Source of the DNA: Paracyclopina nana
Lineage: Eukaryota > Arthropoda > Copepoda > Cyclopoida > Cyclopettidae
Reading direction: 5' to 3'
DNA length: 64,000 nucleotides
NCBI GenBank assembly: GCA_019096065.1
Contig: JAGUCH010000002.1
Location: 3,112,501 to 3,176,500, forward strand
Shown: positions 1 to 64,000 of the stretch, piece by piece
Layout of the letters: each line of letters opens with the position of its first letter
How positions within the stretch are numbered: position 1 is the stretch's first letter
Notes under the pieces: generated by a model
Database searches by the model: none
What the model was told of the DNA's origin: nothing
Seen by the model: only the letters and a program-made list of their open reading frames with translations
Position numbers and translations under genes: made by a program

Positions 1-2133
<2,133 letters not shown>

Positions 2134-2236
2134 AACTGTGATATGAAATCTGTTACATTGTGGGCGTGCTCAACAAATGTACGACAATTAATTTTTTATC
2201 TAATAGATTATTACTATCCATTATTTTGCGTGTGTA

Positions 2237-2242
2237 AATAAA
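2237..2242 (+). promoter_or_regulatory. Polyadenylation signal of the Cad96Ca-like gene
   Basis: AATAAA lies 103 nt after the kinase stop codon and about 180 nt before the start of the next gene, consistent with a short 3' UTR. Confidence 0.6.
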
Positions 2243-2419
2243 GCCAATGTTTTCTTCATAAATGGTCTCGTCTCTCATCTTTTATCCAGGGTTTGACAAA
2301 TTGCCTGGTAAATAGGGCTGGAAAATTGCTTAATCAAGCCTATAAGTCTATTAAAAACCAATACATCAAAGGCATGAACTGTCAACTTGCATTCACAATG
2401 GGAACCAGCATTAGTAGCC

Positions 2420-4540
2420 ATGGACTTGCTAAGCACTCAACACAAGCTACTTTTTCTAATTGTGGGCCAACTTTTGTCTCCTATATTTTCTCAATTGAAC
2501 TTTTCGGCCAATTTTCTGCATAATTTTGCTAAGCAACATCGAAGGCTATCTATTGTTTTACATAACAAAAATAAAAATGTTTTCTTTTTAAAAGGGTAAA
2601 AAATGCTTTTTCAAGTTGCTATGATAAAAGAATATTTTTTTGATCATTTAGGCTATTTTCTGAATTACCAATAAATGTTGCCCAGAATGCATCGTTTAAA
2701 TCTGGATCAGATTTGCATTTGTTTATACCCAATAAAAGTGAAAATATCAGTAAGAGCATTGCTGACTTCAAGCTGATGTTCAAAGAGCAATCAAAAAATC
2801 AAGTTTGGCTCTTGGATGCATCCACGATCAAAAATCCGGAGGCGGATTTGCAAGATCTTCAAGTTGATTTGGACGATGATTTGTACTGGTTCAAAGGAAA
2901 TGCCTCACATGGGGAAATTTTCGAGGCGTACAAAGTCAACCAGTTTATGAAGCTTCAAGTGAACAAATATGGAACTTGGAGTCATTCTCAGCTAACGATT
3001 CCAAACGTTGAAAAGTGGTCGCGAAGAAAGAATCTTAAGGTAGCATAAAATCATTAGCTTAGAATGCGTAATTTTAAAGGGTCTCTAAAAAGGGAACTCA
3101 CTTGAGGGTATTGTCAGTGAAAAACAGCCCCTATACCACTGAAATGACTCCACTGAAAAATTCTTCGGATTCATGGAGCTTTAAGGGAATGTACCCGGAT
3201 ATTCTTGATGCGTTGCAGGTAAAATTCAAATTGACCGAAATAACATAAATCATCTTCTTTATGCAGCAAGAGCTCAACTTTACATTTTCCGTGAAGCAAC
3301 CCAAAGATCAAAAGTGGGGATCATTACAAAGTGACGGAAGTTTCAGCGGAATGATTGGACTTTTGGCATCTGGACAAGCAGATTTCGGTTAAAAAAGAAC
3401 TTGGCACTAACTTTACTATTCTATATTTTCTTTAAAAATAGCTTGCAGTGCTTTCACTGTTACTTTGGAGAGAAGTGAAGCGGTCAGCTTTACCACTGCA
3501 ATCAATATCATCCATCACAGGCTGTTTATTAAGAATCCGGAAGGAGCACTTAACCTGTCTGCTTTCTTTGCTCCGCTACAAACAACAACTTGGCTGGCAG
3601 TTATAGCATTCTGCCTTTTGATGCCTTTCATTATGTTCATTTCGTTCAGGTGAATCCCATAAAAGTAATGGCATTTCATATATTATTCATCTATAGCTGA
3701 AAAAATAGATTCAGCCCAGCTGACGACTTGGAAAAGCAGGAGTTCACGCTTACGCGAATGTTTGTGGCGACCTTAAGTTTTATAACTATGAAAGGTTGGA
3801 GCGATGAGCCCAGAGGAAATGCAGCCAAATTGACCTTTCTTGTGTAAAGCAGAAAAATAGACTTTTTATCGGAATATTGAATGCACTTTCTTTTCAGGGT
3901 GATTACAGCTAGCATGTTGCTATACTGGTTTTGGGAAGCCATGCTCGTCTCCTATTTGTCTATGAGAGTCATCATTTTGCCATTTCGATCGCTTGACGAA
4001 TTATTGGCGAAATCTAATTATTATGTGGGAATCAATGTGGGCAGCCAAATTGAGGATACGTTCAAGCTGTCTCGCAATCCGGTTTTTCAGCGGATCTGGA
4101 CCGAGCGAATTGTGCCCAAATACGAGGTGAATTCGCAATACAGCCATCCCATGATCATGCTGACTGAAAACCCAACTATGGCTTATTATGGCAACTTTTA
4201 CTCCTCGAGGACTCACGAGTTGTACAAGTCCTGCGAAATTGTCACCATTCCTGCTAAATACCAATACGAAGCTCTGGCTATGGCCATGCAGAAAAATTCC
4301 CCCTTTTCGGATCTGATCAACTATCAGCTTTCGATTTTTCTGGAAAATGGGGTGCTTAATCAAATAAGGAAAAAGTACGAGCCTCAGCCCCAAGTCTGCC
4401 CTGATTACAGTGGACAGCCTTTGGGCTTTGGCAGCGTTTTAGCCGCATTTATCCCTCTCATTGTCAGTACATTTATATCCCTATGTCTCTTTGTCATTGA
4501 ATGCATTTCAGGCAAATTTATGCGAGCTTACTTTCAATAA
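2420..4540 (+). CDS. Ionotropic receptor (IR), divergent chemosensory type
   Basis: Seven exons: 2420-2595, 2652-3039, 3093-3218, 3267-3387, 3442-3649, 3709-3843, 3898-4540, giving 598 aa with all phases consistent. The start was chosen because it opens a signal-peptide-like stretch (KLLFLIVGQLL). Next come an N-terminal region, ligand-binding lobe S1 (GMYPDILDAL and TLERSEAVSF), a first membrane helix (TTWLAVIAFCLLMPFIMF), a short pore segment (ITMKGW), a second helix (LLYWFWEAMLVSYLS), lobe S2, and a last helix near the C-terminus (FIPLIVSTFISLCLFV). This is the iGluR/IR architecture without the conserved SYTANLAAF motif of true glutamate receptors. IRs are ligand-gated cation channels of chemosensory neurons in protostomes; ligand and subfamily are unknown. 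AATAAA overlaps the stop. Confidence 0.88.
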
Positions 4541-4541
4541 A
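4536..4541 (+). promoter_or_regulatory. Polyadenylation signal overlapping the IR stop codon
   Basis: The sequence AATAAA contains the TAA stop (4538-4540), so the 3' UTR must be very short. The convergent gene stops only 70 bp away. Confidence 0.55.
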
Positions 4542-4609
4542 TGTACTATCTGCTAGAGCAGAATTTTAGAGAACAGAAGATATATAGTTTAATATGGCTT
4601 ATTTATACA

Positions 4610-7200
4610 CTAGAATTGGATTTTGACAATCGGCAGCAGCAGCAGCAAGAGTGCGATTATTGTGCAATAATTGGCTGATTGAGGCAAAGCCGAGTTCATC
4701 ATTTCCATCTCGGCCACAGGATTATTATTAGCATCATCATCATTTTCGCTCGTTTTTCCGCCATCATTGGATATGGGCGAAGGAAACTCGATTTCTCGCC
4801 CTGGCTTCTGACTTTTTAAAGCTTGCCCCGAGGAAGAACACTTCAATTGGCCTTTATGCACTTGCAGGGCCGAGCTGGCGAAATTGTGGAACGACTGCCC
4901 ATTCGTTTCGCATTTCCGAAGGCCACAGTTCAGGCATTGGCCAGCGGTGTCGTAGAGCTTTTGCAGGAAATCCAGGCTGCCCCTGCCATTGGCAATGATA
5001 TCCCTGTCAAAGTTGTGAGTCATTGCGCCCAACAGCCAAGACATTCGATCACATTCGCAGACAAAGTGGTTGTTCTCCACCACCAAATACGCACTGGGCG
5101 AGGAGCTCATTTTGTCGAAAGAGGGCATTGCTAGCGCATTGAAAGGCAACGTGGGCTCGTTGGCAAACATATTCTCACGAAAGATGAACCCTGCTTGAAC
5201 TTGGCTCGTAGCATCCTGAAATTAGGTTGTGAGCATATTTTACTGTTTCCAGATGTAAATCCTTGACAAAAAATAATAGTAAGATCTAATACGCAAAATA
5301 CTATGCTAGAGAATTTATATTCAATATAAATGAAGTAAATATTTTTTTTCTACAGTTTATGCAATATGACAAATTAGGTAAATGTATGTACGTGCAAAAT
5401 ATTGAAATTACATCCAATTAATTTTTAATTTTCATTCACCTACATAATTACGGCCGAAATTATGGCATAATTTAATACTGAACATAGATCACTGCAGGGT
5501 ATTTTGGGTGAATTAACCTTGATTGTTCAATTTCAAAGAAAAAATGTCAAAAAGGCGTGTCATCCCCCAACAAATTGGCAAATATCATCGTCATTTTGCC
5601 AAAGTTAGGCTATAATTTGGTAGGTGATCCGAGCCTTAGCCTAGCTTGTTTGGATCACAATTTTTTATAAGTAGCATTATTAGAAGATAATCTTACCAGT
5701 TCAACGAGAGGCCTGAGATCAACGAAGGGTTTCCCAGTGAGCTTTTCAAATGTGTTGCCTTGAATGTCAGCCAGGCCGAAGGTGACCCCCATGGATGCGT
5801 CTTGAAGGTTGTCAAATGTGTTGTAGGCCAGCATGAATTTGTCACACTTCATGTGGAAAGCCTGGCTTGCCAGGCTGAAAAATCGAGACTCTCCCAGCAC
5901 ATTGAACTCCCTGCAATCATCCAGCTTGAATCCCCACATGGAGACTCGATCGAATCGGCTGCGAAATATGCTGAATTCGCGAATGGAGTCGAAGGCGAAC
6001 GCCAACGACGGAGCCCGTTCCACCGTGACGGACTTGAGCAGAAAAGTGCCCTGGATTCGCACGCCCTCAAAGGTGTGCCTTTTCACCTGCAAATCTGGAA
6101 TCTGCAATGAAAAATTACGTACATCATTCAGTATAGAAAATGAAAGCTAGATTCAAAAGCGTACATTTTCCAGCTCAAAGTTGCTCAGTGTGGCGAATTG
6201 GCCGTTGCCAACGCGAGCTTCATACAGCCTGGAGTGGAGTATGACGGTCTGCACATCCCTAATTGTGACGTTCTGCAGGGATGCGATGGAGTTGAGTGTT
6301 TTGGGCAGAATCTCCACCTGCTGGCACCCAGTGAAGTTTAACTGGACGCTACTGAGGGGCACAACTTGGTGCCCACTGCCGTCTGCAGGGCCCAAATTGA
6401 TAACCTGAAAAATGAAACATTTGTAACAAGTCAGCATTCTTTTCTTGGCTGCCTCCTTTTTTGGCCTACACTATAAAGAGAGACTCTGAATAAATCGAAC
6501 ATTTGCATGTCCTCTTGGCAGCAGAAATGTAGTTCTATAGATGCACATTTGTGCTATATAGTATAAAAGGCCAGGGAAAAATATTGTTTTTCTCGTTATG
6601 CATGAGAAATTAGTGTGTGTGTGCTATGTGTAGAAGTCAGCAACAAAGTGATTTTTTCCCTTCTCAAGTGTCATTCGATGAAAATTGATGGTCAAACAGA
6701 TGACAGAGCGGCTAAAAATGAACAAACTGCAGTAATAGCTTCTCACTTTACAGAAGGCAATTTAGCAGAAAGTAAAGAGTACCGCACATCGTAGTGGCAA
6801 CCCAAATTGTGGCCCATTTAGAAATTCCATTTCAGTCCACAAACAGACTCATCAAAGACTTTTCCTCACTTAATTTATTCGTAGCTTGACCTGCTAGCTT
6901 AAATATGCGCTAGAAATTTCGGGGGAAATTGCCTGAGGCCTTCATTTTAAGATTCCCAAACACTTTTGATTATTTTGAAGCGCTGATCTCAAACTCTCGC
7001 ATTATGATTACAGGGCTTTAAAATTAATGAATTCTCACCTGTCCTGGCTGACACTGACAAGTCACATCGACGAGATCTTCTCTGAAAGGGCTGGGGTTGC
7101 ATGAGCAGCCAGCAACATTGCACAAATCTTCCACCTCACTTTTGGCAACATTTGCCAAAGCTGCCAAAATCAGCACTTTCTTGCATAAGGCAGCAGCCAT
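4610..7200 (-). CDS. Secreted, probably GPI-anchored repeat protein (LRR or beta-helix like)
   Basis: Four exons, in transcript order 7200-7039, 6404-6165, 6101-5697, 5215-4610; 470 aa. The start opens a clear signal peptide (KVLILAALANVA). A Cys-rich N-terminal cap follows (CNVAGCSC ... CQCQPG), then about 230 residues of loosely repeated hydrophobic segments (for example LSNFELENVNI and FNVLGESRFFSLAS) of the sort seen in degenerate leucine-rich or right-handed beta-helix repeats. Then comes a Cys cluster (FVCECDRMSWLL, CLNCGLRKC) resembling an LRR C-terminal cap, an acidic spacer, and a terminal hydrophobic tail (IIALLLLLLPIV) with no cytoplasmic part, which suggests a GPI signal. I do not recognise a named family. 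It could be a surface adhesion or matrix protein; that is inference. Confidence 0.75.
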
Positions 7201-7532
7201 TTTTCGAGTCTATTAAAAAGCTGCTTGTCCAGACTAGATCAGCTCGAGAAAAAATTCAACAAACAATGCACATCTTCTTCGCATTTTCTCTCTCTTTCAG
7301 CTGCTCTGCAAAAGAAGAATTGTTACAGGTGTTAAATGACCAAGTTTGACAGTTCATTGCTGATGCACGCGCGTGACTGAAGCTCGAAACCTTAACTATT
7401 AGGCTCGTGAATACGACACCTACTTGAGTATATACTTGAATTTGAGGAAACTTTAAGGCGAAACGCGGTAATTTTTCTGACTTTGCTGCGCCAAGCTGTT
7501 TTCTCGACTAGGCTTGCACTGCTTGAGTGCCT
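7201..7532. other. Upstream region of the repeat-protein gene, no gene seen
   Basis: About 330 bp between the start codon at 7200 and the left target duplication of the foldback element. It probably holds the promoter; no clear TATA box or other site stands out. Confidence 0.5.
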
Positions 7533-7984
7533 ATTATAAGCGGGTGCCATCTTTAAGCTAGACACATTTTGTACAGTCGGAATAAGTTAGACACCTTTTG
7601 GCATAGTCATTTTTGGTTAGACACATTTTTCATGACTGTCATGTTTTAGCATAGACACCTTTTGGCATAGTTGGATTTTGTTAGAAAGTCAAGATGTTTT
7701 AATTTAGACACACTAGCATAGTACTTTTAGGTTAGACAAATCTGAATAACTGGTATGCTTTAAGTTAGACACCTTTTGGCATAGCACTTTTAAAGTAGAC
7801 ACCATTTTTGTGACAGGAACATTTTAGGTTAGACAACTTTTGGTACAGTACTTTTAGTTTAGACACATCAAGACCTTTTAGGTTAGACACCTTTTGGTAC
7901 AGTACTTTTAGCTTAGACACACCAAGACGTTTTAGGTTAGACACACCAAGATGTTTTAGGTTAGACACCTTTTGATACAGTACT

Positions 7985-8522
7985 CACATTGACTTGGCAA
8001 AGGACCTAACCCAAACTACTTGCAACACCCAAAAATTATATATTTTCTGAAAGCTTATGTCCCAAGGGTTCATTTGGTGATAAAATAAAAATCCTGGCCT
8101 TTAGCTTCAATGACCCCCACTAAAATTCAAAAATAAAACTTAAGTTACTTCATAGTAAAATGGCTAGGATGAACAGAAACGGAGATATAGCTATGCTAAA
8201 AGTTGATTACTGCCACCTTGATTAATTTTGCTTAATAAGTTTGGCAACAAATATCTCATTTTGGGTGCATTTTACAGACTTGCTTATGAAATAAGAAAAG
8301 TTAGATCTCCTTTTTTATGAGGGGGTCACTGCTATTAATAATCTCATAAAATAATAAACTGTAGGTGCTAGACGTTTTTGAAAATTTTATGTTATGGGAA
8401 GCCATAGGCCAGGATTTTTAAATTGCTACCAAATGACCCCTAAGAACATATGCTTTCAGAAAATGTATATTTTTTGGGTGTTGTTAAGAGTTAGGGTTAG
8501 GACCTTCTTCAAGTCAATGTGC
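7985..8522. mobile_element. Palindromic MITE nested in the foldback left arm
   Basis: Starts CACATTGACTTG and ends with its complement (CAAGTCAATGTGC). About 125 bp at each end are inverted copies (7985-8110 against 8395-8522, sharing for example the block CCAGGATTTTTA and complement). It splits a satellite unit whose uninterrupted form reads GTACTTTTAGC, giving a 3-bp duplication ACT (7982-7984 and 8523-8525). A 3-bp duplication suggests a PIF/Harbinger (Tourist-like) element; no transposase is present. Confidence 0.7.
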
Positions 8523-8901
8523 ACTTTTAGCTTAGACACACCAAGACGTTTTAGGTTAGACACCTTTTGGCATAGCACTATTAGATAAGACATGTCAAGA
8601 CACACCCCACTTGAAAAGTCCCTGATAATTCTTTTATGAAAATCATAATGATGCATTAATTAATCATAATTCGAAGTAATGTAAAAGAGCAATACTAGTT
8701 TTATGCAAAATGCCAACAATTTGTCTACTTTCTTGAATAAGCTCTTGTCACTCTGACGAATTACTGACGAACCAAATTTTGAAAATTTGAAAACAATGAA
8801 ACCCTAAAACTGCAAAGCCTGAAGCTAAAACCCAGCTTGAACCAAATTATGAAAAACTTGAAAAAGCTTGAAACCCAAAAAATGCAAAGCTTGATAACCC
8901 A

Positions 8902-9370
8902 GTGTCTAACCTAAAACGTCTTGGTGTGTCTAAGCTAAAAGTACTATACCAAAAGGTGTCTAACCTAAAACATCTTGGTGTGTCTAGGCTAAAAGTACTG
9001 TACCAAAAGGTGTCTAACCTAAAACGTCTTGGTGTGTCTAAGCTAAAAGTACTGTACCAAAAGGTGTCTAACCTAAAACGTCTTGGTGTGTCTAAGCTAA
9101 AAGTACTGTACCAAAAGGTGTCTAACCTAAAACATACTAGTCACTAATTTGTGTCTACTCAAAAAGTACTGTGCCAAAAGGTGTCTATCATAAAGTATAC
9201 TAGTCCTTGAAATATGTCTACGCTAAAAGTGCTATGCCAAAAGGGGTCTAAATAAAAATATCTTGACTTTCTAACAAAATCCAACTATGCCAAAAGGTGT
9301 CTACACTAAAGCATAGACGTTGTCTAACCTAAAGTAACTTGGCGTGTCTAACTTAAAACGACTTGACTTT
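8902..9370 (+). repeat. 54-bp tandem repeat array (right arm of the foldback)
   Basis: At least four near-identical 54-bp units run from about 8902 to 9130, each with GTGTCTAACCTAAAACGTCT followed by GTGTCTAAGCTAAAAGTACT and ACCAAAAG; degenerate units continue to about 9370. The unit is itself two similar half-units. The complementary array forms the left arm (about 7560-7980 and 8523-8590). Confidence 0.9.
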
Positions 9371-9399
9371 CTAACATAAAAAGTTCACCCATTATAAGC

Positions 9400-11948
9400 G
9401 TATGGAATGAACTATTGCCAATTTCATGAATCAGCCGTGCATGTGAAACAGCTTTTTTCACATTGCCTATCTTGTTAAAAACAGGAAATAGTTGGCGTAC
9501 ACTACATCACATAATTCCTCATGACTTCACTTTTCAATAATGATCAGTACAATGAATTTCAACAATACATAAGACTTATTTTTGGTTTTTGAGTTTTTCC
9601 TAATAAAATAGGAAACTTAGAAGCCTAAAAGATAAAATCAGAGAAATTGATTGTCATGTTTTGCAAAAGTTCAATCCTTTTCGAAGATCAAGGCCAATAA
9701 TTCATGACAGCGAGGTAGGACAGGAGAAAGCTTAAAAAAGGAAAGATAGCGCATTTTTGCTGCTTGCGTGAAAATTGCAATAGCTTTCGCGCTTGCTCTT
9801 TCGTCGTGCTTAGGCTTTCACAACCGTTTTACGCGGTCCACGCTTACAACTACAGCTCCTATAGTATAATAGCAGCAGTGACATTACAACTTCGAACTTT
9901 CAGTCAATTTTGTTTATTATTTTCACGAGGCCTCGAATAATTCCCAGCAGAGCTAATTAAAGCTTACTTTGCCTAATGGAGCACGAGAAGTGGGCGTGGC
10001 CTCCCTCGTATATAATCATTAAATTCAGTTACGACTGCAATTTTTGGCGCAAAAATTGCCGTCTTAAAAAAAAAACGCTGTATACTTTTACGCCTCTTAA
10101 ATCAGGCAAATCCGCTATTTTTGCATATCTTTCATATTTTTGGACAAGTCAAGGGCGCTAACCACCCCTTTTGGCAAAGAACCACCACCCCATAATAAAT
10201 AAATAGAGCCTTGCTGCACACTATACTACCATAAGTAACTTTGACAAATGCTCTTGTGGTAAGAAGGCAAATAGACACACCCAGTTTTTTGCTTGTTCAT
10301 CCTCATGCCATTATCACATGGACATTTTTAAGCCAACTTCTACGATCCTTCGATCGTGAGCTGGTATAGAATTATCCACTTTGGGCTTGAATTATGCATG
10401 CCATGGCACAATGCCATTTCCCCACAAAAGTGCCACTTTTTTCATGACTTTTCCCTATGAAGAATAATTGATTTTTTATGCCACTACAATAAAATAGCTA
10501 TAATTTCAATGGTCTAATTGCAAATGCATATTTTCCAAATTATACAGAAAAGTGTTAGGTTTTTGCATAAAACAATAATATAATTCCAATCGCTACTATG
10601 ACTTATAGCAAAGGAAACCAACTTTGCGCTAAAGTCACGAAATGTTTCCAACTGCGTTTCACTGAAAAATTGGTCTCCCATCGTCGTTATTATTCAGAAT
10701 TTCACTGGGAATCGTGGGTGTCTTATTTTCCCATTGTTCTACATTTTTCGACATTTGGCACATGTGCGGAAAATAAAATCTTACCCAGAATTGAGTCATT
10801 GTAGAGGGAATTCTTTGCTGTGGTCGTTTTTCACATCCTTGATTAAATTGGGCTGCACGCTGGGAGGAAACCAGTGCGAAAAATCCCAAGTTGGGATTTT
10901 AATGTGGGAAATGTTATGGCGTGGCTCAGTGGAGGCGAAGCATTGAACTGAGCTGAGCCAGCCCTTGAAAAATACCTTGGACGGCGCTCAATTCCTCGCG
11001 ATCTCAGATTTGTTTTCCACTTATAGCAAAGCTACGAATGATTGAAGTAGCACCGTCGCTGAGTCATCGCCGAAATTCAATATTACACAAATCTCCCCTT
11101 TGTCATGCGAAATAATATGGTTCAATTATGACACAGACAGACATAACGCCCACTTTTTTTATAAAGAACAAATAAATTGAATTTCATGCTGAATTTACAA
11201 TGCAAATATGGCCAAAATGGATGTAGTTTTTGAATGCCAAGTTGGGCAATGTTTCTCATCTCTTGACCGCTAATAGCTTCTTACCAAGAAGAGATGAGCT
11301 TCACTTGCTTTATCATCAGTGGCCCAACCCTAATTTGTCCCATTTGCAAGCTATAGGCAAGGTCGTCATGCATTTGCAACCACAGTGGGAGGAGGAAACA
11401 AGGCCTAAAATTGGCAAAAATTCCAGAAATTCCTCTCAGAGCTTTGGAGATTTCAAAGCAACGTTCATGACGATCTGAGTGAATGAGTAATTGCATTATA
11501 AAAAATGAGCTGCATTCACGAATCTTGAGTCACGTGGAATTAGCAAGAGTTTAGTATCAATCACAAAGCTTGAACATGACATCGATCTTTTAGAGGAATT
11601 TTGATGCTGCTTTTAACAGCTCTGTGGGAGTGCAAGAATGTAGCAGGCAATTTATAGTATTCTAATAGCGCGGTTCTAATTTTGCTGTGTGCTGCAAGTA
11701 TTTTAATGATATTTCAGAATTATTTCCTTCCTTGGAAATTCAGTGTTGCATAGCTAAACTAATTCTCAGCCTGAAGATCAATGTCCTGACACTTCACCTG
11801 AAAGTCATCAATATCTGACCACTCAACACATTAATGCTCAAAAATCACCTTGAGCAACGCGACTACAAAATGGAAAAGGTTTTGTGTACTAAGCCTCGCA
11901 GTTGCTTGGATACTAAACTAGTACTCTGTAAAATGTGCCATTTTCACA
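9400..11948. other. Intergenic region, no gene recognised
   Basis: AT-rich unique-looking DNA with many stops in all frames. Only short unconvincing reading frames occur. I see no splice-compatible exons, tandem repeats or terminal inverted repeats. Confidence 0.55.
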
Positions 11949-12206
11949 ATGATTGTTGAAGTGGCCACAATCACTGTTTATTTCACCCTTTTGGCCTTCG
12001 TTTTGGCCACTTTCATCTACTGCTGTCTGGGTGGAGATGCGATTCCCAAAGCTAAGCAGATGCAAGCCGCCAAACGGTGTAGAAAAATAGCCAAACTGAG
12101 ATCACAACAACAACAACAACAAAATCAGCTGCCTGCTTCAACCGTATCAATGGAATTGGCGCCACTTTTGCTCAAAAATGCTGAGAATGCCTCCAAAGTT
12201 GGGTAA
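11949..12206 (+). CDS. Small membrane protein or 5' exon, unknown
   Basis: An 85-codon frame: membrane helix near the N-terminus (VYFTLLAFVLATFIYCCLG), then a basic segment (AKRCRKIAKLR), a Gln run and a short hydrophobic patch. Basic residues directly after the helix predict an N-out, C-in topology. Near the end a potential donor (GG|GTAAAT, exon end 12202) leaves phase 2, which matches the acceptor at 18513 of the Knickkopf-like gene. The frame could therefore be that gene's first exon across a 6.3-kb intron holding the lipase and SPARC genes. Against this, the predicted topology would put the DM13 domains inside the cell. It may equally be a separate small gene or a chance frame. Confidence 0.35.
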   Translation: MIVEVATITVYFTLLAFVLATFIYCCLGGDAIPKAKQMQAAKRCRKIAKLRSQQQQQQNQLPASTVSMELAPLLLKNAENASKVG

Positions 12207-12232
12207 ATTGCTAATTTTTCTTTTATTGATCC

Positions 12233-13433
12233 TTAGTATGCATAGGGTGTGTTTTCATTGACTCTTAGGTAGTATTTGCCTTCAAAAAGGCTTTCCTGAA
12301 GGTTTTCACCCATGACAACAATGGGCTGGTCTTCACAATGGCCTTGATCAAAGGCCACCCAGTTGCTACACCTTTGAGCATAAAAGGGTCGTTTTGAGTT
12401 GATAGATTCTATAAAGTAGTCAATAGCCCTATCATGGCTGCATCCTCCAAGGTCAGAAAGGCCAAGGTCATATGCTTCTACACAGCCAGGCTGATGTTCT
12501 CCTCCATTTGGATAAAAATCTATGTGGCCAAGCTGATCAGGCCATGAGTAGCAGCCCTGCAAAGCAAAAATTAGTAATCCATTTTATTTGTAGCTAAAAA
12601 TAAAATTTACCAACCTCCCACAGCTCTCCACTGTTGGTATGAATGACATCCACAAGCTGAGCATCATGTTTGGTCAGATGAAAGCCAAATTCTTCATTCA
12701 AGTCAAACCAATGCTTGGCAGGATCCAGGCCACTGATTCTCTTGATTTTCCGACCTGTGATTGCAGTGAACCTCCTGCCAAAATGGCCAGCAGCATGAGC
12801 TCCCAAGCTGTGGCCAACCACGTGGACCAGCTCAGCGCTGAGCAACTGAGCAAAAACATTACCCACGTGGTCACCCACCAAGATGGAATTGGCAGCTGAT
12901 GTGGTGTAACTATCCCACGTGGCCAACCGACTCCAATCAATTACTATGACATTATAATCTCCAGCTTCAAGGTAATCTGGCAATTTTTTGTGATTTGTCA
13001 AGTCTTCTATTTTTGCTTATTCTGAGCTGATTTTTTCAGCCTTACCGTGAATGAATCTTTCCGCGTATTCCACCGACGTTTTCCAGCCATGAATTAGAAT
13101 TTTGCTCTCCTTGGCCAAATCTAGGTGAGGATTGATATTCACCAGCCCTTCCACCAAGTCAAAAGGTTGGATATCTTGGAACAAAGGCTCTGGGTGAAGC
13201 AGACCATCCTGGTTCCTTCTGAAGATCAAGATTTGCAAATCATTGATGTCCTCACTGATGATGAAGAGGGACACTTTGGGCTTCCCTGCTATGACTCCAT
13301 AAATGATGACTCCGGCGGAAATGGCCAAAATCGAGTGAATCCAGAATTTCCAAGCAAATGGCCGAAGGTGAGCCAACACTTTGGCATACCAGAAAATGAT
13401 GGCATTTTTCAAGTTGCTCTTGTTCAATGCCAT
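12233..13433 (-). CDS. Pancreatic-lipase-family lipase with N-terminal membrane anchor
   Basis: Three exons in transcript order: 13433-13046, 13006-12615, 12556-12233; 367 aa. The first intron is only 39 nt. The complete family triad is visible: nucleophile Ser in VGHSLGAHAAG, Asp in GLDPAKHWF, His in CSHDRAIDYF; also HIDFYPNGG, a family hallmark. The second intron uses GAG|GTTGGT as donor because the nearer GTAAAT would break the frame. Instead of a cleavable signal peptide the N-terminus has about 29 residues with several Lys/Arg, then a hydrophobic helix (residues about 30-49, FWIHSILAISAGVIIYGVIA), which suggests a type II membrane enzyme facing the lumen or exterior. Family members hydrolyse acylglycerols or phospholipids; the substrate here is unknown. 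AATAAA on this strand lies at 12222-12227, just after the stop. Confidence 0.87.
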
Positions 13434-13744
13434 TGAGGGGGCCCAACTATGATTTTCATCTCCCAAAATTTGACCGGACCTCTCTCGCTCGATTTATTCG
13501 CGGAGATAAAGGACATATATTTTATTTATCTATGTGACCCATATGCTATGCTTAGCAACATTGATTTGCGTCGTGATTAAGGAATGCTTACATGTGCAGC
13601 CGCGAAAAAAGCTTTATTATCTTTACTTACAGGCGAAAGCGGACTTTGATACTCAAATGGCAACAATTTATAATATAGTTGCATTTGATTTTCACGGAAA
13701 GTTGAAGTACCATTCACTCAACCTCTTTTAGCTGAATTCCGTAA

Positions 13745-14756
13745 TTAGAGCTGCTCACATTTTGCTTCCAGGTCAGATTCCTCCAAGTGCAAACATTTAG
13801 CCCATTCCTTTAAAAAACCACGTTGCATGTTACGTAATCGATACGAAATTAGATTCACCTCAAATGAGATTCCGTGATCGTTGTCAGCATCACAGCTGTC
13901 AAGAAAGTCACTCAAGCAGTGTTCCAGTGTCTGAAAAGGGCCTCTTTTTTAGGAGATTCTATTTCTTTTGATATCCCTGCAAATTTCACCTTCAGTGGGG
14001 CTGTCACGAGGAACAATTCATGCCTGGAAACGACATTATCCTTGGGCTCTCCATCCAAGTCACACCACTTCCAAATTGCGGCATTGGTCCATCTTTTGCT
14101 CATATCAAACTAGGAGCCAAAATGCTCAACTGCTCACTTTTTATTGCTCTCTACTTTTTACCTTGGCTTCTTTTTGCAATTGGACGTAGTACTCTGATAG
14201 CTCGGCTCTCTCTGCCAATTGCTCCATTACATTGAAGAGCCATTCTCGCATTCGTCTTGGGAAATCGAGCAACTCTTCGGGCTTACATTCAGGCATGCTT
14301 TTGCACTCCCCAAAGTAGTCAATATGAGCATGCAAGTATTTGTCCGGATTCGAGCATCGACTGGTAACGCCATCTTCGCAAAAACATCTCAGCTGGTGCA
14401 ATTCGCAATCTGATTTGAAAGTCTCGTTGTGGTTGGTGCACACCATTCTTCGTGGATCGGTATTAGCTGGATGGCCGCAATCTTTGATACATTCGCACCT
14501 CGCTTTATTTTGCACTGTATCGAAAATACACTCTCGGCCTGCACTGCAATGAAGCTGCGAAAACTACCCTTAATTTAATCATTTTTTAATATCATTTCCT
14601 ATGTTATACTTCGTTGCATGGATTTTGCTCAATATCAAATGCTTGAGTCATTTCCAAGGAAAGCCCTGAAAAAATCAGCAATTTTAAATCTCCAACTCTC
14701 AAGGTCTATTTTTGCAAAATTCTCACCCAGAAGGGAAATTAGCACTATTGATTTCA
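13745..14756 (-). CDS. SPARC: SPARC (osteonectin), collagen-binding matricellular protein
   Basis: Six exons in transcript order: 14756-14726, 14665-14610, 14554-14162, 14109-13990, 13930-13859, 13807-13745; 244 aa, all phases consistent. Signal peptide from a 31-nt first exon (MKSIVLISLLG), then a follistatin-like Cys-rich module (NPCNELHCSAGREC, RRMVCTNHNETF, HIDYFGECKSMPEC), the extracellular calcium-binding helical region (FPRRMREWLFNVM, KRWTNAAIWKWCDLDG, SRHELF) and a canonical EF-hand loop (DADNDHGISFEE). It closely resembles fly SPARC, a basement-membrane protein that chaperones collagen IV. It is shorter than fly SPARC (about 300 aa) because the acidic N-terminal segment is almost missing. 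It lies about 310 bp downstream of the lipase start on the same strand. Confidence 0.93.
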
Positions 14757-17700
14757 TGTTAAGCTTGCTGCTGATGCGAGAAACTGAGCTCAAAATAGGA
14801 CGAGAATCTGATGACAACATCTGGAGTTGGATATTTCTAGAAACTCACATAGTACTTCAAAGCTGACAGAAGACGAAAAAGGGGAGAATTGCCTTGTGTC
14901 ACAAAATCTTTGGTGCTTCATTATACAGTGATTTCAAATAAGCATGATTCAGCTTTTTCTCAATTGCTGGTACGTTGCAATTCCCAAGAAAGCCATTATC
15001 CAAAGAGGAAGAAGATGGACCCAATTTCCTTAATTTATTATTGACCAAACACATGTGACACACACACAAAGGCTTAGTACAATACACGCGTGTAAGAATC
15101 TGTCATATCCAAATACAATACCTGCAAGAAGTAGAGGCTTTCTTTGGTCTATTAATGTTCTTTTTGTTCGTACTCGTACATTGTCATTCTGTCAGCAAGA
15201 AAGCTAGCTGGGATTGACATCTTGGAAAAATACCCAACCAGAAATTTTTCCAAGTTTTCTGAAAGTTATTGTAACGTGTCAGCACTCCTTCGTTTTACCC
15301 AGGTTGAGTTTATGTCGTTATGTAACATTAACTTCCATACCACCTATGTAAAAAAATTGAGAAAAATCGAATGTGTCACAGAAAATTTGTTTTTTTGATT
15401 TTACCTAGGTGTCAAGGCAATTAATGTTACATAATGACTTGAACTCTATGTTGATAAAACGTACAAGTTTCACTGAGGGTTTTTTTGCCGTATGAGGGCT
15501 CAGAATTTCTGGTTGGGTAAGAATACTCGCTCGGAAAATCCCTTCTAATATCTTTTTTTGAACATGAAAAAGTAGGCATCTCAACAAGTTGAGCCTGAAA
15601 GTGAGCACATTGTTTTCATGGGAAAGCCTGATTGAATTTTAATTTTAATGAACAACATATTGTATATTATGCGATAAGCTCTTTTTGGCTGAAATTAATT
15701 AAAGCGTGAGCATCGACTGTTTTGCTTCAGAATCCTTGCCTAACAGTTCCATTTTACACTCTTAGAATTTCAGTATGGTGTATTCACAAGTTTTTGGCGA
15801 GGAATCTGCAATAGAGCAGTTTGGAGGTCACGCAGTTTACCTCCTTCATCATAGCATGGAAGTGCTTAGATGCCACTTAAGCAAACAATTTGAGGGGCTC
15901 ATTCCCAAGGGAGCTAAGAAGAAAGCAGAGCTATTATGGACACATCTTCCTCTAGAGCCACTACATAACACAATCTGGTTTTCAAGAGATAGTTCCAGCC
16001 GACTAAGAAGAGAGTCAATGTATGCAGGCTTCTTCTTCTTCTTCTAGGAGTGGAAGCTTGCTAGTATACTACGAAGCGAAAATAGAGAGAAAGGGCAGTA
16101 GTGTGTATACCATGTGACACTACTTCTACTTCAACTGAGTACATTCAATTCCAGGCTACCAAGGCATAAATCAGTGGCGCAGCGTATGGCTCTCTTTTAA
16201 TTGCTAAAGTAGAGAAATGATATGAAAGTATATCATGGCATAGTAGAGTGTCTTTTTGGGCTTCTTTTTCATTTTCTCCTTTGGTGAACTTGATTAAAGA
16301 GGCTTTCTTCATCACCACACGAGCTCTTTTACTTTGTTTCTTCTCCTTCTTACTCTACTGTATGTAGTCGCTATATTTTTGCGGCAGCTATATATTTCTC
16401 ATCAAATGGAAAAGAGCTAGTGGTGGTCTTTGGCGATCCACTCAATCACGAACTCATATATAATACCTCTGATTCGAGAGCTCTGGCCAATACTTTGAAG
16501 TGGTGAAAGAGACCAAAGATTCCTTCTTTTGGACACTTCAAGGCCATGTCTTTGGATGAAAAAATTCCAGGCCTTCAAAGGATGACAAGGCGTATCAAGT
16601 TGAAATGAAATTCAAAAATAGCTTCCTAGCAAAATTTCAATTTTGGCCAAGAGCTTAGAACCAAGAACGTTTGAAATAAGGAAAATTGTGTACAGGTTAT
16701 CATTTGTGGCTCTTTTCTAGGCTGAATTCGTTCCGGCCTGGGCTCGATTTCTGCCCCAACCATTTTGCTCTCTTTCCTCGAGAGACCAAGTGATTGCCGC
16801 ATTATATCCCAGTTTGCTGCTGCAACTGCTTTCCCTTCTCTTCTTGATCTGGTTTCTCACAAGAGAGAAAGTATGGTGAAAGCAGAGCGCGCGAGAGAGA
16901 GAGTCAAGAGAAGATGATGATGGTGAAAACAACACTCGGCTTTCAAAATAATAATAACCCACTGTATTTAGAATTAAGTCAGCATGCTCAATCTTAAGTG
17001 CTTTACCCCCATATCATCGGCATATCTTGGCTGAAAAAAGCCCCATTACTGCTACTCAGAAGTGTTGTGAAAAAGGAAGAGAAACAATGTGTTGTTTTCC
17101 CACCAAGAAAATCAAATAGTTGTGAATTGAGAAGTTGTGCTGGAAGAGACATCAATGGAAAAAAGGCTTTCGAAAAAATCATCATGCTAATATAAAGGCT
17201 TTCAAGTCTAGCAACAATCAATGGAAAAATTCAATGGAACCATATCTAATAACGCAATGCTCACCCTCAGCAAATGATGTGCAATATATATCCTAACAAG
17301 AGTAACTACTACATCAATGGAATCATAGCAATGGACTCTTTTGGCTTTCAAAAAGTGATTTAAAGAAGAAGAGTGCTTATATATATCATCTAATACAACA
17401 ACATATTACAATTACCTTGAGTATCATCTACAATGTTCAAATCCACCGCAATTATCCACCTACTCATACTGAGTGTACTCGTGAGAAATGTCAAGCCTGG
17501 AATACTGTCCCCTTCAGACAACAAGCAGTACAAAGAAAGAACCATTGGGTGAGATTATTCTTTCTTACCTTTCTTATCGATGCTTTGTACTATCTTCACT
17601 CTTCTCCTCAACGCGACGTGCGATTTAAACCAATAAAATTATCCTTATTAGTTTTTTGACTGAGATTTGAGATGAACTTGTTTGGCTATCTGAGCAACTA

Positions 17701-17940
17701 AATTTTAGGCAAATTGTTTTCAAAATAGATTCAACTTGAACTCAAATCTCAAATTTAAAAGCTAATTATTGTTATGAACCAAATGTTAAAAGTTCCATTC
17801 AATAACATAGCGCGAACTTTGACAAAATCATGAAAGAAGGGTTTGATTCTTTGATTCATATGTTGAGCAAGTAAACTGCAAGTCCCAATATCCGAAGCGT
17901 CAATTTGCAAAAAAGTAAACAAAAGCAGACAATCGTAAAG
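14757..17940. other. Intergenic region with one MITE and simple sequence
   Basis: No supported exon. It holds the mariner-like MITE at 15233-15517, short TTC runs (16029-16045) and a GA-rich tract (about 16885-16905). A longer open frame at 15775-16047 ends in the TTC run and looks like chance. Confidence 0.5.
15233..15517. mobile_element. Mariner-like MITE, family CCCAACCAG, copy 1
   Basis: 285 bp with terminal inverted repeats CCCAACCAGAAATT and complement, flanked by TA on both sides (15231-15232, 15518-15519). TA duplication fits Tc1/mariner. Two relatives are at 30516-31189 (inverted) and 33600-33878. No coding capacity. Confidence 0.8.
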
Positions 17941-17948
17941 GGCAAAAT

Positions 17949-18438
17949 TAGTGATGGAACGAGCCGGAAATTTTCAGCTTGATCAAGCTTCAAGCTTTTA
18001 GAAATGTGTTCGAGCGATCCCAAGCTTTTGAAAATTATTATCAAGCTTTTTCAAGCTCGAAATTTCACATTTCAAGCTTTTTTCAAGCTTTTCCCCTTTG
18101 TAGTTTTTTGTAATCAAACATTGCGATTAGTCGCCAGACTTGGCAAAATTACCCAAAAAGAGCAAATAAAGACAGAAATAGCTTTAACTTTGATTAAGTA
18201 CTTCATTCCCTCGAGTATGTGCTAATTTTAAAATTTGCCCTTTTTTGTTTTGATAAAAAATGGATAAAGTTTTGAAATTTTTTGGTGTCAAGCTTTTTCA
18301 AGCTTTGCATTTTTGGGTTCAAGCTTTTTCAAGCTTTTCCAAATTTGGTTCGAGCGATCCCAAGCTTTTTGCTTATGTAGCTCAAGCTGGGTTTTAGCTT
18401 CAAGCTTTCAAGCCAAGCTGAAACTCGTTCCATCACTA
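17949..18438. mobile_element. hAT-type non-autonomous element
   Basis: 490 bp. Perfect 15-bp terminal inverted repeats TAGTGATGGAACGAG, and a perfect 8-bp target duplication GGCAAAAT at 17941-17948 and 18439-18446. Eight-bp duplications and YARNG-type ends are hAT hallmarks. The interior is full of short AAGCTTGAA/TTCAAGCTT words on both strands. No transposase frame. It ends about 75 bp before the first clear Knickkopf-like exon. Confidence 0.88.
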
Positions 18439-18512
18439 GGCAAAATTATCAGTTGATTTCTCTTGTGCGAAGAGGTTTTTTTTTGAAATTCGATTTTTCT
18501 CTTCTTTTCCAG

Positions 18513-21500
18513 CTTCTCCAGCTTCAATGCACCTCCAGGGGCTGATCCAGATGCCACGTACAAGTATGTGGAGGTCATCGAAGTGCCAACAGATGAATTT
18601 GAGCAACAGGAAGACGACGACGAGGGCGATTTGTCAGCTGTCAATGATGCAAATTGGCCACCTCCAATCCCCATTAATGGCCCCAATTCCGACCTGAACA
18701 TGAAAGGGCTACTCAATACAATCCCAAACAAGTGGTTGGATGAGAAGAAATCGGCTTACACAAAGGATTTTGGCACCTTTGTGGGCAGACTGATGCCACT
18801 GGCCCATGGAATATCTGGTCTGGTAATGCACACTAATTATTACTACTCCTCATACCAACAACCTATATACAAGCTCTGAACAACTTTCCATGGAAAGGAT
18901 TACTGAAAGCTTATTAGCAAGAAGATTTTTCTTTCAACCTTCTTCTTTGGCATCCCAGAAAAGTTGAACTTTCTTCTCTTTCTCAGGGCTTTTTCAGGGC
19001 CATTCCTTTGAAAGCTCTTAAGTTCAGGAAATGCCCCATTTTTCACTGGAATATTAATTTTTTTTCTCCCCTGATAGATTTACGAGCTGAGTGAGAGGAT
19101 CAAAAGTCCCTCACAAAGTTTTCAACTTTATTTCTCTTGCAGGTGTATGTGGTGGACGAGCAGAATTTATTCATCAGAAACTTTTGGTATGATGGCACTG
19201 GACCAGATGCTTACTTTTGGGTCGGGAACACACCAAGGCCAACACCTAAAGGTTGGGTTGTGCCTTATCCACCCATTGACTTGTACACTGACATGCAGCC
19301 TGCCAAGACAGGTGAATAGTCTAATTTAATAATAATCAAATAATAGGCTAATTTTTAAGCATTGGTTTATTTTCAATTCTTTTACTAGATATTAATGGGA
19401 TGGAAGTGCCATCGTTGAAGAAGATGAAGAACAAAAATGTCCTACTCACTTTGCCAGGGTCACTCAAAGTTCGTGATATCAATTGGTTGTCCATCTGGTG
19501 TAAAAGGTTCACTGTGAACTATGGCGAAGTGTATCTCCCAAAGGAGCTGGAAATCCCCGAAAAAATTGTAAAATCATTCTTATTACTTGTCCATGTCAGT
19601 AGACTAACTTTTGATATTCAAGGCTCTGAGCTCGTTTTCTTCGATGGCCAGAGACAAGCTAAATTCTGGCCCAATCACGATTTTGGACTCGACTTCATTC
19701 TACATACGAAATCTGCATTTGAATGTGGGAGACCAGAATGGCTTTCACTTTTGGGTGGGCAATTCCACCACAATGGCTCCAAACTCTGATGGGATCATGG
19801 TCAGCATAATTATTGTAATTCTCAAAACATCCTTCTATTAATTTTTTTCAAATCAGGTTGCTAACGAGAAGGCTCGATTTGATGATTTGAAGTTGTACGG
19901 TGGAAACGATATCATCATCACTTTGCCGAAGGGAACGACGATGTTCGACATCAATTATTTGTCTGTTTTTAACAGCGACACCGGGGAAAATTTGGGCCAC
20001 ATCCAATTCGACATCCGGAACAATAAAATTCCCCCTGCATTGGGACAAACAAAGAAGCCTGGATGGTGGTTCGAAATCCCCACCACAAGGTTGCAAATTC
20101 AATTTTAACTAAATGATATGATATCTTACTTATTAGAGTAATTTACGATTACAGCCCACCGCCCATTTTAACTCCACCAACGAGGTGAGCTTTATTTAGC
20201 GCAAGGTTTCGTGTTGTACTCACGCAACCTCTCTTCACTTTTTTAGCAGTAGAGGCGAGGAAAAGTCTGACTATGTGGGATTCAATCATACCCTCAAGTT
20301 GCCCAACTGCAGGGAGCTTTTGGGCCGCAAAATTCGCCTTCTTTGGACCCAGGACGACACGGAGATCTACTTTCGCATCCAAGTGCATATGGAGTTGAGC
20401 CAATATGCTGCTGTTGGCGTGGCCAGCGTTGGCAGTCCCATGATTGATGCTGACTTTGTCCGGATCTTCTTCAACCAAACCTCCAACCAATTCACGACCG
20501 AGGATGCTTTCCTTTCGAAGCAGTTGAATTGTGATTTCATCACTGGTGGACTTTGCAGTGACGAACAAGTACTAAAATATTTTTTAATACTTTTGAGCGG
20601 AGCGGCCGAGCTGCCATTTTAGTGGCGAAACCGAGTGAAGCGTATTTCTATTAGCCTTTTATTTTTTAACCAAAAACTGATCCAATATCCCGTTCATCTG
20701 CCCCCAAATTCCTTACGATAATGCACGCCGAACGCCTTACGGAAAGTAGAAAAATTGTCTTATGACAAACACAAAAGTAAACTTCTGCTGATGCTAATAC
20801 TTTGAAAAAAAACGGGTCAATTTTAAGACTATTGAAAAGTAAACAATCAAAATTACATTTAAATTTCATTGCCAAACTGGTTACTTCTGAATCCATATTC
20901 ATCACACAAATTCATATGAACCAACTCAAAAATTGCAGAGTTATTACGTATAAGATACAGCAGAAATAATCAAAGTTTTTTCTGAATTTTGCCCTAAATT
21001 TGTTTACTCAATTCCTGGTTCAACTAGTTGAGAAGCCCTTCTTAAGTGGTTTGATAGCAAAACTCCTTTGCCTTATGACAATTTTTTACTTTCCGAAAAG
21101 CAACTTTGCACATGAACGGGATACAACTCTGAAAAGGGTTGAGGCATTGCCCTGTTGAAAAAGTGAGAGTTCACATCTCACGGGCAATTTTTAGGCGTTT
21201 TTGAAAATTATTTTTACTCTGGCTCCCGATCTGGTCGACTTTGTTTTATCAAATTAATTTTGACCTCCCAAATGCTCCACAGTGCACATAAACAAACTGA
21301 TTTAATACCATTGCTCCGCTCAACTAATCCGAGTCGGCAAAGCGCCGCTCCCCGTCTCGGACATCTAACTAGTTAATTTCACAAATTCTAATATTGATTT
21401 TTGCAGCATAATTACAAGGATCACGTGACCTTTATGGGAGCCACTAAAAATCACGGCCTTGCCATCATTGACTTCAAAAGATCCATCATGCCTCATGATA

Positions 21501-22861
21501 GCGTCGATGCTCCCATTCCTATGGAGGGTCCAAGCCAGGTATACTGAAATCTTATGAAAACTATAAATTGAATGTACTGCATGGGTATAATTGAATTCTA
21601 GGTCATTGTTGCCATAGGACAGCTGAGAGCACTCAACGATGGCTATTCTGTGAACACTCCACTCACTCTGGAATCTGAAAATGTCACCATTGAGTTTTCG
21701 TCCACTGGGAACTATTGTCCAGATTCAACCTCGAACCTTGTTGAAACGGTATAACATACACTGCGATTTATTCTAGGCGAGAAAGGATTTCTCTCCAGTT
21801 TGAATCTTCTTCAGTTTCCAAAGTTTTGCCTCGAGCTTGTAAATAATCGCCAAAGTTGTAAACAAACAAACTTGGAGAAAGTACTTTACGTTGCTCTCTT
21901 CTGGATGGCAAAATAATAATGACACACACTGAGCTGTTTACGATTAATTGTCCTTTTTTCCCTCACAACTGAGAAACAAAGACGAAAGTGCTCGTGAAAT
22001 TAATTTAGCCTGGAGTTATCAAAAAAAGGACGAAGAAGAGTAGACTTTTGTTTCCTAAATATCTTCTTCTTCTTCATAGGAAGTAAAAAAGGAGGATGGA
22101 TGGAGGAGAAACTACATCAAAGACATGGACTTGTTCGTGGCTCGACTTGGCCCAACTGGAGGCTACAAAGGCTATGGAACAATCACTGGTGAATTGCCCT
22201 CAGAAAAAAGTGTCTGTTGGTGGATCAACGGCATGATCATGCCAGAGATTTACGTGTACAGAGGCAAATCCTACTCCTTTCGCGTTCAGGTACTCTGAAA
22301 ATGCGTATTTACTGAACCTAATTCATATTTTGCATTTTCTGGTAGGGCGGGGATGGATTCCAACATGCGGCCTTGAATAATCCACTTTACATCACTGATC
22401 ATCGCGATGGTGGATATGGGTCCAAAACCACCTATGAAAAGGAACGTGAGACCATTTATGCTGGCGTGGAGCATGGGCAGCCCACAGGTCTTGGCCCACT
22501 GTGCGAATACGTGTCCAAAGATGGCGCTGACAAGGCCGACCAAAGCGCAACTTTTGAGGTTTGCTGAAATTCACCCAACCTCTGGCAGCAAAATTTATTT
22601 ACTTATGTTCTGTAGGAATACCAAAAGTCATTGCAATTAGCTTGTGAAAAGCACCGTGGCATCGAATATGGATGGGTGAATTGGACTGTGGCACCAGAGA
22701 CTCCGGACTTGGTCTACTACCAAAGCTTTTATGGCTATGGCCTTGGCTGGAAGATCCATGTCCTGGATGAGGGCGAAGAGCCCAGCTCGGTCCACTTGTC
22801 AGCTGGAATGGACCTTTTGTTATTGTGTATCACCACCACTTTAGTATTTGTACTGTTGTAG
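18513..22861 (+). CDS. knk: Knickkopf-like DM13-DOMON protein, GPI-anchored (first exon uncertain)
   Basis: Twelve exons: 18513-18822, 19143-19311, 19389-19567, 19623-19799, 19857-20089, 20155-20184, 20247-20568, 21407-21538, 21602-21748, 22080-22289, 22346-22558, 22616-22861; about 789 aa from here. The first acceptor could also be 18522. The exon carrying the start codon and signal peptide is not certain. Order: acidic N-terminal segment, DM13 domain 1 (YDGTGPDAYFWVG, INWLSIWCKRFTVN), DM13 domain 2, Pro-rich linker, DOMON domain (about 20247-21748), a cupredoxin-like C-terminal region (YRGKSYSFRVQGGDGFQHA) and a hydrophobic GPI-type tail (LLLLCITTTLVFVLL). In insects Knickkopf protects and organises chitin in cuticle; Skeletor shares the domains, so the exact paralogue is open. 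A 434-bp MITE sits in the intron after 20568. Confidence 0.87.
20688..21121. mobile_element. MITE, family TCCCGTTCAT, copy 1 (in a Knickkopf-like intron)
   Basis: 434 bp, ends TCCCGTTCATCTGC and the complement of TCCCGTTCATGTGC, with TA on both sides. A close second copy, same orientation, is at 44384-44808. It accounts for more than half of an 838-bp intron. No coding capacity. Confidence 0.78.
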
Positions 22862-24221
22862 TTGAACATTTCACCATTACTATTGCAATTAGGCGCATAT
22901 CAAAAAGATGCTCAACCTCGAATTGGCTTTCAAAATTATGTATGGCTTTCTCCAATTTCGCATTATCCCCACACGAGAAAATGATGAGCGTTGTGAATTT
23001 CAATATTGACTTTTTTCAATGCCCATATAAAAAGTCTGCGCCCAAAAGAGTGTACTCTGCACTAATTTTTGGCATAATATTATCTGTCGAAACACACACC
23101 ATATCTCACTTAAATATCTCTTTCGGTATTAGTGTACCCATTTCATTATATCGGAAAAATAAAGAAGTTTGTTGTACTACAACCGGTTTTTTTTCCTTTT
23201 TAATGAATTACCTAATCAACAGTAATTGAGGAATTGCAAAAGTTCCCTAATTGTTCTATTTTCACTGAGAAGCTTTCCAACGTTTCAAGCTCAGCAAAAT
23301 AACAATCTCATAATTCTAAAAGTAATCATGAAGCCAGTTTACCTGCCACGATGCATAATTTCAAAAAAAGGAATTATTGAGAAATATTTTTGTGCAATTG
23401 ACCCTGAACTAGTCTGCTCTTTTCCCATATGAGTGTCAACATGATATGAGCAAGTATCACCATTTGTGATTGCATAGTCGTAAAAAGTCACTCGTAACTG
23501 GCTTATCTATATTGGCCCCTTATAGGGCCGCGAATTGTTTCAGCAGCAGCAGTTATATTGCAAAACAGGCAATAAAAGCCTTCTAGTGTATGTGATGCCC
23601 ATAGTATAAATCTTGCCATATGTTCCTCTTTCCTTAAGGAGACCCTGATTGAGAGCATCGACATTACAAAGGAGCTTGCTTCAACGAAAAGTAATTAATT
23701 TCCACCTTTTCTTCTTCACCTTGCTTTATTTGGCTGGCTGCTCATCTAACAGAGAGCAGCTAAAATAGCAAACTACGTAAATTGCAAAAAAGGCCTCTTT
23801 GGTTGCATAAGCACTTTCAATCAAATGAATGGCTCATCTGCTTACCTTTCCAAATTCAGCAGGTGAACTTGCCCAGACTCAATTAATAACTGCAGTTTTT
23901 TTGGCTGACAACGAGAAAGGCCCTTAATTGCTCGTAAAATGGCTCTTTTTTAGCCTTGGCTCGATTCCATAGCAAAATTAAGATGCTGAGATGTTTTTAA
24001 GACCAGTTATTGCTTTATGTGAGGTGAAATGAACTCACCATGATTAATGTGGCCCCAAAATCACTTAACTACTATATAGCAAACTGTGTGTATGCTCTCT
24101 TAATAGCGAAAGAGCCGCAGCTCTTACTCGAGATTCCTCAGTTGACGATGAGAGAGCGAGTTTACGACTTGTACACTTTTGTGAATTGCAGAGAGGGCGA
24201 TTTGACGACTTTTCACGCATC
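22862..24221. other. Intergenic region, no gene recognised
   Basis: About 1.36 kb between the Knickkopf-like stop and the first GPCR. An AATAAA lies at about 23158-23163 and may serve the upstream gene. No convincing exons or repeats. Confidence 0.45.
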
Positions 24222-27120
24222 ATGGAATTTACATTGAATGCCACCACCAATGATGGCTCGAAATTCAATGAGGATGAGGATGTGCTCATTGTGGAATTCA
24301 AGTAAGAGCCTAATTAATTAGACCAATTTTTTGCCAACTTTCCACAATTGCTTTCCATTCGCCATTTAATGTATCAGCGGGCATTTTGGACAAGTTGGAC
24401 AAGTTAAAAGTCACAAAATGTCAAAATGCAGAATTTGTGCAGATTCTTGGACTTTGGGGGATTGTAGTTTTCCCTATGTGTTACTAGTTTATAGTAGACC
24501 TGATGCAGTCGAAAAATTGCTGCTCGTTAAGGGGAGAAAACTCCTTTTCTGGCACTCGTGAAAATGGTCGAGCAATCTCAGTTATTTATATACTGCATTT
24601 GCTTTTTCCAGGATATTTTGCTTCATCGTCTACTCCCTCATTTTCCTATTGGGAATGGTGGGAAATGCCCTGTTTTGCTACGTGGTGATCTCATCCAGAT
24701 GTAAGCCAATTACAAAAAAAATAGTCTATGAAATGGAGTACAATGGCAAACTTTTCAATTTCAGCCATGAACTCGGTCACATACAGGCTCTTGGTCAATC
24801 TCTCAGTATCAGATCTTCTCATCACTTGCCTCTGTGGACCTGTCCATGTCATACACAGTATTGTAATGGGTGAGCATTGATTTATTCTCATGTATCTTCT
24901 GAGTCAAGATGAAATTTTTCCCCATTACTACAGGCTACTGGCCCTTCGGAGCATTTGTGTGTTATTTCATCAGTTATTTCCAGGGTATCACTGTCCTAGT
25001 CAGTTCTTACACACTCGTTGTCATTAGCTTTGAAAGGTAGCATTAAAAATGGTTTGATTCTCTAATTAGTAATTTGCCATCTTGAAGATACATGTCCATC
25101 CTGTATCCGCTACGCTCGGTGATGCGTCGCGGATACACGCGATACATCATCATTTGCATTTGGCTCGGTTCAGCCGTTGCCTCACTGCCCAATGTCACTC
25201 AAACAAGGCACGAACTGGTTAACAACATCACTGACCATTGGGTATGCACCACAGGTAACAATGCCATAAGCTGTATTTGCAGCATTATAGCTGTATTTTA
25301 TGAGAGAAATTCACCTTGAAAAATGATCCTCCGAGCTCGCTTTTTCCCCCTACTTCCCTGACAACGTCGCTACTTTTTTATAGCCTCCTCCCTATAAAAG
25401 AGTGGTTTTTTGCACTTCCATCCTGTTGTCATTCATTAAACAGCCTCAAGGTGAAGAGGAGAGTGAGCGTGTGTGTTGATTTCCAGTGTTTGTATTTGCA
25501 GAAATGGATGAGGCATTTCATTACTACAGCCTGGCCTTCTGTATTCTCCAATACTTTTTGCCCGTTCTCCTAATGACATATTCGTACCTAATGGTGGCCA
25601 CAACCATATGGAGACAACAGGGGAACATTACTGTCCAGCAGAATTCTCATCCCTCAAGAAATACCAGAGATCTCAATTTGCTGAATGGCAGGAAAAAAGT
25701 ACTGAAAGCTTTCTGGCATCAGCTTCGCGCGTACAATCCAAACGAGAAAAATCAAGCATCAGATTCCAAAGCGAAAATGGCAAAAATAATTTTTCTTTCC
25801 AAATACCGCTAAGAGAGGCTGAATTTGAGTCACAATAGGCCCCTTCAGGAGCAATTTCCTGAATTGGGCTCATTAAGAATTACTAATTAGGTTAATTTCA
25901 TTTAGATGATCAAAATGCTGATCGTGGTCGTGGTTTGCTACACAATGTGCTGGTTACCTTTCAACATTTTCTGGGTAAGGTCCAAGAGTGTGCTTCAAAA
26001 TCAATTTGATCAAGGCCAATTCTACAAAGGTGTGGGGTCTGTTTTACCAAAACCTCATGGGCCTGGTTGTGGCACCCTACATTTTCACTGTGGTCCATAT
26101 GATGGCAGTATCACACACTTGTTTCAACCCATTCATTTATTGCTGGATGAACAATAGAGTGAGGCATGGTTTCCTTAATGTGTTTGGTGAATGCTCGCAG
26201 AAACCTCGAGTATCGAAAAAAAAGTAATGCCTTTTTTCATGCTCGCAGGCAAATTGTCTTTCGTGAGAAAATGCTGCTTTTGGATCGATTGGCAGAATGT
26301 TGCCCTTACCAGATCAGCCACTGCGTCACAATATCACTTTGATCATCACAACTGTAACAGAAATTCAGGCAGAAGAATGAATAACATCAATGGAAGGCCT
26401 TTGAACGCTGATAGGTGAACAAAACTTAACAAATGTAAGCTTGTTTTCTTGTAATTGTATTAGCTTCCAGGTCGCCAATTGTGCAGCAAAGAAGCCATGT
26501 CGTAACACCAAATCCCAACACTTTGGCAATTTTTAACCATTACGAGCCTCAGTCCATTTTGGCCACAGCAAAAGCCAATGATTTCGAAAGGCAAAAAAGC
26601 AGAAGCAACAACATTAGGCAACCCAAGTTCTCGACTGCGTCAACAAGCTTTGAAATGGCTGAAATACTAAGGTAAACAATTACAGAATCGCGCGAACACG
26701 TGTCAGCCGTCAGCTGTCGCCGCCCGCAAATCAAAACAAAGACGGGAGTGTCCGCGAAATGACCCATACGCAAGCAGCTGACTCTTATTCAAAGCTTCAT
26801 GACACAGTGTTGTCACTGTTGTGACTCAGTGATTAATTTTTTTTGGTTTTTTCTTTAAAAATAGGCAAGAGCCGCTATTGGCGTACAAAAACAACCGAAG
26901 CCAAAAGTTTTCTGTCGTCTCAAACAGTACTCAGTTGACAGACATCTCTGCCATTTTGGAGGTTGACAAAAACAACAGTGGCAACAACAGTCCAATACTA
27001 TTGAGGTCCACATCAATATTACCTGGAAACAAGACAAAAATAATGCAGACACTTGAGGAAGATGAACAGCTATCCCATAAAGAGGAGGATTGGCACGTAA
27101 ATAACAACATGCACAAATAG
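24222..27120 (+). CDS. Rhodopsin-like neuropeptide GPCR
   Basis: Eleven exons: 24222-24301, 24612-24700, 24765-24869, 24934-25036, 25088-25254, 25502-25698, 25906-25974, 26030-26186, 26249-26414, 26471-26671, 26865-27120; 529 aa, phases consistent. Seven helices are visible: TM1 with GMVGNALF, TM2 NLSVSDLL, TM3 SYTLVVISFERYMSILYPLR (ERY in place of DRY), TM4, TM5 YFLPVLLMTYSYL, TM6 MLIVVVVCYTMCWLPFNIFW, TM7 CFNPFIYCWMN. A Cys pair (CKCC-like region VRKCCFW) after TM7 may be palmitoylated; a long Ser/Asn-rich tail follows. The N-terminus has an N-glycosylation site (NAT). The TM2/TM3/TM7 signature fits the invertebrate RYamide/SIFamide/neuropeptide Y receptor group; ligand not assigned. AATAAA at 27327-27332. 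Confidence 0.88.
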
Positions 27121-28041
27121 TATAAACATTAAGCACATCAAAGTTTTAAAAGCAGTTTACTTTGCAGAAAGTGAAACTAGCCAGAAGCATATCAGAAGAA
27201 ATTGATGGGCATTGATGACGTCATCACATACTTATTTACTGTTGTTGTCTTTCAGTGTTAGTTTTTAGAAACAAAGTATTTCACATTATGCAAGTATTTA
27301 CTATCTGTTAGCCTACGTTTCAAGAAAATAAAGCCACCATTTTTCAGTGTACCTAAATGATTTTTAATTTTTGGCTAAGTTGGAAGCGCCTAGTATTTGC
27401 TGTGAGATAATCAATCAGGCGTGAATTTCTGCATTCTAATTTCACGCAAGATATTTATGTAATGAAACTTATGTAAGCTGCTGAGGTAAAGTCAAAAGTA
27501 ACTGTTTTGACTTTCCATATCGGACTTTTGAACTTGGAACTCAAGGGCTTGAAGGTAAAAGGATTGCAAACAGAAAAACTCCGTCAAAAGCACTTCTAGA
27601 CTTTTTTCACTTTATTCAGCCCTGGTCAATTTTCAATTTGATTTCTAGCCTCAAGGCACCTTTTTTGAAAGCCGTCTAGTCTTAATAGGCACCAACTTTT
27701 AGAAGAGTTCATTCAATGTTGTGAATTCAAAAAATGATTTGACGATGCACCAACTTTGCTTTCACTCTCTGCGCATTAATCTGATATTCCAGATCAACAT
27801 GGGCTTCATAGATCGAGCTCCAAGTCGAGTCGAGACTGAAATAAAATTGGGTACATCTCGGTACATGACAGCAAAATACATGATTTTCTTGCCTAGAAAT
27901 TATAGGGTCGTTTAATCAGAAAACTTATTTACTCCACTTTTCATAGGACGCCCTGTATATTAACAAGTGCTTTACCATGTGCATAACTTAATTATGATGG
28001 TTTGAACATTTGCAGAATTTTTAGCACATTGTAGAATTATC
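27121..28041. other. Intergenic region
   Basis: About 920 bp holding the GPCR 3' UTR with AATAAA at 27327-27332 and the presumed promoter of the sulfotransferase. No further gene seen. Confidence 0.5.
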
Positions 28042-28951
28042 ATGCATCTCGGTCAGTTGGAAGGTGTTATCTTTATTTGTACCTTTGCTGGCACACTGTT
28101 GCTGAAAATGAACTATTTTCCGACTTGGAAATCCAATTACAATTATAAGCTAGCAAGTAGTAGAACCTCAAAACTGCCAAGAAGTTTGTGGCTAAATATC
28201 AATGAAATTAATTGCTCTTGGCCTGAACTGAGATTACTTGACCCACCAGGACCAGTAACAGCCTTGCTTTCTAAGCCAGGATCAGGGAACACTTGGGTGA
28301 GGCATTTGTTACAGCTCGCCACTGGCATCCAAACTGGAGCCAAATACATGGACAACACTCTAAAAAAGGACGGATTTCCCGGTGAAGGCATCACCAACGG
28401 GAGCGTGGTTGCTGTGAAAACGCATGAATTCAATACGTAAATCAAATATGACTTGATTGATTGCTATTTTCCCCATTTAAAGGTTACTTTGCAGCATTTC
28501 AGACCGATATGTGGCTATATTGAGACACCCATTGCACGCTGGGCTGGCCGAATTCAATCGACAGCACTCTGGGCACACGGGTCATTCCAATATGTCTGAA
28601 TTTGCCTCAAGGCCCTGGCACGACTTTATCATGGTCAATTACATCAACGGTTTCATTTCCAATATGGCCAAACTTGCGGGCATTGAAGACGGCAAGATTT
28701 GTATCCTTCAGTATGAAAAACTTGTGGAAGACGTTGTCAGTGAGTTGAGGCCGTGCGTGGAATTTTTAGGATTCCACATCGATGAGCGGTTAGCAAAATG
28801 CATTGAAATCCACTCAGCAGGATCTTTTCATCGACCTCCATTGTCTAAAAAAGATCTAGATGCCATTTTCAGGAAGTCATTCACAATTGAGGAGCTCCGG
28901 CACATTGACTCGATTTATAGCAAATTTCTGGCTGCTTTTGGGAAAATCTAA
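28042..28951 (+). CDS. WSCD-type sulfotransferase, type II membrane protein
   Basis: Two exons, 28042-28436 and 28495-28951; 283 aa. An N-terminal signal anchor (about residues 5-22, VIFICTFAGTLLLKM) is followed by a lumenal catalytic domain. The 5' phosphosulfate loop reads SKPGSGNTWVRHLL and the 3' phosphate region reads LRHPLHAGLAEFNRQHSGHT; VKTHEF precedes it. This matches the WSCD1/2-like branch of sulfotransferases, which would transfer sulfate from PAPS to a glycan or protein in the Golgi. The WSC domains present in vertebrate WSCD proteins are absent, so this is the catalytic part only. Acceptor substrate unknown. Confidence 0.85.
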
Positions 28952-30161
28952 GGCCTTGCCGATTTGCCGCACATGTTTGAACGCGTTCTAACTATATGCT
29001 ATGGATGGGCGTCTGACTGAATAAATAGAATTCTGTGGATATATATAACAAGACAGGGCTGCTCTTTTTGATCAGAAAAAAATCTGTCATTTTCAAAAAA
29101 AGTCAAATGAACGCGAATTTGTCAGAGAAAAGCCAAATCTGGTAGCTCAGATTAATTCGTCACTCGCATCATTCACTAGCGTGCGCTCAACTTCATGCAA
29201 GCCAATGCAATGGGAAGCAGAATCTAATTTTGAATTTAGCGCTTGATTTCTAAAGTTTTGAGCTCATAACAGCTCCCTAAGCCAGGCTTGGAAAAGACAT
29301 CCAAAACTTGGAGAAAAATCCCCCCACGGGAAGTGTTCCCAATTGAAGCTGAATTACGAGATGATCTCATGGCTTAAAAGATGCAGCTTTTTACCTTTGC
29401 TTATCTTTTTCCGGCAATGCTTTGAGAACGGCCTATATGTTTCAATTCATGCCAAATGCAACGGTCCCACATATATATTTTGCTAATAAAATAAGCGCGA
29501 GCGCATCAATTTGTTACTTTTATATGCTACGCAAGATTGCACAGCTTATGTATGTATTGCAAAGAGTTGACATCGCACGTATATATGAAATATATCCTCT
29601 TCTTGAGCGTAGCTTTCAGCAAAATGAAAAGTTTCCAGATAGTGTCCAAACTATATGAATCATCCATCCGAAAATCTAGATAGACAAAAGAGACCAAGTG
29701 AACAAAATGTTGCTCAGTGGATTTATTTGCCGATTTCACGCGCACAGAATAAAGTCGCGAAATTAACGTAGCTATTTCTCATTCGCTGTAAGCTAAAAAT
29801 ATTGCATCCTAGCACCCGGGAGAGCAAGTAAGAGCAGCCAATTCTGCTGGATAATCATTTTAAGCTATAAATTTGACTTCCCTGACTTAGTCACTCAATT
29901 TGATTCGATTGGAATCAAAAGTAATGGAAGATTCCATTTTTGCTCGATTTGTGCAAAATTGCTGTTCTACTGAATTCGCTGAAATCAACTTTTGCCCAAA
30001 AATCATTTTTTCTGCGCCAAATTGGAATCTTTATCTGTCGATTTACATTAATTTCAGCTCATCAGATAGCCTAGAAGTCAAACAAATTAGAAACTAATTA
30101 TAGGTGCTAAAATCAGAAATCTGCGATTTGACGTAATTTCTCGTGAGCGTCAAATCGGCTT
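28952..30161. other. Intergenic region, no gene recognised
   Basis: About 1.2 kb. An AATAAA near 29020 probably ends the sulfotransferase transcript. The rest shows no exon or repeat I can support. Confidence 0.45.
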
Positions 30162-30164
30162 TTA

Positions 30165-30479
30165 TGCCCTGTTCATCTACTCTATTTTTTCGTAACTTTC
30201 TTGTCCTACCTTACGGAAAAAGTTGTCGTAACTCCACGAATTTCTATTAGCTGTCGTAGCTTGTAAGAACTAGCGTTATTTTAGCGATCCCTCTAGGAAT
30301 GACAAAACTAATGCAACTTAGGAGAGAATTCACCGAAATGATTGACCTGGTAGAATGTTTTAGTCGGCCCTAGCAGGCCGGCTTTACTTGCAGCAAGCCT
30401 CATCCTTACGTTAGGACACACTAATTTCGTAAGACTGCTAAAGTTAAGACTGAATTTGTCGTTGTAGATGAACAGGGCA
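30165..30479. mobile_element. MITE with TGCCCTGTTCATCTAC ends
   Basis: 315 bp, perfect 16-bp terminal inverted repeats TGCCCTGTTCATCTAC, flanked by TTA at 30162-30164 and 30480-30482. A TTA (or TA) duplication fits PIF/Harbinger or mariner. The inner end GTTCATCT(A/G)C is shared with the TCCCGTTCAT family at 20688 and 44384, so the two may be related. Confidence 0.78.
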
Positions 30480-30515
30480 TTAGATCCACGATGTACGTAC
30501 GCTGCTAACATAGTA

Positions 30516-31189
30516 CCCAACCAGAAATCCTGAGCCCTCATACAAAAAAAAAAAACCCTCAGTGAAACATATACGTTTTATCAACATTGAGTTTAAGTCA
30601 TTAGCTTGTTCTCATAAAACTCAGTAAGGCAGGCGGTAAGCAAAGCAAGGCACTTTGGAAGCTTATAACTCAGTAAGTATTGAGCCGATTGGAACCGAAT
30701 TTGGAGGGATTCATAAGAGCATATTGAAGAATCTTCATGCAAAATTTCATCAGGATCGGAGAACTCTAAGGAGGTGGCTGATTTTTCTCCTTTGCTTAAC
30801 TGATTTGCCTCACTTTCAGTAAGGCGGCCTTAGCGTCCTCCGATCCGGATGAAAATTGGCATGAAGATTCTTGAATACGTCCTTATGAATTCCTCCAAAT
30901 TTGGTTCCAGTCGGACGAGTAGATGCTGAGATATAAGCGCGCAAAGTGCCTTGCTTACCTTATAGAAATGTTTATGAGAACAAGCTATTATGTAACATTA
31001 ACTGCCTTCACACCTAGGTAAAATCAAAAGCACCAATTTTTCGTATCACCTCCAATTTTTTCGATTTTTTTTACATAGGTGGTATGGAAGTTAATGTTAC
31101 ATTACGACATAAACTCAACCTGGGTAAAACGAAGGAGTGCTAACACGTTACAATAACTTTCAGAAAACTTGGGAACATTTCTGGTTGGG
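30516..31189. mobile_element. Mariner-like MITE, family CCCAACCAG, copy 2 (carries an insertion)
   Basis: Ends CCCAACCAG and complement; left flank TA, right flank TG (presumably mutated). Inverted relative to copy 1. Removing the insert at 30603-30986 leaves about 290 bp, matching copies 1 and 3. Confidence 0.78.
30603..30986. mobile_element. Hairpin MITE nested inside the mariner-like copy
   Basis: Ends GCTTGTTCTCATAAA and complement; ATT (or ATTA) is duplicated at the junctions, and the empty site in copies 1 and 3 reads GTCATTATGTAAC. Two arms of about 110-150 bp are inverted copies of each other (about 30635-30790 against 30820-30965; both carry AAATTTGGAGG-like and GGCACTTTG blocks). 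A 3-4-bp duplication suggests PIF/Harbinger. Non-autonomous. Confidence 0.75.
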
Positions 31190-33030
31190 TGCTTACGAAA
31201 GTACGGCCATATTTCAATGCTCTTTTTTGCAGGATTTTAGTGCTGCAAATTTCTCTACGAGATGCGTTATCAACACATTTCATCAAAAAAATATTTCTCC
31301 CATTTTATCCACTTGCACTCTATAAATTGTTTAAATTAACTAGATACCTTAGAACATATGTTGGTATTATTCCTCACTTATAGCAATAAAAATGATAAGT
31401 TGCTAGAGAATTTCGTATAATGCGCCTCATAGGCATACTGAATACAGTTGCTCTTTTATGGGGGAAGCCTAGGGTTATGAAAACTCTATTTTTGGCATCA
31501 ATAGCATTTGCCAAAAGAGCAGTTTAAAAAGGTTGCTATGAAGCCAGGAATTCGACTAGGTATTATAGAGCTCCTCCCGTTGCCAGAGAGAGGCTTCTCG
31601 ATCTCCCCATGGAAAATCCGAGCAAAAAGGCCTCTTTTATAAGGAGTACAGTTAAGTCTACAGAGTACCAAACCTTGAAACTGCGAATTGGATATATCGT
31701 GGTACCTTCGAAATATCATGTTTTATGGCTTATTTTCCTTGTGCCACGATACAATCCTTGGAAAAAGGAATGATGGAAAAGACAGAATTGTTGAAGGCTG
31801 TTGAAGATCTTCTTTCCATTTCCAACAAACCAACCGGACAAAAAGTTATTCATTGTCAAAAAGAGGCACTCGCACTCCCCTCTTGATTTAGTCAGTTGAC
31901 ATAAAAATAAAAGAAGTAGATAATAATAGAAGAACTAGATAACACATAAATTGGATTGATATTAATTTGGCAATAATCATTGGTTTTCAATTATTTTAAT
32001 TAATTGAGCAAACAATTTCCAAAAATTTCATGTGTAAGCCATAGTTCTTGAAATAAAACTAAAAGAAAATCGTAAGTAAATTACAAATGTATCCAAAGTC
32101 TACTAGAAATACATTCTTTTCGATGAGGAGGCAATTTCGCCAAAATACAGCAGTGTATTTTGGATGGTAACAGGAAAAGCTACCATCATTTCTTTGGTGG
32201 ATCCGAATCCCGCAGCGCAATTTCCGTCAACAATACCGGAGGTTTTTATGTGCTGGTACTTTTTTAGAAGAAGAAAGTCTCGACAAACATTTGCCTTACA
32301 TTGCCAAAAAATTACCATAAAACAGTCATGACTACAGTTACATTTCTTTAACCTATAGCAGGTTTCGTGAGCAGTAATGACACTATCCGATATAAGTAAA
32401 TGTAAAAATACAGAATCCTTCAAAGCCATAAAGAAAGGTCGCAGTTTTACATTGTTTTTCTTCTGATGGGCCTTCTCATACACAAATGAGAAAGATAGCG
32501 GCTAATCAAAAAGACTTGAGCTATTTGAGCTAATTCATTGCATATATTGATCTTTTAAAGAACATTGCTGAGCTCTGCATTATTGCTAGAATAAATGAAT
32601 AATTGATGAAATGGCCCTAGGTCATGACTCAACTCAGCCTTGAAAAGTTTCTCTCCCTTCAACAAATGTCAATTTTGAATATTTACGTTAAAACGAATTT
32701 GTTTAATATTTGGTACATAGGATATTTTTACAAACTCAATCCGATTTTGAATTCAGAAATTTATTCCAATGAAGCAATGGTGGCCTTTGATACTTGAAAG
32801 AGGCGCCGCTACGTCACGGCTTACACCCAATACTATACCTGTAAGCCGGATAATTACACTTCAGTACATACAGTAGAAAGTTCACACTCAACAGCTTGCC
32901 TCTGAGTCAGACATTTTCTGGACCTTTAGTAGTGTTTTTAGGTAAGAGCAAGTCCCCTATTGCGATCCTAATAATTATCTTACAATTCTTGGCAGATTAT
33001 TACCAAGAAGTAAAAGCCCAAATTGTAACA
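31190..33030. other. Intergenic region with one candidate ORF
   Basis: About 1.8 kb. Apart from the minus-strand frame at 32103-32483 I see no exon. The last 150 bp are probably the 5' region of the zinc-finger gene. Confidence 0.45.
32103..32483 (-). CDS. Hypothetical Cys-containing secreted protein
   Basis: An uninterrupted frame of about 126 codons. An internal ATG (about 32431) opens a signal-peptide-like segment (VFLHLLISDSVITA) followed by six Cys (ETC, CNCSHDC, CKANVC, NCAAG). The composition is more protein-like than the other stray frames of the window, but there is no recognised family, no obvious splice partner and no polyadenylation signal nearby. It may be a small gene, a decayed exon or chance. 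Confidence 0.28.
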   Translation of the reverse strand: MYEKAHQKKNNVKLRPFFMALKDSVFLHLLISDSVITAHETCYRLKKCNCSHDCFMVIFWQCKANVCRDFLLLKKYQHIKTSGIVDGNCAAGFGSTKEMMVAFPVTIQNTLLYFGEIASSSKRMYF

Positions 33031-34416
33031 ATGACCACTGAGGAAATCCCGGATGAATCCAACGTTGTGGTGCAGACAGTTGCCTGCAGTAAATGTGACA
33101 GACCATTTGCCTTGGAAAGAATACAAACTCACGAGAATATTTGCACACACATCAAGCAGAAAAGAAAGCCTTATGATATTGTGAATATGAGGATAAAAGG
33201 CACCGAATCGGAAAAGCTCGTGAAAGAAGGTCAGCTCTTTGTTGCTGTACGTACCACAACTCGTTTCACCAATAAAGTGCTTGCTTCCAGGCAAACTCAA
33301 ATTAGATCCGGCAAAGCCACTAGAGAGGAAATCAGTGCTAAATCAGAAACTTGGCCAACCCCAAAAAGAGCCGTTACCGCCAATAAAAACGGGACCAAAG
33401 CCGCCCGAGCCAACTAGAAAAGAGACCAAAAACGGAGAAGCCTTTCAAATAGTTTTAGATGATTATTCAGATGAACTGAAGACTGTGAAATACTCCAAAT
33501 TCGCGAGCCTTGTCAAAAAGCACCCAAAACTGGCCACAGAAAAGGTGAATTCAAGGTAAGTTTTTAAGTACGAAAATGAAATCATCTGCTCAGCAGCTAC
33601 CCATAAATTTTCCCAAGTTTTCTTAAAGTAATTGTAACGTGTTAGCACTCATTCGTTTTACCCAGGTTGAGTTTATGTCGTTATGTAACATAACTTCAGT
33701 ACCACCTATGCAAATAATTTGAAAAAAATCGAAGGTGACACGGAAAATAGGTGTTTTCGATTTTACCAAGGTGTCAAGGCAGTTAATGTTACATAATGAC
33801 TTAAACTCAATGTTGATAAAACATACAAGTTTCACTGAGAGTTTTTTTGGCGTATGAGGGCTCAGAATTTCTGGTTGGACTTATCCCACTTAATTACTCG
33901 CACCTACACATTAGACATTACAGTCAGCTAACCATGAAAGTACCTAAAAGACATTTCAGAGCACTTTGTTGTTTTTCGGGTTGCCCTAGCTTCCAATTTG
34001 AACATGTTGCTGAATATTTTTGGCTGTATGAACCAGTTGATTCTGGAGCCCAATTTCAATCGACCATAAACTGCCAAAGTATGCACAGCTTGCTTGACAA
34101 ATAAAATAAGTAAACATTGAAAAAATGCTTTTTTTGTAGGTACTTGTCAGCTGAGAGAGCGCGTAGTCGATGGATTTCTGCGGCCCAAAACATAAGCCCG
34201 GGCATCAGCGCTTTGAACGACGATGAAGTAGACTTCCTTGCAGCTTCGATGTCCTCGCAAAAGACAATTTGCTCCGATGCTTTTGACTTCTTGTTCGACT
34301 CACAAAACCTCAATCCGGACACGCTGAAGCAGAAGCTCGAGGAAGACATGATTGAAACCGAGCGGGAGCAAAAGCTGAGGGCTGCTGACCAAAGCGTGTG
34401 CTGCGTTATTTCTTAA
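33031..34416 (+). CDS. ZC2HC1-like C2HC zinc-finger protein ending in a CAAX box
   Basis: Three exons: 33031-33229, 33291-33555, 34140-34416; 246 aa. One zf-C2HC finger near the N-terminus (CSKCDRPFALERIQTHENIC) followed by QKRKPYDIVNMRIKGTE, which matches the segment after the finger in ZC2HC1A proteins. The vertebrate proteins carry two such fingers; here only one is seen. The middle is Pro/Lys-rich and the C-terminal part is helical and acidic. The protein ends SVCCVIS, a C-terminal CAAX motif (CVIS) suited to farnesylation, with an adjacent Cys. Upstream in-frame sequence without a better Met supports the chosen start. The second intron contains a MITE (33600-33878). Molecular role unknown. 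Confidence 0.8.
33600..33878. mobile_element. Mariner-like MITE, family CCCAACCAG, copy 3 (intronic)
   Basis: About 279 bp, same orientation as copy 1; the left end has decayed (CCCATAAATTTT) and the right end keeps CTGGTTGG. TA precedes the left end. It lies in the second intron of the zinc-finger gene and accounts for about half of that intron. Confidence 0.75.
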
Positions 34417-34854
34417 CTGATTATCATTATTTGCTCTTCTGGAGCCTCAACAGCTTGTGATAAATAGAGGAAATACCTCTGTGCACGTCGAGGAATCTCA
34501 TATCATTAGTTCAGCTAAGAGACATGAGTGAAAAGGAGGAATTTTTCATAAGCTTATTTTCTCAGTGGAATGGCCGGCCGGCGTAAAATGCAAACAAAAC
34601 AAAAACACAGAAATCTGTTTAGTGTTTACGTTACGCTAGCCGTTTGCGAAAAACTGGGCAGATGCGGATTTGTTTGCCTCCTAGGGGATTTTGGAAGTTT
34701 TGTGCGGAAAATACTTTTTATGGTACTTTTAGCACCATGTGTGTCATGCCATATGATCCCTATGGGGCATTTATGGATAAAAAGGTCGCATTTGCTATGT
34801 TCAAGCATCATTTTCTCACCAGCCTTAAGCGAGATAAGATCCTGGTCCAAAAAT

Positions 34855-35742
34855 ATGGAATCCTTGTCCATTGAGCCTCTGGCTGCACAAAATGTGGCTG
34901 AGACTTTAGAGTTTTTAAGGGAGCATTTCTTCCCCTTTGAGCCATGTGCGGTCAACATTGATTTATGCCCTTTTGGATACAAGTAAGTGTAAAAAATTCA
35001 AGAAAGTATTTCTAGAAAATAAAAAGATTATTTCTTTTGTAAAGGATTCCTGCATTAGAAGCCATGATTCAAGCCATCATATTGGAGGGGCTTTCTATTG
35101 GAGCTTTTAGTGAGGGAAAACTTGTGGGAATTCTCATCAATCATGAAAAAGTATGCGAAAAGTCAAGCAATGTAATTCAATTATTTATGAGCTGTTACTT
35201 ATAGAAAGCGGACGATTTGGAATTGCTTAATGAAGAGGATCAGCTGAAATGCAACCAGCTTCCGGAGAAGTTTACAAAACTCGATCGCTTTTTTACCGAT
35301 TTATGCACAGACTATGGACGAAGCAGTTCTTTTGACGCACTAAATATTTCCAGAATCATGGACATTTTCATGCTATGCACAAGGTGAGTATTATCTAGCA
35401 TGAAAAGCCCTAATAATTCAATTTTCCTATTCACTTAGCCAAAATGCATCAAAGAAAGGAATTGGCAGTAAATTGATGAAAGAAGCAATAACAATAGCTG
35501 ATAAAAATGGCTTTAAAGCCATTCAGTGCATGGCTTTGTCATTGTACACCCAGAAAATATGCATAAAGCAAAATTATCAACGGCTCTTCAGGTAATTTAA
35601 TCATGATTTGTTTTAGAAGTCGTTTAGGAGAATAATTTTCAGCATTGAGTATGGAAAATATTCGCAAGATGGCAAGAAATTCTTCAACGCAGAATCTATG
35701 GGCGAGCACAAAGAAGGGATTCTTTACATCCTTAAACTGTAG
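34855..35742 (+). CDS. GNAT N-acetyltransferase, arylalkylamine type
   Basis: Five exons: 34855-34982, 35045-35150, 35205-35383, 35439-35591, 35643-35742; 221 aa. The start is the first Met before the conserved entry region (EFLREHFFPFEP). The acetyl-CoA loop is QNASKKGIGSKLMKEA; LSLYTQKI and the C-terminal DGKKFF follow in the usual order. Length and pattern match insect dopamine/arylalkylamine N-acetyltransferases, which acetylate biogenic amines in cuticle sclerotisation and amine turnover; the substrate here is inferred only at family level. AATAAA at 35748-35753 follows the stop by 5 nt. Confidence 0.85.
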
Positions 35743-35898
35743 ACCTTAATAAACGGTATTGCTTTATAGTTTATTTATAATTAGTAGGGTGGAATAAACG
35801 ATGCGTTGTTCAATTTATACATTGGCTGGATAACGTTGGTTTCTTCGTGGTTGTTGTTTCTAGTTTGGCTCTTTTCGCATTTTTCTGGCAGTATTCAT

Positions 35899-37034
35899 TT
35901 AATACCTCCTCGAGTACCTGAACGGCACATAAGAAGGTACAAATCTTCTTACAGGGTACCTTAAAACAAGTAATAGCATTAATTGATGACATTCATTTCT
36001 CCTCAGACTTTTTCAACGACCAAAGGGCAAAAATCACGTAAATCTAGCTAGCTGGCATTTGAACGTAAATTCACACACAGAGAAACATAAAGTAACCAAT
36101 TATACCAAGAATAAAGTAACGAGGCCTTGATACTCATGCATTTATGCAGACCTTGCACGTGAAGAATAGCAGGGAATACAGCAAAATACATGCGCACTCA
36201 TGTTCAAATTGCACAGGAATTCGCGCTTACCGAAAGTATTCATACCGATAGTTGGCATAAGGATTGAAATAGTTAAAATCGTCAAAATACCTTCGACCAG
36301 CGTAGTTATACGTCGAAGCAGTTCCTGTAAAGAAATGCCATATAGTAATACAGTTCGTACTTAGCTATTACAGCTTATATACCTCTAGATGACTGGGGAT
36401 ATCTTGGAGAATAATAGAAGCCTGTGGCATTCCATGGAGTAGTTGAAGAGTAGGACACTGTGGTTGTCTTCCTTGGAGATGGGGGTGGCAGTTGATCAAC
36501 TTTTTTGGTCTCAACCCTATTATTATCGATTTTTTTAGTTCATCAAATAAATTCATGTTTGGACTAACCTCATTGATGGCAAGGTTCTAATTGGCAGTGG
36601 AGATGGCTCTCTCATAGGCGTCCAAGATCTGTCTCGTAATGCCATTGGCATAAAAGAGAGTGAAGTACACGCTGGGTTCACATAATAAGGGTCCAGAACT
36701 CGTTGCTCAGAAAAAGCTCTTGAGCTCCTTACCATGTAATCAACGCAATCAGATAGCTTCCTAAAGTGAAAGCATTTTCCTAATTTTTCAATGCATACAA
36801 AAGCCATAATTACTCGTGCTTGGTAGAAGTGTCCACCTCCAAGTTATTGCTCAGTGGATAATCGTATCCATAAATGGTTGAAATGGGAACTGCCCCAAAA
36901 GGAGTGCGAGCACGAGACATCTAAATAAAATAGTTTTTAATGGGTATCAAAATTATTAGTAATGATCTTACCCTATCAGCAACTGATGAAGGATAGCAAC
37001 TCGTTGCACGTCTTCTATCTCCGCTTCCACTCAT
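35899..37034 (-). CDS. Tyr/Arg/Pro-rich protein, unknown
   Basis: Six exons in transcript order: 37034-36972, 36920-36814, 36760-36569, 36516-36383, 36324-36231, 35959-35899; 216 aa with every phase matching, which is the main support for a real gene. No signal peptide or membrane helix. The N-terminal part has short Arg/Ser motifs (GDRRRATSCYPSSVADRMSR), the middle is Pro/Ser/Thr-rich (DQLPPPSPRKTTT) and the C-terminal 50 residues are dominated by Tyr, Arg, Phe and Asn (NYFNPYANYRYEYFRYPVRR). Composition recalls arthropod muscle thick-filament or cuticle-associated accessory proteins, but I cannot name a family. TTTATT (AATAAA on this strand) lies at 35770-35775. Confidence 0.68.
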
Positions 37035-38545
37035 CTCTGTATCGCTGTATCTTACGCGTACGTAGTAAATGTATTTCAGTGCTGCAGCCGCCGCAAGTCA
37101 CAAAGTATTTTTAAGTTTGCAGGCTTGAGTGATTAACTGAGCTGCACACTAGATGAAGCTGAAAAAAGAAATGACATGTTTTGATAGCTTGTCCATTTGC
37201 TGTATTTTCTCATGCTTCTTTTAAAGAGTTGCTTATGAGAGTTTTATGAGGGTAATGTGTAAGCTACTGTGCTATAGTGAAAAAGAAACAAGTTGCTACA
37301 TACCTTGACTTTTGGGAGCTAGGAAGAAATTGGCCCAATCTGATGATATTTTCTGGCTTGAACTTTTGCTAAGAAGAATGCAACAGCTTTCTCTCCTCAA
37401 AATTCTTCCCTCAATTTTTAGGCCTGAAAATTAAGGAAACAACTTTGGTTATTCAAAAGAAATTTATGCCTAACACGTGCATCTTAATGAGCACGGCAAT
37501 TTGTGCTAGATAAAACACACTTTTTCGCTGCAATTTTCATAGTCACACCGTCATACTTTCTAGAATAGTCTTTTTTGAAAAGGTGAGAGACACACGCACA
37601 TGAGTTGCACTATTAGCACTATATCGTCTTACCTCACGGTTATGCCCAAAGTGCAATTGAGGATATATCTTTACAAAAGGAAGTGTGCTCAGGAATTGTT
37701 TCTTTTCATGGCCAATTTTCGGCAACTACTAACAATAGAAAGTCGATGCAGTGTTTTTTCCCAAGCTGCGCTAAAGGAAACAACAACCGCTTGAAAAGTA
37801 GTCGTCAAATGAAGACGAAAAAAGTGCAGCATGCTCTCGCATTATATTGTGTCAATGCTTCAAAGTTTGAAGATGCCCCACCTGATTTAAACGGTGGCCG
37901 CCTTGGAAATATTTCTTCCGTGTCGAAAGCATAATTATTTATGCTTCTGTTCTTGCTACAAGCTACAAATGAAGTTGCTCTTTAAATCAGCAAAATATTT
38001 GGAAAAGCTGACACTTGAGACAAAGTATGTGAAAGTCTTTATTTTTATGCAAAAATATAATGAAGAGCGCAAAGCAAATTATTATGTAAAAAAACTGCTG
38101 ATTGTTTTAAGTCAGCTGTTGCGTTTAGAAGTCACTGGTGCGCCCACGTGGTACTGGCACGACTTGTTGGCTGCTGCAGTGTGGTGCATAGCCATGCAGT
38201 CACGTGACCACCTTGACACAAGGGTAACAGAAAATAAATCTTAATAGCTGCTTTTTCAGCAAGCTGTTGTCTTTCAAGAGATCTAGAGTGACACAGATGT
38301 ATTAGATATAGCTGAAGGACATCATTTAGGCGAACAGAGACAAAGTAGCTAATGCTAATAAATTGCAAGTGAACATTTTGCTGATCTAACAGCATTAAAT
38401 GAAATTTGGCCGCAAGTGTAAGCTTTCTAGTTTCAAAACTGCTTTCTCTTTGACGAATTTTTCCGGCCTTGAAAAAAGTCACAGGAGTATTTTTAATGAG
38501 GTGGGTTGCATATGCAGCTTCGAGTTAAGCCAAGAAATATTTTTA
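37035..38545. other. Intergenic region, no gene recognised
   Basis: About 1.5 kb between the Tyr/Arg-rich gene and the serpin 3' end. Some open frames of 80-116 codons occur on both strands but show no domain, splice or compositional support. Confidence 0.45.
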
Positions 38546-40079
38546 TTACTGCAAATCTGTAGGGTTTTTGATGGCTCCAGCAAACATGATCATTCTCGTT
38601 GGCTTCTCCACAATGAAGAATAAGAATGACCTGTCTAACGTTACCAGTAAATCTGGTACAAATGCTGAATATGGGACAACTGAGATACTCGTGGCTGCAC
38701 TGGCTTCAACTCCATTTGTGTTCACATCAACCACAGCCTGTAAAAACGACATATTTTTTTCTCTAAAAAAAATTAAATATAAAGAAGGCTACCATATGGT
38801 TGACATCCTGCACTGTCAATGAGCTGTTGGCCATTCTCGAGAAATCTACATCTTTTGAGAATATGTGGTCCAAACCATTGATCTAGATTAAAAAAAACCA
38901 CAAATATTCATAGATAAAATTACATTTCTAGGAATGACTCACTTTTGACAAAACATCTTTGAGATTGGTGCGTTTTTCCAGGTTGAAGTTTGGTAATTGT
39001 AGGCTTAGGGAGACATTTTTCAATGAATCCGGATTCATGATGGATGGCATCAGCGCTGCCAAATCCTCTTGCACAAAACTCTCAATACCTGGCCAAAAAT
39101 AAATTGATTGAAAAATACATCGCAGTATGAAGTCACTTTTTCACCTTTGCTCTTAGGCGGCTTGATGAAAATCATGGCAAAATCCTGGTCTTGGAATGGC
39201 AACCTCACTACAGCTCCTTCCTCTGAAAGAGCTTGGTGTCCTGCTCCATTAAAGCTTCCAAACATGAAACTAGCTGAAATCTCATCAGAATTGTCCAAGT
39301 AAAATGGTGCCTCAATCAAATCTGAGCCAAACTTCTCTGACCAATCTGACTTGAAATGCAAGACATTCACGAGCACAAGCTTGGTGTAAGCTGTGATACT
39401 TCCTGGAAAATTGAATTTTCTTTTGAATTTTAATGTAACTTTTCCCATATCTTAGGTTTACCAGGACTGAGAAATTGCTTCAGTTGCCCCTTGGACTTCC
39501 TACTCACTTTAACATTGATGCTTTTTAAGGCAACTTCCTGCTTTTCCTCGAAATTTTGCCTGTAGGGCTGAGCTTTGAAAAGCGTCTTGATTCTGTTGCC
39601 ATAGCTGGGTTTGATTTCTGCCTAAATAATTGCCTCACAATAATGAAATTCAATTAAGCTTGGCATTTTTATCAGAGCTCACTTGTACAGCAACCACAAT
39701 CATGTTCAAGTCTGACTTTGAAGAGCTGTTGGTCTCAGAGATTTCCTAAAAAAATAGAAATTGATTAGAGTAAGTAAATTCAAACTGAAATTTTTTGCAC
39801 CTGGAATTCTTTGATAACTCGATTGTAGTTTTGAGACCAGTTCAGAGTCTGGTCGACAACTTGTCTGGATGAATCACCCATGCCTTCGTACAACATGGCC
39901 AAACCAGTTAAAACACTGGAAGGGGAGACAACAAAGTTGCCCTGTTTTTGCGCCAAATTGCGCACTAGGCTCAATGTCAAGTCTCCATTGGATTTAGCCA
40001 CCAGAAAATCAGAGCTTGATGCCAATTTTAAAGCAACACTGAAAAATGTGCACAACCACAACAAAGAATGTCCTGCCAT
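38546..40079 (-). CDS. Secreted inhibitory-type serpin, predicted P1 Tyr
   Basis: Seven exons in transcript order: 40079-39801, 39715-39683, 39621-39462, 39402-39145, 39088-38943, 38882-38793, 38737-38546; 385 aa, the usual serpin length. Signal peptide LLWLCTFFSVALKLASS. Conserved serpin blocks: NFVVSPSSVLTGLAML, AYTKLVLVNVLHFKSDW, LTVQDVNHM. The reactive loop hinge GVEASAAT is of inhibitory type; aligning it with alpha-1-antitrypsin puts P1-P1' at Tyr-Ser (VVPY-SAF), so a chymotrypsin-like target is predicted. Exon 2 is only 33 nt: the more obvious acceptor 31 nt upstream would break the frame, whereas CCAAAG|TCAG restores it. AATAAA on this strand overlaps the stop codon. Confidence 0.88.
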
Positions 40080-40911
40080 GGTGGATCACTTGATATTACT
40101 GCAGTTAAAATCTACCTGCAGATACGAGACGGGAATCCCACAAATCTCGTTTTACTACAAATAACTGACGCTTTGTTGCTCATTGGCTGAACAACGCGCA
40201 GCTTCAAGACTTTTTATGACTACTGAGAATATATGTACCCGACCGCAAATAAAATATTTTTTTATGCTGAGTGGAATTAATTTAGCAATTTAGAAATTCT
40301 GGCTTAAGCTCCACCCACTGCCGTTACTCGATTAATGCATAAATTTTTTGAGCGCCCGTTGCCATAAATAACTTATTAAATGAACCTGTTTGGCCACTCA
40401 CCGTTACTTTAAAATAATTACCAAAGGAAGTGAGGGCATTTCAATCGCCTTTTTCTGCAGCCTTTTTGCCATTTGAACAGAAGAATCCCTTTTAGATTCT
40501 ACAAAAGGAGCCATTTTTAGATGCATTTTTCTCTAGGGTTGACATAGAATTCTTACCCTTTTTACTATTGTTAACTTTCCGCATGAATAATTTGGCTCAA
40601 CCTTTTTTGATTTCTTGTTAAGAGTAGAGCATGTTGACCGATGTTTAGCAGGTGATTAATTTTTCAAGTGGAAAAGTACTACCACTTTTAGTGAAAAAAG
40701 GCATTACATTGTGACCCCTTGCCACAGTACATTTCTGTGAATCTACGGCGTAATTCCGGGGCATTTTAAATGTATTTTTAGCTTTATAGTTGAATACATG
40801 TAAAATAAGTTTTAGCATTCGTATTGGTAAAAGTACACAAGTTCTACATCGAGGTCTGATTTGACAAATAGTGCGAGAAGTTTTAGCTTTAAGTATGCAT
40901 GTCGGTAAACA
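40080..40911. other. Intergenic region
   Basis: About 830 bp between the serpin start and the ENaC-type stop; probably serpin promoter plus channel 3' UTR. No gene or repeat seen. Confidence 0.5.
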
Positions 40912-43641
40912 CTAGGTTTGCTGTTGTTCCATGGCAACTTTGCTTCTTCTGAAAAGCCACCGACAAGAGAAAAAGTAGATGATTTCGATCAAAGTCACCA
41001 GGCTGAATCCCGTACAAAGTCCCAAAGTTCCACCAATGTTGCCTGGAAAAAACCATCTCTAGTTGTATTTGCGTGCTTCAATTTCACAGTTCCAGTTGAA
41101 ACCAGATTTTGAATAGCTTTGACACAATAAAAAAAGACATGCGTAGTTCAGTAAAAAAGAGGATCACTGCACATGAATTGTATCCATTCTGTACTAAGTA
41201 GTGGTTTCGTGTGTTGAAAGCATGCTCAAAAAAGTGTATCTTACCAACAATATCTTCAATCGAATACAGCTGGTCTCGTTTGTATTTGATGACTGAGGAG
41301 TGCTTGAAGAAAACGCGGAGGACAGATTCACCAAAGTTTGTCACTGATAATGGGACGGATGACAAGGAGCCTTCATATGTCAATTGTTCGCATGCTGGAG
41401 GACAATTGTCCACGCCACTTCCATGGATGACATCTATTTAGAGTATGTGAGATTAACCGGTTCAAACTGGTAAAAGGAATACTCACTGTTTACAGCTATG
41501 CTAGTAACGCACTTCATTCCAGTGGCATTGCAGGCCGGAGCCTGACCTTGAATACAGAAAATACATTTTATTCCGCTCACCTGGATATTTGTCCAGATGC
41601 TCAGAAGTTGAAATACCTGGTAAGTAGAAAGGCCTGCAATGACACATGCTTTGGTAGATGTCCACGTGTTGCTCCAACAGGCAATTTGTGCGGCTGTAAG
41701 CCTTGTAGTATTTCAGTATCCGCTCATCTTGGAAGTTACACTTGCGAGTCTGATTTGGATACGTACGCGTGCGATGTGCCCTAAAATACATAATACATCC
41801 GCGAATACGCCTTATTTCTAACCACTGCCTTACGTCTCAACCAGAGTAGCTTTGACTGATAGAAAATTTTCCGAATCTGGTCCGACTGCCATGCCTTTAG
41901 TGTTCACTTCAGGAAAGGCTTTGGGGTCATGTACATAGACCTATGAGAATACATTTGAATGCCTGTATTTAGAGATGACAGCCAATTGGTTACTCTGCTT
42001 CCATGAAACGACCTTGTGGCCATCCAAGCACATGGTAGAGGATTAATCACCACAACTAAGCCTCGATCACTGCCAGAGCCAGAGGCCTTTCGAATTTCAA
42101 GCTCAGTTTTCTTGACGGCTGTATCCGCGGTCTCCCCATTGAATTTCAGCTCCTTGCACACGGGCTCCCATGCATTTGTATTTAACGGTGTGCTTGGACA
42201 CAAATTGGCTATGGCATGCACATAATCGTAGTCACTGCCCAAATCCTCCCCGTCATAATCACCAATGATCTCGCTATTCTCATTTGCAGATCTGGAAGAT
42301 ACTCTAAGTTGCGCTAGCACTACTGATCCTTGCAAGGATTCTGTTTTTTCCAATTACCCAACGGCAGCCAAATTGAATTTGGTGGGGACCGAATTAAATG
42401 AGCAGCAAAAGCCATTGTCAGTGCCTTTCACTCGAAATAAACTAGTGCAGGGAATCTCTTCTCCGTTCCACCTACATTTGCTTAGGTAATCTTTGCAAAT
42501 CGGCGAAGCCTACAAAATACGTATCAAATGCACCATTGAACTCCAGAGCCTTTTTATTAAAGTACCTTTCTTAATAGACTGATGATAACGGTGGAGTTAA
42601 GTCCTAACGAGTTTTCCAGCTTGTCGTAGTCCAAGGTTGATGCTTTTTCAAAAATGCCAAAATAAGGGGGCAAAGCTTTCTCCAAAATCACCGTCAAATT
42701 GTCCGTTTTTGCCACTTTTCCTGGTACCCTGATAAAAATATTTTTGATGTCAATTAATAAGTAATTACGTGAATTGTGTGAAGTTACCCAAGCCTGCAAA
42801 GCTCAGAAACGAGTTTGCCAACAATGACCTTATTGACCGGGCAAATGGTAATGGCTGGGAAATCTATATTGGTCAGGGGGTAATGGGTATCTTCGATGCT
42901 CATGGTGATGGGATTGGTTTGCCATATCAGCACCACATTTGAGGTTAGATAGATTCCCAAAACAATCGAAAATGCAACCACGAGCGTCCAGCAGATCCTG
43001 GATGCATTTGAATTATTTTAAAAGAGTTTGATTTATTTTATGGCATATTTCATTTCAATTTACCACCATGTACCACTACGTAGAATGCTGTTAAATACGC
43101 TTTGTATGATGCAATAACCCTTGAGGGTAACGATAAATCAGAAAGCCTTGAACGTAATAAGGCATTGCGTGAAATTAATGGCGCATTTTTAATTCAGAGC
43201 ATATTTTCTGCTCTTTCATTAAAACAGTCTCCTGGCAAATAGAATGGCCGTACAATGGAATACATCTGGCCTAGAATTTGAATCTCTCAAATCGCTCCAA
43301 AATACTTAGCCACGCATAGCTAATAAACTAAAACTGATATTAGAACACTGCACTAAAGTGTAAGATATATTTGTGAAGAAATTCCGACTAATTCGGAAAA
43401 TATCCTTTTAAAATCATCATTTTTCAACTCAAATCGAAAATACTACCAAATAGGTACATTTGAGTGTTTCCATTCAAAAGATAAAAATAGCTTACCGTTC
43501 CACCGGATGCGTTCCCCTTCTTGTGATGTATTTTGGCCCATGTAATGTGGACTCTTGGTTGTATTCCCTCAACAGGTTGCAGCACTGCCATCCTGATTTT
43601 TCTTCAGTGCCACCAGTGTCTCCATTTTCGCCTTGACCCAT
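40912..43641 (-). CDS. DEG/ENaC sodium channel, pickpocket-like
   Basis: Ten exons in transcript order: 43641-43496, 42997-42788, 42728-42566, 42509-42358, 42291-41994, 41940-41834, 41780-41617, 41546-41487, 41433-41245, 41042-40912; 539 aa, phases consistent. Short cytosolic N-terminus ending LHGPKYITRRG, TM1 (LVVAFSIVLGIYLTSNVVLIW), a large Cys-rich loop with IDFPAITICPVNKV, GFCCSFNSVP, VYVHDPKAFPE, RKCNFQDE, CHCRPFYLPG and CPPACEQLTYEG, then TM2 with the GxS selectivity filter (TGFSLVTLIEIIYF). An upstream exon-like stretch (about 43660-43730) seems to be 5' UTR, because the first good Met is MGQGENGD. Family members are trimeric amiloride-sensitive channels for mechanosensation, nociception or salt and pheromone taste; the modality is unknown. 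Confidence 0.9.
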
Positions 43642-44383
43642 GTCAATGATCTTGCTGGTTTGCTGCTTAGGAGGTGGACTCCAAGCCTGTGTATTGAGCA
43701 CATGGAATACGCACTGAAAAAATTAAAGTTTAAACCTACTAGTGACAAATTGGATGAGTTAATGATTGCGGGCGGCATTCTCGAATTGGACTGATTTCTC
43801 CTTCTAATTTTAGTGAACATCTTTCTCTCTCTGCTCAAAAGGAAAGACTGGGATTTACTCCGTTGTAGCATTGTTGCTCTCCAGCTCTTTCACCTATACC
43901 ATGCATGTAGCAGTATTAGAACCAGGCATGAAATTTTAAAAAGCTTACAGGCACAAAATGTAGTGCTAATTGCAATTGCGTGAGAGTATCACAATACTAT
44001 GGTAAATGTAAGCTTCTACTACATCACATCAAGTTGATGTCCGTCTAAATTTGATTGATGATTGGAGGCTGGTTCATTTTCTGTATTTTTTTCTCAGCTA
44101 AAACATCACGTTTCCATGCTTTGAAGCTACTTCGTGGCAGCGGTCCAATTGCCACCATGATACCAAGAAAATGTATTTTTGTGTGCCACATAAGGCAAAG
44201 CGTAAATTCGAGTGAAAACCTATAATGACACAATCTCAAAAAGCCTCTTCTCACCTCCACTAATTCGATAGACTATTATAACAACCGGCAGTACACTTAG
44301 AGTTGGAAAATTCTGGTTATGCATTAAATAACCTTTTTACCTAATTTTGCTCCCCAAAAAGTACACAAATTACCACCTTTATG
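43642..44383. other. Upstream region of the ENaC-like gene
   Basis: About 740 bp. A minus-strand frame at 44045-44260 has no supporting feature. No other gene seen. Confidence 0.45.
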
Positions 44384-44808
44384 TCCCGTTCATGTGCCCC
44401 AAAATTCCTTACTGTTATGCACACCGAACGCTTTACGGAAAGGAGAAAAATTGTCTTATGACAAACACAAAAGTAAACTTCTACTGATGCTAACACTTTG
44501 GAAAGAAACGGGTCAATTTTTAGACAATTGAGAAGTAAACACTCAAAAGTTTATTTCAATTTCTGGTTACTTCTGAATCAAATTGTTTCACTCAAATTCA
44601 TTTGAACCAGCTAAATAATTGCAGAGTTATTACAAATAAGATACAGCTGAAATAATCAAAACATTTCGGAATTTTGCCCTAAATTTGTTAACTCGATTCC
44701 TAGTTCAACTAGTTGAGAAGCCATTCTTAAGTGGTTTGATAGCTAAACTCTTTTGCCTTATAAGACAATTTTTAACTTTCCGGAAAGCAACTTTGCACAT
44801 GAACGGGA
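44384..44808. mobile_element. MITE, family TCCCGTTCAT, copy 2
   Basis: 425 bp; ends TCCCGTTCATGTGC and complement, right flank TA, left flank TG. It is colinear with copy 1 at 20688-21121 over its whole length (shared blocks such as AAAAATTGTCTTATGACAAA). It ends 58 bp before the stop of the neighbouring GPCR, so it may supply part of that 3' UTR or its terminator region. Confidence 0.78.
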
Positions 44809-44866
44809 TATTAGCGTTACAAAGTGCTTGTATGCTTTAAATCCTAACCCGCCAATTAAACTTGTC

Positions 44867-47800
44867 TCACTTGAGTAATCCTACGTAGAAATTATATTTT
44901 AAACATTTCCAAGTTTTGGCCGCAAAATTATCTTTTTCCAGGCGTCTTAACGTCTTTATTTTAAATCTGGAGGAGCAAGCCGGAAATTGTACTTTTAATG
45001 AATAATAAAGAATAACACCTTGATGCGACAAGCACAAGTCGACTGCAGAATACGGCTCGATTAAAAAAGTCATTAGCAAACTAAAGCCATTTATTAAACG
45101 CAACAGTAAATGTTCTACAAAATGGAGTAGATCAGAAAGTTCACGGCCGAATTAAATACAATCAAGGTGTGCGAAATGTCATTGATGATTAGCAACCAAT
45201 TTGGCCATTCGTTATTTTCCTGCAAAATAATCATAGTACGTTGAGTCTTGAGAGTGGGCAAATACTTTTTTCTGCTTTTTTACCGTCGAGGAAAACTCCA
45301 GAGCTTCGTACATTGTTGGTATAAGCTTCCAGACGTGGCAAAAAATAAACATCCACACAATGGCCAAAGAAATGCGGGTTAACCGGTTTTCAGTCTTGTG
45401 CAAGTTTTGGGGTGATAGCATTTGCATGCGAGGGCTCGATGCAGAATTCCTTCTTTTTGTCTGCCAAAATTGGCAAAGCTTGTTGTTATGAGCTATAACA
45501 GAAGAGTGAGAGGTTACGTGACATTGAGCGCAAATTGTTCCGCTAAAACATTAGAATTAATTGGCGCCAAACAGCTGCAGTTGCTGATAGAAATTATTCA
45601 TCAAAGCTTGGCTACATTCATTGTACTTTAAAAGCTCGATGGCTTTCAAAAAGGAAAAGAGAATTTGAAAGCAGGAAAGTTATGCAGCCATATATGCAAA
45701 ACTAGCAATTTTTGCCTTCAGTGAAATATTGGGAATTCTTCAGAGAAGAGATTTGCCCCTCTGAATAATATATGAGATATCCTCCTTACTCTTCCATTTT
45801 TGAGCCTGTGATGGTGATGATTCTGCTGCTTGTAGAACAGCTCTTCCAGATTCTTCAATGGAAGTCAAGTCAGTATTGCTTAGAGGCCTTCCCATCTGAC
45901 CTCGGTCACCAGAGTAAAACTGACCTGTAAGCAAAAAATACAGCCCTTAGGTATCAACATGGGCCATTTATCCTCATTTGAGGCAGGAAAAAAATCGTGA
46001 AAAACTGCAACAAAAACCAAACGGAAAGTTCCTAGCTAGATTAGCAATTTTTATCTTCAGTAGCCTGCTTTCCTTAATAATTTATTTTATCAAGGAAATA
46101 ATTTGTACCTTGGAAATCGGGGTTGACCATTAAATGACTCTGCTCTTTATTGTTGGATTCTTGGTTGGGTTTTTCCTCATGGTTCAAGGCCATTGAAACG
46201 GATTGAGACCTAAATAATTTGATATCAAACGTATTGTAAATTAAAATATTGTGCCCATAAAAACATGCCTTGAAGGCCTGATGTGAGATGTTAGGCCTAT
46301 TGTATTTCCATCTTCCTTTTGAAGTTTCTTCATCTTTGACAGAGCTAGAAAGAGAATTTTGGTATAAGCTATGTGTGAGTAAATTCAATTGAGACCGAGG
46401 AAAAACAAAAGGTAAGCCAACAAAAATGCAATTTGTCACTTTTAAAGTGAGAGTTGAAACGTTCCTTATGTCACTCAGCTTGAGAAGAAGCGCCCACATA
46501 TTTTGAGACTAATTTGACTAATGTGGGCTTTCATATTTATAGCATACAATTTGAGAATACAGAAGAAAAGCAATCTAGAATGGAAGTAAGCTGCTTAAAA
46601 ACACACATTACAACTTTGAGCATCAAATCAAAAATTGTATCAGTCTGGCCTGATGGCATTGCTCTCCAAGCTGATTTCGAAAGATTACAAAGCATGTGTC
46701 ATTGGAGCTTACCCATGACAGTGGACAAGTTGAGGTAGAATAGCAGGATGACAGGCATGGCTGTAGAAAACATGGTATTAAGAATACTGGAGTAAACAAA
46801 CTGGTAAGTCTTGTTTTCGCCCAGCCACGTGGCTTCCAATTGAATCACGCTAACTTTCTTCTCAGTTGAATACACCATTTGATGTGAGGCCAGCTCCCTA
46901 CAGAGAACAAATGATATTACAGAGTAATGTGCCATGAATGCAAGCCAGCAGCTAAATAATGGAATAAACATACTCATAGTCCAATCTGGAGCAGGCATCA
47001 AACACTGGATTCTTCAGTATGTCACCAAAAGCTGTCAAGTTGAGCATTTCTGATTGGTGATGAAGCATTTTCAGCTCTTGGGTGAAATTGGCACAATCCA
47101 AGACAATGTGAAAGGACTGCAATATGTTTGCAATGTTAGGCTTGGAAATATTGGCATTTTGTTGCCATGAACATACCTTGGCTTCCTCAGTTGATCTCAT
47201 TTCAAAGAACCGTGGAAAGTAGAAAAGTACTGGGAAAATGGTGACAAATGCTATCATGAGCTTGAATGTTCTCTCAGACAGCCAAGCATTGTATCTAGAA
47301 GACAGAATCAAAGTAAGCATACTGCAACATAAAGTAAATTAGTAAAAAGAGGCCTTGAAGTTAACAAGATAACCTGGGTGCAAATAGATTGCCTTGCCTT
47401 CATTAAAAAGAGTTGGTTAACCATGCCTACATCCAATTACTCTCCATAGATGTATGTGTACAATGTAATTAAAGGCCTACCTGAGCTGACATAGATGGCA
47501 AATTCTGATGTATCTTTCAAAGCTCATCAGGGTTGTGCAATACACTGAAGCCATCACAGATATTTGAGTCAAAGGCAAAATGAAGGGCAAGCACCTAAAA
47601 ATGAAGTTGTTAGAGACAGTTTCACTCTGCTACATGTGCAATTGACATCTAATTCGTTGAGCTACAAAGGAAGTTGATGGGTGAGAAACTTTAGCAATTT
47701 CTGTATTAGGAAGAAAGCCATTAAAATTGCAATTGAAAATTCTTCCCTACATTCTTTCAGCAGTTATTCTTTTTTTACCTGGGGTAAATTACCAAGGTGA

Positions 47801-48158
47801 AATAGTCCCATGGGATGCCAGGTAATGCATACAGGAATGAGCAGCCGAGAATGACAACAATGTCAAACAAGGACAGCAGCTGAAACGAAGATGCTAAATA
47901 CATATTTGAAAAATTGCGCGCTAGCTTCTACGGAAGTCTTTATAGTGTGTGCTTCAAAATCTTATCTGGACATTTCACTTTTTGCAGGCGCACTCAGTGG
48001 GACAACACCTGATGATTAGGTACCTTCAGTAGGTTGTGAAACATGGAGGATCTTCTTTTGCATGTCAGAATGACAAAACAAGCAACATTCGAGACAACCC
48101 CAATGGAAGCCAAGCCAAGGATGGTTAGGCACAGCCACAAAGGACTTGATGACATCAT
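44867..48158 (-). CDS. Rhodopsin-like peptide GPCR, FMRFamide-receptor-like
   Basis: Twelve exons in transcript order: 48158-48024, 47879-47779, 47594-47481, 47294-47177, 47116-46974, 46897-46713, 46344-46269, 46209-46109, 45924-45790, 45492-45284, 45219-45119, 44966-44867; 505 aa with all phases matching. TM1 IGVVSNVACFVILTCKRR, TM2-3 to MASVYCTTLMSFERYIRIC (ERY), TM4 plus PRFFEMR, TM5 NTMFSTAMPVILLFYLNL, a long third intracellular loop over four exons, TM6 LTRISLAIVWMFIFCH, TM7 FNSAVNFLIYSIL, short basic tail. PRFFEMR and the TM6 pattern resemble arthropod FMRFamide/myosuppressin-type receptors. The start sits at an acceptor-like site, so a longer N-terminus is possible. Exon 7 appears to use a GC donor. 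The 47117-47176 intron is also open in frame. Confidence 0.82.
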
Positions 48159-50422
48159 CTGTAATAATGTTACTGCTTAAGAAAAAGGAAGAAAACCACC
48201 ACAGGATCATTAGCATACAGATGAGATGCCTTATAAAATGTAAACTGCAGGCTACTGCAATTGAGCCGAAAATCTAGACAATGCATTGCAAGCATACTTG
48301 TACATAGCCAAGATGGTGGAGAATTAGCTTTATCTTTGAAAGAACACAGATAGATGGCTCAATTGCAAGTTGTTGCTTATGCGACGCAAACTAGCTGCAT
48401 ATATTTCAAAAAGATTCCAGAACTTACAAATAAAACAAGGTTTAAGGAGATTTTTAAAAAATAGTAATTGTGCTCAGATGAAGACCATATCCTTCTATTT
48501 GACGTCATCAGAAAAGCTCTAAAGAAAGAAACTCACTTTTTTCCTACATTTGGTTGACACATCAAAAAGGGTGTCTCAATGGTATGATTTGGCTCAAATA
48601 CTTCAATGAAAAAGGGCCTACATTTATACCTGCACCTTCTTTAATGCTGTAAAAGTTACATATCCTGCTAGTGGCATTTCCCCTGAAATTGCAAGTATCC
48701 TAGCAGAGTTTCAGCTGCTACACATGAAATGTAAGCTCTTCTATATTTCTTTCAAATCATAACATTTTCCAAAGATATTGCACTCTCAGAAGAGACAAAC
48801 TTGACAGAGAAAAAAATCGAATAAAATATCCGTCTGCAACAATTTGTCCACTTGAGCATTCAAGTGACTTTTCCCCTTTATTTGCAGTGGAAAAAGAATG
48901 GTTTCAGGGAAGATTAGCTCCTGTGTCAACAACAAATCCAAGATTAGCTTATGCTCTAAGCAAACTAATCTATTATTTTACTTGCTACACAATTCATGAA
49001 TACAAAAGTTGAACTATGCTCAATAAAGAAAAGCTGCTGCGTCCATAAAACTCGCTGCAAACTTTGCTTACAATAATTGGGAGATTTCAGGAATGTTACC
49101 TGCATTCATGATTAGCCCATTATTTTTTTGTCATTTATCAGCATAAAGCTTTGGGCTATTTTAATCCACACTTTAAAACTCATTGCTAGCTAGATTAAGC
49201 CTGAAATTGCTCCTGTCGCAGCAATTTAAAAGGCCTCCTGTTGTAGTGAATGCTTTCTAGCCTCAACAAAGGGCCGAAGGGAGATTCTCCTCAAAGCAGA
49301 ATTCAGAACTAAACAATGGATTTCACAAGGCCACAAAGAAAAGCAGGACAAAACAATTTGGCCGGCTCGATAGTTTCAAGATTTAGAGTGGAAAATCAAA
49401 TCTTCTTCAAGGTCTTGGCAAACTTCAACCAAGGTCAAATGTGGCAAAATTCCCCCAGCTTTGGATCCTTCTTTTATGATTGTCTATTTCTAGCTCTTTG
49501 ATAATGCAGGTAATCCAATTATCAGCTCTACTTCCCCTTATTTTGCGGCTCTCAAACTTGCACTATTGTTGTAGCATAGGACATGGAAGCAATAGTGCAC
49601 TTTTGGCTGTGAAAGGCGTGAAAAAGTTAATTTGCCATCACAGTCATTTTTTAGATGTGTTTGGAAGCAAAAGTGAAAGTCACTTCAAAAGCAGAATTCT
49701 GCTAGACTTCTGAGCACATCAAAGAATTGCCTGACACATTTAAAAAGAAAAATTCCCAGCAAGAATCTTGCAAACAGTTTTTCTGTTAGGATAAGACATG
49801 AGCCCAAGGCATAATGAGACACAATCACATGAACTTCATAGATACAAGAGTAGCATGTACTTCAAAGGCTTCTTTTTTCTCAATATTTGTGAAAAATAAT
49901 CCTCTTGATACCAACATCTTCCAACGTAATTCCCTTCTAGGTGATCAGGAATGATCCTCTTGCACCAATCAAATAGCAGATTAATTTTAGACAAAATTAC
50001 ACTAAAATCAAAGTAGGATTAGCTTGCAAGAGGATGCTTGCCAGAATGACATAATTGGGCCTTTTTTAAACAATCAGTAAGCCCAAACATAAATTGGATT
50101 TTATAGTGCCTGCTTTAACAAACATAGCTAAAATACAATTGTCTATTACATGAAAACCTGCTCAAATATGTTTTAGTACGCGGTGCTGAATTATTTTTTG
50201 CTTGGCATCAGCTTTGTTTACTTCAGCCCATAACACCTCATTCCACAGGGTAGAGTACGTTCGAGTGATAAAGTAAACACTGGGCAAACTGGTATTGCCT
50301 CGCAATTTTCGAGATTAAGTTTTTTCTTGCACAATCAACGGATAATTATAATAGCTTAAGGTCAGAGCCTTGATCAACATTTTTGAGCAGCTTAATATAC
50401 ATAATTGTGATGAGAAATAAGA

Positions 50423-50547
50423 GAACCAGTTAGTGCAGGCAAGTTAAGTCAATTTTTTAAGCATAACAAAAAGCTGCTTCTACACAAAATGTCCTCTCAT
50501 GATTTCTGAGTCAAATTGACTTAACTTGCCTGCATACTAACTGGTTC
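50423..50547. repeat. Short hairpin element, 125 bp
   Basis: GAACCAGTTAGT...GCAGGCAAGTTAAGTCAA at the left end is repeated as its complement at the right end (about 30 bp, with a 2-bp offset), with about 60 bp between. It could be a small MITE; no clear target duplication. Confidence 0.6.
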
Positions 50548-50560
50548 ACTAAGCTACTAG

Positions 50561-50647
50561 GTTACCCACCTACCCACCTGCCTACCCTCTCCTGCCTACC
50601 CTCACCTACCTACCCTAGGTAGGTGGGAAGGTGAGTCCACCTACCTT
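50561..50647 (+). repeat. CCTACC simple-sequence tract with inner palindrome
   Basis: Irregular tandem CCTACC/CACCTACC words followed by their complement around a CCTAGG centre (about 50616), so the tract can fold on itself. Confidence 0.7.
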
Positions 50648-51284
50648 GCCCAATTGACGAATATGAGACCGCCCTATAAGAACGGAAAATGGGCAATACT
50701 TACAATATTTTCCGAGCTTTTAGCAAAGTTCTCCTCGGTATTATTGGCAAGGTCTTCAGTGAAGCGTCACAGGCCAACTAGAGAACCCGCGCAAAAAAAG
50801 TTTCAGAAACGGCCTACGATGGCGCAAATTTGGGAGCATATTTTTGAGCAGAGAGCGGAGCGAAGGTGCCTTCTTCGCCTCTAAAGCAAATACTCAAAGG
50901 TGGTTTTTCAATAGCAGCAATTGACCTGGCCTGGCTCAGCATTCCTTTAGAGCATGTTTCTTGCCAAAAAGCTTCCATAAAAATGTGCACAGTTAAAAGC
51001 AACTTTCACTCACTTAAACATTTCAAACTTTCGCAAAAACATGTGCCTTCACCACGGACGTTATCCAAGCACAAGTCAACTTGCTCATTTCCCGCAAAGT
51101 ACTTTTTTCATCTAAAAAAGAAAAACCCAAAGTAATTAAGTAGTTTACTTATCATAATTAAATTAACTATACGTTTTTAGCCGATACATCTGTAAAGAAC
51201 TAGATACATCTAACAAAAAGTGCTAAAAAGTGCTTTTCTTCGAATACAGCTATGCTTTACTAACGATACCGAATTTTTGACTCA

Positions 51285-51439
51285 AGCCCGGTTCCAACAA
51301 CAAAATAAGTATAGTATAAGTACGATTAACCAGTATAGTATGGTGCAGCTGAGCGCGCGAGCTAGCACGGACCATACTATACTTATAAGTACAAGTAAGG
51401 TGTCCATACTATACTGATTTTCATTGTTGGAACCGGGCT
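51285..51439. mobile_element. MITE with AGCCCGGTTCCAACAA ends
   Basis: 155 bp; terminal inverted repeats AGCCCGGTTCCAACAA and complement, flanked by TCA at 51282-51284 and 51440-51442. The interior is itself palindromic (CCATACTATACT and complements). A 3-bp duplication suggests PIF/Harbinger-like mobilisation. Confidence 0.75.
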
Positions 51440-52984
51440 TCAGAATTAATGTGGACATAAATGTAAGGCCTGAAAAAGCTAGCTATATTAAAGAGCAGAA
51501 TAACAAAATACTCCTTTTTTTAATACAGCTACTATGCTGTGAATATGCATCTGATTGCATTACGTAGCATCAGCTTAAAATATGGCTTTTCCATCGTTGA
51601 TTACAGCCAATACACATGCGGACATCTAACTACATCTAGCTTCTTGTTCCACTGTGAGAAGTTGCGCCATAATTTAATGGCGATGCTGGCTAAAGTTTGT
51701 GTCTGTGCAAACAAAGTTGTGGCCTCAAAATGGTCCACAAGCCAAGACACAAGATAGGGGCAGCATTTTAAGAATACAAATTGGAGGAAAATAAGAAGGA
51801 GAAAAACTTTCATTATCATTGGCAAAAAATACCTTCAGAACCCACTCAAAAAATTGCAAGCCTAGAAGCTTTTAAAGCGAACTTTTCGGGTATATTCTCT
51901 TCAAGGGATTTGGCAAAGTTGTTGTTACGAAGATTTTCCAAAGAAGTTGTTAGCACCTAAGTACTTTTTTTCAAAATTGCCTCCGCCCTTAGTTAGACCA
52001 ATTTAACGTATTTTATCAGTAGCAGCCGTCTTTCCTCCACTGATAAGCTTAACGTGTGATGATGTGGATGCATCATTGTTGTAGCTTTTTTGTCCCGATC
52101 CAATTGACTAATAAATTGACTGAGGGCTATTAATTCCATTAAGTCAACATTGACCACAACCAATTCCAGCACATGATCACTGCTTGGTTATAATAAAAAA
52201 TACTGTGTACTCTGAGTCATTAATGCCACTTAGTGGTTTTTATTGATTTTGCTAATGAATACAGAAAACAGGTCTAAATTGTATGCTGCATAAAGTATAG
52301 GAAAGCTAAACTGATACTAGTGAATGTACTGTAATTACTGAGAGCACTGCTTTCTTTGTTGATGAAGATTTCTGCTTGGGTTGTACTTTTTGACAAGGAT
52401 AATCATCACGTTGTAAGCATCTACCATCAGTACTCTCAATTCCATCATGCCTTTGCATAGCAATGCAATTGTTGCCATAGAGCGCTCCAAAGTACTCATT
52501 TGGTAGCCGTACTCTATACTCTGACTTTCTCCTATTTCCTGACAGCTTTCAATACGACTTCCTGCCCTTGCAGTAACTCTTTTTCTGAGGAAGGCAAATG
52601 GCGTTAAAAATGATTGCCAAAGTTCACAAGCATTTGAAAGTGCTTACTTTTTTTCCCAAAATGGTCCGAAAAAGTTTTGAGCAACTTGAGAGAGGCCTAA
52701 AATGCTAGAAAAAGCAGCTGAAGCATGTGTGTGTGTTTTCAATTTGTAGCTCTGAAAGTTAGCCCCTTTGTTTCCCTGGCAAAGATTCATCTTCCGAAAA
52801 AGAAGCTTGCTCGCTACTTTTTTGCTGTGATAAATTATAAGCAGATAGTACATACCGTGTCATGAGCAGGATACATCCGATACAGAAGGTCAATTACACA
52901 ATATCTTCAGCATTAATCAAATAGGCAATGATTGCAGAAGTCATAAGTCTACAGTTTCTTTTTCAATTATGGGCTATATATTAT

Positions 52985-53018
52985 ATTGTGTATTATTTAC
53001 AAGTAAATAATACACAAT
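52985..53018. repeat. Perfect AT-rich palindrome
   Basis: Two 16-bp arms, ATTGTGTATTATTTAC and its complement, separated by AA. No coding or element context is visible. Confidence 0.8.
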
Positions 53019-53887
53019 TATATATTTTTGGCTTTATTTCAGATCATTTTATTCATTTTTTTGAGGCATGACATGCTCATCTTACATCTCTAAATGCTTA
53101 TCAGTAATTTTATTTAATTTTAGTATGTATTGCAATTATGAGCTCAAAAAAGGCTCATTTGCGACTATTATGCGTACTTTTTTATTACTAACGCTATGGA
53201 AAATCCAACACAACCTACGTCGTTTGGCTAAGTATAACATACTCGACGAACATCCATTTCCATCCATGTAATTTGATTCCAATCAGCGGAAGTTATTTCA
53301 GAAAATATTGATAACTGGATATATTTGGTTGATTCTCATCTCACATACAGGCTGATTCAGAAAGTTGCGAGCAATTTTGTGTCAACTTTCTCCCAAAAAG
53401 TACACAAATCTGTGTTTCAGACAATACATAGAAATGACTGGGTAAAACCAAAACATAACAGATTCAATTCAAGAAATTCTGTTACATAAAGCCTTCTAAA
53501 GTATCACATGTCCAATTAAGCCCAATATACGATAAAATAATATAATAATCAATTACCCAAAATACTAAATATTCTCATCACATTCCTTGAATGAATGTTT
53601 CAATTACACGAGAGTAATTCAGACCCATAAATAAGAATGTATTCCGAATAATTGCTAGCTGACGTACTAATTGACAATATGAGAACGTGGGCTATGTCTC
53701 ATGCTAATATAAAGCCAACGCATCAATTTAGGAATAAAATGAACTGACCAAAGCAAGCCTCATCTTCTAACTGCAATTTCACCAATTTGATATAAAGTAT
53801 TGGTTAAAACTCGATCATCAAAAACCGATGATAGTAGCTTGCCAAAAACCATGCTGCTGGCAATTTTCCCAATTTATCTATTCTTTC

Positions 53888-54466
53888 GGGAGAAGTCACT
53901 AAGGCCTAAAATAGGGGTGGGTTTTAGGATCTATTATAAAGATAGGTTTTAAAGCCTAAGCTTTTTTTCTCCTCGGTTTTAAGATCTAAAGATTTGGATG
54001 CTAAAGCCTAACAACTGGATGTTAAGATCTAGTCACCTGGGTTTTAAGATCTACATTGGAAAAACATCATTTTGTTGTACCTGGGTGTTTTGATCTAAAG
54101 GCGTGGGTTTTTAAGTCTAAAATGTTGGAACATTAAAAATCAATTGTCAAAACTTCACTAATGGCATTTAAGCATTTAGCATTTATTTTTCAAGTAATAC
54201 TTGCTCAGGTTTTAGTTGCCAACATGGTTTTGAGAATACTTTTTGTTGTTCTGATGCAATAGATCTTGAAACCCTCGCTGTTAGATCATAAAACCTAGCC
54301 TTTAGATATTAAAACCCATGATGAATTTTATTTGATTTTTCCACTTAGATCTTAGTACCCTGATGCCAAATCTGTAGGCTTTAAAACCCAATTTGTTAGA
54401 TCGTAAAACCCCCTTTGATTTTAGATCCTAAAACCCACCTCATTTTAGGCCTTAGTGACGGCACCC
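53888..54466. mobile_element. Second foldback-type element with repeat-built arms
   Basis: 579 bp. Outermost sequence GGGAGAAGTCACTAAGGCC at the left and the complement of GGGTGCCGTCACTAAGGCC at the right. The 8-bp direct repeat ATTCTTTC flanks it (53880-53887, 54467-54474). The arms consist of repeated GTTTTAAGATCTA-type words on the left and their complements (TTAGATC.TAAAACCC) on the right, around a loop at about 54120-54240. The ends (GGGTGCC) match those of the element at 7542-9390. No coding capacity. Confidence 0.75.
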
Positions 54467-54474
54467 ATTCTTTC

Positions 54475-55041
54475 CATCCTACCAAAACTTCCTTTGCACG
54501 AGCAAAAAACAAGGCTATCAGCAAAAAACACGGGGCAATCTAATAAAATCGCTTTTTTAGGTCCCAAGTACGAAATTCCACTTACTTTTATTGCTTTGCT
54601 CCATTTTTGGTACTTCCTCTCAATTTTCGTTCAAGTGCTTATAAAAAAGTGCGATAAAGTGTGAATGTTTGTCACTTTTTGAATATCACAACAAATCTGG
54701 CGTTTTTCTCGACTTTTTGGTGCGTTGCGCACAACAACACCCCTAATAACTACAAGAATTTTTCACTGACACTCAGTAGTGGATTTTTTTGGCAAAAATC
54801 AGAAATTCTAGAGAATGGCAGCTAACTAAAATTGTAAGTGAATTTTACAGTTTTAACATTACTTTTAAAAGCAAGCGTTTTCATGCCTGTAATTTGAGTA
54901 GATTCGATTTACAGATGAAAAAGGTCTTGCTATATTAAAAATGGAGTTATCTCTATTCCCTTCAAGGCTTGAAAAATGACTTGAAGATCATTCAAACTCC
55001 ACACAATATTTTATTTATTACATGAATATTCAATGTAGAAA
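54475..55041. other. Intergenic region downstream of the E-Syt-like gene
   Basis: About 570 bp; TTTATT (AATAAA on the minus strand) at 55009-55014 probably ends the E-Syt-like transcript. Nothing else recognised. Confidence 0.5.
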
Positions 55042-56716
55042 TTAGCTCGTTTTTATGCTTGCTGAAATGGTGGCAGTTACAAATGGATTGCTGCCATTTT
55101 GAACCGCCACGATTTTCCTCTTGATAGGAGCTGTCAAAATCTCCTTGGCATTCAAGGAAACTGATCCGAAAGAGTGACCAATGTTGTCATCCGTGATTTT
55201 GATCACAATGTCCTCCAGGCTTGTCATTAGGAAGGTGAAAGACTCCTCAAAGTTGGGATGAGGAGTGTCTTTCTTTACGTTGGTGCTGGTTTTTACTTGA
55301 GTCCCAGCTTGAACAGTAACTCGGGAAGAAGGATAGGTACTGGACTCCATATTCTGGATGACATTATTGAAGGAGTAGATGAAAATGCTGACAACATAGA
55401 ACCTTGGCTTTTCAACTTGACCACTTGGCTTCAATGGCAAAAATTGGAGCTCAATATTTGCCGATCCAGAAACTTCTGTTGGATGTTTGCCATCATTTTT
55501 CTGCTTGTCATCCTTGAGATCCAATTTGACCTTGCTAGTTTGGTTGTAGATCAAGGCATCAATGTCATATTGGACGTGGCCCAGAAAATTGTCTCTTGAG
55601 GCTGTGTCCTTGTCATAGAAGTCCAGCGTAATTTTGTGGCCTTTTGGAACATCCAGAAGGAAGAAAAACTCCTGATTCCAATCCGGATTTTGGTCATCAT
55701 TGATCACCTTGGACTCGAACATGTTGGCTCCAAGGCGGATTTTGGCGTAGGGATCTGGCTTGTTCTGGCCTACAATTGCCCTCAGACTTCCTTTGAGGCC
55801 TCCTTTTTTGGCCAAATTATCAGCGGAAACCAGCTTAACAACCAGTAGACCTGTGGGCTCAAATGCTTTGACAGCTTCAATGTCTACTCCATCTGATAGT
55901 GGCATTTTGTAGCTGTTTGGGTAGACACACCTCTTGGCCATATCTTCTTCCAGCTCTTCCAAAACCTGATTTTTGAAAATTCACAGAAAATTGCTTTTTA
56001 GAAAGCTTCATGGCAAGTTTGCTTACTTTTCTTTTGATTGGTGGCCAGTCCAAGATGTCAGCAATGCCATCCACATTGAAGCTTATTTTGGGAATTTCCA
56101 GAAATGAGAATTGTAGTCCCCCAACAAAAGGCACTTGTTTGGTGGTTGGCTTCATCACTATTCTGGCTTTGCCAGACATTTGCAAGTCCCTACAGAGAAG
56201 CCCTGTGTGAAAAAATGCAGTAGGCAATTTGGATTGCTCACCTGATGCCACTGGACACTCTCAGCATACTCACTTGCAAGTCACTGTTTCCCAAGTAGGA
56301 AAAGTCAAAGTCCACAATCACAGACTTGGCCAATTCCTGGCCTGCCGGAGTTTGGTGGGTGGTCAAATTGCCAAATTTGGGAGGGATGGTGCCAAAGTCC
56401 ATTTTTGTGAATTTGAAGTTCACATTTGGTATGGAGGAAGATTTTTCAAACACTTTTTGCACCAAAGGCTCCACCTGGCCTGACAAAGTTTCACTAGCAA
56501 ACTCAGCCAGCCTTTGAAAGTGAAAGGAAGTTAAAGAGTCCAGAAAATGAGTTGCTTGAAAAATCACCTGGGAGAAAGTTGCTGAAAAATGGTTTGGACC
56601 CACGGCTCATCTGTTGAAATCGTGTTGCCCATTGCAGCACTTTCTGTGAAAAGCAGCACAAAAAGAGCTACAAAACTTAGTTTGACTTCCTTCAAATCAG
56701 CTGCAGATGATGTCAT
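55042..56716 (-). CDS. Extended-synaptotagmin-like protein (SMP plus two C2 domains)
   Basis: Four exons in transcript order: 56716-56568, 56511-56242, 56189-56027, 55965-55042; 501 aa. N-terminal hydrophobic segment (KLSFVALFVLLFTESAA), then an SMP lipid-transfer domain (EPWVQTIFQQLSPRLAEF, FTKMDFGTIPPKFGNLTT, VIVDFDFSYLGNSDLQVS), then C2A (LVVKLVSADNLAKKGG, KPDPYAKI, DDQNPDWNQEF, FYDKDTASRDNFLG) with acidic calcium-site residues, and a more divergent C2B, both in the single last exon. E-Syts tether endoplasmic reticulum to plasma membrane and move lipids in response to calcium. It is shorter than usual E-Syts (which have three or five C2 domains in many animals). Divergently paired with the SLC41 gene, 313 bp apart. 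Confidence 0.87.
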
Positions 56717-57029
56717 GGCTCCAGCTCTGATTCATACTACTGTGATTGTGCACACAAAGGAAGCAAAAACCAGCTCCTAAAAACTCCTGCTGACAGAAGA
56801 CCCCAAATTGTTGCTTGGCAACATTTTTGTCAAATTTGTCCACAGTGCAGTGTACAAAAATTGCAAGGCTAGCTTAATAATTTCAAATGACGTCATTCTT
56901 ATGCCTTTTTCCAGGCTCCTTAAATTGTGATCATTTGATGTGAGTGCAAGTGTACTTTAGCATTTTGGCGAATGTCCAATGTTTCATCTTCCTCCTTTTT
57001 TTCAGGTGAACTTTAACAAGCCTTGAGCA
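56717..57029. promoter_or_regulatory. Shared upstream region of divergent E-Syt-like and SLC41-like genes
   Basis: 313 bp between the two start codons on opposite strands. It must hold both promoters and 5' UTRs, so bidirectional regulation is plausible. No specific sites identified. Confidence 0.45.
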
Positions 57030-58413
57030 ATGTCAAACACTAACAAGAACACAGTAAGTTTTTGCTTTGCTTAATTAAGCACTTTTTTTTAGCTTTCATC
57101 TAATTAAAAGGCCAATGCAGTGGAGATTTTCCTGCCATTTTTGCTGGCAGGTTTTGGCATGGTTCTGGCTGGAGTTTTGCTTGACAATGTCCAGCATTGG
57201 AAAGTGTTCCAATCTTGCCCAGAACTGTTCATTCTAGTCCCAGCCCTGCTTGGCTTGAAAGGCAACTTGGAAATGACTCTGGCATCTAGACTGTCCACAG
57301 CTGCCAATTTAGGAGTACTAGACGATTTTGCTCAGGCAAAGGCCATTGCCAAGGCCAATTTGGCCTTGATTCAAATCCAAGGTGTGGTTGTGGGTGGCTT
57401 GGCTGCAGTTTTTGCCCTCATTGTGGGTTGGCTGCCAAAATTGAAGTAGGTCCAAGTCGGAATTATCATCTACTCATTCACGCAACCTTTTTTTCCATTT
57501 TTCCAGGTTTGACTTGAAACAAGCTCTACTGTTGTCAACTTCCAGCATTGTCACTGCCTCCATGGCAAGCTTTTGCTTAGGCGTGATAATGATTGGAGTC
57601 ATCATAGCTTCCAGAAGGCTCCTGATCAACCCGGATAATGTGGCCACGCCCATTGCTGCCAGCCTTGGAGATTTAGTCACCCTTGCCATTTTGTCCTCTA
57701 GCGCTCGAGCAATTCATGATTTGAGCCATGGAGAATCCTTGCTGAGTCCAGGATTAACCTATCCTATTGTGATATTGGCCATGTATACCTTTGTCATAGT
57801 GCCTTTTTGCATCTCTGTTGCCAGGTCCTCGTGTGATTCAACCAAAAATCTGCTCAAAAATGGCTGGACTCCAGTCTTGTCGGCCATGGTGATTTCTAGT
57901 CTGGGTGGAACCATCTTGAACAAAACCATCAAGAAATTCCCCAAAATAGCCTCCTTTCAGCCAGTCATTAATGGAGTGGCTGGGAATCTGGTCGGAGTTC
58001 AAGCCAGCAGATTGTCCACCGATTTGCACCAAGGAAAAAAATCCCAAGAAATTGATGGCACTGAAAAGCTCCTTTTGATCATGGTGATTCCTGGCCATCT
58101 TTTCTTCAACATTCTCCTCAATATCCTTAATTCAAGTAAAAAAAGTTCTCAATTTGGTTCAACTTCATTTTGAGACATTTATTTTTCAGACAAGGATGAT
58201 GACACTAGCTCGGTGGCCTTCACTATGCTCTACTTGTTTGCTGCACAATTGCAAGTTTACATTTTGCTCAAGTTTGCTGCCATTTTGGTCAATTGGCTTT
58301 GGAGTCGGAACATTGACCCGGACAATGCTGCTATTCCGTATTTGACCTCCCTTGGGGACCTTCTTGGAGGTGCTTTCTTGGCTGTGGCTGTCTACATTGA
58401 AAGCCTGCTTTAA
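57030..58413 (+). CDS. SLC41-type (MgtE-like) magnesium transporter
   Basis: Four exons: 57030-57053, 57111-57445, 57507-58135, 58190-58413; 403 aa; the first exon codes for only eight residues. About ten membrane helices. Two MgtE-like halves carry the diagnostic motifs [20 protein letters not shown] and [18 protein letters not shown], and in the second half [19 protein letters not shown] and [20 protein letters not shown]. The SLC41 family moves magnesium across the plasma membrane or organelle membranes, by some accounts in exchange for sodium. The hydrophilic N-terminus of vertebrate SLC41A1-3 is almost absent. Divergent from the E-Syt-like gene and followed 365 bp downstream by the WD40 gene on the same strand. 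Confidence 0.9.
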
Positions 58414-58778
58414 TTTCCCCATTTTTTGGCCTACTTTGAAATGACCCACAAAAAGAAGAAAGAAGACAAAGAGTGAAAGCTGAGAGCTCTTGAGCCGGCT
58501 TTTTCGAGCTTTCTATCAAGTCTTCCAGCTGAAACAAGACAGAAATAGCTTACACACTATAATAATCTATAGGAAAAATACAATTTCTCAAGCCTGGAAA
58601 AAACCCATTTTTCAGCTTTAGATTCTTTAGTAAACAATTTAAAATGCAAAATACGTCATGTCATGAGCCCTGACGTATTTTGGAATATTGCAGGTGCAAA
58701 ATCACACGCGACATGTTTTCCTAGCTAAGCAGGCTAGAGGTGCTTTCTATTAGTTAAGCTGATCAACTTTCCAAGAAA

Positions 58779-60764
58779 ATGCGATTGTTTGGCAAGAAAT
58801 TCATCCCTGGTGTTCGTGTGGAAGTTGATGAGCATCAGCCATGTGACGCTAAAAAGGATGCTCTCGACATAGTGAGCAATCACAGTGAGCAATCCACTGC
58901 GACCACCTACGAGCCCAATTCAGAAGCAACCACAAATAACGATGATTGTGATGATTATGACGAGGAAAATTACGAGACTGCCTGCGAAACCTTCGAGTCC
59001 TACACGCGTAATTCAAATCCATCATAATTATTTAATTTAGTTTTATATACTAAAGATTTCTAACTTAGGATTTCGGAGAAATCGCAAGGCCACAGAGGAA
59101 ATTTTGCATGGCACAGATTGGGAGTCTGTGAACTATTCACTGACCAAGTTGCAATGCAACGAGGATGAAATCACCGGACTTGCGGTCAATGACAAGTACC
59201 TGGTCGTGCAGTATCATATAGAGGGTGGCATTGATGTGTATGACAGGAGCAACTTTGCCCACTTGTTCCGACTCAATGGCCACGAATATGGTGGCCAGTG
59301 CGTGGAGCTGAGTGGTGACATCCTCTATTCAGCCTCAATGGATTTCTCACTCAAAAGCTGGAATTTGGAGGCTCGAAAATTATCCGATTCCGCCACAGAC
59401 CATTGCGATTACGTACAGTGCCTCTCAATAAGATCTGGGTAATATACTACTACTTAATGCTATCAGGATTATATGCTCATTTTTAAAAATAGCCTGTAGG
59501 ATTAAAATCTATTTCAACTAGGATGACATAGTTAGTTTTAATTTTTTTGGTAGGGAAACCGATTTTGTGGCCACTGGGGGAAAAGGTGATAGGGAGATTT
59601 TCATTTACAAAGCATCCAAAAGTGGAAAACTCACCAAGCAGCATTGCTTTCGAGGCCACACAGGTAATCATATTCTTGTAATCTTAGTTAAATGCCAACT
59701 ATTATTAAAGCTCTTCCAGGCTGGATCATCCAACTTATTTTCGATTCTGAAGACCACCTCATTTCTGGCAGTGAAGATGCCACCATTCGAGTTTGGGATT
59801 TAATCACTGGTGACCTCATCCATGTGATTGAGCAAGATTGCGGCATTTCTTGCCTGCTCTCCTGCAAACTGAAGGGCAAGCAAGATCAGATTATGCTCTT
59901 TGGGGACAGAGAGGGCAAGCTCAGCTATTTGGACCTGGAGACCCTGCATGCAGTCCACCTGCTGCCCAATATACTCATTGGCACTGGCAAGTACTGCAGA
60001 TCAAGCAAGTATCATGACAAAGCTGTGGACAATGCTTACCTGACAGACAATGGATACCTCATCACTGGCAGCGCAGGCTCAGAAATTCCTCAAGATTTGG
60101 AAGATCAAGACCAATTTGGAGTATGGATACACTGAGGAGGACGAGGAGCCTGATTTCGACCTGGAGACCACAGAAGTGAGAGAACTACAAATCCTGCGAG
60201 ATCACACTGATTACCTGACAGTCATCAAAGTGTATGGAAATACCATCTACAGCAGTTGCTCAGATGGTGAAGTAAGTTGGACTCATTATTTCAATTTTAA
60301 AATTACATCTTTCAATTTAGATTTATATGCACTCATTTCCTGACGAGGGCACATTACCCCACTATGAAATGGCTGTGGATGCTGATGATGACACTGCAGC
60401 TGCTGTCATGCTCGATAAAAAGGGGTCTGGTGTGGTGGCCAAGCCAGAAAACGCCACTGAGCTTTGCCTGGGACCCAGGAGGTGTCAAACTGGCAAGACT
60501 GGCATTGTCAAATCGTCATCGAGCTTTCAGGTTTCAAACATTGTACATTTTGCTCAAATTGATTGTGATGATTTGCAAATTGACCAATTTCAGGTGAGTT
60601 TTTCGTTCAAGCCTCAAATTTTGTCAGTGGACGGAAAGATCAAATTGAAGCCGAAAGAAGAGGTTATTTTGGAAGAGGATGATGAAGAATGGGATCCTGA
60701 TGATGACGACGACGACGACTCTGAAGAAGATGATGATGATTACACTTACACAAGCGATGATTAG
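58779..60764 (+). CDS. WD40-repeat protein with acidic tail; apparent frameshift
   Basis: Exons: 58779-59007, 59069-59438, 59554-59663, 59720-60271, 60321-60530, 60594-60764; about 546 aa if the frame is continuous. Acidic N-terminal segment, then WD repeats (DILYSASMDFSLKSWNLEAR, FVATGGKGDREIFIYK, HLISGSEDATIRVWDLITGD, GYLITGSA, FLKIWKIKTNLEYGY, YSSCSDGE) that should form a propeller, and a C-terminal run of Asp/Glu (EEWDPDDDDDDDSEEDD). In exon 4 the reading frame shifts by one base between about 60079 and 60092: GYLITGSA is in one frame, FLKIWKIK in the next. No donor site between them offers a clean intron. It is either a sequence error of one extra base or a disabling mutation. The last intron (60531-60593) is open in frame and may be retained. 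Specific function unknown. Confidence 0.78.
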
Positions 60765-60766
60765 TT

Positions 60767-60843
60767 TTTATTTGCCCAAAAGATGACATAACATGCCGCT
60801 TACATGCTTTCTTAAATTAGAGTTTTTCACGTACAAAAATAAA
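60767..60843. promoter_or_regulatory. Crossed polyadenylation signals of convergent genes
   Basis: TTTATT at 60767-60772 is AATAAA for the minus-strand 7TM gene, 3 nt past the WD40 stop. AATAAA at 60838-60843 would serve the plus-strand WD40 gene and lies inside the last codons of the 7TM gene. The two transcripts should overlap at their 3' ends. Confidence 0.6.
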
Positions 60844-61736
60844 GGAAATACCACTGCACTGCAACTGTGAGCTGAGGAGTCAAATCCAGAATGGCCAACT
60901 CCAGCCTTGATATCTGTGGCAGCACATCAAACTTGTTGACATGAGCATGAATTGTGGGCAGGTTGATCAGAATACCTACCACAATGGTGATGATTTGTAG
61001 CTTACATCCAACCATTTCTTCAATGGCAGCAAACTTTCCACTTTCCAGGCTGGCAGAGATCACACAAATTTGGATCTGCTTCTTCTTCCAAGCGTCATAT
61101 TTCATGTGAGAAAACACAAACATGTGGGTCAGCATGGTTATACCAAAGAGTACCACTTCCAACCTCCAATACAAAAGATACTTTTACTTATACTGTAATG
61201 TATTTTGATGTCAATAGTTACCTCAGTGGAATTTGCTTAATTTTTTCTGGGTCTTTTTCATGCATCATCACACCAATGACCAAATCTCCTTCATTGGTCA
61301 AGATCCTCTGGCAAGCAACAAGCACGCCTATGAGCAGATTGGTGATGCCACAGAAGGATACCAGCAATTCCTCGTTGATCGGCTTGAGATGCTTCCAGAT
61401 GACGACAATCAAGTACCGAATGACGGTGACCTCATTGATGGTCAAAAGCAGGAACAAAATGGCCACCAATCGTCCATGGACGAAAAAGACTGCCAAGAAC
61501 CTGGGTATGTTCTCATATACCTGATGGTATACCAAAATGTTGACGAAAATCAGGTTGAACGCAAAGATGAGAAAGTAGATGAGCAAGTACATTTTATCGA
61601 TCAAAGTGTGCTTCAAAGGGTCCAACTTCTTCACCTGGTAATGCCACACTCCAATGAGCATTGCATTGCCAAAAACCTCAATCAATAGCCACGAAGACAA
61701 ACTGATGGCAATTTTAGCTATTTCGGTGCTTTCCAT
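60827..61736 (-). CDS. Orphan seven-helix membrane protein, GPCR-like
   Basis: Two exons in transcript order: 61736-61222 and 61163-60827; 283 aa. About seven hydrophobic helices: ISLSSWLLIEVFGNAMLIG (with the GN of TM1), LLIYFLIFAFNLIFVNILVY, LVAILFLLLTINEVTVIRY (a possible E-x-RY relic at the end of TM3), LLVSFCGITNLLIGVLVA, VVLFGITMLTHMFVFSHM, IITIVVGILINLPTIHAHV and a last helix (LELAILDLTPQLTVAVQW) that reaches the C-terminus with almost no tail. No NPxxY motif. It could be a very divergent rhodopsin-like receptor of a lineage-specific family or a different 7TM class. No family recognised. Confidence 0.72.
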
Positions 61737-61816
61737 TTGGAGGCTTTCTCTAGAGTGAACGACGCTCCTATTGAAATAATCTATCTACGTATATTTTTTC
61801 TCTCTTGGTAGGGTTA

Positions 61817-63990
61817 TCACAAAGTGCTCTCATCAAAAAGTGGGTTAACTTGGCCTTTGGGGTTGGGATACAAGTTGAACACTGAAGAGTCATCCGATGC
61901 TGTAATGGAGGTTTCCTAACAATAAGAGTCTTTTAAAAAAGGCGAATTAAAAGTCTTTCAGCAGTACATCATCATATCTGTCCTGGTATCCTTTGAAGTC
62001 GTCCTGGTCTTCCACACCAATAAATACAGAGTCTCCAGATCCTGAGTCAGAGTCATAAGCGACCTCTCTGGTCTGGTACAACTTGTTCTTCACCACCTTT
62101 GGCTCCTCTTCGTCTGGATTCCAAATTGGATTGGCTCCTTTGAAGCAAAAGACATTTTAATTTTTTCATGCCTTAAAATTATCCATGTTATACCTCCAGA
62201 TGAGTGCAGATTGGTGCCAGGAACTGCCTCTTTGAAATTGTCCTGGTTGGAAGTGATTTCTTGGGAGAGAGTGGCTGTAGCATTAGCAGCTCGAATTTTC
62301 CTCTCAAGGCTTAAAAAGGGTTGTTATAAAGTTATGAAAATGGTTCAATATCACAAGTTACTTTCTAACTCTGATGACGTAGGCAATGATCAAGAAGACG
62401 AACATGACGCCCAAAATGCTACTCAATATGATAAACACAATCCCGAGCATATTGACGTCATCTTCATCTCCATTTATAATCCCATTATTGCCAGTATCAA
62501 ATCCATTCTGGAAGCAAATGCTTTTAGTGGAGGATAAGACGAAAATATTCTGTTTATACAGTCTGATCCAAAATTAGTTGAAGTTCTGATAGAGCTAGGG
62601 TTATATTTGAAAACACTTCATCATACTTCCTAAAATTGATGTGATTATTAGTTGAGATAAGTACGAATAATCTTTTAATTACGCTTCTGCTACAGAGCTC
62701 TTGACTGGCTCAAAAGTGTCTTTCCACAAAAAGTGACAATTCACTGAGGTCTTGATGGTAATGTCATCCTTCAGAGAGAATTCCTGGATTTTGTCAATGT
62801 TGAATTTCCACCCATCAAAGGCTGAATCGAAGGAGTCCACAATTGCATCCCTTTTCTGGTCTACTGTAGCTGGAGGGTTGTCAAAAGTCAAAGTAATCTT
62901 GTTCTCCTTATTGATTATCACAATTTTCACAGGGACACTTGTAACATGCTGAGCTGCATGAGGAATAAAATCTGATATTTGAAATTGAGCCAATTTCAAA
63001 AATAAATTACCAGCATCTTCAACTGTCAAATTGAATGTGAAATAGCCTTTCATGCTTTCTGTCACTGTAAATCCAGCTGTCACCAAAGCTTTGGCATCAT
63101 CCACTGTAAGTGGAAAATTATTAAGAGCTTTTTTTTGGCAAATAACTGCATTATAAATTATTACCAGTTGTGACCAAGAATTCTGCAACTCCTAAATCTG
63201 AAATGCCAACTCCATCAGGCGAGGGCACAATTTCACTAGCTGAATATACCAGTTTGTCATCAAGGTCAAGATCAAAAGCCTAGAAAAAAGTAATTTTGGA
63301 AGAAGGCCAACAAAATGATGCAAGATGCACCTTAACTTCCCGTTTCCAGTCTTTGTAATCATCAATTGAAATGCTTTCAAAAATAACTGGGAAGGAAAAT
63401 TGAGGGGGAGTATCATTGATGTCATCTATGTTAACTGCCAACTTGAGCTTGCTGGCCTCTCCTACTTCTTCTATTGGTGGGATTTTCTCACAGTTATTGG
63501 ATGAAATCACCAATAGGCTGTAATTATTCTGAGCTTCTCTGTCCAGCTCTTTGATTTGCCTGAGTTGATTCACTTCTCGAGCCACAGCAAAGTATTGAGT
63601 TCCCTCAAAGTAATCACCACCACCTAGGCAAACATATACATTTTTATACAGTTTCTAGCATGTTCTTGAGCAAAGGTCACCATAAAGGTAATAGCAGATT
63701 TTGTCATCATCATTTCCTTCCTCAATGTTATTTCTGTCAGTTGCCTTGGGGAAATCGTTCACTGGAACTTGGTCACCCAAGGGACCATCATTTTCTATAA
63801 GTGGTACATAATTATTTGAGGGTATATATGGCAATCATCATTTGTATGAGGAAGTACCTAGAAATGATAGAGAAGAAGTTGACAAATTGAATTCTGGAGC
63901 ATAATCCCTGGTTATTTTCAACAAGATTCGTTGAGTGGCTGAATTGGAATTGCTGCTGTCAGTTGGATTGTCGAAAGCTACCACATCAAA
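61817..63990 (-). CDS. Classical-type transmembrane cadherin, 3' part (5' partial)
   Basis: Exons in transcript order: 63990-63858, 63794-63681, 63623-63331, 63279-63165, 63103-63011, 62953-62694, 62507-62362, 62309-62194, 62137-61968, 61915-61817. The gene continues beyond the window. The last ectodomain repeats show cadherin signatures (AREVNQLRQIKELDREAQ, VNIDDINDTPPQFSFP, AFDLDLDD). A membrane-proximal domain is followed by one helix (LGIVFIILSSILGVMFVFLIIAYVI, read in parts) and a cytoplasmic tail of about 130 residues with GANPIWNPDEEEP and C-terminal PLFDESTL, a class I PDZ ligand. There is no catenin-binding core of E-cadherin type, so a protocadherin/CDH23-like adhesion protein is more likely. 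The donor at 62693 (TCT|GTAGCA) is weak; if unused the frame stops at 62679. Confidence 0.82.
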
Positions 63991-64000
63991 CTGCAATTTT

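Follow-up and report, generated by a model that had tools for sequence, protein, structure and literature searches.

An array-armed foldback element of the copepod Paracyclopina nana, very probably a recently moved non-autonomous member of the Mutator superfamily

The 64,000-nucleotide stretch of Paracyclopina nana contig JAGUCH010000002.1 analyzed here (hereafter, the window) contains a segment built largely of tandem units in opposite orientations and enclosed by a short direct repeat, raising the question of whether it is a transposon or a local inversion of satellite DNA, and, if the former, which transposase moves it. The original prediction, made from the letters alone, named exact copies of ATTATAAGC at both edges, ends starting GGGTG, and arms of opposed tandem-unit arrays, and each of these points held: positions 7533-7541 are identical to 9391-9399, the 1849-bp element between them starts GGGTGCCATC and finishes AAGTTCACCC (termini GGGTG...CACCC), and the opposed arrays span 443 bp on the left and 489 bp on the right. 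The parts of the element are as follows.

7533-7541, unstranded: left target-site duplication ATTATAAGC, an exact match to 9391-9399
7542-9390, plus strand: non-autonomous foldback element, 1849 bp, delimited by the duplication and by genome matches of both ends
7542-7984, plus strand: left arm, 443 bp, tandem units, the inner part being regular 54-bp units
7822-7944, plus strand: 54-bp tandem units in the left arm, 2.3 copies (Tandem Repeats Finder)
7985-8901, unstranded: loop, 917 bp (repeat finder, junctions)
7985-8521, unstranded: passenger, a separate MITE-like repeat with inverted ends of about 124 bp (inverted pair)
8523-8601, plus strand: array fragment in left-arm orientation, resuming past the passenger (85% to the left arm; junctions)
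8602-8901, unstranded: rest of the loop, no transposase match by tblastn
8902-9390, minus strand: right arm, 489 bp, tandem units in opposite orientation to the left arm
8902-9133, minus strand: 54-bp units in the right arm, 4.3 copies (Tandem Repeats Finder)
9391-9399, unstranded: right target-site duplication ATTATAAGC, from the sequence

Two structural details required revision. The 54-bp arrays first taken to form the arms make up only the inner side of each, in opposite orientation according to both Tandem Repeats Finder and the repeat finder, while the outer parts consist of less regular units spaced 23-34 bp apart. Likewise, the loop of roughly 290 bp proposed at the outset corresponds to the gap between the inverted ends of the passenger (7985-8108 and 8398-8521), the real loop of the element being 917 bp. 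The passenger is itself dispersed in the genome, with 467 first-look candidates, and 31 of the 40 that were scored lie outside window-family copies by their coordinates. Part of the remaining loop (about 8770-8897) resembles a short tandem repeat of 31-bp period at window positions 18234-18411. Elsewhere in the window, six of seven reading frames tested had a Pfam hit at E 0.001 (lipase, serpin, C2, kinase, MgtE, and sulfotransferase, the last below its cut-off), and neither RNA families at Rfam gathering scores nor tRNAs were found within the 64 kb. Copies of a dispersed repeat, 87-90% alike and in both orientations, occupy 15232-15519, 30514-31193, and 33592-33878, and a 440-bp repeat is present twice (20685-21123 and 44381-44810, 86% alike).

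The prediction that other copies with the same ends, duplications, and variable repeat number would exist was borne out across the 92-Mb genome, where the left end had 37 matches (37 of 37 candidates scored) and the right end at least 43 (40 of 70 candidates scored). Here and below, match counts are lower bounds wherever candidates were only partly scored, and end matches outnumber copies since a few copies yield more than one. Both ends were located in 32 copies, which span 708-1936 bp (one is longer through nesting) and differ in their number of 54-bp units. This count leaves out L045, with a merely extrapolated right end and no duplication, L056, the single-ended or fragmentary L042, L043, and L046-L055, a truncated copy at L030 1001-1730, and second readings of L015, L034, and L037. 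The family thus combines long, internally repetitive inverted repeats around a loop, dispersed copies, and variable arm length, the traits of a foldback, and a 913-nt copy (L026) treated as a single strand gave a fold z of -28 (20 shuffles).

Exact target duplications flank 23 of the 32 copies, 14 of them of 8 bp and nine of 9 bp, while only 1 of 992 mispaired flanks reached 8 bp in a control; that single match may be the L036 left flank paired with the L034 right flank, both copies sharing flanking sequence. Among the nine copies without an exact duplication, four (L017, L031, L035, and L036) were one change off by eye. The duplications are 34% G+C, with no common consensus by eye. Target duplications in the Mutator superfamily are about 8-11 bp long, a range into which the exact 8- or 9-bp duplications of this family fall.

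Nested insertions also bear on movement. At L015, a whole copy (2483-4406) lies within another copy, flanked by the duplication AAGTCAAT; other copies, including the one in the window, have this site unchanged and without the insertion. Uninterrupted sites were also found, within 5 mismatches, for a nested copy at L030 (TGCCAAAAG), and the same tolerance yielded no empty site for a third nested copy, in L034. Three nestings against 33 intervals that amount to 0.05% of the genome would have a probability of ~9e-7 under uniform insertion, an excess that may reflect target preference or simply insertion-tolerant DNA. Compared with the window copy over the first 403 bp, and with gaps ignored, those in L014-L024 show 99.5-100% identity, and movement has therefore been recent. 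For the window copy itself, a joined-flank search of the 92-Mb genome for an empty site matched its own two flanks alone. Judged from sequence, the comparison of copies, the duplications, the two empty sites, and the asymmetric ends common to a transposase-bearing relative together demonstrate mobility.

That relative came from a search with the PF10551 (MULE) profile, which matched five places in the genome. One of them, L057, is an element of 5749 bp (3763-9511) with a 9-bp duplication GATATACCT and a frame of 519 aa in which MULE and RING domains were recognized, flanked by inverted tandem arrays of 63-bp and 52-54 bp units. A spliced model of the gene matched MULE at E 2e-12, above the Pfam cut-off, and RING at E 3e-9, and one extra exon added an N-terminal FLYWCH match (E 0.0018) at 18.8 bits against a Pfam cut-off of 23.6. 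The frame carries FDGTF, ADFE, and NNGCES at 182, 244, and 366, which we take to resemble the three catalytic residues of MULE transposases, with a putative catalytic role. At 6742-7059 and 8556-9215, L057 has in addition an RGG-rich frame on the minus strand and frames on the plus strand that weakly resemble GDSL lipase (E 0.067, below cut-off), the region of the latter being partly kept in L063.

In BLAST alignments, position 1 of both window arms falls exactly on the two L057 element ends. When the terminal 28 nt were compared in anchored fashion, window-family and L057 ends scored 12 left to left, a value that 2 of 5000 random sites of the window attained, and 16 right to right (0 of 5000), versus -1 and -1.5 for the crossed pairs, and the two asymmetric ends therefore correspond one to one. 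The bare unit consensuses are not clearly alike, as 53 of 500 shuffles scored equally high, so the homology of the two families rests on the anchored ends and on the spacing described below. Given that L057 combines a MULE-RING gene with similar arms, a 9-bp duplication, and both termini in register with homologous window-family ends, the window element is very probably a recently moved, non-autonomous Mutator-superfamily (Phantom-like) foldback, moved by a MULE transposase in trans. The predicted Mutator-type foldback is accordingly upheld at that strength, through the many same-end copies, 8-9 bp duplications, varying arrays, nested insertions, and the transposase-bearing relative.

L057 has relatives of its own. 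Its left arm had at least 77 matches (40 of 94 candidates scored), and exact 8-9 bp duplications were present at four of six loci comprising L057 and five further L057-type copies (L057, L062, L063, and L066), L064 and L065 being without one. L062 has arms of the L057 type and the first part of the transposase gene, from which its sequence passes straight to the right end; it therefore seems to derive from an L057-like element by internal deletion. Among the other MULE loci, arrayed ends and a duplication could be delimited at L058 and L059, making three of five with L057, and both have array ends of other sequence (8-bp duplication and 15-bp units in L058; 10-bp duplication and 24-26 bp units in L059), the left-hand array being recognized by eye in each. 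The L058 left end had 22 matches including itself (22 of 22 candidates scored), and that element is adjoined by an inverted repeat (L058:6328-8112) whose arms measure about 770 bp and are 92% alike. In L059, the MULE frame lies between short inverted arrays (4599-6748), with a RING match just below the Pfam cut-off; the end pair chosen was the second by end score, and its left-hand base is also the first one in 39 of 40 full-length matches. The left end of L059 had at least 41 matches including itself (40 of 63 candidates scored), and its left 170 bp occur at no fewer than 39 other places at 95-98% identity, from which this family appears to be large and rather young. L060 and L061 were rejected as delimited elements, with repeats near their MULE frames and no credible end pair with a duplication. 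Retroelement-like frames adjoin both places in the frame listings.

Array spacing and array letters behave differently in the two families. The left arm of the window element carries 15 TA-preceded GACA/GAAA cores, at element positions 17, 46, 76, 110, 140, and on, and the right arm 17 on the minus strand, at 17, 40, 64, 87, 117, 170, and on from the right end, the unit at 140 having a changed core that is not counted among these positions. In L057, cores lie at 17, 46, 75, 109, and 138 on the left and at 17, 40, 64, 87, 116, 139, and 168 on the right, such that left spacing is 29, 30, 34, 30 in the window family versus 29, 29, 34, 29 in L057, and right spacing is 23, 24, 23, 30, 23, 30 versus 23, 24, 23, 29, 23, 29. 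The first right-hand core is GAAA instead of GACA in the window copy and L057 alike. Right-hand spacing is exact in 25 of 34 family copies, as is left-hand spacing up to the fourth unit (also 25 of 34), the window copy included in both cases. The letters preceding GACA, by contrast, are TA in 29 of 30 cores of the window copy (CC in none) and CC in 17 of 19 cores of L057 (TA in none). When the outermost 250 nt at each end are counted, 380 of 417 GACA in 32 window-family copies follow TA and none follows CC, and in six L057-type copies 83 of 87 follow CC and none TA, although these are not independent events, the copies being related. Outside the arms, cores of either type seldom occur. Core spacing is therefore end-specific and nearly equal in the two families, and the letters before GACA differ.

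These observations support a mechanism in which a MULE transposase supplied in trans would work on the element ends, with a staggered cut at insertion leaving the 8-9 bp duplication. Each arm is an array of 23-34 bp units with a common GACA core, most likely serving as repeated, putative transposase contact sites; such binding is suggested by analogy with the foldback Galileo, whose internal repeats bind its transposase according to PMC4079207. The outer units hold a nearly fixed, end-specific spacing, the inner array varies by 54-bp steps (24 + 30 bp), and the loop would be cargo. The pattern of letters suggests that the arms are arrays of transposase sites that changed together. Whole-unit turnover would be expected to shift positions, and the letters would therefore be explained better by conversion of short tracts or by selection to fit the transposase. 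A more specific version, that the units are putative contact sites read as an array whose core differs between the sister families by two letters (TA or CC), at almost all units of either end, with spacing kept, the change tracking the DNA-binding domain of the transposase, strikes us as possible but rather unlikely.

The source of the transposase has two main readings. The search for an autonomous copy suggested at the outset led to a related family, L057, and not to the window family itself: tblastn with three transposase frames of the same genome gave nothing at E 0.05 in the fetched window-family copies, and a six-frame search of this one assembly found no MULE gene inside a window-family copy. 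Moreover, window-family arms were absent from all fetched MULE loci, and by coordinates the five MULE places and the 15 places matching the L057 protein are all farther than 50 kb from every listed window-family end. The window family may thus have its own transposase source that is missing from the assembly, being polymorphic, lost, or in unassembled DNA, a reading that we hold to be evenly poised. It would account for very young copies with no autonomous member among those MULE places and protein matches, and for core letters unlike those of L057; however, absence from a single assembly is weak evidence, and a six-frame search can miss intron-rich or diverged genes.

Somewhat more doubtful, though still a serious candidate, is a reading in which the transposase of L057, or one nearly identical to it, would move the window family in trans even though the core letters differ. 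Among the 15 matches of its protein, L057 alone has a full-length, stop-free frame, and its asymmetric ends and their spacing match those of the window family. Nonetheless, the core letters of the two elements do not overlap, and among the matches listed no other place bearing the L057 left arm exceeds 96% identity to it, whereas many window-family copies are near-identical; given these different identity levels, the bursts probably differ in time. The two readings predict opposite binding of TA and CC arrays.

Explanations outside the Mutator superfamily fare poorly. Galileo is a foldback of the P superfamily, which has a THAP-domain transposase, and its target duplication is 7 bp. A P-superfamily foldback like Galileo would share the foldback plan with internal repeats, which in Galileo are bound by the transposase (PMC4079207), but the 8-9 bp duplications in 23 of 32 copies and the MULE domain of the related transposase-bearing element make this very improbable. 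That there is no transposon here, only an inverted duplication of a local satellite array beside a chance 9-bp repeat, would suit arms that are tandem arrays folding on themselves but is scarcely credible, being refuted by the shared ends of dispersed copies, by their duplications, and by the empty sites. The related proposal that the element creates satellite DNA, and a satellite origin of the element, went unsupported: of the matches to the 54-bp units that were listed (150 of 169; 40 of 72 candidates scored), every one falls within a copy or a fragment next to one, and none forms an array beyond them, the intervals C8:351495-354205 and C3:204350-205803 having been drawn wide to take in adjoining fragments.

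The Mutator-superfamily foldback favored here belongs to a kind already known from Tm1 and Tetris, which the window family joins; the family itself was not met in the literature searched, a comparison made outside repeat libraries. Tm1, a Mutator/Foldback element of root-knot nematodes, is described as having, like the window family, composite tandem-repeat arms of variable number and asymmetric terminal motifs, with duplications mostly of 9 bp (range 8-10 bp, 45 of 53); every isolate tested had a single element with a transposase, in which FLYWCH and MULE domains are combined, alongside many short relatives (PMC3169594). Membership in Tm1 was rejected, as the 23-34 bp units and GGGTG ends do not match its terminal motifs and its 13-15 bp units of other sequence (PMC3169594). 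As far as the same account goes, Tm1 is inactive and no RING domain is described for it, whereas many window-family copies are near-identical and L057 has a RING; moreover, unlike in Tm1, the transposase-bearing element found here is a sister family with other core letters (PMC3169594). The Phantom group of Mutator is reported to combine a FLYWCH and MULE transposase with, in some members, foldback-like ends (PMC3169594), from which L057 may differ by its C-terminal RING, a domain below the Pfam cut-off in L059.

Tetris of Drosophila virilis is presented as a non-autonomous foldback which, like the window family, has tandem-repeat arms and 8-10 bp duplications, and it is assigned to Mutator; however, its units are ~220 bp and also occur in kb-size satellite-like arrays, of which none was seen for the window family, and no transposase-bearing relative is reported there (PMC4079207). 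FB4 of Drosophila melanogaster, likened here by description only, is a foldback whose inverted ends are long and whose duplications measure 9-10 bp, and it is considered Mutator-like; its transposase is termed unknown (PMC8277862), while the window family has a transposase-bearing relative in the same genome.

Some array-armed foldbacks (Tetris, and FB4 per PMC8277862) thus have no known transposase. Since one genome contains both young non-autonomous foldbacks and a relative that has matching ends and carries a transposase gene, the role of the arrays becomes directly testable in P. nana, and the TA/CC difference with conserved spacing offers a specific, testable idea of why the arms are arrays. 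If that idea is true, coordinated change at some 20-30 sites would leave sister foldback families deaf to each other's transposase.
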